Assembly (NCBI GenBank): GCA_035998445.1
Contig: DASYHQ010000052.1
Span: 124,001 to 188,000 of the forward strand
Source of the DNA: Tepidisphaeraceae bacterium
GTDB lineage: Bacteria > Planctomycetota > Phycisphaerae > Tepidisphaerales > Tepidisphaeraceae
DNA length: 64,000 nt
Direction of reading: 5' to 3'
The notes beneath the pieces are model-generated. The model did no database searches. It was not told where the DNA came from and was given only the letters and a program-made list of their open reading frames with translations. This document shows, one piece after another, positions 1-64,000 of the stretch. Position 1 is the stretch's first letter, and every line of letters starts with the position of its first letter. A program made the translations under genes and the position numbers.

Positions 1-660
1 GTTTCCAGCTTGACCCGCCATTTTATTGATCGGTTGGGCCTGATAGTCGATCCAGTTGCGGTCATTGAACAAGCCGCCAGTCATCCACCAGACGCCCGTA
101 TTTCCCGCGGCCGTGAGGTTCCACGCGAGCCAAGAAGCGTTGCGACCACCGTCGTCGATCAGGTTGCCATCGAACGCAGCAACCACCTCTTGGGACCGCT
201 TCACAGTCGACAGCTTCCTGACTTTCATCGGCGTCCCCGAAAAAAGATCGGGAGACCAATCAACGAACACTGGAAACAGGCGTAAGTTGAAATTGTAATG
301 GTTCTGGCTCTCCCCGCTTGGCGCATCCACCATTGGCGTATCTTTGTCAGTGAACACGGGAGAGTATTGGTGGTTCCCAGTCCAGGGACGCTTGTTCGTC
401 ATGACTTTCGTGAGGTAGCCGGCTGCGTGACCCTCGCCCCAAAAACCAGAATGCGCGGCGTTACCTGGGGGCAGGACGCCTTTGTTCTCATTGACGTACA
501 TGAACATCGCCTGCCCGATCTGCCGCAACCGGGACGAACAATCGACCGCGTTCGCCTGAGCGCGTGCTTTGTTCAGCGACGGCAACAGGATGCTGATCAG
601 CAGGGCGATGATGCCGATGACGACGAGTAACTCAACGAGCGTAAACCCTTGGCGCTTCAT
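1..660 (-). CDS. Type II secretion/pseudopilin-like prepilin, C-terminus cut by window edge
   Basis: Reading from an ATG at 660 on the minus strand, 220 codons stay open to the left edge of the window, so the C-terminus is missing. The protein starts MKRQGFTLVELLVVIGIIAL and continues into LLPSLNKAR. That is a class III prepilin leader (cleavage after G5, F6 methylated, E11 conserved) followed by a single N-terminal hydrophobic helix. Planctomycetes carry large families of such pseudopilins with a globular C-terminal domain, and their roles are mostly unknown. Further in, short stretches such as VVAAFDGNLIDDGG fit that globular domain. It follows a glycoside hydrolase cluster on the same strand, about 425 nt downstream of the last hydrolase gene, so it may be transcribed separately. 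The class assignment is firm; the function is not. Confidence 0.85.
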   Translation of the reverse strand, partial: MKRQGFTLVELLVVIGIIALLISILLPSLNKARAQANAVDCSSRLRQIGQAMFMYVNENKGVLPPGNAAHSGFWGEGHAAGYLTKVMTNKRPWTGNHQYSPVFTDKDTPMVDAPSGESQNHYNFNLRLFPVFVDWSPDLFSGTPMKVRKLSTVKRSQEVVAAFDGNLIDDGGRNASWLAWNLTAAGNTGVWWMTGGLFNDRNWIDYQAQPINKMAGQAGN

Positions 661-1085
661 GTTTCACTCCGTTCGATGTGTGCCCCCACGCGACGGGCGG
701 TATCGGGCCGTGCCGCAGGATGAGCGGTTACTAATGCGAGCCTGGGCGAGCAGGCGAGGACCGCTGAACAGTGGTCTGAACTCGCTTGTCAGTGGCGCGT
801 CGGAGTGCCAATGTGATGGGGCGACCGCAACGGGACCACTAATGTACACGAAATATACCCCACGCTTTTCAGCCGCGGTTGACTGGATTGGTTAGAAGTT
901 TTTCCGAAATTCGACGGAGGGGTAAAATGTGGGTCAGGGTTAGAGATGGGTGGCGCAACGGACCCGTCAAGTCCTGACCTCACCCGTGCGACCACGATGG
1001 CTGCCACCAGCCGCAAGTAAGCGGTACGTGGTGGCGATGGCGTGCCTTACGACAACGATCGGGTACCCGCGAGCGCGGCGGTGCT
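661..1085. other. Intergenic region without recognised gene
   Basis: These 425 nt separate two minus-strand genes. Short open frames occur on both strands but none has a recognisable product or start signal. On the minus strand an AT-rich patch near 840-865 (TATATT-like and TACATT-like hexamers) could hold the promoter of the prepilin gene, but no convincing -35 partner is visible. None of the palindromic repeats found later in the window occurs here. Confidence 0.4.
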
Positions 1086-3254
1086 TTACAGCAAGACTTC
1101 ACCCGTGCGCGCGTCCAGCACGCGCGTGGAAACGCCTTCGCCCATTTCCAGGTTAAACGTTTTCCCGCCGCGCAGCGTGACCTGGCGCGTCCCGCCGTTC
1201 GCTGAGACAATGACCAGCAGGCCGCCGCCCGCATACACGACGTCGTCACCGTCGGTATAGCGGTGTGCAGGCGTTTGACGCATTAGCTCCTTGCCCAGGT
1301 TCGGGTCATAAGACGGCAATCCAACGTAAACCGCGGTATGAGTTTCAAAGCGTTTGCGCGCGACGGCCGTGAGGGAGGTGCTCTCGTAGTGTGCCCACGC
1401 CTCGGCGGCCTCATCAGTGACGGCGAAGAGCGGGGTGACGGTTTCAGCCGAAACGCCCCATTTCAAACCGACGTTCCACGGCGCGTTTGAGACGATCTGT
1501 GCTCCACCTTCGATCGCGATTCTGTCCAACTTCAGCTGTGTCGCGTCGCGCATCAGTGAAGTGTCATTGCGCGTGCCATCGGTGTAAGCGGGGGCGTAGT
1601 TCCACAGTAGATGCCGTCCGTGTTGGGCCACGTGATCGCGGACAAACCGCCGCTGCTGCTCGGTCATCTTCCACGTGTTCATGAAGGCGACGACCTTGTA
1701 GCGGCTTAGGTCCACGCGTTCCAGATCTGCCAGACGTACTTGGTCAAAGACGACACCAGCGCGGTAGAAGCCGAGCGTCATCCAGTTGACGAGCGGAACG
1801 CCGATCGGATCGCTCGAGCCGACGCTACCGATATAGTAGTAGCTTTCCGTATCGAACACGCACAGTACGTCGGCATCGGATTCATATGATTGCGCATAGC
1901 GCTCTTGCAGCAATGCGCGCACGCGACCGATGTCTTCCTGTATCGCCAGGGTGTCCCACCAGCCACGATTGCCGTGGTCGGTGGCGTTCTTGCCGATTCC
2001 CGACGCCATGCCGCTGGGCCCGAAATCGTAGAACCAGAAACCCGTGCCGCGCGTGTGCGGGTAGGTGATGTTGCGCCGGACGTTCATTACCGTTTCGCGC
2101 TCGACCTGCTTGTAGTCTTCCAGGAAGCGGGATGGCAGATGCGTCCGTTTATCCATCTCATCGAGCCATAGTTTGCCGTGTAACCGGCACGAATCGATGA
2201 TCGACCGTGAGCGATACGGCTCACCGTTGCGCTCAACATCGGGATAGTACGCCGCTGGCCCGCTGAGGTAATCAACGTGCGGCGAATCGAGTACGCGTCC
2301 GACCTCCAAATGGCCGCCCGCGGCGTCGCGCCCGAAGGTCGAGAAGAAGTAGCCGTAGAATGCGCCCGTCACAATCGGGCGCGGCCAGCTTTCCTTGATG
2401 GTGCGTGCGAAGAGAATGATGCAATCGGCGACGCATTCGTGCTGGCAGCGGTAGTAATCCACGACTCGCATTTTCAGTTGAGGGTCGCGGAAGACGCCGT
2501 CGCTTGTGTGCTGGCGCGCGGCCTTGTCGGGAACCGTGGCGGATTCCAAAGTGATGTCCGGATCATTCCAAGCTTTTTGCAGAGCGGACGAGTTCGCATA
2601 CTTGTTCTGGAGCCAGGTGCGAAAATGCCGCTGCATCGGGACGCTCGCATCAGGTTCGTGGCCGATGAAGCCCCAATAGTGCCACTCGCCGTAAACCCCA
2701 CCCGCCACCTGAACGCCCGCCAGCGCGTTGCCTTCGGGCATCTGGGAAAACTCTTGGCAGAAACGGCGAACGATCGGCTGGCATTCATCGCGCCATTTCT
2801 GCGAAGCCAGACTGGTGCGCGACGGGTTAGCGGCGTCCTCTTCGATCAGCCGGTAGAAGCCGCCGTCCAGATCGGGAAGCGAATCGCTATCGAAATAGGT
2901 GGTGTTTTCCTCAGGATGCCGCAGCATCCACCATTTCGGCGGGCGAACGTGGAGACGCAGAAACACCGCCGCCGTCGGACATACTTCCAGCACACCACGC
3001 ACCTGTTTCTGAGCCATTTCAACGGAGAACCGCCCGTCGGCTAACCACATGTGGTCGAGCGCGATGTCGAGTTGAAACAGCGTCACACCCTGTGCCGCGA
3101 AACGGGCTATATTGTGTTGGGGCAGTTCTTCCCATGACCATCGTCCGCCTGGCACATCAGTCAAGGCGTAGAAGAAGGGCGATTGCGGCTCATCACCCAA
3201 GTACAACGTCGGGCGATTGTTGTGCATCTGAACGCGCGAGGAGATCGGATTCAT
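1086..3254 (-). CDS. Glycoside hydrolase family 42-like (putative beta-galactosidase)
   Basis: The 722-aa protein has the layout of a clan GH-A TIM-barrel enzyme of the GH42/beta-galactosidase type. After an N-terminal barrel start (PFFYALTDVPGGRWSWEE), the candidate acid/base is E190 in GVYGEWHYWG and the candidate nucleophile is E366 in KLWLDEMD. A C-terminal trimerisation/beta domain begins around residue 450 (LCVFDTESYYYIG). No signal peptide is seen, so it is probably cytoplasmic and acts on imported or periplasm-derived oligosaccharides. It is the last of five hydrolase genes on one strand, 68 nt after the rhamnosidase-like gene, so co-transcription is likely. The ATG at 3254 has no clear Shine-Dalgarno sequence. 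Family-level identity is fairly secure; substrate is not, and a GH-A relative with other specificity is possible. Confidence 0.75.
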   Translation of the reverse strand: MNPISSRVQMHNNRPTLYLGDEPQSPFFYALTDVPGGRWSWEELPQHNIARFAAQGVTLFQLDIALDHMWLADGRFSVEMAQKQVRGVLEVCPTAAVFLRLHVRPPKWWMLRHPEENTTYFDSDSLPDLDGGFYRLIEEDAANPSRTSLASQKWRDECQPIVRRFCQEFSQMPEGNALAGVQVAGGVYGEWHYWGFIGHEPDASVPMQRHFRTWLQNKYANSSALQKAWNDPDITLESATVPDKAARQHTSDGVFRDPQLKMRVVDYYRCQHECVADCIILFARTIKESWPRPIVTGAFYGYFFSTFGRDAAGGHLEVGRVLDSPHVDYLSGPAAYYPDVERNGEPYRSRSIIDSCRLHGKLWLDEMDKRTHLPSRFLEDYKQVERETVMNVRRNITYPHTRGTGFWFYDFGPSGMASGIGKNATDHGNRGWWDTLAIQEDIGRVRALLQERYAQSYESDADVLCVFDTESYYYIGSVGSSDPIGVPLVNWMTLGFYRAGVVFDQVRLADLERVDLSRYKVVAFMNTWKMTEQQRRFVRDHVAQHGRHLLWNYAPAYTDGTRNDTSLMRDATQLKLDRIAIEGGAQIVSNAPWNVGLKWGVSAETVTPLFAVTDEAAEAWAHYESTSLTAVARKRFETHTAVYVGLPSYDPNLGKELMRQTPAHRYTDGDDVVYAGGGLLVIVSANGGTRQVTLRGGKTFNLEMGEGVSTRVLDARTGEVLL

Positions 3255-3322
3255 AAGATGGCTTTATGAGGGGGCTTAGTTCGCAAAAGGACTATGGCAG
3301 GCCTTCGGAAGGCGGCCATCTT

Positions 3323-5767
3323 CTAAAGGACAAGATCCTTCATCTGTTGCCTGCCGCCGGTCAGTGGAATAACACTTTTACGGGTCACCAGTTCGCCCGA
3401 CACGCCGTCTGGCAGCGACACCTCTCCGTGCCAGTGCACGCCGTCTTTCCGCAGTTCAACTTGGACGTGCCCGCGCGGGTGCACGGTGTTGGCACGCAGC
3501 CATGTGAGGCCGCCGGGTTGAGGTCTGATTTCGACTTTCGCGAAGCCCGGCACCGCCGGGCGAACTCCGGCCAACGTCGCGTGAAAGTGAAACAGCGGAT
3601 GGGCCCCCCAGGCGTGGCAGTCGCTCCTGGTGGGCTCGGGCATCTCGACGGTGGTTGACAGGTGATGGTCCAGCAGTTCGTACCACGTATCCATGTTGGC
3701 GAGGATGAGGTCTGTCCGCCCAATCTGCCGCAACGCCTCGAACTTGTAATGCGAGAAGTAAATTGTGGTCCGGTGTAGGTCAGGCAACGATGTGAGGGCC
3801 GCGGCGACTGAGGTGGCGACATCGCTTGGCAGCAGGCCCGACAGCAGCGAAAGGCATTGCGCGTGCTCGCTAAAGCTCGTGTAATCGAGGTCATCGGCGA
3901 ACAGGCCGCGCTGGCGGATGTAAAATCGCTCGACCGTCGCCATTGCCAGTGCGGTTGCACGGCGGCGCTGCAGTGCCGCAATCTCCGGCTCGCCAATCTC
4001 ATCTTCCAGTTCGGCAGCCTGGCGCAGCGCGAGCGCGTACTGCCAGCAGAGCGGCGCGCTGACGCCATCGGCCGCGCCGGGGGGCATGCCGCTTGGCCAC
4101 GCCCGCACCCAATCCACGTAGTTCCACCCCGGCACCGGCCCCAGCACACCGTCCGCCGTTACGTGCTGCGCGTAGGCGTCGAGCACCGCGCGTACGCCGG
4201 GCAGCCGAGCGCGCACGAACGCCGGATCGTCGCGCCACATGGCGTGGTCGTGCACCATGCCAACCCACCATAGCGAGAAGGGCGCGATGCGCTGGAAACG
4301 GCTCGACGGGTAACGCGACTGCGTCAGGCCCGAGGGATCGCGCGACGCGTCGAACATCTCGATGGCCTTTTTCGGTAGCCGCGCGTCGGGCGTCGACACG
4401 TATGCCACCAGCGCCTGCAACCGCGTGTCGCCGATGTACTGCAACTGCTCGAAGTAGGGGCAGTCCATGTACGTCTCGTGGCTGCACATCTCCAGCGTGC
4501 GCAGTGCGATTTCCCCGACGCGTGCCAACCTCGGCTCCGACGCATCGAAGGCAGCGGTGAAGTCGTAGGGATAATGCGTCTCCCGCAGTTCGAAGGCGTC
4601 GATTGTCAGCGGCTCGTCGGCCGTCTCGATCGTCACCTCGACGTAGCGGCCGGCCTCCCACCAGAGCGTGGTCAGCGCGCGATTGGTGCCACCGTCGGTC
4701 AGGAACTCGTCGCCGACGCCGTACGGCGCGCCCCAGAAGAACTTTCCCTCGACGGCAGCGCGGTCGCCTTTGCGTTGCGCGTGGATCCATTCCTTTTGGC
4801 CGGGCAGGGTGTCGGTGAGCGATTCCATCCAGAACAGCCGAACGGTCGCGCCGCGCCCGCCGCTCGTGCGCAGGTGCGGATAGGCGCAGACGTACGTGCC
4901 TGCGTCGATGATCACGCGCCGGAACGAGCGTGGCGGCACGGTCACGGCCTTGCCGGCCGCAAGCAGGGCGTTCCATGCCTCGACCTCGCCCGGCAGGCTA
5001 TCGGCGGCGTGGATGGGCGTCTTGTAGGCATCGGCGAGCGATTCCGGCGCTGCCACGTGCCGCGCGACCACGTCTTGGCGCGGCGCATCGTACATGGGTG
5101 GCAGCACCGCCGGGCGCAGCCACGGGCTGGTGCCGCTGTCTTGCGACGTCGCAGTCTGGGCGTTATCGGCCTTGTGGGCTGCCTGCCAGCCCTCTCCACT
5201 TCCGTGCGGGAAATCCCAGTCGATGCGCTCGCCGATCAAGCGGAGTTTGGCGCCGGCGCCCCAGGCGTCGCCGTGCGGGCGCGTTTCGTATCCGCCCAGA
5301 CGTTTGAACTCCCACGCCGCCTTCCCCGTGTTCGCGAGTTCCGGGGAAATGCCTTCCCCCTGTGCCGCCAGCAGGAAGCCGGGCCGCACGGAGTGCTGCG
5401 CATACGCCGCGGGAGCGTGGGGCCCCAGCCACCACGTACGAGCGACGATCACGTGCTCACCGGCGGCCAGCGGCGCGTCATACGTCTCGAAGAACCAATT
5501 CCGCTCGTCACCCCGCTCCGACCCGCGTCCGACGTACTCGCCGTCGATGTAAAGCTCGTACCGCTCGTCGGCCGTCACGTGCAGGCGCAGCGTTGCCGCC
5601 GCGGCCAGCGTAAAGCGCAGGCGGTACGCGGTGACGTGAAACTGCGGATCCGGCACGGCCGACTCGGTCACCCAGGATGCCGGCCAAATCCCGCGTCGGC
5701 CGGTGCCCGGCGCGTCGGAGTAGTTGGAAGCGAACGGATCCGAATCGATCATCACGCGCGTGGCCAT
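3323..5767 (-). CDS. GH78-like alpha-L-rhamnosidase
   Basis: From the ATG at 5767 this encodes 814 aa. That start (MATRVMID) is preferred over an upstream ATG at 5815 because AAGG lies 6 nt before it. The N-terminal half contains beta-sandwich modules typical of bacterial rhamnosidases (ERYELYIDGEYVGRG, residues 68-82). The six-hairpin catalytic domain starts near residue 405. Its signature DCPYFEQLQYIGD at 435-447 corresponds to the GH78 general-acid region, with E440 the likely acid. Family members release terminal alpha-L-rhamnose from plant or microbial glycans. No signal peptide is evident. It lies between the GH2 and GH42-like genes on the same strand, pointing to stepwise removal of different sugars from one heteroglycan. 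The exact sugar specificity within this branch of GH78 is inferred. Confidence 0.8.
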   Translation of the reverse strand: MATRVMIDSDPFASNYSDAPGTGRRGIWPASWVTESAVPDPQFHVTAYRLRFTLAAAATLRLHVTADERYELYIDGEYVGRGSERGDERNWFFETYDAPLAAGEHVIVARTWWLGPHAPAAYAQHSVRPGFLLAAQGEGISPELANTGKAAWEFKRLGGYETRPHGDAWGAGAKLRLIGERIDWDFPHGSGEGWQAAHKADNAQTATSQDSGTSPWLRPAVLPPMYDAPRQDVVARHVAAPESLADAYKTPIHAADSLPGEVEAWNALLAAGKAVTVPPRSFRRVIIDAGTYVCAYPHLRTSGGRGATVRLFWMESLTDTLPGQKEWIHAQRKGDRAAVEGKFFWGAPYGVGDEFLTDGGTNRALTTLWWEAGRYVEVTIETADEPLTIDAFELRETHYPYDFTAAFDASEPRLARVGEIALRTLEMCSHETYMDCPYFEQLQYIGDTRLQALVAYVSTPDARLPKKAIEMFDASRDPSGLTQSRYPSSRFQRIAPFSLWWVGMVHDHAMWRDDPAFVRARLPGVRAVLDAYAQHVTADGVLGPVPGWNYVDWVRAWPSGMPPGAADGVSAPLCWQYALALRQAAELEDEIGEPEIAALQRRRATALAMATVERFYIRQRGLFADDLDYTSFSEHAQCLSLLSGLLPSDVATSVAAALTSLPDLHRTTIYFSHYKFEALRQIGRTDLILANMDTWYELLDHHLSTTVEMPEPTRSDCHAWGAHPLFHFHATLAGVRPAVPGFAKVEIRPQPGGLTWLRANTVHPRGHVQVELRKDGVHWHGEVSLPDGVSGELVTRKSVIPLTGGRQQMKDLVL

Positions 5768-5941
5768 GAGGGTCCTTATGTCATTGAGCAGGATGTCGTC
5801 GCCAATTCGAAACACGCGATCTGTTCCGACTTTCGTAGGTACTGTTCCGCTTCTCGAACTGCGACTATTTCAGCGTATTTGAAGGTGATTTTTCGCTATT
5901 TTGCATGATGCGGCTTAGCTGCCCGATCCGAACTTGGGTCC
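5768..5941. other. Intergenic gap inside hydrolase cluster
   Basis: This 174-nt spacer lies between the GH2 and GH78-like genes and contains only the leader and Shine-Dalgarno of the downstream gene. It is the widest gap in the cluster, so an internal promoter or terminator may lie here, but no convincing hairpin or -35/-10 pair was recognised. Confidence 0.35.
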
Positions 5942-8449
5942 TCATAAAACATTGCCGACGAAGAGCACTCGCGGTGGGGTGGCGGCGGACCAAGGGAGGG
6001 TGTGGGGTTGGTCCGGGTAAAGGTCGAACATGTTGTCGGGCAGCGGGCCGGTGCCGTCGAGGTCGAGGCAGACGTTGAAGGCGAAGCGGTCGCACGTGAA
6101 GACGGCGTGGCCGGGCGTGTCGAGGGACATCTTCACCTTGGCCGCGGCCCATTTTAAATCTTTGTAGAGCGGGAGGATGAGGCGGTTGCGCGCCAGCATC
6201 TGACCCGATTGGGAAAGGACGGCGAAGGCGAGCTGCGTGGTCGGGTCGGTCCAGGATGAACGCGGAAAGGTGGCCAAGCGGGTGGATGCGTTGGGAGCGA
6301 GGGTGACGGAGACCGTGCGGTCCAGAACGTACTCGCCAGCAAGCATGAACAGGCCGAAGCGCAGGTCGGCAATGATGGGCTCGCGCGTGTCGTTGATGCC
6401 GAACACCGCGACCTCCTCACCGACTTCCGACAGGACGACGCTGATCGGCTGCATCGCCCGCTTCACGTGATAGAAGCTGGGGGTGCGGTTGAGGTAATAG
6501 TCGACGATCGTCCAGCTGCGCGAGGCGGGCCAGCAGTCGTTGTACATCCAGAAGACCGCCGCCGCAGAGTCGAACATTCGCCGGCGGAAGTGGTCGACGT
6601 ACTCGCGCAGTCCCTCGGCCTGCACAAGGCCGCCCCAGTAGGTGTACTCTTCGACGGTCATCGACCGGCAGTCCTTGCCGAGCCACTGCATCGTCTGATG
6701 ATCGATGGTCGACGGTTCCTGCCAGGAGTCGACGGAGTTGTCGTGCGTCTGGAAGGCGAAGTTCTGGATCTTCTGCTCGCCGTCGCCGAAGCAGGCGCGC
6801 ATGGTGGGGAGGCTGACGGGCCCAAGGATGCCGCCTTCGTTGGGGAACCGGCAGACCATCTTGCGGTAGTCGCGGAAGTCGGTGTTGCCGAAGCCGACGC
6901 CCCAGGGATGCTGGTCGCCCATGTCTTCGCGGCTGGGATCGTGACGGTCGGGCGAAAGGGGCGAAGAGGGCTGGTAGTAGCGCGTGCCGTCCTCTTCGGC
7001 CAGTATGCGGGGCAGGGTCAGGTGGTAGAGCGCGTAGTCTGGCGCGATGGTGCCCTTCTCGCCGGGGCCCCAGGACCAGTGCATCGTCTCGTTCTCGTTG
7101 TTGCCGCACCAGATGACGAGCGAGGCGTGATGGGCGAGCCGCCGCACCTGGTGGCGCGCCTCAGCCTTCACGTTGCGGTTGAAGTCTTCGTCGGTGGTGG
7201 GGTATCGACCGCAGGCGAAGATGAACTCCTGCCAGACGAGGATGCCGCGTTCGTCGCACAGGTCGTAGAAGTCGTCGGACTCGTACAGCCCGCCGCCCCA
7301 GATGCGCAGGAGGTTGAAGTTGGCCTCGAGGGCGCGGTCGACGAGCGTCTCGTAACGCGCGCGGTCGATGCGGGCGAAGATCATGTCGGCCGGGACGAGG
7401 TTGGCGCCCTTGCAGAAGATCGGCCGGTGGTTGATCTCCAGGATGAAGTACGAGCCGGACTCGGGGTGCTTGGATTGATCCACGCGGATGTGGCGGAAGC
7501 CAACGCGGGCTGGCTCGATCAGACAGACCAGTTTCCCAGCGGCCGACAACGTCGCCGCGACATCGTACAGCGGCTGCGCGCCGTGCCCTACGGGCCACCA
7601 CAAATCGGGCGAGTCGACCTTTGCCGTCACCTCGACCGCGTGCGACCCCGGCTTGAGCGACACCGTCGCCGCCGCGTGCGCCGCGACATCGCCCGTGGGT
7701 GAATGGACGTGGACGTCGAGCGTCACGTCAACCGGCTCGCCGGTCAGGTTCTCGGCCAGCACCCGCGCCCGCACGATGCCGGTCTTCAGGTCGTCCGACA
7801 CGCTTGCGATCGGTACGAACCGGTCGAAGCGGACGGGCTCTTCGGTCCACTGCAGGCGGACCGACCCGTGAATGCCGACGTTGATCAACCGCGGCGACCA
7901 GTCCCACGAGAACTGCGACTGCGGCTTGCGCAGCCAGTGTCGCTTGTGCAGCGTCTGGTCGCGAGCGTTGCCGTGATACCAGCCGTGGGTCGTCTTCTCG
8001 GTGACCGCGTAGAGGCCGGAGTCGAGGTGCACGGCGAGCACGTTCATGCCCGGCCGCAGCAGGCCGGTCACGTCGAGGCGGCAGGGGAGGAAGGAGTTTG
8101 CGTGCTCGCCGACCTTCTTGCCGTTCAGCACGATCTCAGCCGCGTAGTCCAACCCGTCGAACTCGAGCCACGCGCGGGCGCCGGTGGCGAGCCCGCCGGC
8201 GGGGGCCTCGAATTCGCGGCGGTAGCTCCAGATCTGTTCCTCGACCCACCGGGCCTTAAGGACGTTGAGCCCGACGTAGACGTCGTCAAGCAGCCCCGCC
8301 GACATCAGGTCCAGGTGGATCTCGCCGGGCACCTGCACGGGGATATAGCGGGCCGCGTCCGTCGTATCGCGCTCGGCGTAAGGCGGCCGACCGCGCTGGT
8401 AATCCGACCACCGCGCCTGCCATTGCCCGTCAAGATTCAATTGATTCAC
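5942..8449 (-). CDS. Beta-mannosidase, glycoside hydrolase family 2
   Basis: The 835-aa protein follows the GH2 beta-mannosidase plan. It has an N-terminal jelly roll with PGEIHLDLMSAGLLDDVYVG (residues 41-60), two beta-sandwich domains, then a TIM barrel. RIWGGGLYESDDFYDLCDE at about 382-400 and WCGNNEN at 447-453 are strongly diagnostic. E452 is the expected acid/base, and E538 (FPNEGG, before the LPTM motif) is the likely nucleophile. It would hydrolyse terminal beta-mannosyl residues. Translation begins at GTG 8449, preceded by AGGAGA seven nucleotides upstream. No signal peptide is visible, so a cytoplasmic location is likely. The neighbours are glycosidases of other specificity on the same strand, 76 nt from the gene upstream. 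This is the best-supported hydrolase assignment in the cluster. Confidence 0.9.
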   Translation of the reverse strand: MNQLNLDGQWQARWSDYQRGRPPYAERDTTDAARYIPVQVPGEIHLDLMSAGLLDDVYVGLNVLKARWVEEQIWSYRREFEAPAGGLATGARAWLEFDGLDYAAEIVLNGKKVGEHANSFLPCRLDVTGLLRPGMNVLAVHLDSGLYAVTEKTTHGWYHGNARDQTLHKRHWLRKPQSQFSWDWSPRLINVGIHGSVRLQWTEEPVRFDRFVPIASVSDDLKTGIVRARVLAENLTGEPVDVTLDVHVHSPTGDVAAHAAATVSLKPGSHAVEVTAKVDSPDLWWPVGHGAQPLYDVAATLSAAGKLVCLIEPARVGFRHIRVDQSKHPESGSYFILEINHRPIFCKGANLVPADMIFARIDRARYETLVDRALEANFNLLRIWGGGLYESDDFYDLCDERGILVWQEFIFACGRYPTTDEDFNRNVKAEARHQVRRLAHHASLVIWCGNNENETMHWSWGPGEKGTIAPDYALYHLTLPRILAEEDGTRYYQPSSPLSPDRHDPSREDMGDQHPWGVGFGNTDFRDYRKMVCRFPNEGGILGPVSLPTMRACFGDGEQKIQNFAFQTHDNSVDSWQEPSTIDHQTMQWLGKDCRSMTVEEYTYWGGLVQAEGLREYVDHFRRRMFDSAAAVFWMYNDCWPASRSWTIVDYYLNRTPSFYHVKRAMQPISVVLSEVGEEVAVFGINDTREPIIADLRFGLFMLAGEYVLDRTVSVTLAPNASTRLATFPRSSWTDPTTQLAFAVLSQSGQMLARNRLILPLYKDLKWAAAKVKMSLDTPGHAVFTCDRFAFNVCLDLDGTGPLPDNMFDLYPDQPHTLPWSAATPPRVLFVGNVL

Positions 8450-8525
8450 GTAATGTCTCCTGGCCCGCCATCGAACCGCTGCCGTGGGGCCGGTCGGCTG
8501 TCTCGTGCCTTGCCGCGCCGATGTA

Positions 8526-10871
8526 TCAGGCAGATCGCGTGGTAGACCCGATCCTGGCGCTAGAATCGCCAGCGCTGCTATTCAGTGATACGGAAAAATC
8601 TCCCTGAACGGATACCTGTAGCAGGGTGAATCGACCGTTCTCGATCTGCTGACGATTCGGCTCAACCGGTTCTCCGGCACGGCCCGTGACGACGATCCGC
8701 ATCTCTGCTGAGACGTGTTCGAATATCAACTGCGCGTCGACCGCGCTGTTCATCTCATAGATGACCAGACCGTCCCGTTCAGTGATCGAGTAAAGGCTGG
8801 CGGTCGAACCGTACAGCCGTGCCAACCTTGGGTTCGACCCGCGCGTGATCTTAACCGCATTGCGACCGACGCGCAGGCGGCCCTCGGGCAGTTGCAGCGA
8901 GTGGGCCAGCGGGTGACCATTAAGTGTGACGTGCGCGACGGAATCGCCGGTGCCCGTCGCTTCGACGTCAATTATGGAGACGCCACGGCGGAATCCATGA
9001 ACGCGATCGACCGAGTCACCCGCGCGCACCGCAAGGCCCAGCGGCAGGGCCTGCAGGAGCACCGCGCTGTGGGCGAGTATGAAACTGCCGGCCGAAAACG
9101 GCAGGGCGCGCCAGCCGTTCACGTCGTGCTGGTACTCGGTAAGGGCCCCGCGCATCGGATACTTGTCCGTGAGCACCATCGCGTCCCGCACCTCGTCTCT
9201 GAACATCTCGTCGAACTCACTGCTCGGCAGGCCGTATTCCTTCAGGAATCGCGCAAGCGTGTTCCACGGGCAATACCCGTAACGGCGGATAATCGGCCAG
9301 GATTGCACGACGTGCCGCGCGCTGGCGAGCGCCGCGGTCAGGTCGGGATGGTACGGCCCTTGCGAAACCGCCCACGCGTATTCCCAGTAGTCCGCGTGCT
9401 TAAAATCAACCCATTCTTCGCTGCCGTCGGCGTACACCAGCAGGTCGGCCTGGTAGATGCCCGTCTCCTGCAGGAACTGAGACTTGAGCGACTCGGCCAA
9501 CTGCTCAGCAAGCGCGTTGTAGCGCGCCACGCGCTCCGGTTGCTTCCGATCCGCCTGCATGAGAAGCGTGGCGGCCATGCGCGCCACGTTGTAGAAGTTG
9601 ACGTTCTGATAAAGGCTGTAGGCCTTGGCGATCTGGCGTCCGTCCTGTTCGGTGCCCACGCGATGCGCGTCCATCTTCCCGTTCACCGCGTCGTAACCGA
9701 ACAAGGGGGAACCCGCGAGCGTGGACTCGCCACGCGTGTCGCTGCCGAACAGGGCACGGCGATTATCGAATCGCGTTTCGATTGCGCGGTCGATGGCCCG
9801 TAGGAGCGTCTCGAAGTCGTCGTGGTGCAGCAGGTCGCGTTCGGCCGCGGTCTGCGCGAGCGTGAACAGGCTAAGGGCGGCATAGTAGATGCCATCGTCC
9901 TCGGCCTTCGTCCAGCGCGTGCCCACGGCCTGCAGGTACTCGCGCACGACCGATCCATTCTCTGCTCGTATGACCGATGGGTTGGCCAGCAGGAACGGCG
10001 TCCACAGGCGCGCATAGGCGGTGACGCCGGCCATGGCCGTGTGCGACGTGGTCATCGAACCGTCTCGCACCCAGATCAGGTGGTAGATGCGGTTCAACGC
10101 GCCGAAGCAGGCGCCACCCTCATCGATCCCGCTGTAGACAATCCGGCGATTCAGGTCCAGCACCCGCTGGACGGTCTCATCCTTTACCTCGATGCGCCCC
10201 ACGGACAGGTGCGCCTCCAACGCTCGCTCGTTTCGTGCCACCAGTTCGCGCAGGTCCATCCCCTCGAGCGCCGCAAGTGCGCGGTCGGCCTGGTACTGGC
10301 TCTCCTCCGCGCCGATCAGGATCACCTCGTTCTCAAACAACTGGAGCACGTGCCGTCCGTCGGCCAGTCGTCGGTAGCGATTCGCTTCAAATGACGTGAA
10401 CTTCACGAAGCTGACGATCGCCTCGCCGCGATCGCTGAACGACTCGGTCAGCATTCCGTCGGTCACATCGAATCGCTCGTGCGGCTTGAAGGACAGCAGC
10501 AGCGGCGCGCGCGCTGCGACCGCGAACACGTTCTCGTCAACGACGTTCACGACCGTCACCGCGTTGCGCGCGAGCGAGGGGGACTGGGTGTCGATGCGGG
10601 TGACGAACGGGTCGTAGTCGAACTGCGGCGACAGGCACGTCCCAACCTCCGGCAGTTCAGCTGACGCGAAGATCGTCGTGAAGTTGTCGCGGTTCGAGAA
10701 GTTGCGTGCCCGGAACTCCTTCCGCCGGAACGCGTTGGGCTTGTAGACGAACTCGAGGTCGGTGCTGTTCTCGTGCACCAGGATCGTCAGCCGATTGCCG
10801 CACCGATTCTGGAGGATGACGTTGTGGATTCCCGGCTCGACCTCCGGATCGCGAAAGTACTCGTTCATCAT
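8526..10871 (-). CDS. (alpha/alpha)6-barrel glycosidase-like protein
   Basis: This 781-aa protein has an N-terminal beta-sandwich region (residues 1-220), a helix-rich middle with motifs seen in six-hairpin glycosidases (YHLIWVRDGSMTTSH, FKHADYWEYAWAVSQG, YGYCPWNTLARFLKEYG), and a C-terminal beta-domain. The WVRDGS stretch recalls GH15-type and related amylo-glucosidase folds, but I could not place it in a named family. No signal peptide is seen. Two adjacent ATG codons (10871, 10868) are possible starts, with only a weak AGAGAA upstream. It sits 56 nt after the secreted GH5-like gene and 76 nt before the beta-mannosidase, all on one strand. The fold class is moderately certain; the bond cleaved is unknown. 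It could also be a lyase or a phosphorylase of the same fold. Confidence 0.6.
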   Translation of the reverse strand: MMNEYFRDPEVEPGIHNVILQNRCGNRLTILVHENSTDLEFVYKPNAFRRKEFRARNFSNRDNFTTIFASAELPEVGTCLSPQFDYDPFVTRIDTQSPSLARNAVTVVNVVDENVFAVAARAPLLLSFKPHERFDVTDGMLTESFSDRGEAIVSFVKFTSFEANRYRRLADGRHVLQLFENEVILIGAEESQYQADRALAALEGMDLRELVARNERALEAHLSVGRIEVKDETVQRVLDLNRRIVYSGIDEGGACFGALNRIYHLIWVRDGSMTTSHTAMAGVTAYARLWTPFLLANPSVIRAENGSVVREYLQAVGTRWTKAEDDGIYYAALSLFTLAQTAAERDLLHHDDFETLLRAIDRAIETRFDNRRALFGSDTRGESTLAGSPLFGYDAVNGKMDAHRVGTEQDGRQIAKAYSLYQNVNFYNVARMAATLLMQADRKQPERVARYNALAEQLAESLKSQFLQETGIYQADLLVYADGSEEWVDFKHADYWEYAWAVSQGPYHPDLTAALASARHVVQSWPIIRRYGYCPWNTLARFLKEYGLPSSEFDEMFRDEVRDAMVLTDKYPMRGALTEYQHDVNGWRALPFSAGSFILAHSAVLLQALPLGLAVRAGDSVDRVHGFRRGVSIIDVEATGTGDSVAHVTLNGHPLAHSLQLPEGRLRVGRNAVKITRGSNPRLARLYGSTASLYSITERDGLVIYEMNSAVDAQLIFEHVSAEMRIVVTGRAGEPVEPNRQQIENGRFTLLQVSVQGDFSVSLNSSAGDSSARIGSTTRSA

Positions 10872-10927
10872 ATCATGTTCTCTGTGACGCGCCGGTAGAC
10901 GGCCACCTGGACGTTAGCTGGGCCGCG

Positions 10928-13702
10928 TCACTCCAGGATCAGGTACATCGCATCGGGTGGCAGCGGGACGATGAGGCGGTCGCCTTCGCGACGAACAGCC
11001 ACGTCGCCACCGGCAGAGAGGTTCGGCTCGATGCGCGTTGCCTTGGTCAAGGCAGCGTTGGCAATCTCCAGCGTCCCCATCGTGTTCGCGACGCGCCAGG
11101 GTGCGACACCGGTGCGCACGAGGCGCAGCGCGTCGGTCGGCTCCGCGGCGTCACCGAAGGTGTGCTGCACCGCCTCGGCCTGAAAGCCGGTCAGTTCGGC
11201 GCGCGTGCCGACCTGCACCAGGACGCGCTTCGACGTCGCCAGCGGTTGGTCGTCCAGCGGCACGACCGTGATCGTCGCGTACTCGTTCTGCGACTCGACC
11301 GTCACGTCACCCATTTCAAAGCGGCCGCCGCCGTCCTTCAGGAATCCGGTGATGCCTTGGGCCTTGGGCGCATTCACCGTGCAAAGGCCCTTGTCCCAGT
11401 TCAGCGCGATCTCGCCGGTGTTCGACCGGACGATCTTCTTGTCGGCATCGATGAACGGCGTGATGTCGGCGACCTTCGTCTTGCTGGGATCCTCGCCGAA
11501 CGCGACCTCGACCGGGCCCACCATGAACGCCAGGCGGCTCACGTCCGTCTTACCGGTGGGGCCGGCGATGTTCTTCGCGTCGCGGTTGGGGTCGAACGTC
11601 TCGGTCTCGGCGATGATCGGCGCCTTGCGGTCCCAAAGGTCGTCGATCGGGCGCGACTCGTGGACGACGGTCTCGCCCTGCTTCACGTAGCCCATGCGGA
11701 ACAGCAGGGCGTTAGCGGGCATCATGCCGAGGTGGTCGGGTTCGCCGGCGAAGAACTTCGTGTGGGCCTTCTGGCCGCCCGGGAAGTCGGCCCAGGGGAA
11801 CACCGGGTAGTTGTAGTCGATCTTGTCGGTGCCCAGCCAGTACGTGCCGTCGATGCCGGTCAGCGACTGGTAGACCGCCGTGAGGAACATCGCCTCGCTC
11901 TGAAAGCCGATCGGCGGCACCCACAGCGTCTCGGTGATCAGCATCGGGTGGCCGTCCACCTGCTTCAGGTTGGTCGGCATTTTGAGAGGGTCCTTCAGCG
12001 CCGAGGTCTCGGTGAAGTAATGGCCCGGGTCGACGCGCCACCCGGCATTCTCGCCCTCGTGTTCGCCGGTGAGGTAGCGGTTGACGGCGACGACCTCGTT
12101 GGCGGTGTAGGTCCAGCGCTCGACGTCGTCGAGCGTCATCTTGTCGGCGCTCTTCCAGTTCATCGCGTTGATGAGCTGCTTGCAGCCCAGCTCTTCACGG
12201 TAGTACTTCCCGATCATCGCGTAGAAGCCATGCTGCGTTTCGGCGATGAAGCGGAGCTGGTCGCGGACGCGCTTGGCCTTGTCGCCGGTCTGCGGTTGGG
12301 TCAGTTCCCAGACGATGTAAAACGCCGGCTGGCCGTTCGCCCAGTCATCCTTCTCGTGTTCGGCCGTGCCCCATGCGGCTTTGGCCTTGTCGAGCGAGCC
12401 ATAGGTCTTGCCGAGCCACGTCGCGTACTGGTCCGCCAGGATCGCCTTCTGCGCGTCGGGCATTGCGTCGACCGTCCAGAACAGCAGGCTGTCCTCGTTC
12501 ATGATCTGGACGATCGCGACGGTCGGATCGTCGGCGAGCCGCACGCTGGTGTGCGGGTTTGGCGTGTCGTACAGCGCCTTCACCCACGCCTTGTACGCCG
12601 CTTGGTACTTCGGATTGAAGAAGATCGGCCCGAGCGGTTTCTGGTCGGGCGCGAAGCCTTCGAGGCCCCAACTCGCCGGCGGAGCCTCGTAGGGCCAGTA
12701 CGGGGAGATCGTGAGGTAGATGCCGTTGTCGCGGCAGCTCTTGACGTAGCGCTTGATGCCGTCGATCTCCTTCTGGTTGACGTCGGTGATCGCTGCGCCC
12801 GCCTGGCCGTTGGATATGTTGGCGTGGATGCGAACCATGTTGACGCCCATGGCGGCGAGGAAGCGGCACTGGCGGTCCATGTCCTCCGGGGACAGGTCGC
12901 GCCAGCCGTAGGAGATGATGGGCCAGAAGCGGATTGGTTGGCCGTCGCCGCGCACGAAGCTCTCGCCGTCGGCGCTGAGGCGGACCATGCCGTGCTGGCC
13001 GGCCCGCTCCTCATTGAGGTACCGCAGGTCCAGCACGCGGTTCTCAGCAGTCGGCAGTGGCACCGGCACCGCCCAGGTCTCCTTCTGGTCCGGCGACAGC
13101 TGGCCGACCGGGCCGACGGCGGACGACGCCTGGGGCGCTTCACCGGGCTTGGTTAGGCCCGACGGCGTCCAGTCCTCGGTCGTCAGCACGAACGCGTCGA
13201 GCGCGCCGTGGTTGCTGTTGTCGCTGTCGAAGCGGAACTCGACCGTGTGCTTGCCGGCACCCAGCGTAACTTGGCCGCCATCGACCCAACTGATGAACCG
13301 CAGGTCGGGCTTCTTATCGGCTGCGATGTTCTCGATCTCCCGCGCCTGGTTGGTCGCCAGCGGCGTCCAGTCGCCGCCGTCGATGCGGTACGACAGGCGC
13401 GTGTCGGTCGGGTTGGCGCGAACCCAAAGTCGGTGGTCGCCCGCCTCCGCGACCTGCACGTCGTAGGCGGCGGTGCCGACCTTGTCGGCGCCCTCGGCAA
13501 AGTTCGACAGCCACGCGCCGCCGGAGAGGCGGCTCTTGTCGACCTGGTCGTACCACCAGGGGTGCGCGTTCATCCGTGCGGTCGTCGCATCCTCGCCCTC
13601 GCGCCAGATCGTACCCGCGATGGCGGACGTGGCGGGAAGGGCCGCGTGGGCGGCAGCGGCGAGCAGAAGACCAATCGACAGCAGGGGTGGCGTGTGGGGC
13701 AT
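10928..13702 (-). CDS. Secreted GH5-like (clan GH-A) glycoside hydrolase with N-terminal carbohydrate-binding-like domain
   Basis: Starting at ATG 13702 gives 924 aa with a clear signal peptide (LLSIGLLLAAAAHAALPATSAIA); an upstream in-frame ATG at 13798 would add an arginine-rich stretch and is less likely. After the signal peptide comes a beta-domain beginning WREGEDA and extending to about residue 180, resembling carbohydrate-binding modules. A TIM barrel follows, with MGVNMVRIHAN near its start. Candidate catalytic glutamates lie in VQIMNEDSLLFW (acid/base) and MLITETLWVPP (nucleophile), the clan GH-A pattern. It is the first gene of the hydrolase cluster and the only one with an export signal, so it probably makes the first cut on a polymer outside the cytoplasm. 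Mannanase-, galactanase- or other GH5/GH39-type activity cannot be separated by eye. Confidence 0.7.
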   Translation of the reverse strand: MPHTPPLLSIGLLLAAAAHAALPATSAIAGTIWREGEDATTARMNAHPWWYDQVDKSRLSGGAWLSNFAEGADKVGTAAYDVQVAEAGDHRLWVRANPTDTRLSYRIDGGDWTPLATNQAREIENIAADKKPDLRFISWVDGGQVTLGAGKHTVEFRFDSDNSNHGALDAFVLTTEDWTPSGLTKPGEAPQASSAVGPVGQLSPDQKETWAVPVPLPTAENRVLDLRYLNEERAGQHGMVRLSADGESFVRGDGQPIRFWPIISYGWRDLSPEDMDRQCRFLAAMGVNMVRIHANISNGQAGAAITDVNQKEIDGIKRYVKSCRDNGIYLTISPYWPYEAPPASWGLEGFAPDQKPLGPIFFNPKYQAAYKAWVKALYDTPNPHTSVRLADDPTVAIVQIMNEDSLLFWTVDAMPDAQKAILADQYATWLGKTYGSLDKAKAAWGTAEHEKDDWANGQPAFYIVWELTQPQTGDKAKRVRDQLRFIAETQHGFYAMIGKYYREELGCKQLINAMNWKSADKMTLDDVERWTYTANEVVAVNRYLTGEHEGENAGWRVDPGHYFTETSALKDPLKMPTNLKQVDGHPMLITETLWVPPIGFQSEAMFLTAVYQSLTGIDGTYWLGTDKIDYNYPVFPWADFPGGQKAHTKFFAGEPDHLGMMPANALLFRMGYVKQGETVVHESRPIDDLWDRKAPIIAETETFDPNRDAKNIAGPTGKTDVSRLAFMVGPVEVAFGEDPSKTKVADITPFIDADKKIVRSNTGEIALNWDKGLCTVNAPKAQGITGFLKDGGGRFEMGDVTVESQNEYATITVVPLDDQPLATSKRVLVQVGTRAELTGFQAEAVQHTFGDAAEPTDALRLVRTGVAPWRVANTMGTLEIANAALTKATRIEPNLSAGGDVAVRREGDRLIVPLPPDAMYLILE

Positions 13703-13979
13703 GCACGCTTCTACTAACGTTCTTTCCGTCCGTTGACGACGTGCAACGACCAGCAGGCGCGTAGCGCCTACGCGCTTACGTCGGCGTGGCATATCCATAC
13801 GTATTATCCGCGAGAAACCGGGCTCGTGGGTGCGTTTGTCGCTTTTCGAACTCTGGTTTTCCGTTCTTCATCGTGGGTGCCGTTGCCCGCCGACGCACGA
13901 TTGGCCGGGCGAGTGACACGCCCCGCATCTATCGCGAAGTTTGGAAGCGGCTGGTATCGGCAGCAGGAGAATCTGGGAG
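13703..13979. other. Intergenic region without recognised gene
   Basis: This stretch of 277 nt lies between the start of the secreted hydrolase gene and the recognisable part of the integrase relic. Short frames are open on both strands but resemble nothing known. It probably holds the promoter of the hydrolase cluster and possibly degraded 5' sequence of the integrase. Confidence 0.35.
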
Positions 13980-14766
13980 TGGTGTTGCGAGTCCGCGGCC
14001 ACAATCAGTAAGCGAGTCAAAACAGCCCGGCAGTTCTTCCGCAAGGCCGTGGCGAGGAAGGTGATCACCGAGAACCCGTTCGATGGCCTGCACGCTGGCA
14101 GTCAGGCGAACAAGGGCCGGGTGCACTTCGTGAGTCGCCAGCACACGTAAAAGGTGCTGGATGCCTGTCCAGATGCCGAATGGCGGCTAATCGTGCTCCA
14201 GAGCCGCTACGGTGGCATGCGGTGCCCATCGGAACACCTCGCTTTGAAGCTGGAAGACGTGCAGTGGTCGAAGGACTGAATCCGCATCGCTTCATTTAAT
14301 GCCGAACACCACGAGGGCGGTGGAATCCGCGAAATCCCGATCTGGCCAGAACTGTACAGCCCGCTGCTTGACGCGTTCAATGATGCCTCGCCTAGCACGG
14401 TCTACTTCATCAACCGCTACCGCCAGCCGTCAACGAATCTGCGGACGTAGCTCCTTCGCATCCTGAGCCGTGCGGGCGTGGCACCTTGGCCGAAGCTGTT
14501 CCACAACTTCCGCTCAACCCGTCAAACCGAACTGGCCCACGATCACCCGATCCACCTCCTGTGTGCTTGGCTCGGCAACTCTCGGGCCGTCGCCCAAAGC
14601 CATTACCTGCAAGTGATTGATGCCGATTTCCAAAAAGCGGCGCACAATCCGGCGCAGCACGTAGCCGAAGCAGCCCGCACCGAGTCGCAAGTGACTATCC
14701 ATCAAAAGCAAAACCGCCCGGAAATTCCGAGCGGTTCTGCTGCTTGCGAGTCCGTGCAAGTGACGG
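13980..14766 (+). pseudogene. Decayed tyrosine recombinase (phage-type integrase)
   Basis: One reading frame carries an integrase interrupted by three in-frame stops: TAA at 14148, TGA at 14277 and TAG at 14448. Read through the stops it gives KTARQFFRKAVARKVITENPF, then [32 protein letters not shown] (catalytic Arg I region), REIPIWPEL, KLFHNFRSTRQTEL (H-x-x-R box) and CAWLGNS...HYLQ (catalytic Tyr). These are the landmarks of tyrosine recombinases of the type common in planctomycetes. The N-terminal arm-binding domain is missing. The catalytic residues remain, so decay is by stop codons rather than large deletion. The open frame continues into the antisense of tRNA-Glu at 14770-14842, which is not real coding sequence. 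Position beside a tRNA 3' end marks an old integration site. Confidence 0.85.
14703..14740 (-). terminator. Rho-independent terminator after tRNA-Glu
   Basis: On the minus strand, AACCGCTCGGAA pairs with TTCCGGGCGGTT (14712-14736) and is followed by TTTTGCTTTT. It lies about 35 nt downstream of the tRNA-Glu 3' end, on the transcribed side. It overlaps the 3' end of the integrase relic on the other strand. Confidence 0.7.
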
Positions 14767-14769
14767 GAC

Positions 14770-14842
14770 TGACCCTGACGGGATTCGAACCCGTGTCGCG
14801 GCCTTGAAAGGGCCGTGTCCTAGGCCTCTAGACGACAGGGCC
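14770..14842 (-). tRNA. tRNA-Glu (anticodon TTC)
   Basis: On the minus strand this 73-nt sequence folds as a cloverleaf. The acceptor stem is GGCCCTG with CAGGGTC (one G-U pair). The anticodon stem is CGGCC/GGCCG, closing the loop CTTTCAA with anticodon TTC. The T arm contains GGGTTCGAATCCC. The discriminator base is A and no CCA is encoded. The gene reads toward lower coordinates and ends beside an integrase relic, the usual geometry of integration into a tRNA 3' end. A good promoter lies just upstream and a terminator just downstream, so it appears to be a single-gene transcription unit. Confidence 0.95.
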
Positions 14843-14887
14843 GGGTCTGGGCGATCAACATCACTGATCGTGCCTAGGAGGTGAAAC

Positions 14888-14915
14888 AGTATCTAGATCA
14901 TTTTGGTTTCGTCAA
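14888..14915 (-). promoter_or_regulatory. Probable promoter of tRNA-Glu
   Basis: On the minus strand TTGACG (14915-14910) and GATACT (14893-14888) are separated by 16 nt, close to the sigma-70 consensus. Transcription would begin about 38 nt before the tRNA 5' end. Confidence 0.55.
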
Positions 14916-15190
14916 CGGTTCGAAATTGGTGAAACCAGCAACCTACACCGTGCCGGTCGCCGATCTCGCGTTACCGGAGTCGTCGCGGTACGGCCTCGCA
15001 ACATTCGGATGTCGTCGGGGGCCCATTTCGTGTGACGCCTCAAGGTGAATCTAGACGTCTCAAGTTTGCAAGTCCCCGCTGAGACCTGTCGTTGTCTAGA
15101 ATAGTCCCGGGTCGCCCCCAGCAGCTGGGGCGGGACGAGGAACGCCAGCGCCGCCTTCGTTCAGTGGGGGCCCGCACCCTTTGGAGCGAC

Positions 15191-18157
15191 ATGCCCGATA
15201 GCAGCCGTACCGCCATCGAACTACCCGCCATGCCGACGAGCGAGATGGCGGCCCGCGTGCATGCATTCGATTGGGCGACGACACCGTTGGGGCCGATGAA
15301 CCACTGGCCCCAGAGCCTGCGGACGGCCGTCAGCATCTGTCTTAACAGTCGGTTTCCGATGTTCGTCTGGTGGGGGCCGGACTTGGTCAACATATACAAC
15401 GATGCTTACGCGCCGATCCTCGGCAAGCGGCATCCCGCCGCGCTCGGTCGGCCGGCGCGGCAGACGTGGCATGAGATCTGGTCGACCGTCGGTCCACAGG
15501 CCGAGGCCGTCATGTTGCGCGGCGAGTCGACTTGGAACGAGCGCGTACGTCTCGACATGGAACGCCAAGGCTTTCTGGAAGAGACCTACTTCACGTGGTC
15601 GTACAGCCCGATCCACGATGAATCCAACCGCATCGGCGGGCTGTTCTGCGCTTGCACGGAAGAGACGCAGCGCGTGATGGTCGAGCGCGAACGCGACCGC
15701 ATGGCCGAGCAGCGCCGGCAGGCCGACGAGCGCGCTCGCACGATCCTTGAAAGTATCACCGACGCGTTCTTCTCGCTTGACGGCGATTGGCGCTTCACCT
15801 ACGTCAACCCGCGGGGTGAGCATTTGCTGGGCCGCGCGCCAGGCGATCTGATCGGCAAGAACGTGTGGGACGAATATCCCCAACTGATCGGGACCGTATT
15901 TGAGCAGGTCTACCGTCATGCCGGCGTCCAGCGGGTGACGGGGTCGGTGACGTCGTTCTACCCCGACCACGATCGATGGTACGAGGTACACGCCTACCCG
16001 GCGGCGCCGGACGGCATAGCCGTTTACTTTCGCGACGCCACCGAGCGCAAGGAGATCGAGGCGCGCGACCGGTTCCTGTTGTCGCTTGATGACGCGCTGC
16101 GCCGCGAGGTCGATCCGGACCGCCTTACCGCCCATGCGGCGAGACTGCTGCGCCAGCACCTGCAGGCCGACCGCTGCGCGTACGCCGAGGTGGTGGGGGA
16201 CGACGACGACTTCTACGTCACCGGCGACGACGGCGCACCGGGTGTGTCCAGCATCGTGGGGCGCTACGAGTTGGCGGCGTTCGGGAAGGAATTCGTGCGA
16301 TCGTCGCGAGCGGGGCAACCGTACGTGGTCGCCGATGCCATGACGGATGCGCGAACGGCTGACGTGCGCGACGCGTATCGGGCGGGCGGCATTACCGCCG
16401 TCATCTCGATCCCACTGTTGAAGGGTGGACGGTTCGCCGGTGGGATGGCGGTGCATCAGCGCACGCCGCGCGACTGGCGCGCCGCCGAGGTCGAACTGGT
16501 CCAGCTGGTCGCCGACCGTTGTTGGGAATCGATCGAACGGGCGCGGGTCGAGCGGGCGCTGCGCGCCAGCGAGCAACGGTTGCGCGCGGTGGTAGAAGCG
16601 ACGCCCGAGTGCGTGAAAATCGTCGCGCCGGACGGCGGGCTGGCGTACATGAACCCCGCCGGGCTGTCGATGATCGAGGCGGACTCGATCGAGTCGGTGC
16701 AGGGCGCTTGTACGTACGACCTGGTCGTGCAGGAACACCGTCGCCAATGGGTGCAATCGCACGCGCGCGTGTGCGCCGGCGAGCGACTGACGTGGGAGTT
16801 CGAGATCGTAGGCCTGGCCGGCACGCGGCGATGGATGGAGACGCACGCCGTCCCGCTGACGCTGTCCGACGGGCGCACGGGGCAGTTGGCCGTCACCCGT
16901 GATATCACGACGCGCAAGCGCGCAGAATCGGAACGCGAGCAATTGCTCGCCAGCGAGCGCGCGGCGCGCGTGGAATCGGAGCGGGCGGGACGAATGAAGG
17001 ACGAGTTCCTCGCAACGCTGTCGCACGAGCTGCGCACGCCGTTGAACGCAATCGTTGGCTGGGCCGGCATCCTGGCGCGGGGCAAACGCGACGATCGCGA
17101 CCTGCGCGACGGGCTCGACACGATCCTGCGCAACGCGCGGGCGCAAACCCAGATCATCGAGGACCTGCTGGACATGAGCCGCATCATCAGCGGCAAGGTG
17201 CGGCTGGACGTGCAGCGGGTGGACCTGGACCCGATCGTGCGCGCCGCGGTCGAGGCGGTGCGACCGGCGGCCGAGGCGAAGGGCGTGCGCCTGCAGGTCG
17301 TGCTCGACCCGCTGGCCGGGCCCGTCAGTGGCGATGCCGGGCGCCTGCAGCAGGTGTTCTGGAACCTGCTGAGCAACGCCCTGAAGTTCACGCCGCGTGA
17401 CGGTCGCGTGCAGGTGGTGCTGGAGCGCGTCAACTCGCACCTTGAGGTCAGCGTGAGTGACACCGGCGAGGGCATCTCACCGGAGTTCCTCCCGTTCGTG
17501 TTCGACCGCTTCCGCCAAGCCGACGCCAGCACGACCCGCCTGCACGGCGGGCTTGGACTGGGCCTGGCCATCGTGCGCCAGTTGGTCGAACTGCACGGCG
17601 GATCGGTGCGCGTGAACAGTCCCGGCATTGGGCAGGGCAGCACGTTCACCGTTGCGCTGCCGTTAACCGTGGTGCACCCGGAACCGGCGTCCGACCCTCT
17701 CGAACGTCGACATCCCACCGCGGACAACACAGCGGCTGACTCGAACGCCAACCACATGGAAGCCTGCGAGAGCATCACGGGCGTGCACGTGCTGGTCGTC
17801 GATGACGAGCCCGACGCCCGTGCCCTGGTCAAGCGATTGCTTGAAGACTGCGGCGCCACCGTCGCGACGGCCGGTTCGGCGTCTGCGGCGCTCGAACGCC
17901 TGCAGGAGGAATCCTTCGACGTCCTGCTGAGCGACATCGGCATGCCCGGCGAGGACGGCTACGACCTGATCCGCAAGGTGCGCGCCCGGTCGTCCGATCT
18001 GAACGGTCGGGTGGCCTCGATCGCGCTAACCGCTTACGCGCGCGGCGAGGACCGCGTGAAGGCGATCGTTGCCGGGTTCGACATGCACATCACCAAACCC
18101 ATCGAACCCGTCGAGCTGATCGCCGTCGTCAGCCGCTTCGCGGCGCGCAATCGGTAG
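15191..18157 (+). CDS. Hybrid sensor histidine kinase/response regulator (PAS-PAS-GAF-PAS-HisKA-HATPase-REC)
   Basis: The ATG at 15191 is preceded by GGAG and gives 988 aa with no membrane segment, so the kinase is probably cytoplasmic. Domain order: an N-terminal PAS-like domain (PMNHWPQSLRTAV, then MFVWWGPDLVNIYNDAY), a short coiled coil near 150-180, a PAS domain (ARTILESITDAFFSL), a GAF domain at roughly 305-460, and a third PAS domain (LRAVVEATPECVKIV). HisKA follows with the phospho-accepting His in LSHELRTPLNAI. The HATPase has the N box (LLSNALKFTP) and a glycine box (GLGLGLAIV). A C-terminal receiver carries VVDDEPDA and the phospho-acceptor Asp in LLSDIGMPGEDG. Such kinases sense small molecules, light or redox through PAS/GAF and pass phosphate internally. 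No DNA-binding partner gene is adjacent, so the output is unknown. Confidence 0.93.
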   Translation: MPDSSRTAIELPAMPTSEMAARVHAFDWATTPLGPMNHWPQSLRTAVSICLNSRFPMFVWWGPDLVNIYNDAYAPILGKRHPAALGRPARQTWHEIWSTVGPQAEAVMLRGESTWNERVRLDMERQGFLEETYFTWSYSPIHDESNRIGGLFCACTEETQRVMVERERDRMAEQRRQADERARTILESITDAFFSLDGDWRFTYVNPRGEHLLGRAPGDLIGKNVWDEYPQLIGTVFEQVYRHAGVQRVTGSVTSFYPDHDRWYEVHAYPAAPDGIAVYFRDATERKEIEARDRFLLSLDDALRREVDPDRLTAHAARLLRQHLQADRCAYAEVVGDDDDFYVTGDDGAPGVSSIVGRYELAAFGKEFVRSSRAGQPYVVADAMTDARTADVRDAYRAGGITAVISIPLLKGGRFAGGMAVHQRTPRDWRAAEVELVQLVADRCWESIERARVERALRASEQRLRAVVEATPECVKIVAPDGGLAYMNPAGLSMIEADSIESVQGACTYDLVVQEHRRQWVQSHARVCAGERLTWEFEIVGLAGTRRWMETHAVPLTLSDGRTGQLAVTRDITTRKRAESEREQLLASERAARVESERAGRMKDEFLATLSHELRTPLNAIVGWAGILARGKRDDRDLRDGLDTILRNARAQTQIIEDLLDMSRIISGKVRLDVQRVDLDPIVRAAVEAVRPAAEAKGVRLQVVLDPLAGPVSGDAGRLQQVFWNLLSNALKFTPRDGRVQVVLERVNSHLEVSVSDTGEGISPEFLPFVFDRFRQADASTTRLHGGLGLGLAIVRQLVELHGGSVRVNSPGIGQGSTFTVALPLTVVHPEPASDPLERRHPTADNTAADSNANHMEACESITGVHVLVVDDEPDARALVKRLLEDCGATVATAGSASAALERLQEESFDVLLSDIGMPGEDGYDLIRKVRARSSDLNGRVASIALTAYARGEDRVKAIVAGFDMHITKPIEPVELIAVVSRFAARNR

Positions 18158-18254
18158 CGTGGTGCTGCGGTCTGTGCACCATTGCGTCACGTCGCGCGGT
18201 CCATTGCAAAGCGAGATCGCGCGAAACAATTTCGCTCGGGCTGCGTTGGTTTGA

Positions 18255-18282
18255 TTGCGATGCGCCGGGGGGGAACGATAAT
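18255..18282 (+). promoter_or_regulatory. Candidate promoter of molybdenum hydroxylase operon
   Basis: TTGCGA (18255-18260) and GATAAT (18277-18282) are separated by 16 nt, about 32 nt before the start codon of the small subunit gene. The match is reasonable but untested. Confidence 0.4.
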
Positions 18283-18314
18283 TAGCCCGCTCGTCGAGAA
18301 AGGAGTGCCGTCGC

Positions 18315-18827
18315 ATGGAGATCGCCAGCCCCGCCGAAGCCACCGGCGACAGTGCCGTGGCCGTTACCGTCAACGGCAAGCCGCACCGCATCGCCGCGCC
18401 ATCCACCTGTTCGTTGCTGGAGGTGCTTCGGGAAGAATTGCGCCTCACCGGCACGCGCTACGGATGCGGCTCCGGCGACTGCGGCGCCTGCGCCGTTCAC
18501 GTGGACGGCAAGCGCGCTTTGGCCTGCACCACGACGCTGGCCGACGTGGCAGACAGGTCGGTGACGACGATCGAAGGCCTCGCCACCGGTGACCAACTGC
18601 AACCGGTGCAGCAGGCGTTCCTGGACGACAACGCGTTCCAGTGCGGCTACTGCACGTCGGGCATGATCATGACGGCCGTCGCACTGTTGAACGAACAACC
18701 CGACGCCGACGATGCGGCGCTGTTGAAGGGCATGGACGCCAACCTCTGCCGGTGCTGCGGCTACGAGCGCATCCTGGCCACCGTTCGCCGCGCCGCGGCC
18801 ATGGCCCGGCAAGGAGGTGGGCGATGA
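18315..18827 (+). CDS. (2Fe-2S)-binding small subunit of xanthine dehydrogenase-family oxidoreductase (IorA-like)
   Basis: The 170-aa protein is a small electron-transfer subunit of the molybdenum hydroxylase family. The plant-type ferredoxin cluster is bound by C51, C56, C59 and C71 (GCGSGDCGAC...LAC). The second, helical 2Fe-2S domain has C110, C113, C145 and C147 (QCGYC and NLCRC). It passes electrons from the molybdenum site to an acceptor. An AAGGAG site precedes the ATG. Its last bases overlap the next gene by 4 nt (ATGA at 18824), so the two subunits are translationally coupled. A separate FAD subunit, as in xanthine dehydrogenase, is absent, which matches isoquinoline 1-oxidoreductase- or aldehyde-dehydrogenase-type two-subunit enzymes whose electrons go to a cytochrome. 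The substrate cannot be told from sequence. Confidence 0.92.
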   Translation: MEIASPAEATGDSAVAVTVNGKPHRIAAPSTCSLLEVLREELRLTGTRYGCGSGDCGACAVHVDGKRALACTTTLADVADRSVTTIEGLATGDQLQPVQQAFLDDNAFQCGYCTSGMIMTAVALLNEQPDADDAALLKGMDANLCRCCGYERILATVRRAAAMARQGGGR

Positions 18828-20983
18828 ACGGCGACGAACTCCCCAGCGGTGAAGACGGTGGCGCGATCACCCGGCGGCAGTGGTTGCAGACGCTGGGCGC
18901 GGGCCTTCTCGTGGCAATCGTGGGGCCGGACCTGCAGGCGCAGAACAGCCGCGAGCGCCGCGACCAGCGCGGTGGGGGACGCGAACGTGGCGCCGGCGAC
19001 GTAGCGGCACGGCTGCACATCGCGCGCGACGGCACGATCACCATCATGACCGGCAAGGTCGAATGCGGCCAAGGCGCCCGTGCCCAGATCACCCAGGCCG
19101 CTGCCGAAGAACTACACGTGGCGCCGGAGCGCATCACGCTGGTCATGGGTGACACCGATTTGTGCCCCGATGATGGCCCGACGGTCGGTTCGCGCACCAC
19201 GCCGCGCACGATCCCCAGCATTCGCCAGGCGACGGTCGCCGCGCGCAACGTGCTGATCGAACTGGCCGCGGCGCGGTGGGGCGTGGATGCCAACATGCTG
19301 CGGGCAGAGGACGGCGCGGTCGTGCATGCGCAGGACGGGCGGTCGATTTCCTATGGCGAATTGGTGGACGACGACCTGTCGCGCGCGCTCGCCGCGGCAA
19401 CGCCGGCCGAGGGCGTGCAGCTTACCGAAGTGAAGCGCTGGACGGTGCTCGGCACCTCGGTGGGGCGGCCGAACGCGCGCGACATCGTGGTCGGCACGCA
19501 TCAGTATCCGTCCGACATCGAGCGCCCGGGCATGCTGTACGGACAGGTCCTGCGTCCACCGGCGATCGGCGCGAAGCTGGCATCGATCAATTTGGCGGCC
19601 ACCGGCAACCTGCCCCGCGAGGTCGTGGTCGTGCGCGACGGGAACTTCGTCGGCGCCGCCGCGCCGCGGTCGTATCAGGTGCGGCACGCGATGGAAATGC
19701 TCAGCAACGCAGCGACGTGGCAGCACGATGCGCCGGCCGACAGTGCGGTGCTGTTCGATCACCTGCGCCGCACCGCACGCGAGCCGGAGAAGCTGGCCAA
19801 CCCGCTCGCCGATCGGTTGGAACGCGATAGGCACGCACTGCGGCAGACGTATCAGGTGGCGTACGTGCAGCACGCGCCCCTGGAGCCGCGCGCTGCGGTT
19901 GCCGAGTGGGCCGACGGCAAGTTGACCGTCTGGACGGCCACGCAGAACCCGCTGCGCGTGCGCGGCGAGCTTGAGTCGGCGTTCGACCTGCCGGCGGGCT
20001 CGGTGCGCGTGATCGTGCCCGACTTTGGCGGCGCGTTTGGTGGCAAGCACACCGGCGAGTGCGCCGTGGAAGCCGCGCGGCTCGCCAAGGCCGCCGCCAG
20101 GCCGGTCAGCCTGCGGTGGACGCGGCAGGAAGAGTTCACCTGGGCCTCGTTCCGCCCGGCGGCTCTGATCATGGCCGAGGCGGGGCTGGACGACGCCGGA
20201 GAGATCAGCTCGTGGTTCTTCGTGAACGTGAACTCGGGCAGCTCAGGCTTGCGCTCGCCGTACCGTGCCAAGGACTGGCGCGAGGAGCACGTCGAGGCGA
20301 ACGCGCCGCTGCGGCACGGCTCGTACCGCGCGCTGGCCGCGACGGCCAACCACTTCGCGCGCGAGAGCTTCATCGACGAGCTCGCCCACGCCGCCGGCAT
20401 CGACCCGCTGCAGTTCCGGCTCGACCGCCTGAACGAACCGCGACAGGTCAATGTGCTGAAGGCCGCTGCGGACAAGTTTGACTGGGCCCGGCGACGCACC
20501 GCACGGCAGCCAAACGTTGGCGTCGGCCTTGCGTGCGGCACCGAGAAGGGCTCGTTCGTCGCAACCTGCGTCGAAGTGGCGACCGATCCCGCGAGTGGCA
20601 CGTTTACGATCCGCCATATCCACCAAGCCTACGAGTGCGGCAAGATCATGAACCCCAACAACCTGCTGGCGCAGGTGCAGGGTGGGCTGATCCAGGCACT
20701 GGGGCCAGCCCTATGGGAGGCCATCAACCTGCGCGACGGCCGGGTGCTGAACGACCACTTCGGAGCCTACCGCGTGCCGCGATTCAGCGACGTGCCACCG
20801 ATCACGATCGACCTGTTGGACCGCCCGGACCTGAGCAGCGTGGGCGCCGGTGAGACCCCCGTCATCACGATCGCGCCCGCCATTGCCAACGCGATCTTCC
20901 ACGCGTGCGGCCAACGTGTACGGCAGATGCCGATCCGCCTGCCGACGGCGACGGGTGGTCAACGTGCAGCGAGCGCAAACTAA
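18824..20983 (+). CDS. Molybdopterin-binding large subunit of xanthine dehydrogenase-family oxidoreductase (IorB-like), Tat-exported
   Basis: The 719-aa product starts at the ATG overlapping the small-subunit stop and is preceded by AAGGAGGTG. Near the N-terminus, ITRRQWLQTLGAGLLVAIVG is a twin-arginine signal ending about DLQAQ, so the folded heterodimer is probably exported to the periplasm with the leaderless small subunit hitch-hiking. Molybdopterin-binding landmarks include GKVECGQGARAQITQAAAEEL, FGGAFGGKH and a C-terminal GAGETPVI, whose Glu is the expected catalytic base. Exported two-subunit enzymes of this type oxidise aldehydes or N-heterocycles and hand electrons to cytochrome c. 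No cytochrome gene, FAD subunit or maturation factor is adjacent. The family is secure and the substrate unknown. Confidence 0.9.
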   Translation: MNGDELPSGEDGGAITRRQWLQTLGAGLLVAIVGPDLQAQNSRERRDQRGGGRERGAGDVAARLHIARDGTITIMTGKVECGQGARAQITQAAAEELHVAPERITLVMGDTDLCPDDGPTVGSRTTPRTIPSIRQATVAARNVLIELAAARWGVDANMLRAEDGAVVHAQDGRSISYGELVDDDLSRALAAATPAEGVQLTEVKRWTVLGTSVGRPNARDIVVGTHQYPSDIERPGMLYGQVLRPPAIGAKLASINLAATGNLPREVVVVRDGNFVGAAAPRSYQVRHAMEMLSNAATWQHDAPADSAVLFDHLRRTAREPEKLANPLADRLERDRHALRQTYQVAYVQHAPLEPRAAVAEWADGKLTVWTATQNPLRVRGELESAFDLPAGSVRVIVPDFGGAFGGKHTGECAVEAARLAKAAARPVSLRWTRQEEFTWASFRPAALIMAEAGLDDAGEISSWFFVNVNSGSSGLRSPYRAKDWREEHVEANAPLRHGSYRALAATANHFARESFIDELAHAAGIDPLQFRLDRLNEPRQVNVLKAAADKFDWARRRTARQPNVGVGLACGTEKGSFVATCVEVATDPASGTFTIRHIHQAYECGKIMNPNNLLAQVQGGLIQALGPALWEAINLRDGRVLNDHFGAYRVPRFSDVPPITIDLLDRPDLSSVGAGETPVITIAPAIANAIFHACGQRVRQMPIRLPTATGGQRAASAN

Positions 20984-21434
20984 GCCGTTCCAAGGGGTTT
21001 GGACTGCGGCCGATGGCGAAGCTAGCAAGGGGTGTCGCATCATCCCGCTAGATCGATCGGAGCGATGCAGAGAGTTCGCTCTGCAGGCCATACCGGACCA
21101 ACAACTGGGATCGCGTCTGGCCCGCCAATCTATCGCCTGTCCACGAGCGGTCTACCCAAAATCCCTGAGCGAACTTGACCGATCGCAATTCCGTAGTATG
21201 CTACGCAACAGTTCCGCATTTCTAATTCGATGGTTCGTGTAGTTGCAACTATTGCCAAGCGGTTGAGGTGCATGCGTGCGCCTTGGTCGTGATGGGTATA
21301 GGTGTGCAGTGATGGTGTCGGCCGTTCCACATGGCCGGGCTCGGTGCGCGTTGCGCCAGGCGCTACCCATGTCGGGTGAGATGTCGCCGTCGTGTCATGC
21401 GGGTTACGGGTCGGTCTACTTCCGGAGGCAGGGA
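20984..21434. other. Intergenic region with candidate promoter and long leader
   Basis: This gap of 451 nt has no recognisable gene. It contains a plausible promoter at 21175-21202 and, downstream of it, about 225 nt that would be an untranslated leader of the PEP-CTERM gene. No riboswitch or strong hairpin was recognised. Confidence 0.4.
21175..21202 (+). promoter_or_regulatory. Candidate promoter upstream of PEP-CTERM gene
   Basis: TTGACC (21175-21180) and TATGCT (21197-21202) are separated by 16 nt. The start codon is about 230 nt further on, so either the leader is long or a second promoter exists. Confidence 0.4.
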
Positions 21435-23558
21435 ATGGTTCGCACTTCCAAGATGAGCAGCAACATGCGCAAGATGCAGGCCGCGGCCGTCGCCGCGCTG
21501 TTGATGACCGTGCCGGCGATGGCCGACACGTACACTTGGACGCCCACCAGCGGCGATCAGAACTGGAACAACAACACCCACGACGCCCTCCCGGGCAACG
21601 ACAACAATAACTGGGGCACCGGCATCGGTGGAGCGTTCCCGAACGCCGCTGGCGATGTGGCGAACGTCAATAACGACATTACCAACACGGTCAACCTCAG
21701 CCTGATCGTGCCGATCACGATCGGCACGCTGAACTTGGGGGATTCGGCGTTCTCGCCTACCAACACCAGCGCGTTCATTATCTCCGGCCCCAGCCTCACG
21801 TTCGACACGGGCAACGTGAACACGCCCGCCCAGATCAACGTTGGAAACGTCGGCACGGCCACCAATGCCATCAGCGCACCGATCTCGATCGTGCAAGATC
21901 GCCTGCTGATCAACCTGAACCCCAGTACGACGGCCGGTAATGCGCAGGGGCTGAACATTACCGGCAACGTCACCACCACCGGTAAGACGATCGTCATCAG
22001 TGGTGGTTACAAGGGTGCCAGCGACACGACGCAGATGACGTTTAATGGCGGCGATACGCTGATTGGCAATGGCACGATCATCAACAACAGCGATTCGCCG
22101 ATGGTGATCAACGGGAACAAGACCAGCTTCACCGGCACGATCATTGCCAACGGGCAAGGGGCTGGCACGGATGGCAACACCGGCACGCTCTCGCTCAACG
22201 GTGGCACGTTAGTCAACGCAGCCGAAATGATCGTCAATGGCGCGTTCGACCTTGCTGGCAACAACCTCGGCGGCCGACTTCAGATCGGCACGAATGGCAG
22301 CCAAACGGTGCCGAGTGACCAGCGGTTATCCAAGAATCGCATCACTTTGAACACGGGCAACATGACTGACGGTGGCGTGCGCATGGACTCACTGAACGGT
22401 TCCGGCACGCTTCAGCAAGACACGGTTGCCAACTTCGACTTTAACAGCGGCTCGTCGGCGCTGACGGTGGGTTCCCACAATACCACCGGTGGTAACAAGC
22501 TGACCGTGACGACTCTCGAACGTGGCGCAGGTGCCACCGCCATCGTGCGCATCGTGCCCGCGGCTGGCACCATCGCGCAGTTCATTGCTGCCAACAGCGC
22601 CGACTACGTCGTCGGCTCGAATGCGACCTCCGGCACATCGATGCGCGTCATTCCCTGGATGACGGCCAAGAGCAGTTCCAACAACTTTTCGCTCGAGGGC
22701 TTCGCCACGTACGCGGCCGATGGCACGGGCATCCGCCCCTTGGCCGCAACCGAGGTCTCCGCAAGTTTCGTCGCAGGTGCAAACGTCTCCATCAACTCGA
22801 TCGGAACGCTCGCCAGTGACACGTCGGTCAACTCGTTACGGCTGAATAATAGCCAGACTTCTAACATCGGTTCGGGGCGAACGCTGACTATCGCCAGCGG
22901 TGGCCTGATCTTCACGGGCAACAACAATAACTTCGGAACGACCGGTGGCGCCAACGCCGGCACGCTGAGCTTCGGCTCGGCCGAGGGCGTGGTCTTCACC
23001 AGCACGAGCGCCACCAACACGATCGGCGCCGTCGTCACCGGTAGTGGTGGGTTGACCAAGGGCGGCTTCGGCACGCTCGTGCTGACCGGTGCCAACACCT
23101 ACACCGGCGACACGCACGTCGGCGGTGGCCGGTTGCAGGTCGGCAACGGTACGGTGGGTTCGAAGCTGGGCGATGGTGACGTGACCGTGCATACCAGCGC
23201 GTCGCTGAGCATCCTCGGCAGCGCGTCTGACACGGCCGCGGGCGTTGTCGATGTGATCGCCGATGATGCGGCGTTGTCGCTGCTGGCCACGGGGCTGTTC
23301 AACGGCACGGTGAACGTCGGTGCCAGCCTGGTCGAGACAGTTGGTGGGCTGTACCTGGGCGACCAGATGCAGGTCGGAGGTTACTACGGTTCGTCGGCCG
23401 CGGCGCTCGCGTTCCCCACGCTCGACGTGACGGTGAACGATTCGTTCTTCACCGGAAGCGGCGTCGTCTTCGTCGACGCCGTCGCGGTGCCTGAGCCCGG
23501 CACGATGGCGGTCCTCGCCACGGTCGGCGCCGCCATGCTGGCCCGCCGTCGTCGCTAA
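21435..23558 (+). CDS. PEP-CTERM sorted surface protein with autotransporter-type beta-strand repeats
   Basis: The ATG at 21435, with GGAGG upstream, gives 707 aa beginning with a signal peptide (MQAAAVAALLMTVPAMAD). The body is Asn-, Thr- and Gly-rich and predicted to be repetitive beta structure. LTKGGFGTLVLTGANTYTGD around residue 540 is the autotransporter-associated beta-strand (PATR-type) repeat. The end carries VPEPGT, a hydrophobic helix and the tail ARRRR, the PEP-CTERM signal recognised by exosortase in EPS-producing bacteria, which moves proteins to the surface or matrix. Unlike true autotransporters there is no C-terminal translocator barrel. A GC-rich hairpin (23567-23591) follows the stop. 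Sorting class is clear; function is probably structural or adhesive but unproven. Exosortase itself is not in this window. Confidence 0.9.
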   Translation: MVRTSKMSSNMRKMQAAAVAALLMTVPAMADTYTWTPTSGDQNWNNNTHDALPGNDNNNWGTGIGGAFPNAAGDVANVNNDITNTVNLSLIVPITIGTLNLGDSAFSPTNTSAFIISGPSLTFDTGNVNTPAQINVGNVGTATNAISAPISIVQDRLLINLNPSTTAGNAQGLNITGNVTTTGKTIVISGGYKGASDTTQMTFNGGDTLIGNGTIINNSDSPMVINGNKTSFTGTIIANGQGAGTDGNTGTLSLNGGTLVNAAEMIVNGAFDLAGNNLGGRLQIGTNGSQTVPSDQRLSKNRITLNTGNMTDGGVRMDSLNGSGTLQQDTVANFDFNSGSSALTVGSHNTTGGNKLTVTTLERGAGATAIVRIVPAAGTIAQFIAANSADYVVGSNATSGTSMRVIPWMTAKSSSNNFSLEGFATYAADGTGIRPLAATEVSASFVAGANVSINSIGTLASDTSVNSLRLNNSQTSNIGSGRTLTIASGGLIFTGNNNNFGTTGGANAGTLSFGSAEGVVFTSTSATNTIGAVVTGSGGLTKGGFGTLVLTGANTYTGDTHVGGGRLQVGNGTVGSKLGDGDVTVHTSASLSILGSASDTAAGVVDVIADDAALSLLATGLFNGTVNVGASLVETVGGLYLGDQMQVGGYYGSSAAALAFPTLDVTVNDSFFTGSGVVFVDAVAVPEPGTMAVLATVGAAMLARRRR

Positions 23559-23566
23559 TTGCACAA

Positions 23567-23591
23567 GCCCGCGCACAACGTCGTGCCGGGC
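23567..23591 (+). terminator. Possible terminator hairpin after PEP-CTERM gene
   Basis: GCCCGCGCAC and GTGCCGGGC can pair around AACGTC, starting 9 nt after the stop codon. There is no U tract, so it may be only a processing or stabilising hairpin. Confidence 0.35.
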
Positions 23592-23758
23592 ATTGCCGAG
23601 AGGGAAGGCCGAGGCCCGTAAAGGGCCGTGCGACACGGATCATCGAAGGTACTTCGCCCGCTCACGATCTGTGTGCAGGCGAGCCTTCGAGGGTCCGTGT
23701 CGCTTCGTTTCATGAGATCGACCTATCCCCGCCTGCGGTCGGCGATATACTGGTCGGC

Positions 23759-25219
23759 GTGAGTTCGACCGTTATGAAGTCCGTTGCCGACGCTGGTGTC
23801 ACGTCCGCCTTGCCTCGTCCGCGCGGGTTCCACGCGATGAGCAAGCCGGTGGGGCCCATCTGCAACATCGACTGCACGTACTGCTTCTACTTGGAGAAGG
23901 AGCAGCTCTACCCCGACACGCGCAAGTGGCGCATGCCTAGCGATGTGCTGGAGACGTACGTGCGCCAATACATCCAGTCGCAGGACGCGCCGGAGGTGAC
24001 GTTCGCGTGGCAGGGGGGCGAGCCGACGCTGCTGGGCGTGGGGTTCTTCCGCCGGGTGGTCGAACTGCAACAGGAGTTCGCCGCTGGCAAGACGATCTAC
24101 AACGCGATCCAGACCAACGGCACGCTGCTGGACGACGAGTGGGGCCAGTTCCTGGCCGAGCAGAAGTTCCTCGTCGGCCTCAGCATCGATGGGCCACGCC
24201 ATCTGCACGACCACTACCGCGTCGACAAGCAGGGCCGTGGCACGTTCGATGCCGTCATGCGCGGGCTGGCGGTATTGAAGAAGTACCACGTCGAGTTCAA
24301 CACGTTAACCGTGGTCAACCGGGTCAACGGCGACCGGCCATTAGAGGTCTACCGGTTCCTGCGAGACATCGGCTCGGGGTTCATCCAGTTCATTCCGTTG
24401 GTCGAACGCGCCGCGGGCACGGCGACTACCGGCGTGCCGCTGACGATCAACGGTCGCGCCGCGGCACACCTGCTGGCGGGGCCACCGGAACCGGCCATGG
24501 GCAACGCGACGGCCGGGGCGACCGGAGACGACGCTAGCGTGACCGAGTGGAGCGTGGGCTCCAGCCAATACGGGCAGTTCCTATGCGCGATCTTCGACGA
24601 ATGGGTTCGCCGCGACGTCGGCCGTACGTTCGTGCAGATGTTCGACGTGGCGCTGGGGCAATGGATGGGCATGCCCGCCGGCCTCTGCGTGTTCGCCGAG
24701 ACGTGCGGTTCGGCGATCGCGGTCGAGCACAACGGCGATGCCTACAGCTGCGATCACTACGTCTACCCGCAGTATCGTCTTGGCAACCTGATGCAGACCG
24801 ACCTCGGCCAGATGGTCGCCTCGCCGCAGCAGGTGAAGTTCGGCCTCGATAAGCGCGACGCGCTGCCGCGTTACTGCCGCTCGTGCGACGTGCGCTTCGC
24901 GTGCCACGGCGAGTGCCCGAAGCACCGCTTTGCGATCACGCCCGACGGCGAGGCGGGGTTGAACTACCTATGCCCCTCGTACAAGCGGTTCTTTCATCAC
25001 GTCGATCCGTACATGCGTGTGATGGCCGACCTACTGGCCCACGGCCAACCCGCGACGCGGGTGATAGAGTGGATCCACCACCGCGACCGTGCCGCTGCCG
25101 CCGCCGCGGCGCAGGCAAGCGGACGTGGTGGCACGCCAACCGCCCGGCAAAAGCCCGGCCGCAACGACCCGTGCCCCTGCGGTAGCGGCCGAAAGTTCAA
25201 GAAGTGCTGTGGTGGATGA
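23759..25219 (+). CDS. Anaerobic sulfatase-maturating enzyme (radical SAM/SPASM) with C-terminal SEC-C motif
   Basis: The 486-aa protein converts the active-site Cys or Ser of sulfatases to formylglycine without oxygen. The radical SAM cluster is C35-x3-C39-x2-C42 (CNIDCTYC), preceded by FHAMSKPVGP, typical of anSME. Other family landmarks are AWQGGEPTLLG, QTNGTLLDDEW and GLSIDGP. Cys-rich SPASM motifs near the C-terminus (CDHYVYP, YCRSCDVRFACHGECPKHR) hold two auxiliary clusters. The last 20 residues form a SEC-C zinc motif (DPCPCGSGRKFKKCC). Translation starts at GTG 23759 or ATG 23774. A TATACT box ends 7 nt before the GTG and there is no Shine-Dalgarno, so the transcript may be leaderless. 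The next gene is a Cys-type sulfatase, its probable client. Confidence 0.93.
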   Translation: MSSTVMKSVADAGVTSALPRPRGFHAMSKPVGPICNIDCTYCFYLEKEQLYPDTRKWRMPSDVLETYVRQYIQSQDAPEVTFAWQGGEPTLLGVGFFRRVVELQQEFAAGKTIYNAIQTNGTLLDDEWGQFLAEQKFLVGLSIDGPRHLHDHYRVDKQGRGTFDAVMRGLAVLKKYHVEFNTLTVVNRVNGDRPLEVYRFLRDIGSGFIQFIPLVERAAGTATTGVPLTINGRAAAHLLAGPPEPAMGNATAGATGDDASVTEWSVGSSQYGQFLCAIFDEWVRRDVGRTFVQMFDVALGQWMGMPAGLCVFAETCGSAIAVEHNGDAYSCDHYVYPQYRLGNLMQTDLGQMVASPQQVKFGLDKRDALPRYCRSCDVRFACHGECPKHRFAITPDGEAGLNYLCPSYKRFFHHVDPYMRVMADLLAHGQPATRVIEWIHHRDRAAAAAAAQASGRGGTPTARQKPGRNDPCPCGSGRKFKKCCGG

Positions 25220-25287
25220 TGTGCAGCCGATGAAGGCGGCAGCACGAGAGGTCACCTCCGTTACTGCCGATGAGGAGCCAGCATTTT

Positions 25288-26865
25288 ATGCCGAGCGATC
25301 GACCGCCGAACATTCTGTTGATCACAAGCGACCAGCAGCACTTCACTGCATTGGGCACGACAAATCCGGCCATCAAGACGCCCGCACTAGATCGGTTGTG
25401 CAACGAGGGCGTGCGGTTCGACCGCGCCTACTGTCCCAACCCCACCTGCACGCCGACGCGCGCGAGCATCATCACCGGCATGTACCCCAGCATGCACGGC
25501 GCCTGGAGCCTCGGCACGCGCTTGCCTGAATCGGTGCCCACCGTTGGCGACATGCTGCGAACGCAGGGGTACGACTCGACGCTGGTGGGCAAGGCGCACT
25601 TCCAACCGCTCGACGAGACGCCGGAGTACCCCAGCATCGAGCGGCAACCGCTGCTGCGCGACCTGGACTTCTGGCGCAAGTTCCGGGGGCCATGGTACGG
25701 GTTCGACAACGTGGAAACGTCGCGCATGCACTCCGACGAAAGCCATGTCGGCGGCCATTACGCGATCTGGATGGAAGAGAAGGGCCTGTCCAACTGGCGC
25801 GATTACTTCCAGCCTTGGCCCCCGCCAGATGCGAACGACAAGGCCGCCGGTGGCGCCGGCACGTACTTCCTGCGCGACAAGCGGGCCTGGGCGCTGCCGG
25901 CCGAGTTCCACCACACCACGTGGGTCGCCGAGCGCACGATCGCCAACATCGAGGCCAGCGCGGCGCGCCAGCGGCCGTTCTTCCTGTGGTCCAGCTTCTT
26001 CGATCCGCACCCGCCGTACATCATCCCCGAACCGTGGGCCAGCATGTACAAGCCTGAAGATGTGCCGATCGGAGCCTTCACGCCAGGCGAGTTCGACAAG
26101 ATGCCGCCGCACTTCGGCAAGACGCGCGAGGTGCGTCCCGACTATGCCGCCTACCGCGAGCCCAACGGTGGCGCCGCGATCCACGGCTTCCACAGTCACC
26201 TGCGCGACGAGGCCGAACTGCGCAAGGACGTCGCGTGCTACTACGGCATGGTCAGCTTCATGGACCAGCAAATCGGCCGTATTTTGGACCGGCTGGACGC
26301 GATGCGACTTGCCGACGACACGCTGATCGTCTTCACGAGCGATCACGGTCACTTCATCGGCCAGCACGGGCTGATCGGCAAGGGGCCGTTCCACTACGAG
26401 GACGTCATCCGCGTACCGTTCATCGTGCGCTGGCCGGGCGGGGGCGTGCCGAAGGGGCGGTCGTCGGTGGCGATGCAGTCGCTGGTCGACCTGACGCCCA
26501 CGTTCCTGTCGGCCGCGGGGAGGGCCAAGCCACCGGGCAGCATGATGCAGGGCGTCGACCTGCTGCCCAGCTGGCGCGCGCCCGAAGACACGGCCGCCGC
26601 GCCGCGCGACCATGTGATCGTCGAGAACCGCCACAACCCGACGACCGTGCATTTGCGCACGTACGTCGACGCGCGCTACAAGCTCACCGTCTACCGCGCC
26701 GGCGACGATGGCGAGATGTTCGACCTGCTGGAGGACCCCGGCGAGGTCCGCAACCTCTGGGGCGAGCCGTCCGCGGCGGGCATCAAGCAGCAGTTGATGC
26801 TGAAGATGCTGCAGGCAGAGATGGTGCGCGAACCGATGCCCATGCCGCGCATTTCGAACGCGTGA
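25288..26865 (+). CDS. Type I sulfatase (Cys-type, arylsulfatase/choline-sulfatase family)
   Basis: The start at ATG 25288 is chosen over an in-frame ATG at 25270 because GAGGAG lies 10 nt upstream. The 525-aa protein begins PNILLITSDQQ, which provides the metal-binding Asp. The formylglycine motif C54-T-P-T-R58 is the C-x-P-x-R signature of Cys-type sulfatases. Further active-site segments are FTSDHGHFIGQHGL (metal and catalytic His) and KGPFHYED. No signal peptide is seen, so it may act in the cytoplasm, unlike many planctomycete sulfatases. It follows the maturase by 68 nt and precedes a sulfate transporter gene. The substrate, a sulfated sugar or choline sulfate, cannot be read from sequence. 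The nearby glycoside hydrolases make a sulfated glycan plausible. Confidence 0.92.
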   Translation: MPSDRPPNILLITSDQQHFTALGTTNPAIKTPALDRLCNEGVRFDRAYCPNPTCTPTRASIITGMYPSMHGAWSLGTRLPESVPTVGDMLRTQGYDSTLVGKAHFQPLDETPEYPSIERQPLLRDLDFWRKFRGPWYGFDNVETSRMHSDESHVGGHYAIWMEEKGLSNWRDYFQPWPPPDANDKAAGGAGTYFLRDKRAWALPAEFHHTTWVAERTIANIEASAARQRPFFLWSSFFDPHPPYIIPEPWASMYKPEDVPIGAFTPGEFDKMPPHFGKTREVRPDYAAYREPNGGAAIHGFHSHLRDEAELRKDVACYYGMVSFMDQQIGRILDRLDAMRLADDTLIVFTSDHGHFIGQHGLIGKGPFHYEDVIRVPFIVRWPGGGVPKGRSSVAMQSLVDLTPTFLSAAGRAKPPGSMMQGVDLLPSWRAPEDTAAAPRDHVIVENRHNPTTVHLRTYVDARYKLTVYRAGDDGEMFDLLEDPGEVRNLWGEPSAAGIKQQLMLKMLQAEMVREPMPMPRISNA

Positions 26866-27013
26866 GCGCCCGACGCCGCTTCTGCTAATGAGCATATTGA
26901 CGCGCTTCGTTCTGAGGCTGGGGCGCAGTACCTTGTTTGAAGCCGCGTGTGGTCACGGGCTGGCCGACCGTTCGTTGACGGCCGGCATGGCGGCGAAGTG
27001 AGAAGCTATAAGC

Positions 27014-28789
27014 ATGACGGCATTCGGCAACAATCCACTCGCGCCGGCGCTGGCGACGTTCCGAAATTACAATCGCCATAAGCTTCGGCGCGATTTCGTC
27101 GCTGGGCTCACCGTTTCGGTCGTCGAGCTGCCGCAGGCGATTGCGTATGCGCTGATCGCTGGCGTGCCGCCGGAGTACGGCCTTTACACGTCCGTCATCC
27201 AGGGCATCCTGGGCGCGCTGCTGTCGTCCAGCGAGCACCTGACGAGCGGCCCGACCAACACGCAGTCGCTGCTGATCGCCGCGGCCGTCACCCGCGTCGC
27301 CGGCGGCATGGGCGAGGACGTCGGCGGGGCGGTCTACCTGCAACTGGTCTTCACGCTCACACTGTTGAAGGGGCTGATCCAACTGGCGTTCTGGGGCGGC
27401 CGCTTCGCCAACCTCGTGCAGTTCATCTCGCGGTCGGTCATCCTCGGCGTGTCGACCGGGGCGGGCGTGCTCATCCTGTCGGGCCAGCTGGCGTACTTCC
27501 TTGGCGTGCCAAAGGCCGACGCGAACCGGCTCTGGGGCGTCCCCAGCGACCTCGTGCGCATCTGGCCCAACCTGAGCGACACCAACCCGTACGCGGTCGG
27601 GATCGGCGTTGGCACGATCGCGCTCATCCTCGTTGCACGATTGATCAGCCGGTTCTTCCCCGGCGCGCTGCTGGCGGTGGTGATCTCGGCGACGCTCGTG
27701 GCGGTGCTGGGGTGGGAGGAGCGCATGCAGGTGGTGGGGGCGATCCCGGTGCACCTGCCGCAGTTCACGTTGCCAACGTTGGACCTCGACGCGTGGTCGC
27801 AGTTGCTGCCCGGCGCGCTGGCGCTGGCAATGCTGGGCAGCATCGAGTCGATCGCGATCGCCAAGACCATCGCCGGCCGCAGTGGCGAGCAGGTGTCGCC
27901 GAACCAGGAGGTCTTCACGCAGGGGTTGAAGAACACGCTGTCGAGCTTCTTCCAGTGCATCCCGGGCTCGGCCAGCTTCACGCGGTCGGCGCTCGATTAC
28001 GATGCCGGCGCCGAGACGCGCGTCGCGGCCATTCTCAACGGTTGCTTCGTCGCGGCGATGTTCTTCCTGCTGGCCGATTACGCGCGGTTCATCCCGTACG
28101 CGACGCTGGCGGGCATCCTGTTCGTGGTAGCGTGGGGGCTGCTGGAGCGTAGCTATTTCACGCGGGTGTACAGAGCGAACCGATCCGACGCGGTGGTGTT
28201 CGCCGCCACGTTTCTTTCGACGATCCTGCTGCCGCTGCAGTACGCGGTCTTCATCGGCATTTTTCTGAACATCGCGTTCGTGTTGCGCGTCAGCTCGCGC
28301 CTGCACATCGCCCAGATGGTGCAGACCGAGGGCGGCGGGTTCATGGAACGGCCGATCTACGACCGGGCCGGTGAGCAGAAGGTGATCTTCGTGCAACTTG
28401 AAGGCGAGCTTTACTTCGCCGTCGCCGACCAGCTGCGCGAGCAATTGACCGCCATCCGCCGCAGTAGCGTGCGCGTCGCGATCCTGCGGCTGAAGCAGAT
28501 CCACTCAATCGACGCCACGATCCTGCACGTGCTGGAAGATTTTGCCAAAGAGATGCGCCAGCGCAACGGCCACGTCATCCTCTGCGGCCTGCGCGACGAG
28601 ACGCTGAAGCCAATTCAGGCATACGGTCTGGAGCAGATCATCAGCAAGGAAAACCTGTTCATGACCGGCCCCGGCCTGTTCGACGGTGCCAAGCTGGCGC
28701 TGCAGCGGGCACGCGTGCTGGTCGGCACTTCGATCGATGCGTCGCGGTTCAAGGCCGACGATGAAGGGGATCTGACGTACGAGATCTGA
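27014..28789 (+). CDS. SulP-family anion (sulfate) transporter with STAS domain
   Basis: The 591-aa inner-membrane protein shows the SulP signature near the N-terminus (DFVAGLTVSVVELPQAIAYALIAGVPPEYGLYT), about a dozen hydrophobic segments to residue 440, and a cytoplasmic STAS domain at roughly 455-560 (VIFVQLEGELYFAVADQL, LRLKQIHSIDATILHVL). The STAS position equivalent to a phospho-serine is HSID. Family members move sulfate, bicarbonate or other anions, usually with H+ or Na+. Placement 148 nt after a sulfatase suggests handling of released sulfate, although SulP proteins elsewhere import bicarbonate or other anions. No Shine-Dalgarno is obvious. A family A palindromic repeat begins 20 nt after the stop. 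Confidence 0.92.
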   Translation: MTAFGNNPLAPALATFRNYNRHKLRRDFVAGLTVSVVELPQAIAYALIAGVPPEYGLYTSVIQGILGALLSSSEHLTSGPTNTQSLLIAAAVTRVAGGMGEDVGGAVYLQLVFTLTLLKGLIQLAFWGGRFANLVQFISRSVILGVSTGAGVLILSGQLAYFLGVPKADANRLWGVPSDLVRIWPNLSDTNPYAVGIGVGTIALILVARLISRFFPGALLAVVISATLVAVLGWEERMQVVGAIPVHLPQFTLPTLDLDAWSQLLPGALALAMLGSIESIAIAKTIAGRSGEQVSPNQEVFTQGLKNTLSSFFQCIPGSASFTRSALDYDAGAETRVAAILNGCFVAAMFFLLADYARFIPYATLAGILFVVAWGLLERSYFTRVYRANRSDAVVFAATFLSTILLPLQYAVFIGIFLNIAFVLRVSSRLHIAQMVQTEGGGFMERPIYDRAGEQKVIFVQLEGELYFAVADQLREQLTAIRRSSVRVAILRLKQIHSIDATILHVLEDFAKEMRQRNGHVILCGLRDETLKPIQAYGLEQIISKENLFMTGPGLFDGAKLALQRARVLVGTSIDASRFKADDEGDLTYEI

Positions 28790-28808
28790 GCGCTCGCGGT
28801 GCCCCTCC

Positions 28809-28913
28809 TGTCATCCTGAGGGGAGCGGTAGCGACCCGAGGGATCTCGATCGTTCGGGAGTCGCTCGGCTGTTCGAGATCCCTCGGGTCGCTACCGCTCA
28901 CTTCGGGATGACA
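28809..28913. repeat. Palindromic repeat family A, copy 1
   Basis: This element of about 105 bp starts TGTCATCCTGAGGGGAGCGG and ends with its near reverse complement (CACTTCGGGATGACA). The arms share GGTAGCGACCCGAGGGATCTC and a short unpaired centre. It lies between sulP and the convergent site-2 protease gene and could act as a terminator-like hairpin in RNA. Six other full copies occur in the window. Confidence 0.85.
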
Positions 28914-29001
28914 TGGCGATAGGATAGACGACTTGTCTTTTTGCCCCCAAGCCACCGACCAGTTCGTTTAAGCGACCATGCCGGGTACGGTTGCACCGAT
29001 C

Positions 29002-30027
29002 CTACGACCCAAATACTCTCGCCTTGTTCCCAAAGTAGAACACCGCCAGCACCGCAGCCAGACAGATATACATCACGCCCATCGTCGAACTCGCCTGTCG
29101 GCCGATCTGGTAGTACGGGTGGTTGCGGACCGCGGTCGAGCGCAGGGTGTCCATGATGCGCGGCAAGGCGAAGAACAGGATCAAGATCAGGATAAAGCTG
29201 AACCGGCCGGTCTGTCGCCATTCGTTCAGCATCCAGGCGCCTACACCCGCAAGGCCCAGAATCCACGCCCACGGGCTGATGGCGGCGGTAATGCGGCCGC
29301 CGTCCAGTGGGGGGATCGGCAGCATGTTGAAGAAGTTCAGCATGAACCCGAAGACGGCCAACGTGATCGCGGTGTTCGATAGATCGGTGCCAGTCGGATA
29401 TGACCGCCATACCGCGTAACAGGCCAGCGCCCCCACGGTGCCGGCGATGGGGCCGGCGATGCCGATCACGGCTTCCTCCCACGCATTGCGCGGCGGCTGG
29501 CGCAGGTTGATCAGCGCGCCCATGAACGGGATGAAGATCGGCGGGCTGGCGCTGTACCCGTAGTGCCGCAGCGCCATCACGTGGCCCATCTCGTGGATCA
29601 AAATTAGCAGCACAAACCCCACCGCCAGCCGCCAGTCCCACTGGAAGACGTACATGTACAGCACGATCGATAGCGCCATCGAACCGATCGTCTTCACCAG
29701 CGCGAGCGGCAACGGGTCCGACCCCTGCTCGACCGGACGGGGGCCATCGGGCGTGTAGGGCAACGTGGGCGGCGCCACGCCACCGTTCAGCGCCGCCACC
29801 CGTTGGGCGACGTGCTGATATTGCTGTGAACCGGGAGGTAACAATTCCAGGCATTGCCGCCACAGGTAGACCGCGCCGGTGGGGTCGACCGGCTCGAGCG
29901 CAATGGCCTCTGCGGCCAGCGCGTTCAACTGCTCGCTGTAGACCAGCATGTTGCATTCGGGACAGACGCGCGCGCCTGGCGGCAACGGGCTCTCGCAGTG
30001 CGGACATTCGGTGAGGGGCGGTGTCAT
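29002..30027 (-). CDS. Site-2 protease-type M50 metallopeptidase with N-terminal zinc ribbon
   Basis: The 341-aa protein opens with a zinc ribbon (C8-x2-C11...C22-x2-C25: CPHC...CPEC), then a short helical segment of TPR-like character (residues 30-80), then membrane segments. The zinc protease motif H145-E-M-G-H149 lies in a membrane helix. The second motif PIPPLDGGRI, near residue 235, supplies the Asp ligand of M50 peptidases. Such enzymes cut substrates inside the membrane, for example anti-sigma factors or membrane-anchored regulators. The helices after residue 250 (LILILILFFALP and another near the C-terminus) complete the core. The ATG at 30027 has no Shine-Dalgarno. The neighbour upstream is an SDR protein on the same strand 36 nt away, so the two may be co-transcribed. 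The substrate is unknown. Confidence 0.88.
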   Translation of the reverse strand: MTPPLTECPHCESPLPPGARVCPECNMLVYSEQLNALAAEAIALEPVDPTGAVYLWRQCLELLPPGSQQYQHVAQRVAALNGGVAPPTLPYTPDGPRPVEQGSDPLPLALVKTIGSMALSIVLYMYVFQWDWRLAVGFVLLILIHEMGHVMALRHYGYSASPPIFIPFMGALINLRQPPRNAWEEAVIGIAGPIAGTVGALACYAVWRSYPTGTDLSNTAITLAVFGFMLNFFNMLPIPPLDGGRITAAISPWAWILGLAGVGAWMLNEWRQTGRFSFILILILFFALPRIMDTLRSTAVRNHPYYQIGRQASSTMGVMYICLAAVLAVFYFGNKARVFGS

Positions 30028-30063
30028 CAGAAATTCTAGCGCAGTCTTGGGCTCAAAACTCGT

Positions 30064-30987
30064 TTACCGCAACGCAGCGGCGTAGGTGGCAAGGGTCGCC
30101 GAAAAGTCGCGTGGCTGCCACCCGAAATCTTCGATGAAGGGATTCAGATCCGTCGTGTTGTCCTCCTGGCTCATCTGCACCTGCGCGCGGTTGAACGGTA
30201 GCATCGCGCCGGGCACCACGTAGGTGATCGCCTTCGCGTACCACGCCGGAATCGGCACCACCGGGCGCCGCTTGCCGACGACCGCCTCGGCGATCGCGCG
30301 ATGCATCTGCGGCCACGACACGGCCTCGCCACCGCCTAGCTCGTAGATTTTGTGAATGGACTTCTCGTTGTCGATCGCGTTGACGAACGCGCGGGCGACA
30401 TCGTCGATGAAGATCGGCTGCATCAGCCCCGCGCCACCGGTGCCGAAGAGACCGGCACCGAAGTAGGGCATGAAGAGCCAAGGCGCCGCTTTCCCGCGCG
30501 CCCACCGCGCGGCCGACTGAATGAACTCACCGTTGGCGCCGTGAATCAGGCTGGGGCGGAAGATCGTCCAATCGAGGCCGCTCTTTTCGCGCAGGAACTG
30601 CTCGCCGAGCCACTTCGATTTGTGGTAGTCACTGACCGCGTCCGCGCGCGTGCCGTTGGCCGACATGTGGATGAAGCGTGATACGCCGGCCGACTTGGCC
30701 GCCTTGGCGACGGTGGTGGTACCGCGCTGGTGGATGTCGTAGAACGTCGCGCCCGGCCGCTCGCGGATGATGCCAACGAGGTGCACCACCGCGGCGCAAC
30801 CGGCCATGCCGCGCTCGAGCGCCGCGGCGTCGTGGATGTCACCACGCACCGCGGTCACGTCGCCCTTGGACAATTCACGGTCGTCACGTTGTAGCGCATT
30901 CACCCCGAACCCGCGGCTTAGCAGTTCCGCGACAATCGCGCTGCCGACGAAGCCGCTTGCACCAGTGACGAAAATCCGACGTGACAT
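30064..30987 (-). CDS. Complex I NDUFA9-like NAD(P)-binding epimerase/SDR protein
   Basis: Starting at ATG 30987 (MSRRIFVTG) gives 307 aa; upstream ATGs in the same frame add unrelated sequence. The N-terminal nucleotide-binding motif is TGASGFVGSAI, followed by an atypical extended-SDR pattern (VVHLVGIIRE, FIHMSANGTRAD, YHKSKWLGEQFL). The Tyr-Lys pair of classical SDRs is modified to YHKSK. Ending with segments such as IYELGGGEAVSWPQM, it matches the group annotated as complex I NDUFA9-family or NAD-dependent epimerases, which may act on quinone or sugar-nucleotide metabolism or may simply bind NADPH. It precedes the site-2 protease gene. The family is confident and the reaction unknown. Confidence 0.85.
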   Translation of the reverse strand: MSRRIFVTGASGFVGSAIVAELLSRGFGVNALQRDDRELSKGDVTAVRGDIHDAAALERGMAGCAAVVHLVGIIRERPGATFYDIHQRGTTTVAKAAKSAGVSRFIHMSANGTRADAVSDYHKSKWLGEQFLREKSGLDWTIFRPSLIHGANGEFIQSAARWARGKAAPWLFMPYFGAGLFGTGGAGLMQPIFIDDVARAFVNAIDNEKSIHKIYELGGGEAVSWPQMHRAIAEAVVGKRRPVVPIPAWYAKAITYVVPGAMLPFNRAQVQMSQEDNTTDLNPFIEDFGWQPRDFSATLATYAAALR

Positions 30988-31068
30988 GATGACTCGGTGG
31001 CTGAAGGTCGAACTGGCTAAGAGGCACGACGCCGTTCCCGTAGGGTGATCCTTTTGTCGCTTCAACAT

Positions 31069-31331
31069 TCCGCCGACGTTGGCAGGATGGGAAGCGGCCT
31101 CTGGCGCGGCTCGTGACAGAGTAGGGACGTTACCGACAGGTTTTCCACCTATACGCGAAGTCGCTTGGAGATGCCGATTTCATAAGGGATGACAAATGCA
31201 TAGCTTAGGGAATGTGCTTCATTGTCAGACGAAATCCATCCACCCTTAGCGACCTAACCCGATTTTCGTTGACGCCACCGGTTTTCAACGACTAACATTG
31301 AAGCGGCTCAGTTAAAAGAACGGCGGTCTGA
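31069..31331. other. Divergent intergenic region
   Basis: Part of the 344-nt region between the divergent SDR and GAF/receiver genes. It contains the candidate promoter at 31269-31298 and AT-rich sequence, but no gene or repeat was recognised. Confidence 0.35.
31269..31298 (+). promoter_or_regulatory. Candidate promoter of GAF/receiver gene
   Basis: TTGACG (31269-31274) and TAACAT (31293-31298) are 18 nt apart and would give a leader of roughly 27 nt before the TTG start at 31332. Confidence 0.45.
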
Positions 31332-33032
31332 TTGGGCGGTACGCGAGATAAGGTCCTTATCCTCGGTTCGCAGTCTGCGGGCAACAACGCTGCCGTAGAC
31401 GCGCTACGCTCGCATTGCGAGGTCGTCGAGATCAGCTCGATCGACCAGGCGATCGAGGCGCTCCGTCACGACAACTTCAACGCGATCTTCTCCAACTCGG
31501 CCGACTTCCTTCCCCTCGAACGCGCGCTCGTCAGCCAGCAGGCCAACCTGATCCTGAACACGATCGGTGAAGGCGTATGCATCGTGGATGGTGAGGGCCG
31601 CTGTAATTGGATGAACAAGAAGATGCACGCGTGGCCCGCGCCGGTGCATGAGAAGATCCGCAAGACCTGCAAGGAAGCCTACGACCTCTTCAGCCGCCAG
31701 GTTAGCCCGCAAGCCCCCGAGACCCCCGTCTTTTCCCGCTCCAAGCGATACGCGTTTAACGTCGAAGACCAGCAGTTCCTGGAGATGATCGCCAGCCCGG
31801 TGATCAACCCAGCCGGCAATGTCGTGCAGGTGGTCAGCGTGGTGTGGGACGCGACCGGCACGCGGCGCCTGCAGCAGAAGATCGACGCGATCGACAAGGC
31901 CGGCCGTGAACTGGTGCGCCTGGAAGGGGACTTGCTTCAGAAGCTGAACGTCGGGCAGCGTTTGAAGCTATTAGAAGATAAAATAATCAGTTTTACGCGC
32001 GATTTGATGCATTTCGATCATTTCGCGATTCGCCTGCTCGACCGCCGGTCGAACAAGCTTGACGTGGTGATCAGCAAGGGCCTGCCACCCGAAGCAGTGA
32101 ACATTGATCTGTACGCCGACGAGAACGGTAACGGCATCAGTGGTTACGTTGGCGCGACGGGCCGCAGCTACATCTGTCCGGACGTCGAGCGCGACCCGCG
32201 CTACGTCATCGGCCTCGACGCCGCCAAGAGCAGCCTGACCGTGCCGCTTCGGTTGCACGACAAGGTGATCGGCGTCTTCAACATCGAATCGCGCCACCGC
32301 GCCGCGTTCAACGAAGATGACCGTCAATTCGCCGAGATCTTCGGGCGCTACGTCGCTATCGCGTTGAACATCCTGGACCTGATGATCGTCGAGCGTGTCG
32401 GCACCGCGCATAAGGTGGCCGACGACGTGTGCGCTGAAGTCGCCGGGCCGTTGAATGACATCTCGTCGGACGCCAACGCGCTCATGGACGAGTACATCGG
32501 GCACGACGAACTGCGCAGCAAGCTGCAGGCGATCATCGACAACTGCGCCACGATCCAGAAGTCGCTGCACCAGGCCGCCAAGGGGCCGAACACGAGCATC
32601 CTGGGTGCCGCCGACGTGAAGGAGCAGCAGAACGCCGACCCGGCGATCGGTGGGGCGCGCATCCTGATCGCCGACGACGAGCCGAACATCCGCACGACGA
32701 TCTCCGACATCCTCCGCAAGTATCACGGCACGGTAACCGTCTCGTGCAACGGCGAGGAGGCGATCGAGCACCTGGAGAACGCCGACTTCGACCTGGTCAT
32801 CAGCGACATCAAGATGCCCGACAAGAGCGGCTACGACGTCTTCGCCGCCGCCCGCAAGAAGAGCCAGCAGACGCCGGTGATTTTGATGACCGGCTTCGGC
32901 TACGACCCCAACCACAGCATCGTTCGCGCCAGCCAGGAAGGGCTGCAGGCGGTGCTGTTCAAGCCGTTCAAGGTCGACCAGCTGTTGACGGAAGTGCGCA
33001 AGGCGCTTCAGCCGCAGGGCGTTTCGCAATAA
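31332..33032 (+). CDS. GAF-domain protein with degenerate N-terminal and intact C-terminal receiver domains, no kinase
   Basis: This 566-aa protein begins at TTG 31332, the first possible codon after an in-frame TGA at 31329. Residues 1-65 look like a receiver fold (KVLILGSQSAGNNAAVDAL) whose phospho-Asp position reads FSNSAD rather than D, so it cannot be phosphorylated normally. A PAS-like segment follows (ANLILNTIGEGVCIVDGEG), then a GAF domain at about 200-350 (LKLLEDKIISFTRDLMHFDHFAIRLLD). A helical segment resembles a kinase dimerisation domain (VADDVCAEVAGPLNDISSDANA) but no ATP-binding domain exists. The C-terminal receiver is complete (ILIADDEPN, LVISDIKMPDKSG, VILMTGFG, LFKPF). It is probably a phosphorylated adaptor or ligand sensor served by a kinase elsewhere. 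Confidence 0.85.
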   Translation: MGGTRDKVLILGSQSAGNNAAVDALRSHCEVVEISSIDQAIEALRHDNFNAIFSNSADFLPLERALVSQQANLILNTIGEGVCIVDGEGRCNWMNKKMHAWPAPVHEKIRKTCKEAYDLFSRQVSPQAPETPVFSRSKRYAFNVEDQQFLEMIASPVINPAGNVVQVVSVVWDATGTRRLQQKIDAIDKAGRELVRLEGDLLQKLNVGQRLKLLEDKIISFTRDLMHFDHFAIRLLDRRSNKLDVVISKGLPPEAVNIDLYADENGNGISGYVGATGRSYICPDVERDPRYVIGLDAAKSSLTVPLRLHDKVIGVFNIESRHRAAFNEDDRQFAEIFGRYVAIALNILDLMIVERVGTAHKVADDVCAEVAGPLNDISSDANALMDEYIGHDELRSKLQAIIDNCATIQKSLHQAAKGPNTSILGAADVKEQQNADPAIGGARILIADDEPNIRTTISDILRKYHGTVTVSCNGEEAIEHLENADFDLVISDIKMPDKSGYDVFAAARKKSQQTPVILMTGFGYDPNHSIVRASQEGLQAVLFKPFKVDQLLTEVRKALQPQGVSQ

Positions 33033-33081
33033 CGCCCGTTCGTGTAACTTTCCCGACGAGCCAGACTGCTGTAGGCAGGCA

Positions 33082-33165
33082 CGTTTAGCCGCGAGCTTGC
33101 TCGCGGATATGCTCGATGGTTTGTTCGGGATGGCGCGGAAGCGCGAGCAGGCTCGCGGCTAAACG
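33082..33165. repeat. Palindromic repeat family B, copy 1
   Basis: An 84-bp inverted repeat with ends CGTTTAGCCGCGAGC and GCTCGCGGCTAAACG. The CGCGAGC core is repeated within each arm. It lies between the GAF/receiver gene and the FKBP gene. Copy 2 is at 53151-53209. Confidence 0.8.
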
Positions 33166-33228
33166 ACGGAATCGAATGCTCGCGGCCTGGGCCATGATGA
33201 ACGTGGTCCCTCATTGACGAGGAACTTT

Positions 33229-33672
33229 ATGAAAACGAAATATGCATTGTTGTCCGCCGTCGCCATCGCCAGCGTTTCGACGCTGTTGCTAGCTCAATCG
33301 CCCACGACCGCCCCGGCCGCCGGCCATGAACAGACGACCGCCAGCGGTCTGAAGTTCACGACCGTTCAAGAGGGCGACGGCGCCGCCAAGGCCGGTGATA
33401 CCGTGTGGGTGCACTACACCGGCACGCTGACCGACGGCACGAAGTTCGACAGCTCCGTCGACCGCGGCGAGCCCTTCAGCTTCGAGCTGGGCGCCGGCCG
33501 GGTGATCAAAGGCTGGGACGAAGGCGTGGCCGGCATGAAGGTCGGCGAGAAGCGCAAGCTCGTCATCCCGCCCGACCTCGGCTACGGCGCCCAAGGCGCC
33601 GGTGGCGCCATTCCCCCCAATGCCACCCTCGTCTTCGACGTCGAACTGCTCGGCGTCAAGCGCGGCCGGTAG
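33229..33672 (+). CDS. FKBP-type peptidyl-prolyl cis-trans isomerase, exported
   Basis: The ATG at 33229 has GAGGA seven nucleotides upstream and is preferred over an in-frame TTG at 33214. The 147-aa product has a signal peptide ([19 protein letters not shown]) and one FKBP domain from about residue 40. Typical residues are [46 protein letters not shown] and [14 protein letters not shown]. It catalyses proline isomerisation and probably helps fold proteins in the periplasm. It lacks the long N-terminal dimerisation domain of FkpA/Mip proteins, so it is a minimal FKBP. A textbook terminator follows. Confidence 0.94.
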
Positions 33673-33714
33673 CATCGCCCACGGGCGCGCTGGAGCGCAT
33701 CCGACTGAACCTAC

Positions 33715-33746
33715 GAGCCGCCGGTGTAAACCGGCGGCTCTTTTGT
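33715..33746 (+). terminator. Rho-independent terminator of FKBP gene
   Basis: GAGCCGCCGGT pairs perfectly with ACCGGCGGCTC around a GTAA loop, followed by TTTTGT. It lies 42 nt after the stop codon. Confidence 0.85.
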
Positions 33747-33769
33747 GCGCATAGGTGGAGGAGATTCCT

Positions 33770-33807
33770 CCGGCCCCTCTCCCACGAGTACATGGGAGAG
33801 GGGCCGG
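33770..33807. repeat. Palindromic repeat family F, copy 1
   Basis: A 38-bp hairpin sequence with arms CCGGCCCCTCTCCCA and TGGGAGAGGGGCCGG. Other members at 44.4, 44.6, 47.8, 50.1 and 62.9 kb share the CTCTCCC..GGGAGAG core with GTAC in the loop. Confidence 0.75.
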
Positions 33808-33922
33808 ATTTCGTAAGCACTCGTTCACCACGATCGATGTTTCAATGATTCCGTAGTGCTTATTCGTCGCGCGCCCACAAGTTCACCTCTGCCTTCACTT
33901 CCAGTACCATGCGCCGCCGCTG

Positions 33923-35410
33923 ATGACCGACACGTTGCCCCTATCCCGTTCCTCCATCCCGCGACCGCTGCGCACGATGCTCGACAACGGGCTCCTGCTG
34001 GTGCTGATCGTGGTGGCGGTGCTGGTGGGGCGGTTGGTGGACAACGAGGAACTCGTCGACCCGTACCGGGCCAACGTCATCCTTCGCATCGGCATCACGA
34101 TCGTGCTGGCGGTCAGCCTGCAGCTCATCAACGGCATCAGCGGGCAGTTCTCGCTCGGACACGCCGGGTTCATGGCGGTCGGCGCCTACCTCGGTGGCTA
34201 CGCGACGCTGGCCTACGGCGCCGCGACCAACGCCGATGACGAGACGATCGACTTCCAGCGGCCCGCGGCGATGGCCGGCTTCTTCGCGTGCCTGATCCTC
34301 TGCGCGGTCGTAGCAGCAGCGGTGTTGTACGGATTGTTCGCGCTCATCCGCCTGTCGCGCCGCCTGCATGGGTCGCTGCCACCGTTGCTGTTGCTGGCGG
34401 CGCTCGCGTGGCTGGTGTGGGATATTTCCAAGGCCTACCCGCTCGAGACCGTGCCGGCGTACCTTGTCTGGTCGCGCGGGTTCGCTGGCCTGAACGGCCT
34501 GTTCAGCTGGATGATCGAGGCGATGCAATCGCCGACGGGCCGGATCGATGGACTGCTGCCGACCGCGGCCCGCGAGCCGCTGGCGATGTTCATGTCGCTG
34601 CTGGGCGGTGGCGTGTGCGCGGCGATGGTGGGCTTCATCGTCGGCCTGCCCACGCTGCGGTTGCGCGGCGACTACCTGGCGATCGCCACGCTGGGTTTTG
34701 CCGCCATCATCAACGTCGTCATCTTCAATACGCAGGCGCTCGGTGGCGCGATCGGCCTGCAGGTGCCGACGTACTTCGCGATGAATGACGACGACGTGCC
34801 GATCCGCTTCATCGCGCCGTGGGTCTTTGCGGCCGTCATCATCACGACGGCGGTCGTGTGGCGGCTGGCGCGATCGCCGAAGGGCCGCGCGATCGTCGCC
34901 GTGCGCGAGGACGAGATCGCCGCTGCCGCCACGGGCATCGACGTCACGCACCACAAGGTGCTGGCGTTTGTCGTCGGTTCGTTCTTCGCGGGCGTGGCGG
35001 GGGCGCTGTTCGCCCATTTGTACGGTTACATCAACACGGGATCGTTCGAACTCGTGCGGTCGATCGAACTGGTCATCATCGTCACGATCGGCGGGCTTGG
35101 CAGCATTCCGGGCGCAATCATCGCTGCGATCGTGCTGACGTGGCTGCCCGAGTTCCTGCGCGACCCCACGAGCTGGCTGGCGCTGTTCGCGAGGCCGTTC
35201 GGCGTGGCGTCGGCCGACGAGCTAAACCTGTCGCCCTGGCTGACCGACCGGCTGGCCCAAGTGGGCGATTACCGGCTGGTGATCTACGCGCTGCTGCTGA
35301 TCCTGATCATGATCGCCCGCGCCAAGACCGGCAACCGCAACTGGCTGCCAAGGCGCCGCCCGCGACCGGCGGCCGCGGCGCCGGTGGCCACGGGACAATC
35401 GCTGCCCTAA
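33923..35410 (+). CDS. livM: Branched-chain amino acid ABC transporter permease LivM
   Basis: The 495-aa inner-membrane permease has about ten membrane segments and the LivM signature ISGQFSLGHAGFMAVGAYLGGY near residue 75. Later segments such as LRLRGDYLAIATLGFAAIINVVIFN and GLGSIPGAIIAAIVLTWLPEFLRD match the conserved cytoplasmic coupling region. It is longer than typical LivM (about 320-430 aa) because of an insertion at about 130-230 that adds two hydrophobic segments. Together with LivH and a periplasmic LivK it would import branched-chain amino acids, urea or other amides. The LivK and LivH genes lie 8-9 kb downstream in the same orientation, separated by four genes, and no LivG or LivF ATPase is present in the window. 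Confidence 0.92.
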   Translation: MTDTLPLSRSSIPRPLRTMLDNGLLLVLIVVAVLVGRLVDNEELVDPYRANVILRIGITIVLAVSLQLINGISGQFSLGHAGFMAVGAYLGGYATLAYGAATNADDETIDFQRPAAMAGFFACLILCAVVAAAVLYGLFALIRLSRRLHGSLPPLLLLAALAWLVWDISKAYPLETVPAYLVWSRGFAGLNGLFSWMIEAMQSPTGRIDGLLPTAAREPLAMFMSLLGGGVCAAMVGFIVGLPTLRLRGDYLAIATLGFAAIINVVIFNTQALGGAIGLQVPTYFAMNDDDVPIRFIAPWVFAAVIITTAVVWRLARSPKGRAIVAVREDEIAAAATGIDVTHHKVLAFVVGSFFAGVAGALFAHLYGYINTGSFELVRSIELVIIVTIGGLGSIPGAIIAAIVLTWLPEFLRDPTSWLALFARPFGVASADELNLSPWLTDRLAQVGDYRLVIYALLLILIMIARAKTGNRNWLPRRRPRPAAAAPVATGQSLP

Positions 35411-35448
35411 CGTTGCCGTCGGCCTTCTCGCGGTCGCCCGCCTTGCCT

Positions 35449-35550
35449 GTCATCTCGAAGGGAGCGACAGCGACCTGAGGGATCACGACTGACTGACGGT
35501 GCGGGCTGTGGGAGATCCCTCAGGTCGCTACCGCTCCCATGGGGATGACA
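35449..35550. repeat. Palindromic repeat family A, copy 2
   Basis: This element of about 102 bp starts TGTCATCTCGAAGGGAGCGA and ends CCCATGGGGATGACA, with arms sharing CGACCTGAGGGATC. It lies between livM and the O-antigen ligase-like gene, in the likely leader of the latter. Confidence 0.85.
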
Positions 35551-35641
35551 CGTGGAGAAGCGAGCGTTAGGCTCGGGGTTCTTTAGCTACGCGTTCCACA
35601 CGACCGAATCGCACCCGCGTGATACGATTCCCAGCCTCACT

Positions 35642-37927
35642 ATGACGCGCGCCCCGCTACTTATCGATGATGATGCCCCACCGATCGCGAACTGGATCGA
35701 CCGGTTGGCGTTGTTGATTGCGTTGGCGATCGTCGTCGCCCGCTGCACGATGCTGGAGACGATCCGCGAGCCCCTGGAGATCGCAGCCGGCGGTGAAGCG
35801 GTGCCGCGCGGTGCGGGGGCCACCAGCGCGCTGGTGCTTAGCATGCTGGCGGTCGTGCCGGCGATGCTCGTGCTGCTTCGGCGGGTGATTGATCCGACAT
35901 TCATCATCAGCCGCTCGTTCGCGCTGCTCGGCCTGCTGTTGCTGGGCGGCTGGGCGATCGCCAGCGCGCTCTGGGCGGCCGACGCGTTCCTGGCAGTTGT
36001 GTCGGCGGTCAACTGGCTGTCGGCGATGACCCTTGCATGGGCGGTCGCGCAGCTCGTGCGAACGGAGAAGCGAGCCCGCATTGTCGCGGGCGTGGGCGTC
36101 GGGCTGCTCTTGATCTTCATCACGCAGGCGGCGTTCTACCGCTTCGCTGAACTACCGGCACTACGGGACAACGTCGCTGAAAACCGCGCGAAGATCCTTG
36201 CCGACCGCGGATGGACGGAAGATTCGTTCGAGGCGCGGCAGTTCCTTCAGAAGATCTACAACGGCGAGATGGTCGGCTTCAGCGCCTCGGCCAACACGTT
36301 TGCGGCGCTGCTGGTCGTCACCATCATCCTCACGATCGGCCTAGCGCTGCAGCGCACGGGCGAGGGGTCGGGAAAGCTGACCGAGCGACTGAGAAGCTGG
36401 ACGCTGCTACTGGCCATTCCGATCCTGTGCGGCTGCATCGTCATCTGGCTGACGCACAGCCGGGCCGCCATCGGCACGCTGCTGCTGGCGGGCATGGCGT
36501 ACGCGTTCGTTGCGCTTCTGGGCCCACGATTGCGCACGCTACACAAGCCGCTGTTCGCGTTGGGCGTGCTGGTGGCGATCAGCGCGGTCGCGGTCATCAT
36601 CTGGCGTGGCACGACGACCGGCACGCTCTTCCACGACAGCCTCACCTTCCGCTGGCGCTACTGGCTCGGTGGCTTCCGCGTCTTCACCGAACACCCAATC
36701 CTCGGTGTCGGCTGGGAAAACTTTGGCCCGCATTACTTGGGCCAGCGCCTGGCGATCGCGTCCGAAGAGGTCCGCGACCCGCACAACCTCATCGTACGCC
36801 TGTTCGTCGAACTGGGCCTCATCGGTGGCGCGCTGGGTGTGCTGGCGATCGGCCGACTGATATGGGAGATGACGCGCCCCGCGGCTCGGCTGACTGACGA
36901 GTCGGCCACCGTCACGCCACCACCGCCACCACCGGCCGATGATGCGGATCAACCGCAGACGTCGCTGCTGTCGATGCTGATCGTCCCGGTCATGATCGCG
37001 GCCAGCGCGATGGTGCTGAACGCGATGGCCTCGATCGACTTGAACCAGTCGGCCGACTACATCGACTACGAGCTGCGCAAACGACTGCTGTACGGCGTGA
37101 TGCTGACGCTCGGCCTGCTCGCCGGCACGCTGGCTCGCCACGACGTGGTCGCGCGCCACGGCGGCTGGGTGCGCACGGCGCTGGTGATCGCGACGCTGCT
37201 GTTCCTGCTGCAGAACCTGATCGACTTCTCGATGTTCGAGTCCAGCGGCATGTTCGTGTTCGCGCTGCTGGCCGGTAGCGCGGTGGGCATAAGCACCGGC
37301 GCGATGTCAGCGGTCTCGCGCAACGCGGCGTCTTTCGTGCGGCGGATCGTGCCGCTTGGCATTGCTGCGGTCGTGTGGCTGGTCTTGCTGTTCGCGATCG
37401 TGATGCCGATCGGCCTGTCGGAAGGCGACGCCATCACCGCGGGCGAACTGCGACGGCTTGGCCGTCCCGGCGCCGCCGACCTGTACGGCCAAGCCTATGA
37501 CCGCGTCTCCTACAACGCCGACTACGCCTACCAGACCGCCCGTTCGCTGTTGGACGAGCGAGAGCCCATCGGGCCGTTCCGCGCTTGGATCGACCGCGCG
37601 ATCGCGACCAACCCGATGAGCGTGAAATCGTTGCTGCTGTCGGCACGGGTGGAAGCCCAGTTGCCCGAGCCGAACGTCGAACGCCTGCAACACGGGTACG
37701 ACCGGGCCGTGGAGATCGACCCACAAGCGGTTGAGATGAGGCTGGAGTACGCCGAGGCCCTCATCCGTTTCAGCCAACCTCAGCAGGCGGTCGAACAGAT
37801 GCGGCTCGCACTGGCGGCGAACGCGGGCCTGTCCCCCGACGAACCGAAGCGCCTGCCGATTGAACAGGTCGCGGCGATCGAGCGGCGGATCGCCGAACTG
37901 TCTGCGGCGCCGGCGGCAGCGCCGTAA
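35642..37927 (+). CDS. O-antigen ligase/polymerase-like membrane protein with C-terminal TPR region
   Basis: The ATG at 35642 gives 761 aa; an upstream ATG at 35552 would lie against the repeat. About ten to twelve hydrophobic segments occupy residues 20-600. The Wzy_C (O-antigen ligase) region centres on LTHSRAAIGTLLLAGM and on GGFRVFTEHPILGVGWENFGPHYL, with a periplasmic HNLIVRLFVELGLIGG. The C-terminal 160 residues are soluble and contain TPR-like helices (YDRAVEIDPQAVEMRLEYAEALIRF). This family polymerises or transfers glycans in the periplasm, such as exopolysaccharide or O-antigen. A TACGAT box lies 13 nt upstream of the start. No other polysaccharide genes are adjacent, so the glycan is unknown. 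Confidence 0.88.
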   Translation: MTRAPLLIDDDAPPIANWIDRLALLIALAIVVARCTMLETIREPLEIAAGGEAVPRGAGATSALVLSMLAVVPAMLVLLRRVIDPTFIISRSFALLGLLLLGGWAIASALWAADAFLAVVSAVNWLSAMTLAWAVAQLVRTEKRARIVAGVGVGLLLIFITQAAFYRFAELPALRDNVAENRAKILADRGWTEDSFEARQFLQKIYNGEMVGFSASANTFAALLVVTIILTIGLALQRTGEGSGKLTERLRSWTLLLAIPILCGCIVIWLTHSRAAIGTLLLAGMAYAFVALLGPRLRTLHKPLFALGVLVAISAVAVIIWRGTTTGTLFHDSLTFRWRYWLGGFRVFTEHPILGVGWENFGPHYLGQRLAIASEEVRDPHNLIVRLFVELGLIGGALGVLAIGRLIWEMTRPAARLTDESATVTPPPPPPADDADQPQTSLLSMLIVPVMIAASAMVLNAMASIDLNQSADYIDYELRKRLLYGVMLTLGLLAGTLARHDVVARHGGWVRTALVIATLLFLLQNLIDFSMFESSGMFVFALLAGSAVGISTGAMSAVSRNAASFVRRIVPLGIAAVVWLVLLFAIVMPIGLSEGDAITAGELRRLGRPGAADLYGQAYDRVSYNADYAYQTARSLLDEREPIGPFRAWIDRAIATNPMSVKSLLLSARVEAQLPEPNVERLQHGYDRAVEIDPQAVEMRLEYAEALIRFSQPQQAVEQMRLALAANAGLSPDEPKRLPIEQVAAIERRIAELSAAPAAAP

Positions 37928-37950
37928 TTCCCTTCCTACGCCGGTGCAAT

Positions 37951-37987
37951 AAAAAGGCCCGCCCGTGCATTGCTGCACGGGCGGGCC
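37951..37987 (-). terminator. Terminator of secreted unknown protein gene
   Basis: GGCCCGCCCGTGCA pairs with TGCACGGGCGGGCC around TTGC. On the minus strand the stem is followed by TTTTTATT, so it ends the minus-strand gene at 38013. It also lies between convergent genes and may act on both. Confidence 0.85.
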
Positions 37988-38012
37988 GTCGTTGGTCGGA
38001 TCGCTAAACGAA

Positions 38013-39152
38013 CTATTCGTCGTTGGTCGGGCCGACGGCGAGGATCCAGAGCTTGGCGAACGCCATCACCTGCTGCTTGGTGAGCTTGTTGGCGTTCAGG
38101 TGGTAGGTGACCTTGCTGCCGGTCACGGTCTCGCCGGACATCTGGTCGACGTACTCGACGGTGCCGGTGAGGCTGGGCACGCTGTTGTCGACGGCGAAGA
38201 AGGCATCTTCACTGGCATCAGGCGCGAAGGCAGCGGCCTCGCCACTGGCGGGGGTGTTGGCCTCCTCGTTCCAGCGGAGGTTAAACTCGTACTGGCCTTT
38301 GCCGTTGCTGGCGCGGTTGGCGTCTTCCACCCACTTGATCGTGCCGGTGACCGTGTCGGTGACTTCCTTCCCGTCGGCAGTGTAGCTGAACTTGATGCCG
38401 TCGGTGAGGTAGTTGCCGGTCTCGTAGTCGTAGTCGAGCCGACCGTTGACGGTCGTGCGCGGGTAGCTGTTGGCCGGGCCCTTGGCGAGCGTGATGCTCT
38501 CGAAACGCATCGGGTCGACGCGCTGCACGGTCTTGGTCACTTCCTTGCCACCCACGATTCGCTTGTAGGTGTAGCTGGTGAGGCCTTCCTTCTTCTCGGC
38601 CTTACCGATCAGCTTCCCGTCGAACTTGTCCTGGAAGCCCTGGGCCGCACCCATCGTGTCGACCGCAATGCGCAGCGGGCGGTCGTCCTTCACGTCGCCT
38701 TGCAGGATGAAGGCGCCGGTGTTGGTGTCGATCGGCACCACGCCGACCCACTTGCCGACCGTGCGCTTCTGCGAGAGGTTGTTGGGGTTCAGCACGATCA
38801 GGTTCAGGTCGAACGTGAGCTTGGCGTCCTGCTTTTTGCGACCGAGCACGTTCGTGTACAGGTTGGGCTGGCGGTTGACCTCGCCGCTGAACTGCGAGGT
38901 CTGGGCGACGGTGAGATTCACGTCGTACTTGTCGACCGCGCCGACCGCCGCCGAGCCGGCGCGCAGGTCGCCGGAGCTGTCGAGGTTCGTGCGGGTGTTG
39001 AACTGGATGTCCATCGTGCCGGAGATGGCATCCTTCATCTCGGTCGGCACTGCGGCGCCACCGGCGGCCGCGGGTTGGGTTTGGGCGCCGACGAACGCCG
39101 GTGCCAGGGCCAGCGACGTGGCCGCGATAAGCGTAGCGAACTTCACCATCAT
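38013..39152 (-). CDS. Secreted protein of unknown function
   Basis: The ATG at 39152 has GGAGGA five nucleotides upstream and gives 379 aa. A signal peptide is clear (LIAATSLALAPAFVGAQTQ), so the protein is exported. The mature part is rich in beta-strand-forming and charged sequence, for example GTMDIQFNTRTNLDSSGD, NLTVAQTSQFSGEVNRQPNL and LTSYTYKRIVGGKEVTKTV, with no Cys and no transmembrane helix. I do not recognise a family. It ends in a strong terminator shared with the convergent O-antigen ligase-like gene and is transcribed away from the membrane-protein gene at 39349, which starts about 200 nt away. It may be a periplasmic or matrix protein; nothing else can be said. Confidence 0.7.
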   Translation of the reverse strand: MMVKFATLIAATSLALAPAFVGAQTQPAAAGGAAVPTEMKDAISGTMDIQFNTRTNLDSSGDLRAGSAAVGAVDKYDVNLTVAQTSQFSGEVNRQPNLYTNVLGRKKQDAKLTFDLNLIVLNPNNLSQKRTVGKWVGVVPIDTNTGAFILQGDVKDDRPLRIAVDTMGAAQGFQDKFDGKLIGKAEKKEGLTSYTYKRIVGGKEVTKTVQRVDPMRFESITLAKGPANSYPRTTVNGRLDYDYETGNYLTDGIKFSYTADGKEVTDTVTGTIKWVEDANRASNGKGQYEFNLRWNEEANTPASGEAAAFAPDASEDAFFAVDNSVPSLTGTVEYVDQMSGETVTGSKVTYHLNANKLTKQQVMAFAKLWILAVGPTNDE

Positions 39153-39348
39153 GCGAGTCCTCCTTCTGTTGGGATATTGCGGATTGAAACATGAGTCGCG
39201 CCGCGAGGGAAGAGGGCACGCGTTATAAAGCGAGACTTGGGTTGGAGGCGATGGAAAGCGCCGCCACGGCAGTGGCGGGGTGTTGAGGGAAGAATGGTTG
39301 TGAATGTTGGTCGTGGTCCGGTTGAAGCGACTCCTGTACACTCTCGCC

Positions 39349-40554
39349 GTGTCGACCGCGCAACCCTTCTCTACATCATCGTCACCGTCGTCGTCATTAC
39401 TGCGTGCGCTCGTGTGGGCGGTATTTTTAGGGGTGTCGTGGACGTGGTGCATCGGCATGTTCCTGCCGGTGTTGCTCGTGCGCGATTACGGGACGGTCGC
39501 CTGGTGGGTGTTCGCGGTGCCGAATGTAATCGGGGCGGCGGCGATGGGGTCGGTACTGTCGCGCCAGGGGCACAGCCTGGACATGACCGCATCGCACCGG
39601 TCGGCGTGCGTGGCGTTCTCGATCGTCACCATCGCGTTTCACTTGCTGTTTGTCGTCGTTCTCGTGCAACTGGCGCCACCAGCGTCCAACTGGGCCACCA
39701 GCGCCGGGCTCTTCCTGCTGTTCACACTGCTCGGCGCGTGGCGGCGGGGCATCGACCTGTTCTGGGCGGCGCTTGTCTGGGTCATCTCGGTCGCGCTGCT
39801 GGCGATCGTTTACCGCAATCGACCCGACGCGATCGAAGGCGCGCCCGGCGCGATCGTCGCGGGGCGCGATCTGGCGTTTCTCACGCCCGTCATCCTCTTC
39901 GGCTTCCTGCTCTGCCCGTACCTCGATCTGACGTTTCATCGCGCCCGCAAGGCGCTGCAACCGCTCGCGGCGCGCACCGCCTTCACGCTTGGCTTTGGCG
40001 TTTTCTTCCTTGCGATGATCGTCGGCACGCTGATCTACGCCAAGGCGTTGCCCGGCATCCTCAGTGGCACCGCGGCCACGGTCGGCACCACCGTCGCCGC
40101 CGCCCTTGCGCTGCACATGGGACTGCAGACCGGCTTTACCATCGCGGTGCACGGGCGGGAGGCGAAGGGCGTCCTAAGGTGGGGCGTGATGCCGATCCTG
40201 CTGGCGGCGGCGATCGTCGGCGCGATGTACGCCGTCTTTTCGCGCAACGCCGACGACAACGGGATGAACGTTTTCGAAGGCAGCTACCGCGTCTTCATGG
40301 CGTTCTACGGGCTCGTCTTCCCAGCCTACGCCTGGATCTGCATGCTGCCCACGTGGCGCCGGCCAATGCCACCGACGCGCCGGATGGTGATCGTGTGGCT
40401 GCTGGCGATGCTCGTCGCGGCGCCGATGTTCTGGATTGGCTTTATCGATCGCCGCGAGATCTGGCTGCTGCCGGGCATTGCCGTCGTGCTGCTGGCGCGA
40501 CTGGCGGTTCCCAAGCAGCCACCGACCCTTGTCCCGGACGAACCGGCGACCTGA
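39349..40554 (+). CDS. Polytopic membrane protein of unknown function
   Basis: About 401 aa from GTG 39349, or 416 aa from ATG 39304. The GTG is preferred because a TACACT box ends 6 nt before it and would leave a leaderless transcript. Ten or more hydrophobic segments span the protein, for example ALVWAVFLGVSWTWCIGMFLP, VAFSIVTIAFHLLFVVVLV, LAFLTPVILFGFLLCPYLD, FTLGFGVFFLAMIVGTLIY and LPGIAVVLLARLAV. CPYLDLTFHRARK in a loop may be functional. No family was recognised. The gene lies 9 nt before the M24-like peptidase gene on the same strand, so the two are probably co-transcribed. Confidence 0.75.
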   Translation: MSTAQPFSTSSSPSSSLLRALVWAVFLGVSWTWCIGMFLPVLLVRDYGTVAWWVFAVPNVIGAAAMGSVLSRQGHSLDMTASHRSACVAFSIVTIAFHLLFVVVLVQLAPPASNWATSAGLFLLFTLLGAWRRGIDLFWAALVWVISVALLAIVYRNRPDAIEGAPGAIVAGRDLAFLTPVILFGFLLCPYLDLTFHRARKALQPLAARTAFTLGFGVFFLAMIVGTLIYAKALPGILSGTAATVGTTVAAALALHMGLQTGFTIAVHGREAKGVLRWGVMPILLAAAIVGAMYAVFSRNADDNGMNVFEGSYRVFMAFYGLVFPAYAWICMLPTWRRPMPPTRRMVIVWLLAMLVAAPMFWIGFIDRREIWLLPGIAVVLLARLAVPKQPPTLVPDEPAT

Positions 40555-40563
40555 GACAAACCT

Positions 40564-41676
40564 ATGACCAACACCGACGAAATCTCGATCAAAACCGACC
40601 GCCTGACCGCATTTCTGGACCGCCACAAGCTGGACGGTGTGTGGCTGCAGAACCGCAACAACTTCGCCTGGATCACCGGCGGGCGCGACAACCACATCGC
40701 CAACAGCACGCCCGTGGGCGTCACCGCGGTCTTCGCGACGCGCGATCGGCGCGTCTGCTTCGCCAACAGCATCGAGGCGCCGCGCATGCGCACCGAGGAA
40801 CTGGTCGACACGGACCTCGAGACGATCGACTTCCCCTGGTACGACCGCAACGCCGCCAAGATCGTCATCAGCCAATCGCTGGGCGGCAAGCGCGTGGCGG
40901 CCGACACCGACACCACCGGCTTGAACCTCCAGCCGCTGCCCGACGACTTCGCCGAACTGCGCTGGTCGCTGACCGATGCCGAGATTACCCGCTATCGCGA
41001 CGGCGCCGCCCGCGTCAGTCGCGCGATGGAGTCGGCATGCCGCGAGGTTGAACGCGGTATGACGGAGCACGAGATCGCCGGCCTGCTCGATCATCACGTG
41101 CACGCGCAAGGGGCTAATCCCACGGTAACGCTGATCGCCGCCGACGAGCGGATCTGCCGGTACCGCCATCCGATTCCGACGAATAGCCGCCTTGCGCGTT
41201 ACGTCATGCTGGTATCGTGCGCCGAGTTCGGCGGGCTCATCTCGTGCATGACGCGCTTCGTGCATTTCGGGCCCATGTCGGATGAGTTGAAGAAGAAGCA
41301 TCACGCGATCTGCCAGGTGGATGCCGCCGTCAACCTCGCGACCAAGCCCGGCCGCACGCTGGGCGAGATCTTCACCGACCTGCAGAAGGCCTACGCCGAC
41401 CATGGCGGCGCCGACCAGTGGAAGCTGCACCACCAGGGCGGCAGCACCGGCTACGCCGGCCGCGAGGTCGTCGCCAACCCCAGCAGCGACGTGAAAGTGG
41501 TCGACAACCAAGCCTTCGCATGGAACCCCTCCATGGTCGGCGTAAAGTGCGAAGACACCGTCCTCTGCACGCCCAGCGGCATCGAAGTTCTGACCGCCCA
41601 CAGCGAAAGCTGGCCCACGATCACCGGCGAGTTCAACGGCCAATCGCTCCGCCGGGCGGACATGCTGGTTCGGTAG
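40564..41676 (+). CDS. M24-family (pita-bread fold) peptidase homologue lacking most metal ligands
   Basis: The 370-aa protein has the two-domain layout of Xaa-Pro aminopeptidase/creatinase proteins. It has an N-terminal domain (LTAFLDRHKLDGVWLQN) and a C-terminal pita-bread domain from about residue 135 (SLTDAEITRYRDGAARVSRA). In metal-dependent members two Asp, one His and two Glu bind the metals. Here the positions aligned by eye read C219/A220 (VSCAEFGG), C228 (SCMTR), H289/H290 (KLHHQGG), N321 (AWNPSM) and E330 (CEDTVL), so only the His and last Glu survive. Metal-free relatives such as creatinase exist, so it may be a metal-independent hydrolase or a binding protein. It precedes livK by 84 nt and may share its substrate context. 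The family is firm and the activity doubtful. Confidence 0.8.
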   Translation: MTNTDEISIKTDRLTAFLDRHKLDGVWLQNRNNFAWITGGRDNHIANSTPVGVTAVFATRDRRVCFANSIEAPRMRTEELVDTDLETIDFPWYDRNAAKIVISQSLGGKRVAADTDTTGLNLQPLPDDFAELRWSLTDAEITRYRDGAARVSRAMESACREVERGMTEHEIAGLLDHHVHAQGANPTVTLIAADERICRYRHPIPTNSRLARYVMLVSCAEFGGLISCMTRFVHFGPMSDELKKKHHAICQVDAAVNLATKPGRTLGEIFTDLQKAYADHGGADQWKLHHQGGSTGYAGREVVANPSSDVKVVDNQAFAWNPSMVGVKCEDTVLCTPSGIEVLTAHSESWPTITGEFNGQSLRRADMLVR

Positions 41677-41679
41677 GGA

Positions 41680-41708
41680 TTGCCGCGGTTGCACGTAACT
41701 CGTACAGT
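41680..41708 (+). promoter_or_regulatory. Candidate livK promoter
   Basis: TTGCCG (41680-41685) and TACAGT (41703-41708) are separated by 17 nt, 53 nt before the livK start codon. A GGGAG site lies just before the ATG. Confidence 0.5.
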
Positions 41709-41760
41709 GCGCGCAGGTCATCACCGCCGCGCATCGGTGCCGGTAAATACGGGAGAACAT

Positions 41761-42882
41761 ATGAAAAGGCCCATCGCGTTCGCGCTCGTCCTCATCCTGT
41801 CATTCATCGCCCCGGCGATGGCGCAGGACATCGTCGTCGGCCACTACGGCGCCATGACCGGTGGCACCGCGACGTTCGGCATCAGCACCGATGAAGGCAT
41901 CCGCCTGGCGCTCGACAAGATCAACGCCGACGGTGGCGTGCTCGGCAAGCAGGTGAAGCTGGTGACGGAGGACACGCAGGGCAAGCCGGAAGAAGCCGTC
42001 ACGGCCGTGCAGAAGCTCATCAATCAGGACAAGGTGGTCGCCGTGCTGGGTGAGGTCGCCAGCAGCAACTCGCTGGCAGCCGCGCCGGTCTGTCAGCGGT
42101 CGCGCGTGCCGATGTTGTCGCCCGCCAGCACCAACCCCAAGGTGACGCAGGTCGGCAACTACATCTTCCGCTCCTGCTTCATCGATCCCTTCCAGGGCGC
42201 CGCGATGGCGAACTTTGCGATGAACGATCTGAAGGCCAAGCGCTTCGCCGTCCTGTACGACGTGAAGCAGGCCTACAGCAACGGCCTGCGCGAGTTCTTC
42301 ATCGAAACGGTGAAGAAGGCCGGCGGTGAGATCGTCGCCGACGAGAGCTACAGCACCGACGACATCGACTTCAAGGCCCAGCTGACCAAGATCCGCAACA
42401 CCAATCCCGATGCCGTCTACGTGCCCGGGTATTACACCGAGGTCGGCCTCATCTGCCGACAGGCGAAGGAGCTTGGCCTGAACGCGCCGCTGATGGGTGG
42501 AGATGGTTGGGACAGCGAACAGACCTTCAAGATCGGTGGCGATGCGGTCAACGGCAACTACTTCACCAACCACTACTCGCCCGAAGAAGACCGCCCCGCG
42601 GTGAAGCAGTTCGTCGACGCCTACAAGGCCAAGTACAACGGCAAGACCCCCGACGCCATGGCGATCCTCGGGTACGACGCGATGAACCTCATGGCCGCCG
42701 CCATCACGAAGGCCGGCAACACCAAGGGCAAGGACATCCGCGATGCTCTGGCCGATACGAAGGACTTCCCCGGCGCCAGCGGCACGATCACGATCGATAA
42801 GGAGCGCAACGCGCAGAAGCCGATCGTGGTGTTGAAGATTGAGAACGGCGCGACGAAGTTCATGACGAGCGTGCAGCCGTAG
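41761..42882 (+). CDS. livK: Periplasmic branched-chain amino acid-binding protein LivK-like
   Basis: The ATG at 41761 has GGGAG about five nucleotides upstream and gives 373 aa. The signal peptide (IAFALVLILSFIAPAMAQ) precedes DIVVGHYGAMTGGTATFG, the start of a type I periplasmic-binding fold. Family landmarks include EGIRLALDKINADGGVLGK, VLGEVASSNSLAAAPV, PMLSPASTNPKVT and GDGWDSEQ. The protein would capture a branched-chain amino acid or related amide and deliver it to LivH/LivM. A family A palindrome of about 104 bp lies between it and livH, probably setting the ratio of binding protein to permease by stabilising or attenuating the transcript. Ligand specificity is not evident. Confidence 0.94.
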   Translation: MKRPIAFALVLILSFIAPAMAQDIVVGHYGAMTGGTATFGISTDEGIRLALDKINADGGVLGKQVKLVTEDTQGKPEEAVTAVQKLINQDKVVAVLGEVASSNSLAAAPVCQRSRVPMLSPASTNPKVTQVGNYIFRSCFIDPFQGAAMANFAMNDLKAKRFAVLYDVKQAYSNGLREFFIETVKKAGGEIVADESYSTDDIDFKAQLTKIRNTNPDAVYVPGYYTEVGLICRQAKELGLNAPLMGGDGWDSEQTFKIGGDAVNGNYFTNHYSPEEDRPAVKQFVDAYKAKYNGKTPDAMAILGYDAMNLMAAAITKAGNTKGKDIRDALADTKDFPGASGTITIDKERNAQKPIVVLKIENGATKFMTSVQP

Positions 42883-42919
42883 TTTGATGTGAACCTTCGA
42901 TCGCCGAGCGAAGGCCATT

Positions 42920-43023
42920 TGTCATCCCGAGGGGAGCGGTAGCGACCCGAGGGATCTCCCAAGGCCCCGAACCGTCAGCCGGTCGAGATCCCTCAGGTCG
43001 CTACCGCTCCCTTCGGGATGACA
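42920..43023. repeat. Palindromic repeat family A, copy 3, between livK and livH
   Basis: This copy of about 104 bp runs from TGTCATCCCGAGGGGAGCGG to CCCTTCGGGATGACA with long complementary arms. It starts 37 nt after the livK stop and ends 43 nt before livH, inside a likely operon. Confidence 0.9.
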
Positions 43024-43066
43024 GTGAGTGGTGATCGGGATCACTTGAAAACCACGGTCGCCCGCC

Positions 43067-43990
43067 ATGGAAGAATTCCTCCAACAGCTCGTCAACGGCC
43101 TGTCCTACGGCGCGATCATCGCGCTGATCGCCGTCGGCTACACGATGGTGTACGGCGTCCTTCGCCTCATCAACTTCGCCCACGGCGACGTCTACATGCT
43201 GGGGGCGATGTTCGCGTTTTACGCGGCCACCAATTGGTTCGGGCTATCGGCTGAACCCACTTGGCCGAAGTTCTTCCTCATCCTGCTCGTCGCGATGACG
43301 CTTTGCGGCATCGTGGGGTTTCTCATCGAACGCCTCGCCTATCGGCCGCTGCGCGACGCGCCGCGCATCAACTCGCTCATCACGGCCATCGGCGTGTCGC
43401 TGTTCATTCAGTACGGCGGCCAGCAGACGGCCGTCTTCGGGCCCAACCCGCGCTCGTTCCCGCAGATCATCCCGAACATCAGCGGTGAACTGTTCAACAT
43501 CCACGGCGTGACGGTCAGCAAGGTCGACGCACTCATCCTCGTCGTCACGGTCGTACTGATGAGCGCCCTGACGTACCTCGTCATGTTCACGCGCACGGGT
43601 CTTGCGTTGCGGGCCGTCAGCTTCCGGTTCGACACGGCTGCGCTCATGGGCATCCCGATCAACCGCATCATCAGCTTCACCTTCGTGCTCGGCAGCGTGC
43701 TGGCCGCGGCCGCGGGGGTGCTGGTGGCGATTAAGTACCCGAAGGTCGACCCGCTGATGGGTTTAATGCCCGGCGTCAAAGCCTTCGTCGCCGCCGTGCT
43801 GGGCGGCATCGGCAACATCCCGGGCGCGGTGTGCGGCGGCCTGTTATTGGGCCTGACCGAAGTGCTGGTCGCCGGCTATCTGCCCAAGGGCAGCCAGTAC
43901 AAGGACGGCGTCGCGTTCGTCATTTTGATCGCCGTGTTATTGGTCAAGCCCAGCGGGCTGCTTGGGAAGAACACGATTGAGAAGGTGTAA
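43067..43990 (+). CDS. livH: Branched-chain amino acid ABC transporter permease LivH
   Basis: The 307-aa inner-membrane permease has eight hydrophobic segments and the LivH signature NGLSYGAIIALIAVGYTMVYGVLRLINFAHGD at residues 10-41. The cytoplasmic coupling segment near residue 190-215 (TALMGIPINRIISFTF) and GIGNIPGAVCGGLLLGL match the family. It pairs with LivM (33.9 kb) and LivK (41.8 kb) of the same orientation. There is no Shine-Dalgarno before the ATG. No LivG/LivF genes follow; instead a 21-bp repeat array starts 62 nt after the stop. The ATPases must be encoded outside the window. Confidence 0.93.
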   Translation: MEEFLQQLVNGLSYGAIIALIAVGYTMVYGVLRLINFAHGDVYMLGAMFAFYAATNWFGLSAEPTWPKFFLILLVAMTLCGIVGFLIERLAYRPLRDAPRINSLITAIGVSLFIQYGGQQTAVFGPNPRSFPQIIPNISGELFNIHGVTVSKVDALILVVTVVLMSALTYLVMFTRTGLALRAVSFRFDTAALMGIPINRIISFTFVLGSVLAAAAGVLVAIKYPKVDPLMGLMPGVKAFVAAVLGGIGNIPGAVCGGLLLGLTEVLVAGYLPKGSQYKDGVAFVILIAVLLVKPSGLLGKNTIEKV

Positions 43991-44051
43991 TCGACCGTCC
44001 GCCGCCGTTCCCTGACTCGGTCCCGATAAAAACGCGCTTCATCCCCTCAAC

Positions 44052-44324
44052 CCGTCGCCCGTTCGACTCGGACGGTGCCAAAGACGCAGCGAACGGTCGA
44101 CCGTTTGACCTGAACGGTCGACGCGTCAACGCAAACGGTCGACCGTTTGCCCCGAAAGGTCGACCGCTCGACCCGGCACGTCGACCGTTTGAACCGAACG
44201 GTCGACGGTTTGACCCGACACGTCGACCGTTCACGTCGGAAGGTCGACCGATTGCCTCGGCACGTCGACCATTTGAACTGACCCGTCGACCGCTTAAGTC
44301 GGAGCGTCGACGCTGCAAGACGCG
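44052..44324. repeat. Tandem array of 13 units of exactly 21 bp with GTCGAC palindromes
   Basis: Thirteen degenerate 21-bp units in perfect register follow livH, with consensus about CGGTCGACCGTTTGAACCGAA. Eleven of the units keep GTCGAC. Many carry the 10-bp palindrome CGGTCGACCG. The period is two helical turns, so every palindrome lies on the same face of the helix. No spacers vary as in CRISPR. Because 21 is a multiple of 3, long frames are open (up to 132 codons on the minus strand, heptapeptide SNGRRPF-like), but no convincing start signal is present. I favour a protein-binding array or a mobile/variable repeat over a gene. Confidence 0.9.
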
Positions 44325-44415
44325 GCGGCGTCGATCTAACACAAGTCGTCAGCGATCTTTAGCGAGAAACCGACTTTCTGCCCTGTCACCGACTAGCGAT
44401 GCGACGAGCCGGACG

Positions 44416-44648
44416 CCTCCGGCCCCTCTCCCGGTACGCCGGGGGAGGCTGGGTGGGGGCATTTGGAATGACCAATGACCAAACCAGAATGACCCCATGA
44501 ATGCACAAGCACCAATGTCCAATGCGTGGGGCCTCACTTGGTCATTGGGTCATTGAGATTTCATTGGTCATTCGGATTTGGTAGTTGGTCACTTGAGACC
44601 ACCCCCACCCTAGCCCTCCCCCGGAGTACCGGGAGAGGGGACCGGAGG
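44416..44648. repeat. Nested palindrome: family F arms enclosing family G repeat
   Basis: The outer arms are a family F pair: CCTCCGGCCCCTCTCCC at 44416 and GGGAGAGGGGACCGGAGG ending at about 44648. Just inside them are further inverted arms of the GGGTGGGGG/CCCCCACCC type. The middle (44465-44590) is a family G element built from TTGGTCATTGG-like words in both orientations (AATGACCAATGACCAAA and GGTCATTGGGTCATTG). No gene is present between the 21-bp array and the small membrane gene at 44658. Confidence 0.8.
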
Positions 44649-44657
44649 GGCGGTCCG

Positions 44658-45038
44658 TCATCGGGACTTCATCGTGTCGTCCCAGCATTGCAGCAGCAGG
44701 CGATCCTTGCGGTTCTGGGTGATCACGCAGACCAAGCCTGTTACCGCCAGCGAAGCGCCGGCCGACAGGCCGGTCGCGAGTAAGAAGCCCAGCATCAGGC
44801 CGGTGTTGAACTGCGTCTGATCCATCGTCTCTTCGAACGTCTTCGTCGTCGGCGCGGCCTCCCGGTCCAGTTCCGCGAAGATGGCCACTGATTGTTCGTG
44901 TAGCTTTCGTACCTCGTACAGTGCTCCCCCAACCACCGCGATCCCGATCACCAGCATTGCCACACCGACCATCCGCCGCCGCCGTTGCCAGAATCGCAGC
45001 CGCTCGATGACCTGCTCGTCGGTTGGTAGCCATTGCAT
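44658..45038 (-). CDS. Small membrane protein of unknown function
   Basis: The ATG at 45038 with GGAG eight nucleotides upstream gives 126 aa; the longer in-frame start at 45083 lacks support. The product begins MQWLPTDEQVIERLRFWQRRRR and has two hydrophobic segments, MVGVAMLVIGIAVVGGALY and LMLGFLLATGLSAGASLAVTGLVCVI, separated by a charged, probably helical stretch (residues 55-85). The C-terminus is ITQNRKDRLLLQCWDDTM. I do not recognise the family. A second small membrane protein gene lies 69 nt upstream on the same strand. The 3' end abuts the nested repeat. Confidence 0.6.
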   Translation of the reverse strand: MQWLPTDEQVIERLRFWQRRRRMVGVAMLVIGIAVVGGALYEVRKLHEQSVAIFAELDREAAPTTKTFEETMDQTQFNTGLMLGFLLATGLSAGASLAVTGLVCVITQNRKDRLLLQCWDDTMKSR

Positions 45039-45107
45039 GCGAGGTACTCCAAGCCGTGCTCTGCCCCGCCCTCGGCACGGCACGGAGTACCGTACCGTGG
45101 CACCCGG

Positions 45108-45413
45108 CTAGTTTGCCGGCCGAGTGGTCGCGATAACTTCCTCCATCCAGTCGGACGGGGGCGGCCCGCCAGCATTACGGTAGGCCTCGAACCGCTTATT
45201 GAGCAAATTAAGTTGAGCAGCCGCTTTCTCGCAATCGCCTTGGTTAGCAGACTCCTCGATGAAAACTAGCGCTCCATGGATGCCGCGATGGACATCGCTG
45301 TCCATGTTCGTACGCCACGCGATTTTGGATGCAGGAACAACGAACGTCAATCCGATCGCGGTTGCGATAACGAATCCGATTAGAAAGCTGAGTGGGGAAA
45401 AGCGGATCTTCAT
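45108..45413 (-). CDS. Small membrane-anchored protein of unknown function
   Basis: The 101-aa product has one N-terminal hydrophobic segment (FLIGFVIATAIGLTFVVP) that could be a signal anchor. It is followed by a helix-rich soluble part (DVHRGIHGALVFIEESANQGDCEKAAAQLNLLNKRFEAYRN) that may be a short coiled coil. It ends SDWMEEVIATTRPAN. No family was recognised. It is on the same strand as and upstream of the 126-aa membrane protein, so they may form a two-gene unit. The start at 45413 has no clear Shine-Dalgarno. Confidence 0.5.
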   Translation of the reverse strand: MKIRFSPLSFLIGFVIATAIGLTFVVPASKIAWRTNMDSDVHRGIHGALVFIEESANQGDCEKAAAQLNLLNKRFEAYRNAGGPPPSDWMEEVIATTRPAN

Positions 45414-45461
45414 CGAAGTGTACCCTTCGAACTACTCGGTCGCTGTCCAGCAGGGTTGAAC

Positions 45462-45565
45462 TGTCATCCCGAGCGGAGCCAAGGCTACGGGAGGGATCTC
45501 GATGGACGGACGCCGCTCGGCACTGGGAGATCCCTCAGGTCGGCAAGCCTCCCATCGGGATGACA
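45462..45565. repeat. Palindromic repeat family A, copy 4
   Basis: About 104 bp from TGTCATCCCGAGCGGAGCCA to CTCCCATCGGGATGACA. It is of the subtype carrying GGCAAGCCTCCC in the right arm. The left arm has diverged (AAGGCTACGGGAGGG). Confidence 0.85.
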
Positions 45566-45624
45566 GGTACCTGTTGGCCGGGCGTTCTAACAACTGACCA
45601 CGGACAACGGACCACTGACGGGTC

Positions 45625-46281
45625 TCAGCCGTTCAGCGCCTTCCCCTTGCTCCGCCGCTTTGCCCTTAGCTTATGTAGCTGCTTATGCGTCACATGGAAC
45701 GTCACGGTCGCCTTGCCCACGCGGCGGTCCTTTTCGCCGCTCTTGCGCATTTGTTGTTCGACGTTCATGTCGACGGTGAGGTCGAACTCCTGGGCGGTCT
45801 TCAGCAGTTCGTGGATGTTCTGGACCGGGGTCATCTTGTAGATGGCCGGGCCAAGGCAGGGGCGGAGGAACTTGTAGTCGAGGTGTTTGCAGACGACGGT
45901 GTAGTCCTCGCCCACCACGCCGAAGACGTACATGCCGCCGGCGATCTCGGCGTTGCCGAGCAGGGCGCCGCCGGCCATGGCGTTGTACCAGTTGCGGTTG
46001 AACTTGCGGAACGGCAGGTAGGCGGCGTAGCTCTTCTCGTCGAGCTGCTTCATCTTGATGCCGCTGAAGAACGCCAGCGGCAGCCAGATGAACGAGCAGA
46101 TGCGGTGCCAGAAGTTGTCGCGCGTCGACAGCTTGCTGATGAACGCCTCGGCCTTGTCGAACCAGGTGATGCGGTCGGGCTCGTCGCCGGCGGGAAGCCG
46201 CTGCGGCACGGCGGTGTCGGCGGGCGTGCCGAGCGCCTCGGGGGGCGTGGCGGTGGAAGACGGAAGGGTTTCTGAAGCCAT
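45625..46281 (-). CDS. Hotdog-fold-like protein (DUF4442-like)
   Basis: The 218-aa protein has a low-complexity Pro/Ala-rich N-terminus (about 35 residues), a helical segment (TWFDKAEAFISKLSTRDNFWHRICSF), then a domain with KFNRNWYNAMAGGALLGNAEIAGGMYVF. That pattern, an N-W/H-x-N-x-M helix followed by small residues, resembles DUF4442 and other hotdog thioesterase-like proteins. The central PCLGPAIYKMTP and C-terminal VTFHVTHKQLHKLRAKRR are beta-strand-like with a basic tail. A role in acyl-CoA or acyl-thioester hydrolysis is possible but no catalytic residue can be named. It is flanked by repeats on both sides and is transcribed alone. Confidence 0.6.
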   Translation of the reverse strand: MASETLPSSTATPPEALGTPADTAVPQRLPAGDEPDRITWFDKAEAFISKLSTRDNFWHRICSFIWLPLAFFSGIKMKQLDEKSYAAYLPFRKFNRNWYNAMAGGALLGNAEIAGGMYVFGVVGEDYTVVCKHLDYKFLRPCLGPAIYKMTPVQNIHELLKTAQEFDLTVDMNVEQQMRKSGEKDRRVGKATVTFHVTHKQLHKLRAKRRSKGKALNG

Positions 46282-46382
46282 GGGTGAATTTCAGGGTGAC
46301 GGCGACGTTCGTTGCTCGAAACCGCTCGCATCATATCGCAGTTGAACCGGAGACGCAGCAGGGGAATCTGGGACGGCCATAG

Positions 46383-46645
46383 GAAAATCCCAAGTCCCCA
46401 TGCCAAACAAATGACCAAATCCCAATGACCAACAGGAGGGGAAAGCGACCCACAGAGAGATGTCATCCCGATGGGAGCCCAGGCGACCTGAGGGATCTCG
46501 AATGGCCGAGCGATTCTCGGCAGATCGAGATCCCTCAGGTCGGCACGCCTCCCGTCGGGATGACGGTCTGTGCAGCCCGGTATTCTCTTCAATTGGGCAT
46601 TGGGGCTTGGTCATTTGTTGGTCATTGGGGTTTGGGATTTTGTCC
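46383..46645. repeat. Family G palindrome with family A copy 5 nested inside
   Basis: The left half (46383-46435) carries AAATCCCAAGTCCCC and AAATGACCAAATCCCAATGA. The right half (46592-46645) carries the reverse complements (TCATTTGTTGGTCATTGGGG and GGGATTTTG). A complete family A copy occupies 46461-46564 between them. This fits insertion of A into G. Confidence 0.75.
46461..46564. repeat. Palindromic repeat family A, copy 5
   Basis: About 104 bp from TGTCATCCCGATGGGAGCCC to CCTCCCGTCGGGATGAC, GGCACGCC subtype. It lies within family G arms. Confidence 0.85.
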
Positions 46646-46727
46646 GACATGCGGGATTTGGGATGTTCCTTTCCCCCTCCGCCCCTTGTCCCGTGAACGC
46701 GACGGGCGGTAGAGTGGCGCATCACTC

Positions 46728-47630
46728 GTGAGCAAAAAAACATCCCATCTTGTCGTTCCGATGATTGTCGTCGCCACGTTTGCGTCCGTGCATGGGCTAG
46801 CCCTAGGGCAGCCGGCGGCGCCACCGCCGCCCAGTGTTTACCTGCAGCCGTCGGACCCGTCGTATCCAACCGATATCGGCGTGGGCAACAACGGCGGGGT
46901 CAACCTCGACTTCACGTTCCGCTATCTCACCGACTACGTCTATCGCGGCATCGACTTCAGCGAGACGGGCGGGCAGGAGGACGCGCCGAACTTCCAGTTC
47001 GACACGCGCGTGAACTTCGACCTGGGCAAGGCACCGCACCCTTATTTGGGCGTGTTTGCCAACGTCTACAATTCCGACCCGATCAGCCGATTTCAGGAAG
47101 TGCGGCCGTTCTTCGGGGCCGAGTGGGAGATTCGCCCGCTGACGATTGACGTGGGGCTGAACGCGTATATCTACCCTGAGCGGGAAGACCTGAACACGTC
47201 GGAGTACTTCGTGAAGTTCCAGCTGGACGATTCGTTCTGGCTGAAGACCGAGCGGCCGGTGCTGTCGCCTTACGTCTACGGGGCATACGACTACGACCGC
47301 TACAAGGGTTGGTACTTCGAGGCAGGCGTCGAGCACATCACCGAACTGGAGGACACCGGCCTCAGCCTGCGGCTGTTCGCCGACGTGGCGTACGTGACGT
47401 CGTACCAGTTTTACGCGGTGGATGGTGGCGACGACGGTGACGATTCGGGGTTCCAGCACTACGACGTCGGCCTGACGCTCAGCTACAGCCTGAACGCCGC
47501 CACGGATCTACCACCGCGGTATGGCACGTGGTTGATCGAGGGATATTTGGTCTACACCGACGGCATCGCGAGCTATCTGCAGGCGGACACGCAGCTGTGG
47601 GGCGGGGTGGGGCTAAGGTTCAGGTATTGA
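46728..47630 (+). CDS. TorF-like outer-membrane beta-barrel protein
   Basis: The 300-aa product starts at GTG 46728, with TAGAGT ending 12 nt before it and no Shine-Dalgarno. It has a signal peptide (VPMIVVATFASVHGLALGQ), a short Pro-rich linker, then LDFTFRYLTDYVYRGIDFSET. That YRGI-type opening and the alternating beta-strand pattern are typical of the TorF/Gcw_chp family of outer-membrane barrels. The C-terminus (WGGVGLRFRY) ends with an aromatic residue, as expected for BAM-inserted barrels. Conserved strand pairs such as VRPFFGAEWEIRPLTIDVGLN and YVYGAYDYDRYKGWYFEAGV are visible. A role in uptake or envelope maintenance is possible but unproven. Confidence 0.75.
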   Translation: MSKKTSHLVVPMIVVATFASVHGLALGQPAAPPPPSVYLQPSDPSYPTDIGVGNNGGVNLDFTFRYLTDYVYRGIDFSETGGQEDAPNFQFDTRVNFDLGKAPHPYLGVFANVYNSDPISRFQEVRPFFGAEWEIRPLTIDVGLNAYIYPEREDLNTSEYFVKFQLDDSFWLKTERPVLSPYVYGAYDYDRYKGWYFEAGVEHITELEDTGLSLRLFADVAYVTSYQFYAVDGGDDGDDSGFQHYDVGLTLSYSLNAATDLPPRYGTWLIEGYLVYTDGIASYLQADTQLWGGVGLRFRY

Positions 47631-47673
47631 TCGAAGCGGGCGGGCGGGCGGCGCGTTTGCGAGGAAAGAAAGC

Positions 47674-47750
47674 GGCCCACGAATTAGCACGAATAGGAAA
47701 GAAAGCGCAGTTGCTCTCTTTTCGTGTTGATTCGTGCCCATTCGTGGGCC
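47674..47750. repeat. Palindromic repeat family H
   Basis: A 77-bp inverted repeat with ends GGCCCACGAATTAGCACGAA and TTCGTGCCCATTCGTGGGCC around a variable centre. Only one copy was seen in this window. Confidence 0.7.
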
Positions 47751-47762
47751 GTTTGCAGTTCG

Positions 47763-47812
47763 AAATCACCCCCACCCAGCCTCCCCCGGAGTACCGGGAG
47801 AGGGGCGGAAAC
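47763..47812. repeat. Palindromic repeat family F, copy 3
   Basis: CACCCCCACCCAGCC followed by CTCCCCCGGAGTACCGGGAG and AGGGGCGG. It matches the right-hand member of the nested element at 44.6 kb and lies 5 nt before the atpC stop. Confidence 0.7.
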
Positions 47813-47816
47813 GAAT

Positions 47817-48212
47817 TCAGGCCTTCCCGGCCAACTCGATCGCGGCCTGGGCCTTGCGCATCTCATGCTGACGCTTCTGGATCGACAGCGGGTCGGTGTC
47901 CTTGCGGGCCTGGGCTTCGGCCAACGCGGCGCGGGCGGTATCGGCGTTCAGCTCGCTGGCGGCGACGGCGTCGTCGGTGACGATCGACAGTTCGTTGTCC
48001 TTCATCTGCGCCACGCCACCATCTACCAGGAAGTGCCGGCTGCCCCCGCCGACCAGATCCACGCGCAGCGAGCCCACACCCAGCTTCGCCAGCACCGGGG
48101 CGTGGCCGGACAGGATGCCCAGCTGCCCGTCGTACGCGGGGATGACCGCTTGGGTCACGTTGGCCTCGAACGCCTGCTTTTCGGGAGTGACGATAACGCA
48201 GTGGAAAGACAT
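47817..48212 (-). CDS. atpC: F-type ATP synthase epsilon subunit
   Basis: The 131-aa protein matches the epsilon subunit: FHCVIVTPEKQAFEANV, VIPAYDGQLGILSGHAPVLAKLG and a C-terminal two-helix region (AARAALAEAQARKDTDPLSIQKRQHEMRKAQ is split by sequence but visible). The N-terminal beta-sandwich binds gamma and the c-ring, and the C-terminal helices regulate ATP hydrolysis. It is full length. It is unusual in standing alone: the gene upstream on this strand is an AraC regulator and downstream is a repeat, with no atpD (beta) next to it. The rest of the operon must be elsewhere, or this is a second epsilon copy. A possible Shine-Dalgarno is not visible. Confidence 0.9.
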   Translation of the reverse strand: MSFHCVIVTPEKQAFEANVTQAVIPAYDGQLGILSGHAPVLAKLGVGSLRVDLVGGGSRHFLVDGGVAQMKDNELSIVTDDAVAASELNADTARAALAEAQARKDTDPLSIQKRQHEMRKAQAAIELAGKA

Positions 48213-48266
48213 AGGGCGGGAGTTTAAGGGGCGGCGGTGGGGGCGTCAAAGGGAAGGAGAAAGTCA

Positions 48267-48316
48267 AAATCCCAAGCCTTAGTGACCTTCAAATGACCGA
48301 GCACCAAGTCCCAAAG
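48267..48316. repeat. Family G half repeat
   Basis: AAAATCCCAAGCC, AAATGACCGAGCACC and AAGTCCCAAAG are the left-arm words of family G without the opposite arm. A half family A copy follows at 48343. Confidence 0.55.
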
Positions 48317-48342
48317 CAGAAGCGCCGCGGCTTGCCGCGTGA

Positions 48343-48360
48343 TGTCGTCCCGATGGGAGC
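48343..48360. repeat. Truncated family A repeat
   Basis: TGTCGTCCCGATGGGAGC matches the left end of family A. It stops at the AraC gene stop codon (48361-48363), so only the end remains. Confidence 0.55.
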
Positions 48361-49194
48361 TTAACTCCCCCTCCGTTGAACGAACTTCAACCGGTAATCG
48401 CGCGGACTAATGCCAAAGCGGTGTTTGAACCGCAAAGAGAGGTAAAATGGGCTGGAATAGCCTGTTTCCTCCGCAATGTCCTGCAGCGTGTGGCGGGTGT
48501 ACTCCAACAGCCGTTTAACGCGTTGCAGGCGATGCAGTTCTAAGAATCGGCCGGGCGTGTCGCCGACCTGTTCCTCGAACAGCTTGGCGAAGCGTGACCG
48601 CGATAGCCCGGCGACAGTGGCGACGGCGTCGAGGGAGGGTGGGTCGGTCAGGTTGGCTAGCAAATGGTCGATCGCCCGGCGGATGCGCGGGTCGTGGCGC
48701 GGCAGGCCGGAGCGGGGGTTGCACTCGTCGGCGCGCAACAGCGCCCGTTCCAGCGCGTTCAGGCCCAGTTCCAAACTGCGGCCGATGCCGCGACGGTAAA
48801 AGCGGATCATCTCGCGGAACTGGTTGAGCACGTCGTCACGAAGGTCCGGTGGAAGCTGCACGAACATCACGCCGGGCGCGATCGTCGGCCAATCGAGCCA
48901 GTCGAACATCTCACCGCGCGGCACGAAGTGCGCCCACGCGTTGTGCCAGTGCTGCGTCGCGGGCTCGGCGCCGTAGTCCTGGGGCGTGTTGGGGCGCACG
49001 ACGAACAAATCGCCCGCCGACAGCGTCTGCACCCCGTTCGAGTGCGCGAAGTACCCGTGGCCCGCGATCGTAAAGACCGCCAACCAGTCGAGCGTGCCGC
49101 GCGGGCGGTACGCGCCGTAACCGATCGCCTGACCGGGGTCCTCGTCGGTGTACAGCGGGTAGGCATTGGGCAGGTTTTGCTCGGCGCGGGCCAT
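48361..49194 (-). CDS. AraC-family transcriptional regulator
   Basis: The 277-aa protein has an N-terminal cupin-like sensing domain (residues 10-110: AVFTIAGHGYFAHSNGVQTLSAGDLFVVRPNTPQDYG) and a C-terminal double helix-turn-helix domain from about residue 175 (RRAIDHLLANLTDPPSLDAVATVAGLSRSRFAKLFEE, then IAEETGYSSPFYLSLRFKHRFGISPRDYR). It starts at 49194, with the strong AGGAGG six nucleotides upstream. It is divergent from a PhyH dioxygenase gene, with an inverted repeat between them that is a likely operator. Sugars or related ligands are the usual inducers of this architecture. The 3' end lies at a truncated family A repeat. Confidence 0.93.
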   Translation of the reverse strand: MARAEQNLPNAYPLYTDEDPGQAIGYGAYRPRGTLDWLAVFTIAGHGYFAHSNGVQTLSAGDLFVVRPNTPQDYGAEPATQHWHNAWAHFVPRGEMFDWLDWPTIAPGVMFVQLPPDLRDDVLNQFREMIRFYRRGIGRSLELGLNALERALLRADECNPRSGLPRHDPRIRRAIDHLLANLTDPPSLDAVATVAGLSRSRFAKLFEEQVGDTPGRFLELHRLQRVKRLLEYTRHTLQDIAEETGYSSPFYLSLRFKHRFGISPRDYRLKFVQRRGS

Positions 49195-49224
49195 TTCACC
49201 TCCTATCGGCAGTGGCAGGACGAT

Positions 49225-49272
49225 CCTATATGCCGATTCGCAAAAATTCTATTTGTTTGCGTCGGAAATAGG
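49225..49272. promoter_or_regulatory. Imperfect inverted repeat, probable AraC operator
   Basis: CCTATATGCCGATTCGCAAA (49225-49244) faces TTTGCGTCGGAAATAGG (49256-49272). The outer CCTAT, a central CCGA and the inner CGCAAA blocks are shared. It lies between the divergent AraC and PhyH genes. AT-rich sequence between the arms may hold promoter elements. Confidence 0.5.
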
Positions 49273-49286
49273 GCATCCTTTCGCCC

Positions 49287-50114
49287 ATGGACCAAGAACT
49301 ACAAGACTATCTATTTGACCTGAACGGTTACGTCGTGTTGAAGAATGCGATCGACGCCGATCATCTTAAGGACCTGAACGAGGCGTTCGACTCGTTCCCA
49401 ACCGACCTGCCGTACCAGGGCTGGTGGGGCAACTGCCAGCGATTGGACAACAACAAGCACGCTGGGCTGGAGATGCAGAACATCGTGGAGGGGGGCGAAC
49501 CCTTCGAGCGGTTGATCGACAACCCATCATGGCTGCCGCACGTGCACCGGTATTGCGGCGAGCAGGGGACGTACGTTGACGGGCTCTTCATCGACGAATG
49601 CTTCGCCTCCATCCGCCGAACGGGCGGCTTCTTTCCCTTCCACAGCGGGAATTTTCGTGGCGCATTGCGTGGGAAGTACATGCATGAGCACGGCGTTTTC
49701 CGCTGTGGTCAGGTGAACGTGCTGATGGCGCTGACCGACGTGGGCCCCGGTGACGGTGGCACGCTGGTCATCCCCGGCAGCCACAAGAGCAACTACGAAC
49801 ACCCCGCGCTGAAGGGTGACTGGGCGAGCCAGATCGCCCGCGGGCACAACGACATCCCCGGCGCCGTCGAGGTGCAGCTGAAGGCCGGCGACGCCATCCT
49901 GTTCGCCGATGGCATCTGTCACGGCGCCAGCGCCCGCACCAACCCCGGTGAACGCCGGGTGGTCATCTACCGCTACGGCGTCAGCTGGGGCAGCACGCGC
50001 TACGGCTACCGCTACTCCGACGAACTGCTCGCCCGCGTGACGCCGGAGCAACGGAAGATTTTGGAACCGATTCCGTATCGAGCACCCAACCGAGTGCCGG
50101 TTGGCGCGATGTAG
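49287..50114 (+). CDS. Phytanoyl-CoA dioxygenase (PhyH)-family Fe(II)/2-oxoglutarate oxygenase
   Basis: The 275-aa protein begins DLNGYVVLKNAIDADHLKDLNEAFDSFP, the usual start of the PhyH family. In the cupin core, DGGTLVIPGSHKSN and AILFADGICHGASARTNPGERR hold the distal metal His (CHGAS) and the 2-oxoglutarate-binding Arg. The proximal H-x-D is less clear and may lie at FHSGN or MHEHG. It would hydroxylate a small molecule using O2 and 2-oxoglutarate in the cytoplasm. The gene is divergent from and probably controlled by the AraC regulator. This pairing suggests a sugar- or polyol-induced catabolic role, but no pathway enzymes are adjacent. The gene is followed by a family F repeat. Confidence 0.85.
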   Translation: MDQELQDYLFDLNGYVVLKNAIDADHLKDLNEAFDSFPTDLPYQGWWGNCQRLDNNKHAGLEMQNIVEGGEPFERLIDNPSWLPHVHRYCGEQGTYVDGLFIDECFASIRRTGGFFPFHSGNFRGALRGKYMHEHGVFRCGQVNVLMALTDVGPGDGGTLVIPGSHKSNYEHPALKGDWASQIARGHNDIPGAVEVQLKAGDAILFADGICHGASARTNPGERRVVIYRYGVSWGSTRYGYRYSDELLARVTPEQRKILEPIPYRAPNRVPVGAM

Positions 50115-50132
50115 TGGACGTAGGAAGACCGA

Positions 50133-50247
50133 TCCCTCTCCCGGTACGCCGGGAGAGGTTAGGTGAAGGTGATTTCGAATGACGAGGATCGTCAGCAGTT
50201 GGAAATCACCCTCACCTAACCTCTCCCATGCGTACATGGGAGAGGGA
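50133..50247. repeat. Palindromic repeat family F, copy 4
   Basis: About 115 bp: TCCCTCTCCCGGTACGCCGG with GAGAGGTTAGGTGAAGGTG on the left and CACCCTCACCTAACCTCTCC with CATGGGAGAGGGA on the right. The two ends are reverse complements and each contains its own small hairpin. Confidence 0.8.
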
Positions 50248-50559
50248 CCAGAGGCGCCAGTTCCTTCGAGACAACGAAAGCGATCCAACCATGAGCCAAT
50301 GCCAACGACGCGGTTCGGCCCAGTCGGCGACGCCAACACCCAAGGTGTGCCAGCGCCAGTGCAAGGGATGCCCACTGACGGCAGCGACGTCGCGTGAAGC
50401 AGCCGTTCGGGAAGTCGCGTCGAGCACCACGGCTTGGCTGGCCGACGATCGCGGCATGCGGGCGGGGCACGCCTTGCAGGTGCGCGCCTGAGGCTGCGCC
50501 ACCGGCGAGCACGTGGGCGGTCTCGCGCGATTTAGATGCCAGATTCGCGCCCTTCCCCA

Positions 50560-50589
50560 TTGCTACTTTCCCACGGTCGGCGGTAAAAT
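50560..50589 (+). promoter_or_regulatory. Candidate greA promoter
   Basis: TTGCTA (50560-50565) and TAAAAT (50584-50589) are 18 nt apart, giving a transcription start near 50596 and a leader of about 60 nt. Confidence 0.55.
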
Positions 50590-50610
50590 GCCCCGCGTGT
50601 TCAGCACGAC

Positions 50611-50631
50611 CACCGCGCCGCCGGCGCGGTG
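50611..50631 (+). promoter_or_regulatory. GC-rich leader hairpin upstream of greA
   Basis: CACCGCGCCG and CGGCGCGGTG can pair across one or two bases in the leader, followed by TTTCGCGTTT and then the Shine-Dalgarno GGGAG. It could pause or attenuate transcription. Confidence 0.4.
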
Positions 50632-50655
50632 TTTCGCGTTTATGGGAGTTGTCAT

Positions 50656-51123
50656 ATGCAGATCGTCAGTGCCGAAGAGAAGGCCGCGCTCGAGAAGAAG
50701 CGCGAGGAATTGTACAAGGCCAAGATCGACGTCACCGAGCGCATCCGTCGCGCTGCGAGCCTGGGCGATCTGAAGGAGAACTCCGAGTACCACACCGCCA
50801 AGGACGAGAACCGCTCCATCGACCGCGAGCTGGCCGACCTGGAAAAGAAGATCAAGAACGTCTCGGTCGTCGCGACCGACAACATCCCCGAAGACATGGT
50901 CTTCCTCGGCCACACGGTCAAACTGCTGGACCTGGACGACGATAGCGAACAACTCGTTAAAATCGTCGGCGAAGCCCAACCCCCCGACGCCAATAGCGAC
51001 ATCCTCCCGGTCAGCGCCACCAGCCCGATGGGCGAAGCCCTCATGAAGGCCCGCGTCGGTGACACGGTGAAGGTGAAGGCGCCAAGAGGGTCGATGGAGT
51101 TTAAGATTCTGGAGATCGTTTGA
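50656..51123 (+). CDS. greA: Transcription elongation factor GreA
   Basis: The ATG at 50656 has GGGAG eight nucleotides upstream and gives 155 aa, the usual GreA length. The N-terminal coiled coil (residues 5-75) contains the tip SLGDLKENSEYHTAKDEN, whose acidic residues enter the RNA polymerase secondary channel and activate RNA cleavage in backtracked complexes. The C-terminal domain ends with SPMGEALMKARVGDTVKV, the family signature. The gene has its own promoter and a leader hairpin and is followed by tRNA-Thr and dus in the same direction. It helps restart stalled transcription. Confidence 0.96.
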   Translation: MQIVSAEEKAALEKKREELYKAKIDVTERIRRAASLGDLKENSEYHTAKDENRSIDRELADLEKKIKNVSVVATDNIPEDMVFLGHTVKLLDLDDDSEQLVKIVGEAQPPDANSDILPVSATSPMGEALMKARVGDTVKVKAPRGSMEFKILEIV

Positions 51124-51126
51124 GGA

Positions 51127-51187
51127 ATTGCCGATTTGCGATTGCCAATTTGCGAATGACCGGCAGATCAAACCGCAAACTGGCAAT
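51127..51187. repeat. Palindromic repeat family I
   Basis: ATTGCCGATTTGCG and ATTGCCAATTTGCG are adjacent direct copies, and CGCAAACTGGCAAT at the right end is their inverted match. It lies between greA and tRNA-Thr. Confidence 0.6.
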
Positions 51188-51194
51188 CCATCCC

Positions 51195-51267
51195 GCCACC
51201 TTAGCTCAGTTGGTAGAGCAACGGTTTTGTAAACCGTAGGTCATCGGTTCGAGCCCGATAGGTGGCT
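51195..51267 (+). tRNA. tRNA-Thr (anticodon TGT)
   Basis: A 73-nt cloverleaf: acceptor GCCACCT paired with AGGTGGC, D arm with GCTCAGTTGGTAGAGC, anticodon stem ACGGT/ACCGT with loop TTTGTAA (anticodon TGT), and T arm TCGGTTCGAGCCCGA. The discriminator is T and no CCA is encoded. It lies 71 nt after greA and 15 nt before dus on the same strand, so processing of a common transcript is likely. Confidence 0.95.
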
Positions 51268-51282
51268 TACTTCCTGTTCCTG

Positions 51283-52341
51283 ATGCAGATCGGTCACCTC
51301 ACAATTCCGCAACCATTCTGCCAGGCGGGCCTGGCGGGGTACAGCGATCGGGCGATGCGGCTGACGGCGCGCAGGCGGGGGTGTCCGTACGCGGTCACCG
51401 AGGCGCTGCTCGATACCATCCTGCTCAACGGTGGCGAGGGGCTGCGCAAGAGCATCGACATCAACGACGACGATCACCCGATCGCCGGCCAGATCATGGG
51501 CAGCGAGGCGGAGACGATGGCGCGGGCGGCGGTCATCATCCACCAATCGGGCTACGACACCGTCGATCTGAACTTCGCCTGCCCGGTGAAGAAGATCAAA
51601 AACAAGGCGCGGGGCGGCCACATGCTGCGCGACACCGAACGCGGCATTGGCATCCTGCGGGCGGTGCGCGACGTCATACCGGCGAACGTGCCGCTGTCGG
51701 TCAGCCTAAGACGGTCGTTCGACGCCTCGGCCGAGGCGGAAGATTCGTTCTTCACGCTCGCCGACGAGATGTGGCGGCTCGGCTACGCCGCGGTGCGGTG
51801 CCACGCGCGAACGGTGGAGCAGAAGTATCTTGGCCGAAGCGACTGGGCCTTCCTGAAGCGCGTGAAGGCGGTGTACCCGACTAAGACGATCCTCGGCAGT
51901 GGCGATGTCTTCACGGCCCAGGATGTCGTGCGCATGCTCGACGAAACGGGCGTCGACGCCGTCTGGATCGCGCGCGGCGCGATCGGCAACCCGTGGATAT
52001 TCACGCAGGCTGCTCGGTTGCTGGCGGACCCTACGACGCCGCTGCAGCCGCCGACGATCTTCGAGCAGCGCGACGCGCTCAACGAGCACTTCACCGAAGC
52101 GATGAAACTGCACGGCGAACAGCTGGCCGGCCGCCGCATGCGAAAGCAGGGCATCAAGTACAGCCGATTCCATCCCGCAGCGGCCGAGGTGAAGGCGGGG
52201 TTCATCAACGCCTCCAGCCTGCGCGACTGGTCGGCCGTCCTCGACCGGTGGTACCCCACCGACGGAGGGGGCGTCTGGCCCGCTGCCGACGCGGTGGATG
52301 AGGTGAACGCCGGGGCGGAGCAGACGTGCGAGATCGCTTAA
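51283..52341 (+). CDS. tRNA-dihydrouridine synthase (Dus family)
   Basis: From ATG 51283 the protein is 352 aa; an earlier ATG at 51262 lies inside the tRNA and is unlikely. The FMN-binding TIM barrel begins PFCQAGLAGYSDRAMR. The catalytic Cys is C100 in DLNFACPVKKIKNKARGG. Further family motifs are HARTVEQKYLGRSDW and WIARGAIGNPWIF. It reduces uridine in the D loop of tRNAs using NADPH. There is no Shine-Dalgarno in the 15 nt after the tRNA, so the mRNA may be made by tRNA processing or start nearby. Which Dus subtype it is (A, B or C) cannot be decided with confidence; DusB-like is my guess. Confidence 0.92.
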   Translation: MQIGHLTIPQPFCQAGLAGYSDRAMRLTARRRGCPYAVTEALLDTILLNGGEGLRKSIDINDDDHPIAGQIMGSEAETMARAAVIIHQSGYDTVDLNFACPVKKIKNKARGGHMLRDTERGIGILRAVRDVIPANVPLSVSLRRSFDASAEAEDSFFTLADEMWRLGYAAVRCHARTVEQKYLGRSDWAFLKRVKAVYPTKTILGSGDVFTAQDVVRMLDETGVDAVWIARGAIGNPWIFTQAARLLADPTTPLQPPTIFEQRDALNEHFTEAMKLHGEQLAGRRMRKQGIKYSRFHPAAAEVKAGFINASSLRDWSAVLDRWYPTDGGGVWPAADAVDEVNAGAEQTCEIA

Positions 52342-52401
52342 GGCGTTGTCCTCTGATCCCCGATGGTTTGTGCATGGCCTTTCGCGCGACCACCGACCCC
52401 G

Positions 52402-52505
52402 TGTCATCCCGATGGGAGCCTAGGCGACCTGAGGGATCTCGAGCCACGGACGGTTCGGGGCCTGGGGAGATCCCTCAGGTCGGCAAGCCTCCCATCGGGA
52501 TGACA
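52402..52505. repeat. Palindromic repeat family A, copy 6
   Basis: About 104 bp from TGTCATCCCGATGGGAGCCT to CCTCCCATCGGGATGACA, GGCAAGCC subtype. It follows dus by 60 nt. Confidence 0.85.
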
Positions 52506-52658
52506 CGTCGCTGACCAACGAAGGGCTTTTCCGCTAGCCTTTAGGCTTCCTACTGGAACGGCATTGGGCCCGACCACGCGCGCGCGACCGAATCGCCGTT
52601 GGTAATCCGCAATCTGCACTCGGCATTCCGACCACGTTCGCGGTAGAATCGGAATCCA

Positions 52659-53132
52659 ATGACCCCAGAGCTTTGCCTTCGACTTCACTCCATCCGTCAC
52701 GCCGTCCTGGGGGCGCGCGATCGCGGCAGGGTGGTGATCGAGTTCAGCGCCGGTCCGCAGGTCCCCGTTGATTTTCCGACCGCGCAGCGGCTGGCCGACG
52801 GGATGCTGGCGCTGGTGAACCTGCCGTTGCTGGGTCTGCACTGGCGCGAATCGTCGCGCGATCATGCGACCGACATCATCACGACCGTGTTGCACGAGGA
52901 CCTGGAAACCGAGCGATCGAGCGTGCCGCGTAACGTGGCGGCCGCGCTGACCGATCGCGTGTTGTCGCTGTTCAACGACGCGATCTTCCTGACCAACGTC
53001 AAACCGACGGCCGACCTCACCCAGTCGCCGCACAAGTGGGCCAGCGGGCGCATCGACGCGGAGCTGGATGCGGGTGTCGCGATCGTGTCGAGCGAGCTGG
53101 TGGGAATCGTTTGGGTGGAAGATCGACCGTAG
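52659..53132 (+). CDS. Conserved-looking protein of unknown function
   Basis: The 157-aa protein begins MTPELCLRLHSIRHAVLGARDRG and has alternating strands and helices (VVIEFSAGPQVPVDFPTAQRLADGMLAL, RNVAAALTDRVLSLFNDAIFL). It contains no signal peptide or transmembrane helix, and I do not recognise the family. A TAGAAT box ends 9 nt before the ATG and no Shine-Dalgarno is seen, so the leader is short. The next gene, also unknown, is 95 nt downstream, separated by a family B repeat. Codon use resembles neighbouring genes, supporting it as real. Confidence 0.65.
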   Translation: MTPELCLRLHSIRHAVLGARDRGRVVIEFSAGPQVPVDFPTAQRLADGMLALVNLPLLGLHWRESSRDHATDIITTVLHEDLETERSSVPRNVAAALTDRVLSLFNDAIFLTNVKPTADLTQSPHKWASGRIDAELDAGVAIVSSELVGIVWVEDRP

Positions 53133-53150
53133 CGCTCGGCGCCCTCCTCA

Positions 53151-53209
53151 CGTTTTGCCGCGAGCTTGCTCGCGGAAGCGTGCACCGCGAGCAAGCTCGC
53201 GGCTAAACG
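53151..53209. repeat. Palindromic repeat family B, copy 2
   Basis: CGTTTTGCCGCGAGCTTGCT and CGCGAGCAAGCTCGCGGC form the arms, ending TAAACG; 59 bp. It is a shorter version of the copy at 33082. Confidence 0.75.
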
Positions 53210-53226
53210 AATTACGAGATCCTCGC

Positions 53227-53496
53227 ATGCATTCGAAGTCCCCCGCACGCAACCGTCTGGCCAAAGTCTTGCCACTGGAATGGCGCGAACTGCTCGTTCA
53301 GAACGGCGTGCCCAAGCGCAAGTACACCGCGGTGCTGAAGGTCACGCTTGTCGGCGGGCGGGTGATTGACGACCTGATCGTTGAAGAAGGTTGGATCATT
53401 GCCACCGACCGTACCGGGCTGGCCGGCAAGTTCGAACGGCGGATCGACTTCGACCCGCGACAGATCACGGACGTAGAGATCGTTCAGGTCATCTAA
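53227..53496 (+). CDS. Small protein of unknown function
   Basis: From ATG 53227 the product is 89 aa: a basic N-terminus (SPARNRLAKVLPLEWRELL) followed by a beta-rich part (YTAVLKVTLVGGRVIDDLIVEEGWIIATDRTGLAG) and FERRIDFDPRQITDVEIVQVI. No membrane segment or signal peptide is present. An upstream in-frame ATG at 53068 overlaps the preceding gene and repeat and is unlikely. The short beta-barrel look is reminiscent of small RNA- or metal-binding domains, but no family can be named. It lies between family B and family C repeats. Confidence 0.5.
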   Translation: MHSKSPARNRLAKVLPLEWRELLVQNGVPKRKYTAVLKVTLVGGRVIDDLIVEEGWIIATDRTGLAGKFERRIDFDPRQITDVEIVQVI

Positions 53497-53533
53497 CGGC
53501 CGCTGTAGTGGCGAGGGCGCGGCAAAGCATTGG

Positions 53534-53672
53534 CCGTGGCATGGGCGTCTCGTCCATGCATTTAGATTGGAATGACAGCTGAATTAGTGCCAGTCCGCTT
53601 CGATTGAGCCGCGAGGCACGAATTAAATTGAACTGCCCAACCGCGAGCATGGGCGAGACGCCCATGCCACGG
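53534..53672. repeat. Palindromic repeat family C, copy 1
   Basis: Ends CCGTGGCATGGGCGTCTCG and GGGCGAGACGCCCATGCCACGG enclose about 90 bp of unrelated sequence; about 139 bp in all. It lies 38 nt after the 89-aa gene. Confidence 0.75.
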
Positions 53673-53717
53673 TCAAGCCAGCTGATTCATCTCATCCGCA
53701 ATCCCCGGACACCGCGA

Positions 53718-54107
53718 TCAACCGCCACTGGTGCGGCGGGGCACGCCGGTGCGGTTAACGTCGGCGCCGAAGGTCTGATTCCGGCCGAGTTGCTTGCCAC
53801 CACCGAACCCGGTGTTGGACTTCTTGGCGTTCGGCACGTTGTTGAGCAGATTGCCGGTCGCGCCACCAAAGGTCGGTTTGTTCAGCCCGGCCTTCATCTG
53901 CTTGAACGCCGACGACTCGCCGGTGGACGGCGTCGAAGCGCCCGTAGCGGCAGCGCCGCGACCCGCCGCCAACGCCTTCGCCGCGGCAGCCGCGGCGAGG
54001 TTGGTGTCGATCTGCGGCATGCTGCTGTTGCTCCCGCCCGCCGCCGGCTTGCTGCTGGCGGCTTTCTTGGTCGTCTTCGGGGCCGATTCGCTCTTTTTCT
54101 TGGCCAT
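53718..54107 (-). CDS. Low-complexity basic protein of unknown function
   Basis: The 129-aa protein starts MAKKKSESAPKTTKKAASSK at 54107, with GAGGA about ten nucleotides upstream. It is rich in Ala, Gly, Ser, Asn and Lys (NLAAAAAAKALAAGRGAAATG, later GGATGNLLNNVPNAKKSNTG and a C-terminal GVPRRTSGG), with no predicted membrane segment. Such composition suggests disorder. The N-terminal Lys/Ala tract resembles histone-like tails and the Asn/Gly-rich end resembles phase-separating segments. Nothing else about function can be said. It lies on the same strand as prfA, 274 nt downstream, but probably has its own promoter. Confidence 0.55.
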   Translation of the reverse strand: MAKKKSESAPKTTKKAASSKPAAGGSNSSMPQIDTNLAAAAAAKALAAGRGAAATGASTPSTGESSAFKQMKAGLNKPTFGGATGNLLNNVPNAKKSNTGFGGGKQLGRNQTFGADVNRTGVPRRTSGG

Positions 54108-54381
54108 GGTGTGTGGTCCTCGTTTCTAGATCGATTGTAGCCGAGGTGACGGGTGGGACAAAGCGAAGCAAGGGCCCACGGTCCGATCGCCCCAGGCGAC
54201 TGCGATCTAACCATCGTCCGAGTATGGCTCAAGGTTGGTTGGCTCCCGGTAGAATTGGAGCGAATTGCCGATCGCGTGGCTGCGCAGCCAGAACGTGATG
54301 GTAAGCGAAACAACGCGACCGACGTCGCCGCAAAAATGTTAGTCAGCAGCGAACCCTGCACATCTGCCCGATCCCCTGTGG

Positions 54382-55491
54382 TTACAAACTCTCCAACCTT
54401 TGCTGCTTATCCAACTCCAGCAGCGCCCCAATTAGCGGTTCCATGTTCCCCGCGACGACTTGGTCGAGGTTGAAGTTTTTCTCACCGCCGCCTTCACCGC
54501 CAAGCCTGTGGTCGGTGACGCGGTTCTGGGGGAAGTTGTAGGTGCGGATGCGGGCGCTGCGGTCGCCGGAGCCCATCATGGCCTTGCGGCTGGCCGTGTG
54601 CTCGGCGTGTTGCTTGGCCATTTCGCGTTCGTAGAGGGTGGCGCGAAGCAGGGCCCAGGCGCGTTCCTTGTTCTGGGCCTGGCTCTTGTGCTCGGTCATC
54701 TTGAACTGCAGGCCCGACGGCTTGTGCAGAATGCGCCAGCCGGTCTCCACCTTGTTGACGTTCTGCCCACCCGGGCCACCGCCGCGCACGCCGAACTCTT
54801 CGACGTCCTTGGGGTTGATGTCGATCTTCACGTCCTGCAGCTCCGGCAGCACGGCGACCGTGGCGGCGCTGGTGTGGATGCGGCCTTGCGTTTCCGTCTC
54901 GGGCACGCGCTGCACGCGATGGCCACCTCCTTCGAAGCGCATGTGGCGGAAGGCGCCGTTGCCCTTGATGTTGATGATGACTTCCTTAAAGCCCCCTCGC
55001 TCGGCCTCGCTGAAGTCGTTGACGTCGAAGCGCCAGCCGCGCGTTTCACTGTAGCGGCGGTACATCTCGTACAGATCGCGCACGAACAGCGCCGCCTCCT
55101 CACCACCCGTGCCGGCACGCAGTTCCAGGAAGAAGCTGTTGACGGCGTTGTCCTCGGCGGCGAGGAACTCGTCCTTCAGCGCTTCCATCATCGCCTCGGC
55201 CTTGGCCTGCGCCTCGGGCTGCTCGGCGGCGGCCAGCTCGGCCATCTCCGGGTCGGCCTTGTTGGCCGCCATCTCCGCCAGCTCCGCGGCGGCGTCGGCG
55301 GCCTGCTGGTACTCGCGGTACCGCTGAACCACCGGTTCCAGCTGCCCGCGCTCCTTGCTGAACGCGATCAACTTCTGCGAGTTCGACAGCACGTCGGGAT
55401 CGTTCAACGCAGCTTCGAGCTCGCCGAAGCGGTGGAGCAGCTCGTCGAGCTTACGGATCAAGGCGGCGTTTTTCGGATCGGGTGTGGCCAT
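54382..55491 (-). CDS. prfA: Peptide chain release factor 1
   Basis: The 369-aa protein contains the universal GGQ loop in GVRGGGPGGQNVNKVETG, which triggers peptide release, and the RF1 domain-2 segment HRVQRVPETETQGRIHTSAA. The tripeptide at the stop-codon recognition position reads PET, fitting the P-x-T of RF1 (UAA/UAG) rather than SPF of RF2. An N-terminal helical domain occupies residues 1-110. It begins at ATG 55491. prmC, the usual partner methyltransferase, is not adjacent. The next genes on this strand are the low-complexity protein downstream and Anbu upstream, 54 nt away. Confidence 0.96.
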   Translation of the reverse strand: MATPDPKNAALIRKLDELLHRFGELEAALNDPDVLSNSQKLIAFSKERGQLEPVVQRYREYQQAADAAAELAEMAANKADPEMAELAAAEQPEAQAKAEAMMEALKDEFLAAEDNAVNSFFLELRAGTGGEEAALFVRDLYEMYRRYSETRGWRFDVNDFSEAERGGFKEVIINIKGNGAFRHMRFEGGGHRVQRVPETETQGRIHTSAATVAVLPELQDVKIDINPKDVEEFGVRGGGPGGQNVNKVETGWRILHKPSGLQFKMTEHKSQAQNKERAWALLRATLYEREMAKQHAEHTASRKAMMGSGDRSARIRTYNFPQNRVTDHRLGGEGGGEKNFNLDQVVAGNMEPLIGALLELDKQQRLESL

Positions 55492-55545
55492 TTGGACGGG
55501 CGATTCTAATCGTTATGGACGGGTTGGCACAGGTGCGGGGGGCAC

Positions 55546-56394
55546 TCAGTTCTTGTCACGGTTGGGTTGCTGCGATTGCGGTTGCAACTCGGTGTCCAAG
55601 TTGCCTTCGACAACCTCGATCGAATCGTCCGTCGACGGTGTACCGCTGGTGCCCGCGGCTTTCGGACCCTTGCGGAAGCGCATCTCCGGCAGGCGCAGGA
55701 TCGCGTGCCGTAAGGCTTGTTCCCAGCGCTGGCGAATCTTGACCAGGTCGGGGTCGTCGCTGGTGAAACGGCGTTGGCGGGTGATGTCGAGCTCGTCGAC
55801 GCCGTAGACGAGCAGGTCGATCGGCGGGCCGACGGTCACGTTGCTCTTCATCGTGCTGTCCATCGACAACAGCGCGTACTTGCAGCCCTCTTCGAGCGTG
55901 GTCTTGTCGTAACGAATGCCACGGTCCAGGATCGGTCGGCCGTACTTCGTCTCGCCGATCTGCAGGAACGGTGACTCCTCCGTCGCCTGCAGGGGGTTGC
56001 CCTGCGGGTACACCATGAACAGTTGAGGCGGCTCACCCTTCACTTGGCCGCCCAAGATCAGGTGGACGTTGAAGCGGTAGTCGTCCTTTTCCAGTGCCGC
56101 CCGGTCCATCTCGCCCACCTTGCGCACGCATTCACCCACCACGCGGGCCGCGTCGTACATGCTGGGGGCGGTCGCGAGCCCGCGGCCGGCGTCGAACTCG
56201 CGGCGCAGCAGGGTGATGATCGACTGCGTGCACGACAGGCTGCCACTGGCCAGCAGCACGAAGACGCGCTCGCCGGGCGTGGCGAAGGTGTGCATCTTTC
56301 GCACGACGTTCACGTGGTCGTACCCCGCGTTGGTGCGTGAGTCGGACGCCATCACCAGCCCGTGTTTCGTGACGATGCCGAGGCAGTAAGTCAT
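55546..56394 (-). CDS. Anbu, bacterial proteasome-like peptidase
   Basis: The ATG at 56394 gives MTYCLGIVTKHG; removing Met exposes the N-terminal Thr, the nucleophile of the proteasome/HslV superfamily. The 282-aa protein matches the Anbu type: GLVMASDSRTNAGYDHVN, VLLASGSLSCTQSIITLL, ILGGQVKGEPPQLFMVYPQGN and FLQIGETKYGRPILDR. Anbu forms open helical rings. Its gene clusters in other bacteria contain a transglutaminase-like protein, an alpha-E protein and a circularly permuted ATP-grasp protein. Here a transglutaminase-like gene is divergent, 206 nt away, and the other two are absent. A TAGGAT box ends 8 nt before the start. A Pro/Gln/Asn-rich C-terminal tail (about 30 residues) is extra. 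Confidence 0.9.
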   Translation of the reverse strand: MTYCLGIVTKHGLVMASDSRTNAGYDHVNVVRKMHTFATPGERVFVLLASGSLSCTQSIITLLRREFDAGRGLATAPSMYDAARVVGECVRKVGEMDRAALEKDDYRFNVHLILGGQVKGEPPQLFMVYPQGNPLQATEESPFLQIGETKYGRPILDRGIRYDKTTLEEGCKYALLSMDSTMKSNVTVGPPIDLLVYGVDELDITRQRRFTSDDPDLVKIRQRWEQALRHAILRLPEMRFRKGPKAAGTSGTPSTDDSIEVVEGNLDTELQPQSQQPNRDKN

Positions 56395-56599
56395 GATCGG
56401 CCATCCTATCGCAAAGCGGTTGTGAGTGTGAGACGGGGGCGTGTGGCCCTCCATCGTAATTTGGTCATGGCGGTTCCCCTCGCCAGCGAATAGACTGCGT
56501 CCCGTCGAGCGGCCACCCGTTCGTTGGAGGGATTGGTGGATCGCTTTCGTTTCCAGCACTGGCGGCGGGCGAGGCAGCGAGGCTACCCGGAGTCCGTCG

Positions 56600-57436
56600 A
56601 TGTTGATCAAGATCGGTTACGACCTGACCTTCGAGGCCCGCGCCTACCTGCCGATGAATTTGATGCTGTACGTGCATCCGTCGCGGATACACGACCTCGT
56701 GCGCCCCGATCAGGTGCACGTCGAACCCTACACCAATCTCGTTACGTATCATGATTCGTTCGGCAACACGGTCGCCCGCATTGTCGCGCCGCCGGGACCG
56801 GTGCGCATCTGGGGTCAGAATCACATCCGCGATTCCGGCCTGCCCGACCCTGTGCCGCAATACGAACTGCAGCACAACGTGCAGGATTTGCCGCCCGACA
56901 CGCTGCAGTATTTGCTGCCCAGCCGGTACATCGAGACCGACCGTTTTCAGGACATCGCGTGGAACCTCTTCGGCCACCTGCCCGCCGGTTGGGGGCGCGT
57001 GAAGGCGGTGGTCGATTGGGTCCACAGCCACGTCACGTTCGGCTATCAGCACGCGCGCAACACCCGCACGGCGATGGATTGCTACCACGAGCAGGTCGGC
57101 GTTTGCCGGGACTTTCAACACCTGTGCTGCGCGCTGCATCGCTGCCTGAACGTGCCGGCGAGATACGTCACCGGTTACCTCGGCGACATCGGCATGCCCT
57201 ACAACCCAGCGCCGATGGACTTTTCCGCCTGGCATCAAGTGTACCTTGGCGGGCAATGGTGGAACGTGGACGGCCGGCACAACGTGCCCCGCATCGGTCG
57301 GATCCTGATGGCCGTCGGTCGCGACGCCGCCGACGTCGCCCTCACCACCCAGTTCGGCCCGGCCACGCTTACGTCGTTCGGCGTGACGACCGAAGTGGTG
57401 CAGGAAATCCCCGCGCAGGTCGGCGTGATGGCGTGA
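56600..57436 (+). CDS. Transglutaminase-like cysteine protease family protein
   Basis: The ATG at 56600, with GGAG ten nucleotides upstream, gives 278 aa. The N-terminal half is a beta-sandwich (LTFEARAYLPMNLMLYVHPSRI), typical of this group. The catalytic triad is C169 (GVCRDFQH), H212 (SAWHQVYL) and D224 (WWNVDGRHN). Members hydrolyse or transamidate peptides and are repeatedly linked to Anbu. Here the gene is divergent from Anbu, and both may be controlled from the 206 nt between them. It has no signal peptide, so it acts in the cytoplasm, where it may cap or process proteins used by the Anbu system. It is followed by the nested inverted repeat. Confidence 0.88.
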   Translation: MLIKIGYDLTFEARAYLPMNLMLYVHPSRIHDLVRPDQVHVEPYTNLVTYHDSFGNTVARIVAPPGPVRIWGQNHIRDSGLPDPVPQYELQHNVQDLPPDTLQYLLPSRYIETDRFQDIAWNLFGHLPAGWGRVKAVVDWVHSHVTFGYQHARNTRTAMDCYHEQVGVCRDFQHLCCALHRCLNVPARYVTGYLGDIGMPYNPAPMDFSAWHQVYLGGQWWNVDGRHNVPRIGRILMAVGRDAADVALTTQFGPATLTSFGVTTEVVQEIPAQVGVMA

Positions 57437-57470
57437 GGGGCGGATGACGCCGCCGACGCCCTCACCGCAT

Positions 57471-58038
57471 GATCTTCTGTAGGACAGGCATTCCTGCCTG
57501 TCTCTCCCCCCGTCTTATCTCCCCCCGTATTCCCTCTTCTGTGGCACAGGCATTCTTGCCTGTGTCTCTTCGTCTTTGCGTTCTTGTCTGTCTCTCTTTG
57601 CGCTTGGAGTGCAGAGAATACGAACGCGAACGTCGCGAAGGGCAGACGCGAAGGACCGCGAAGAAGGCAGAACACATTCGCGGCGGCGGTCTGGGTAAGG
57701 CAAAACGCGAAACCGTGCACCATTATGCACCATTGTGCAACATCGCGTGGACGATCCAGTCACCGGTAAGGCTCATCACGTCCCGTATTCAGTTGTCAAA
57801 GAGCACGCTATCCATCTCTACGCCCGCGCTGCGCAATTGACGTGGACTTCGCGCAACACCCTTCGATTTTCTTCGCGGCTTCCTTCGCGCCATCGCGCCT
57901 TCGCGTTCTCTTCATTCTTACCGGGCAGTCGCAGAGACACAGGCGAATGCCTGTGCCACAGAAGATAGGCAGAAAGAAATGCGGGGGAGAGTAAGACGGG
58001 GGGAGAGACAGGCAGGAATGCCTGTCCTACAGAAGATC
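57471..58038. repeat. Three-layer nested inverted repeat, 568 bp
   Basis: The outer arms (57471-57517 and 57992-58038) are a perfect 47-bp inverted repeat containing GTAGGACAGGCATTCCTGCC. The second layer (57535-57569 and 57933-57965) shares TCTTCTGTGGCACAGGCATT with one short indel. A third layer of GCGAAGG-rich words lies within (57617-57668 against about 57850-57915). The centre (57680-57850) has a local repeat GTGCACCATTATGCACCATT. No convincing gene is present. It resembles a miniature transposable element that has accumulated others. Confidence 0.8.
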
Positions 58039-58063
58039 GAATCCGCCGCAACGGGCGACCGCC

Positions 58064-58753
58064 TCAGCCCGCCAACGGGCGCGCGAACGCCTTTTGCAGC
58101 GGGCAGGTCGCGGGGTCGGTGGGGCGGCCCGCACGGTAGGCGTCTAGCAAAACCTTCGAGCGGGCCGCCAGCATCCGGCGAACCTCGCGGCGTTGGCCCT
58201 TCACGCGGGCGAAGGTCATGTGGTCGTACGCGGTCGTCTGGTGACGCATCCACGCGATGACGGCCGCCTCGGCACGCTGTTCGACCGGGATGCGCTCGGT
58301 GCGGGCCACCGTTCCGCTGCCCACGGGCGTCGCGTGCGCGGTGACAGCGTCGGCGAGACGATGAGACAGATCAGCGTACTGCGAGTGGAAGGCCAGGTAA
58401 CGCAGGACGGAATCGCGGAACGTCTCGACGTACGCGGCCTGATGTTCATCGCGCCGGCGGGCGGCGGATTCCTGCTTTTTCGCGTATGCGGGTGTGCTGC
58501 GCTCGGTGGTCAACGCGGCCCGAATCGTCTCGACCGCGGCGGCGCTGGCCCACACGCCGTGCGAGAAGGTCTTACGGCCCTTCTTCTCCTGCACCGTCCA
58601 CGTCGGTCCCGACGCCTTCACGCGGCGCGTTAAGCCCGGGTCGCCCGGTGGGACGCAGACCCAGTCGGTCGGGGGACGCAAGATCTGGCCATCGACCGTG
58701 CGGACGGAGCGAGGGTCGGGACCGGGAGCGACGATGCGCGTTTGCGATGGCAT
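58064..58753 (-). CDS. DUF2293-domain protein
   Basis: The 229-aa protein from ATG 58753 begins MPSQTRIVAPGPDPRS. The middle and C-terminal part (ERIPVEQRAEAAVIAWMRHQTTAYDHM, VKGQRREVRRMLAARSKVLLDAYR) matches the DUF2293 domain, an uncharacterised module in bacteria and fungi; typical DUF2293 proteins are short, basic and cytoplasmic. A Lys-rich region before it (YAKKQESAARRRDEHQ) may bind nucleic acid. No partner gene is adjacent. It is flanked by the nested inverted repeat and by family C repeats. Function is unknown. Confidence 0.75.
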   Translation of the reverse strand: MPSQTRIVAPGPDPRSVRTVDGQILRPPTDWVCVPPGDPGLTRRVKASGPTWTVQEKKGRKTFSHGVWASAAAVETIRAALTTERSTPAYAKKQESAARRRDEHQAAYVETFRDSVLRYLAFHSQYADLSHRLADAVTAHATPVGSGTVARTERIPVEQRAEAAVIAWMRHQTTAYDHMTFARVKGQRREVRRMLAARSKVLLDAYRAGRPTDPATCPLQKAFARPLAG

Positions 58754-58824
58754 TGGGTATTGATCGTAGTTTTGCCGCGCGGAGCTTTCGAAATTTACGA
58801 GTGGTGCAGGACGAAACGTTCCAG

Positions 58825-58962
58825 CCGTGGCATGGGCGTCTCGCCCATGCACTTGGTGAGGCAAAGCGACATTATTTGTTGCAGTTACTTGGGCGAAGCT
58901 GACGGGCGGAAATCGAGTTCTCCGTCCAATCGACATGCATGGGCGAGACGCCCATGCCACGG
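58825..58962. repeat. Palindromic repeat family C, copy 2
   Basis: CCGTGGCATGGGCGTCTCGC at the left and GCGAGACGCCCATGCCACGG at the right enclose about 90 bp that differ from copies 1 and 3; about 138 bp in all. Its arms explain the short peptides of the GMGVSPM and MGETPMP type in local frames. Confidence 0.8.
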
Positions 58963-58993
58963 CCAATGCCGATCCGTCGATCCGCGTGCGCGT

Positions 58994-59050
58994 ACCACGG
59001 GCGGCCCGCCCGTGCTATCGGAAGCAACACATGGGCGGGCCGCCCGTGGT
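58994..59050. repeat. Palindromic repeat family D
   Basis: ACCACGGGCGGCCCGCCCGT and CGGGCCGCCCGTGGT enclose a short centre; 57 bp. It follows the family C copy by about 30 nt. Confidence 0.7.
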
Positions 59051-59110
59051 GCGTGGAGGCAACGGGCGCGAACTGGACTTGGGCCCGCTTGAGACGCCGG
59101 CTCAGTCATC

Positions 59111-60184
59111 TTACCAGAGCGACATCTGCTGCCGATCGACAACTCGGAACGCATTAGTCGAAAGGTTTGGGAAATCGCCGGTCATCCCGGCAGACTTTCT
59201 GGCCAGCGTGAACATCGCCTTCAGTTGTTCCGCCCACTGGCCTTCGCCGCGCATGCGGCTGTTGAAGTTGGCGTCGTTCAGCTTCCCGCCACGCAGCGAA
59301 CGCACGCGGTTCAGCACCTTGTCCTTGCGATCCGGAAAATGGTCGGTCAGCCAGTTTTCAAACAGCCCGGCGACGGCATACGGCAAGCGCAGTGGCACGT
59401 AACCCGCGAACCGCGCGCCGGCCTCGTAGGCGGCCTTCAGGATCATCGGCATCTCGTGGTCGGTTAAACCCGGCACGACCGGCGCCACCATCACACCGGT
59501 GGGGATGCCGGCGGCCGTCAGCTTGCGGATGGCTTCCAACCGTTTCAGCGGCACGCTGGTCCGCGGTTCCATCACGCGCGTCAGGTCCTTGTCGAGCGTG
59601 GTGATCGACACCATCACCACCGCGGCGTTGTGGGACGCAAGGTCGGCCAGCAAGTCGATGTCGCGCGTCACCAGGTGGTTCTTCGTGATGATGCCCGCGG
59701 GGTTGCGGAACTCGGCCAGCACCTGCAGGCATTGCCGTGTGATCTGGAACGATCGCTCGGCCGGTTGGTAGCAATCGGTGACGCCACTGATCGACAGCGT
59801 CACCGGTTGATAGCGCGGCGACGACAGTTCCCGCCGTAGCAGTTCGGCGGCGTTCGTCTTCACCATTACCTTCGTTTCAAAGTCCAAGCCCGCAGAGAAA
59901 CCCAGAAATTCGTGCGTCGGCCGGGCGTAGCAATAAATACACCCATGCGAGCACCCGCGATACGGGTTGATGCTGTGCGTGAAGCCGACGTCGGGACTGT
60001 CGTTCGTGGCGATGATCGTCTTGGTCGCGTCGACGTAGTACTGCGTCTGCGGATGGGCGAGCTGGTCGAGGTACTCGTCGTCGTGTTCGACGTGTTCCAA
60101 GTCAGCGGTCACTTCGAGCCGCTCGAAGCGGTTGCGCGGGTTGTCGCTCGTGCCGCGACCGTGGATGGGCAGGGGAATCGCCAC
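59111..60184 (-). CDS. PA0069-family radical SAM protein
   Basis: The 357-aa protein carries the radical SAM motif CSHGCIYC near residue 80 (NPYRGCSHGCIYCYARPTHEFLG), typical of the PA0069/Rv2578c family, which is related to spore photoproduct lyase-like proteins. Other landmarks are SGVTDCYQPAERSF, ITKNHLVTRDIDLL and VSITTLDKDLTRVMEPR. The N-terminus (RGTSDNPRNRFERLE) is conserved in this family. The substrate is unknown; members are sometimes annotated as SplB-like DNA repair enzymes, but that is not established. It is flanked by repeats downstream and is divergent from panE, 86 nt away. Confidence 0.9.
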   Translation of the reverse strand: MAIPLPIHGRGTSDNPRNRFERLEVTADLEHVEHDDEYLDQLAHPQTQYYVDATKTIIATNDSPDVGFTHSINPYRGCSHGCIYCYARPTHEFLGFSAGLDFETKVMVKTNAAELLRRELSSPRYQPVTLSISGVTDCYQPAERSFQITRQCLQVLAEFRNPAGIITKNHLVTRDIDLLADLASHNAAVVMVSITTLDKDLTRVMEPRTSVPLKRLEAIRKLTAAGIPTGVMVAPVVPGLTDHEMPMILKAAYEAGARFAGYVPLRLPYAVAGLFENWLTDHFPDRKDKVLNRVRSLRGGKLNDANFNSRMRGEGQWAEQLKAMFTLARKSAGMTGDFPNLSTNAFRVVDRQQMSLW

Positions 60185-60270
60185 GGGGAGATTGTAGCGG
60201 TTTTGTACGGACTTTGTCAGGTTGCTCTGCCGCAGTTGGCATCGCGCACGATCTGCGATAGGTTCCAGGC

Positions 60271-61188
60271 GTGTTTCAACGCATTGCCATCATCGGTTCG
60301 GGCGCACTGGGGTCATACTACGGTGCGCGCCTGGCGCAGCATGGCCGCGACGTGCACTTCCTGATGCGGTCCGACTACGCGTTCGTGCGCGAGCATGGGC
60401 TGCGCGTCTACTCGCACGATGGCGACTTCGAGCTGCCCGCCAGCCAGATGCACGTGTACGACGACCCTGCCGCCATGCCGCAGGTGGATTTGGTCATCGT
60501 GACGCTGAAGACGACCGCCAACGAAAGCTTCAGCAAGCTCATCAGCCCGCTGTTGCACGAGGGCACCGCGATCCTGACGCTGCAGAACGGGCTGGGGAAC
60601 GATCGGGCGCTGGCCGACCTGTTTGGCGCGCAGCGGGTGCTGGCGGGGCTGGCGTTTATCTGCACGAATCGCACGGAACCGGGCGTCATCCGTCATACCG
60701 ATCACGGGTTTATCAAACTTGGCGAATACACCGACGGCCTCACCGATCGCGCAACCGCAATCGCGCAGATGCTACAACAGGCCAAGGTGCCCGCGACGGC
60801 GCTGGCGGACATTCGGTACGGGCAGTGGGAAAAGCTGGTCTGGAACGTGCCGTTCAACGGATTGGGGGCCGCTCTGGACTTGGAGACCGACCGCCTGCTC
60901 GCCAGCGACGCCGGCCGGGCGATGGTGCGCGGGCTGATGCACGAGGTGATGGCCGCCGCCGCCAGCGTGGGCGTGCACTTGCCACCGGAGACGGCGCAAC
61001 TGCAGATCGACCGCACCGCGACCATGGGGGCCTACGTCAGCAGCATGCAGGTCGACCGCCGGGCGAGACGGCCACTGGAACGGCAGTCGATCGTCGGCAA
61101 CGTGCTGGCGGTCGCCGAGGCGGGTGGGGTGGCGGCGCCGCTGCTGCGGGGGCTGGATGAACTGTTGAAGGTGGTGGATGGGGGATGA
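60271..61188 (+). CDS. panE: 2-dehydropantoate 2-reductase (ketopantoate reductase)
   Basis: From GTG 60271 the protein is 305 aa. The N-terminal Rossmann motif is GSGALGSYYGARLA. The substrate region contains VTLKTTANES (NADPH-linked Lys), TLQNGLGND and WEKLVWNVPFNGLGAAL, where the conserved catalytic Lys and Asn of PanE lie; a late Glu is expected in the C-terminal helices. The enzyme reduces ketopantoate to pantoate in pantothenate and CoA synthesis. A TAGGTT box ends 6 nt before the GTG with no Shine-Dalgarno. No other pan genes are adjacent. A related ApbA/PanE reductase with other substrate is possible, because these families are hard to separate. Confidence 0.85.
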   Translation: MFQRIAIIGSGALGSYYGARLAQHGRDVHFLMRSDYAFVREHGLRVYSHDGDFELPASQMHVYDDPAAMPQVDLVIVTLKTTANESFSKLISPLLHEGTAILTLQNGLGNDRALADLFGAQRVLAGLAFICTNRTEPGVIRHTDHGFIKLGEYTDGLTDRATAIAQMLQQAKVPATALADIRYGQWEKLVWNVPFNGLGAALDLETDRLLASDAGRAMVRGLMHEVMAAAASVGVHLPPETAQLQIDRTATMGAYVSSMQVDRRARRPLERQSIVGNVLAVAEAGGVAAPLLRGLDELLKVVDGG

Positions 61189-61241
61189 GCGGTTGATCGT
61201 TCACTAACGTGTAGCGGACAGGTAACTCACAATGGTCTATC

Positions 61242-61344
61242 TGTCATCCCGAAGGGAGCGGTAGCGACCTGAGGGATCTCGACTGGCTGACAGTGTGGGC
61301 CACCGGAGATCCCTCGGGTCGCTACCGCTCCCCTCGGGATGACA
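61242..61344. repeat. Palindromic repeat family A, copy 7
   Basis: About 103 bp from TGTCATCCCGAAGGGAGCGG to CCCCTCGGGATGACA, GCGGTAGCGACC subtype. It lies 53 nt after panE and about 70 nt before the GlmU-like gene. Confidence 0.88.
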
Positions 61345-61414
61345 GATGTCGCAATGTTCAGCGGTTTGGCCCCCAAGTGTAAGCAGCCTGCGAATTTGCG
61401 GGTATGATGTCTGT

Positions 61415-62650
61415 ATGCACGTCGTTCTGTTCGAGGGCCAACTTTGGCCGCACATGGCTCCGTTGTCGCTCAGTCGGCCCGCGTTTGCGCTCGCCAGCGG
61501 AACGGGGACGCTGCTGGACAAGCAACTGCGCTACCTGAAGCCGTCGAAGTTGACGCTCTGGGTTCGGCCGGAGATGGTCGAGTACTGCAAACAGCGGGTC
61601 GTGCCGTCGCTGAAGATCCCCGTCGCGATCAACGCGCCGCTGGACGACGAGCCGGCGCTGGTGCTGAGCGGTCGCACGCTGCACTTTGCCGATTACGAGG
61701 TGCCCCCGCACACGGCCGTCTGCCTGGACGACGAGAACCGCGTTCGGTCGGCGTACGTGGTGTCGCCGGGGCTGTCGTACGAGGACGCGATCACGCGGTC
61801 GGATAAGTGGCTGAAGCTGCAGGACCTGCCCCACATGATGCCGCAGAGCCGCATGGCCGAGCATGCGTGGGATTTGCTGAACTGGAACGAGGAAGCGCTG
61901 CTGGCCGACTTCGTCGCCATGCAGCGGGACTGCGTGCTGCCACCGGGGCCGTACCACGTGCTGGAGCAGGGCAACGTCTGCCTGGGCAAGGACGTGAAGC
62001 TGTCGCCCGGCGTGGTGCTGGACGGCAGCAAGGGGCCGGTGATTCTAGGCGACGGCGTCTCGATCGGCGCCAACGCCGTGCTGCAGGGGCCGTGCTTTAT
62101 CGGGGCGCATTCGATCGTGTCGCCACTGGCGAACATTCGGGCGGGCACGAGCATCGGGCCGATGTGCAAGGTGGGCGGCGAGATCTCCAACAGCATCTTC
62201 ATCGGCCGCAGCAACAAGTCTCACGAGGGCTTCGTGGGCGACAGCTACATCGGCGAATGGGTGAACCTGGGCGCCGGCACGAACACGAGCAACCTGAAGA
62301 ACACGTACGACGTCGTCAGCCTGCCGCTGCTGGGCACCGAGACGCCGAGTGGCCGGCGATTCCTGGGCAGCGTGATCGGCGACCACACCAAGATCGCGAT
62401 CGGCACGCGGTTGAACACGGGCTCGTACATCGGTTACGGCAGCATGATCGCCGCCAGTTCTATCACGCCGCGCTACGTGCCGAGCTACACGTTCCTGACC
62501 GATCGCGGGATGCAGCCGTACCGCATGGATAAGTCGATCGAGGTGATGACGCAGGTGATGTCGCGCCGCGGACTGATGTTTGGATCGCTTGAAGAGGAAA
62601 TGGCCCAGTACGCGGCGCGGGTTGCGAAAGAGATCGAGAAGCCGGTCTGA
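61415..62650 (+). CDS. GlmU-like sugar nucleotidyltransferase-type protein with left-handed beta-helix
   Basis: The ATG at 61415 gives 411 aa; TATGAT ends 6 nt upstream, so the transcript may be leaderless. The N-terminal 180 residues are a diverged nucleotidyltransferase-like domain (SLSRPAFALASGTGTLLDKQL). From about 190 to 360 runs a hexapeptide-repeat left-handed beta-helix (VVLDGSKGPVILGDGVSIGANAVLQG, FIGAHSIVSPLANIRAGTSIG, NLGAGTNTSNLKNTYDVV), as in GlmU acyltransferase domains. The canonical GlmU nucleotide-binding loop is absent. Relatives are annotated as putative sugar nucleotidyltransferases. A role in cell-wall or envelope sugar-nucleotide synthesis is likely but the reaction is unknown. 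Confidence 0.82.
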   Translation: MHVVLFEGQLWPHMAPLSLSRPAFALASGTGTLLDKQLRYLKPSKLTLWVRPEMVEYCKQRVVPSLKIPVAINAPLDDEPALVLSGRTLHFADYEVPPHTAVCLDDENRVRSAYVVSPGLSYEDAITRSDKWLKLQDLPHMMPQSRMAEHAWDLLNWNEEALLADFVAMQRDCVLPPGPYHVLEQGNVCLGKDVKLSPGVVLDGSKGPVILGDGVSIGANAVLQGPCFIGAHSIVSPLANIRAGTSIGPMCKVGGEISNSIFIGRSNKSHEGFVGDSYIGEWVNLGAGTNTSNLKNTYDVVSLPLLGTETPSGRRFLGSVIGDHTKIAIGTRLNTGSYIGYGSMIAASSITPRYVPSYTFLTDRGMQPYRMDKSIEVMTQVMSRRGLMFGSLEEEMAQYAARVAKEIEKPV

Positions 62651-62672
62651 ATGACGGGCCGGCACGGAACGT

Positions 62673-62822
62673 GCCTTACCGTGGCATGGGCGTCTCGCCC
62701 ATGCTTGTGTTAGCGGCGGAAGATTTCATTCTGAGCTGTTGCGCGGCGGGCGCGGTCTGGCACCAATCAAATCGTTATTTCAATCAACACGCATGGGCGA
62801 GACGCCCATGCCACGGTAAGGC
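62673..62822. repeat. Palindromic repeat family C, copy 3
   Basis: GCCTTACCGTGGCATGGGCG and CGCCCATGCCACGGTAAGGC are exact inverted ends, about 150 bp in all, with a centre unrelated to copies 1 and 2. It lies between the GlmU-like gene and the GT4 gene. Confidence 0.8.
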
Positions 62823-62857
62823 ATGGCCGACGCGGCGCGCTTCCCAAACACCAATCA

Positions 62858-62905
62858 CCCTCACCCAACTTCTCCCGGAGTACCGGAAGCGGGGCCGGAG
62901 AGAGC
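62858..62905. repeat. Palindromic repeat family F, copy 5, supplying the stop codon of the GT4 gene
   Basis: CACCCTCACCCAACTTCTCC and CGGAGTACCGGAAGCGGGGC are a diverged family F member. Its left part forms the last codons and stop of the glycosyltransferase on the minus strand. Confidence 0.65.
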
Positions 62906-64000
62906 CTTTGCCGCCAGTCGCGATTCGTAGATCGCCAGCAACGCGGCCAAGTGGGCCTCGTACGCCAACTGCGGGCGCAGCGTCAGGCAGGCGGCGGCCA
63001 TGTGTTGGCGTGAGTCGTTGTCCAGTACCACTTCGATCGCACGAACCAACGCAGCGACATCACCGGGATCGGAGAGAACGCAGCCGTGCGTGCCGTTCAT
63101 GATCTCGGTGGCGCCGTTGGACGTGGTGCTGATGACCGGCAGGCCCATCGCCAGCGCTTCGAGCACCACGAGGCTGCATGGGTCGTGCCGTGTCGGTAGG
63201 ACGAAGAAGTCGGCGGCTTGATAGAACGCGTAGGCGTCGTCGGTGCGGCCGGTGAACGTGACGCGGTCGGCGACGCCGAGCTTGCTGGCCAGCCGTGCAT
63301 ATCGGCGGACGGCACCGTCGCCCACAACGAGCAGCCGCAATCGCTTGTCCGCCGTCGCAGCGACGGCCTCGATCGCCTGTCGTACGCCTTTTCGGGCGAA
63401 GTCCTGGGCGATGATGAGCGCGACGACGTCACCCTCTGCTATCGCGTACTTCTGGCGAATCGCCGCGCCGGCGTCGGGTCGAATCGCGGGATCGAACTTC
63501 TGCAGATCGACGGCGTTGAACAGCGTCGCGGTCGATGCGTTGGGGTAGTAATGCTTCAGGTGCCGCTCGACGTACTGGGACAGACACAGCACCGTCGGCG
63601 GCACGTCACCATCGTCCAGCAGTTCCTCCTCCACCTCCGCCATCGCCTTGCGGCGGGGGTTGAAGATCGCGTTGGCCTTGCGTCCCACTTGCGTCGCCAC
63701 GCCTGCGTGCGGATGGTACAGGTCGGCCCGGCGGATGGGCAGCATGGCGTGGACGATGTCGTACGGCGTTGCCAGCAGGTGCGCGTCGACCGAGTCGATG
63801 AACCGCCGATACCGCCGCGTGCGCGTCAGGCCACCGCCGCGCAGCTTCACTTGCGCGAAGGGCTGGCTGGTGGTGTCGGTGGTCTCTTCCTTGGGTGATA
63901 AGGCCGCCGAGATCAGCGTGGTGTCGTGACCGGCGCCGGCGAGCGCGTGGGCGAGGTCGACGGTGTAGCGTTCGGCGCCGCCGCGTGCTTTGTCGGAATC
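62861..64000 (-). CDS. Glycosyltransferase family 4 protein, N-terminus cut by window edge
   Basis: On the minus strand the frame is open from the window edge at 64000 to TGA at 62861, at least 379 codons. The visible N-terminal part reads KARGGAERYTVDLAHALAGAGHDTTL, a typical GT4 donor/acceptor loop (GGAER). The C-terminal GT-B domain shows LLVVGDGAVRRY, VTFTGRTDDAYAFYQAADFFVLPTRHDPCSLVVLEALAMGLPVI and GATEIM. The first Glu of the E-x7-E motif is D in this protein. It would transfer a sugar from a nucleotide donor to lipopolysaccharide, exopolysaccharide or a glycolipid. The last nine residues (SGTPGEVG) come from a family F repeat, so the natural C-terminus has been altered. The start codon lies outside the window. 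Confidence 0.88.
   Translation of the reverse strand, partial: DSDKARGGAERYTVDLAHALAGAGHDTTLISAALSPKEETTDTTSQPFAQVKLRGGGLTRTRRYRRFIDSVDAHLLATPYDIVHAMLPIRRADLYHPHAGVATQVGRKANAIFNPRRKAMAEVEEELLDDGDVPPTVLCLSQYVERHLKHYYPNASTATLFNAVDLQKFDPAIRPDAGAAIRQKYAIAEGDVVALIIAQDFARKGVRQAIEAVAATADKRLRLLVVGDGAVRRYARLASKLGVADRVTFTGRTDDAYAFYQAADFFVLPTRHDPCSLVVLEALAMGLPVISTTSNGATEIMNGTHGCVLSDPGDVAALVRAIEVVLDNDSRQHMAAACLTLRPQLAYEAHLAALLAIYESRLAAKALSGPASGTPGEVG

Follow-up and report, generated by a model that had tools for sequence, protein, structure and literature searches.

A concentric nest of REP palindromes in a Tepidisphaeraceae genome, probably a composite REPIN moved by a RAYT transposase

The window analysed here is a stretch of 64,000 nucleotides from the genome of a Tepidisphaeraceae bacterium (contig DASYHQ010000052.1, positions 124,001 to 188,000). 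Between two convergent genes of this window, one transglutaminase-like and the other encoding a DUF2293 protein, lies a 568-bp block (57471-58038) in which several inverted repeats are nested one within another, in the manner of an ‘onion’ (Table 1). Three further repeats in the window (at 53536-53670, 58827-58960 and 62681-62814) are REPINs of a different family, with GTGGCATGGGCGTCTCGCCCATG, a start-to-start spacing of 123-124 bp in all three and translations that read as ‘HGRDAHAT’ peptides; one of them is found where the DUF2293 ORF begins.

The outer arms of the block are perfectly identical in inverted orientation over exactly 47 bp from 57471 and 58038, as the first-pass annotation of the sequence had described, and longer arms of 61 bp (57471-57531 and 57978-58038) are 92% complementary. 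The outermost two base pairs on each side (GA and TC) belong to the locus rather than to the element, whose family boundary is TCTTCTG...CAGAAGA. A second inverted pair, said to differ by one small indel, was found as described (57535-57564 and 57938-57965), the indel being 2 nt that are absent from the right hairpin. A third, GCGAAG-rich pair (57626-57673 and 57870-57911) was likewise correctly recognized, and the centre that it encloses measures about 185-195 bp rather than the 170 bp originally given. One layer had been overlooked: a further REP, termed C, of which the window copy retains a left remnant only, is complete on both sides in many other copies. The three REPs (A, B and C) all consist of a GTAG or GTGG foot, an 8-bp stem (with one mismatch in C) and a TTCY loop, and the consensus of REP C, drawn from 26 full copies, is GTGG-GACGGACA-TTCT-TGTCTGTC. 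In the consensus of those 26 copies, three concentric REP pairs surround the GCGAAG-rich arms, which in turn surround the centre. When folded as a single strand, the block lies 16.5 SD below dinucleotide shuffles.

Table 1. Coordinates, within the window, of the composite element and its layers.
Feature	Position	Strand	Description
Whole composite element	57473..58036	.	564 bp; ends TCTTCTGTAGG...CCTACAGAAGA; boundary common to other copies
REP A, left	57473..57502	+	TCTTCT-GTAG-GACAGGCA-TTCC-TGCCTGTC; 8-bp hairpin without mismatch; matches the ends of the C64 RAYT element exactly
C-rich extension of left A arm	57503..57531	+	TCTCCCCCCGTCTT...CCCCCCGTATT; shared with the C64 RAYT element and bare A-A REPINs
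REP B, left	57535..57564	+	TCTTCT-GTGG-CACAGGCA-TTCT-TGCCTGTG
REP C, left, degenerate	57569..57596	+	Full form GGTGGGACGGACATTCTTGTCTGTC in other copies (26-copy consensus, module map)
GCGAAG-rich arm, left	57626..57673	+	Same arm type forms inverted pairs in other genera
Conserved centre	57678..57862	+	Two near-invariant blocks; linkers constant in length, free in sequence (47-copy alignment)
rrn-boxA-like motif	57786..57805	-	TGCTCTTTGACAACTGAATA on the - strand; resembles 16S-leader motifs
GCGAAG-rich arm, right	57870..57911	-	Pairs with left arm
REP B, right	57938..57965	-	Hairpin with 2-nt deletion
Extension of right A arm (C-rich; G-rich as written)	57966..58006	-	
REP A, right	58007..58036	-	Inverted partner of left REP A

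A search of the 5.84-Mb genome with the block (the first-pass annotation had proposed one with the 47-bp arm and the core) showed it to be one copy of an extragenic family that is dispersed over the genome: the 40 candidates scored, out of 205, gave 135 matches, spread over dozens of places. From these, 39 matching regions were retrieved for the comparison of copies, and full-length copies were 69-83% identical to the window block. Over the whole 5.84 Mb, there are 238 occurrences of the REP core CTGTRGSACAGGC, compared to a single one for the reversed control. Complete copies share precise ends (TCTTCTGTAGGACAGGCATTCCTGCCTGTC and GACAGGCAGGAATGCCTGTCCTACAGAAGA), and the repeated unit in the 40 complete elements is the inverted doublet A>...A<, starting with TCTTCTG in 35 of 40 and ending with CAGAAGA in 34 of 40. 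The centre was matched 37 times in 1.63 Mb, which extrapolates, very roughly, to 100-130 copies genome-wide. Nested copies range from 379 to 773 bp in length, and only bare A-A copies are as short as the standard unit of about 100-130 bp.

A map of the individual modules over the same 1.63 Mb (28% of the genome), in which the calls depend on mismatch thresholds, indicated a near-strict order of layers: A, B, C, the GCGAAG-rich arm and then the centre. The departures from this order comprise an additional C that separates A from B (at 69 kb of contig C61 and 94 kb of contig C5) and one C immediately outside A (at 156.8 kb of contig C18). Bare A-A units of 110-112 bp are found at C61 140236 and 177786, and the loop of the latter falls between CGTATT and AATACG, at the position occupied by B in other copies. 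Shells bounded by A also harbor other contents, namely GCCAAG arms (C61 95967 and 104646), a GATCCTTCGGAGTACC element with TCATCCTGAGGTACTCCGAAGGATC pairs (C61 216226), a CACAGAG element (CACAGAG/CCAAGCCCCAATG fillings, C8 99250) and a RAYT gene (on contig C64); the reverse situation, a centre between GCGAAG arms with no REP shell, is also present (L041). Thus all the states that the first-pass annotation had thought worth seeking (empty, single-layer and multi-layer) do exist, as paralogous copies rather than as alternative forms of one orthologous locus. One-sided ‘half onions’ are found as well (C18 431919, 562303 and 546864; C8 158576 and 204100), several of which stop at the outer edge of the GCGAAG arm; these common truncated copies could have arisen by deletion, by one-ended movement or by some other process.

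In other genera of the family, GCGAAG inverted pairs stand alone around short unrelated loops, or enclose GCCAAG pairs. Together with the varied fillings of the A shells, this arrangement indicates that nesting of palindromic elements is general in the lineage. Additional families that nest with REPs include the GCCAAG-arm, TCATCCTGAGGTACTCCGAAGGATC, CACAGAG and CCAAGCCCCAATGCC elements (in relatives, at L096, L097 and L233), for which a literature search by sequence gave no relevant match or name.

The symmetry of the onion might have a simpler source, in which a linear A-B-C-GCGAAG array was duplicated in inverted orientation in one step, by template switching, and all later copies descend from that event. 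The symmetrical order in nearly all copies and the presence of one-sided half arrays are both what such an event would leave behind. However, the linker that joins C to the GCGAAG arm is not the same on the left and on the right, and each version is conserved among copies; furthermore, shells are combined with unrelated inner contents (GCCAAG, GATCCTTCGGAGTACC, CACAGAG or the RAYT gene), and the inner pairs also occur free of a shell. Because the linkers differ and the shells and fillings are exchangeable, an origin by inverted duplication is regarded as improbable, and as less likely than the composite REPIN proposed below. The differing linkers are themselves compatible with stepwise insertion, while not being proof of it.

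The sites occupied by the family were examined on three contigs with a simple, home-made gene model based on codon usage. None of the 50 elements lies within a predicted gene, and 25 of the 50 lie between convergent genes, as compared to 148 of 799 gene pairs. Two copies (L003 and L021) directly follow hairpins with T runs that resemble intrinsic terminators, in their left flanks. Target-site duplications, which the first-pass annotation had proposed to look for, were seen in none of the 40 complete elements: there was no excess of direct matches between flanks at boundary shifts of -4 to +4. Their absence fits transposition by a Y1 enzyme and speaks against a MITE of the DDE type, an assignment that was rejected on this ground.

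The perfect outer arms had initially been taken to imply recent activity or gene conversion, an interpretation that comparison of the copies did not support, since REP A is 97% identical among all of them. Left and right arms are no closer within a copy than between copies for A (0.969 versus 0.970) and C (0.737 versus 0.735), so the perfect arms reveal nothing particular about the window copy. For REP B they are marginally closer within a copy (0.892 versus 0.883). Gene conversion between the arms is therefore not seen for A and C, and is at most marginal for B. Identity between copies drops inward, from 0.97 (A) to 0.88 (B) and 0.74 (C), which likely reflects the decay of the inner shells as passengers in an element that still needs only A for its movement.

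A candidate for the enzyme responsible is found on contig C64. Of eight matches to Y1 transposases in the genome, one, a RAYT, occupies a unit of 602 bp that shares 40 bp of identical inverted terminal sequence with the onion (TCTTCTGTAGGACAGGCATTCCTGCCTGTCTCTCCCCCCG). Its protein displays an HVH motif and a downstream tyrosine when aligned to 4er8, its best-matching structure (E. coli TnpA-REP), and scores above the cut-off of the Y1_Tnp profile; its best NCBIfam match is REP_Tyr_transpos (NF047646; E 3.9e-21), at 75.5 bits slightly below the cut-off of 80. The window copy, by contrast, carries no Y1 transposase gene and hence lacks a defining feature of IS200/IS605 elements. The nearest relatives of the C64 RAYT, in two other genera, are 44-51% identical to it and are flanked by the same type of REP. 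More broadly, matching inverted hairpins with GTRG feet surround 55 of 80 related RAYTs in named genomes of many phyla, as compared to none of 63 windows placed 1 kb away and none of 80 shuffles. The TTCC/TTCT (TTCY) loop shared by REPs A, B and C accompanies 13 of the 20 closest RAYTs versus 4 of the 60 others.

Across the same named genomes (L252-L331), REP stem and loop class (TTCY, CTCY, ATCY, TCY or CCCY) shift with the relatedness of the RAYT, and this set provides data ready for a study of RAYT-REP co-evolution. The C64 RAYT itself (L075:1369-3027) lies at the 3' end of another gene, presumably thiE-like (as recognized by eye), with a frame that is continuous through the REP, giving an ORF of 552 aa. 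On contig C58 (L076:31-2592), a RAYT domain with inverted REPs on either side is found in frame within a DinG-like helicase gene, as an uninterrupted ORF of 853 aa that contains both Helicase_C_2 and Y1_Tnp. The same arrangement recurs at L157 (in G013) and L162 (in G020), and thus in three genera, with an identity of about 61% and differing flanking REP sequences; its retention despite those differences suggests that the fusion is a domesticated, in-frame RAYT.

Considering that the C64 RAYT lies between 40-bp ends identical to those of the onion, and that target-site duplications are absent, the block is read, with good though incomplete confidence, as a non-autonomous composite REPIN/BIME that was moved by this RAYT, acquired further palindromes in its loop and was then multiplied as a unit. 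The outer GTAG hairpins (REP A) would serve as recognition ends for the C64 RAYT, an HUH enzyme of the Y1 type. TnpA-REP is known to cleave single-stranded DNA between C and T next to hairpins, with GTAG as the determinant (PMC8266576), and the conserved TCTTCT ahead of GTAG offers such sites. The C64 enzyme may therefore cut single-stranded DNA between C and T beside the foot of the GTAG hairpin, and the whole A...A unit would then move to other extragenic sites without target duplication. If the loop of a palindrome is tolerated, or even preferred, as a home for another palindromic element, then the layers might be explained by entry of B pairs into the A loop, of C pairs into the B loop and of GCGAAG elements into the C loop, with the 185-bp centre innermost. 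The finished onion would have been amplified as a unit until about a hundred copies were present, for the most part between convergent genes; it is probable that most of these arose when the finished structure moved, and not through its reassembly at each locus.

Several observations count against this composite REPIN: it exceeds ordinary REPINs in length by a factor of 4-5, REPs B and C have no cognate RAYT of their own in the genome, and the score of the C64 RAYT falls just below the cut-off. For the GCGAAG layer, a second transposase was sought, and no such arms flank any of the Y1 genes inspected in the genome and in six relatives. The notion in the first-pass annotation that one palindrome had been targeted by another, or that several families had been combined, is nonetheless largely supported, in that an onion of several repeat families and its layer states were found; the recent activity or conversion proposed with it is not supported, and no target duplications were seen.

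A quite different suggestion, which we consider rather improbable, is that the family is a non-mobile chromosomal signal under selection (such as a bidirectional terminator, a stabilizer of mRNA 3' ends or a nucleoid or gyrase site) that was spread by conversion between loci. Extragenic location with a bias to convergent genes, the very large hairpin energy, and the conservation of centre blocks even in truncated copies would all suit a signal of this type, but its sharp ends would not be expected to coincide with those of a transposase-bearing element, nor to enclose other cargos, and no conversion between arms was seen. A role as a chromosomal signal and mobility by way of a RAYT are in any case compatible.

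The centre requires separate consideration. In an alignment of 47 centres, its near-invariant blocks display pairwise identities of 0.89-0.99, versus 0.40-0.54 for the two main linkers, which measure 35-37 nt (with a single copy as the exception) and 15-16 nt. One block comprises three 10-bp units of TGCACCATT, and the other bears the boxA-like motif. Divergence amounts to 0.066 in blocks versus 0.362 in linkers, and the same difference is seen in copies lacking one REP A end (0.056 and 0.344) or both (0.079 and 0.375). Its persistence without REP A ends argues against REP-driven movement as the only reason for the retention of the blocks, although descent from a common source prior to insertion could produce part of the apparent constraint. 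The identity of the 20-mer was predicted from the centre as an rrn boxA and then compared with 16S leaders. In the leader of the same genome, AGTTCTTTGACAAGTGAATA on the sense strand has 3 mismatches in 20 to TGCTCTTTGACAACTGAATA; leaders of three relatives (G013, G059 and G026) have 3-4 mismatches in 20, versus a shuffled minimum of 5-7, and those of four other genomes of the class match more poorly (5-7 mismatches). The 20-mer thus resembles the rrn boxA antitermination signal, with a putative role to match.

These data raise the possibility, still a doubtful one, that the centre functions as an element in its own right, for example an untranslated RNA or a boxA antitermination module, for which the REP onion is only a vehicle. 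The contrast between blocks and linkers (also in copies devoid of REP A ends), linkers of constant length and nearly free sequence, and the resemblance to a motif of 16S leaders all point in this direction. Set against them are an absence of covariation (one compensatory pair in 24, with a covariation term of -0.05, by which a structured RNA was rejected), the lack of any Rfam family match at E<=1 (the one match, attributable to chance, lay outside the element) and the lack of any bias in the orientation of the centre relative to genes; moreover, among 61 genomes searched the centre is found in its own and is absent from the 60 relatives, an exact 25-mer of it is absent from the collection of named genomes, and shared descent prior to insertion could inflate the constraint. 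A coding function was rejected because the main linker changes in length between copies (35 versus 36 nt), which breaks the frame.

A conserved scaffold joined to a variable segment of constant length would also be expected if the variable linker were a guide that matches the target of RNA-guided insertion. That idea is scarcely credible, as linkers are no closer to their own flanks than to those of other copies on either strand (p 0.09-0.98), and it was rejected for the flanking 60 bp.

A bolder version of the composite REPIN, which on present evidence seems unlikely, is that a RAYT-driven REPIN captured a boxA-bearing 185-bp module, either useful to the host or manipulating it, that is now under selection at roughly a hundred gene ends, including those where the REP ends have been lost. 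If true, REPINs would act as vehicles by which transcription ends are rewired across the whole genome. REPs rank among the most frequent repeats of bacteria. The states seen in this genome form an ordered series, from empty through one and several layers to alternative fillings and a transposase, in which nesting within palindrome loops becomes directly testable as a route by which REPs may grow into mosaics.

The closest known counterpart is the REPIN and its RAYT (Bertels & Rainey 2011, PMC3116915), which the element resembles in its inverted GTRG REPs, extragenic location, multiple copies, conserved ends and RAYT-flanking REPs; the 110-bp A-A copies are ordinary REPINs. The family also displays the features of GTAG-superfamily REPs and REPINs, namely a palindrome with a GTRG foot, high copy number, extragenic location, an inverted doublet and a cognate RAYT. 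In contrast to a REPIN of about 100 bp, it contains three different concentric REP pairs, layers that are not REPs and a conserved 185-bp cargo, and it is because of this excess of length and complexity that it is termed a ‘composite’ REPIN. That REPINs might incorporate useful DNA, gain an advantage and build complex structures was a speculation of the same authors (PMC3116915), for which the boxA-bearing and selected-looking centre is a candidate case. A mosaic of REPs in alternating orientation is likewise the hallmark of the BIME (bacterial interspersed mosaic element), although BIMEs are serial arrays, whereas the onion is concentric, has a near-fixed order and encloses other repeat families.

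GTAG-tagged palindromes are known in the PVC superphylum, where REP-flanked RAYTs have been termed REPtrons and TIRtrons, and double inverted repeats (a degenerate REP plus an unrelated stem-loop) surround some RAYTs (Di Nocera et al. 2013, PMC3733652); a nested onion of several families with a cargo is not described in the portions of that paper drawn upon here. Mobile elements within REP palindromes have a precedent in Tobes & Pareja 2006 (PMC1525189), where, in the portions considered, it is complete IS that enter REPs, as opposed to the small palindromic elements that occupy palindrome loops here in a near-fixed hierarchy. Finally, the 20-mer TGCTCTTTGACAACTGAATA resembles the rrn boxA of 16S leaders, and differs from it in its location, within a mobile repeat between genes and on the opposite strand to that of the alignment.
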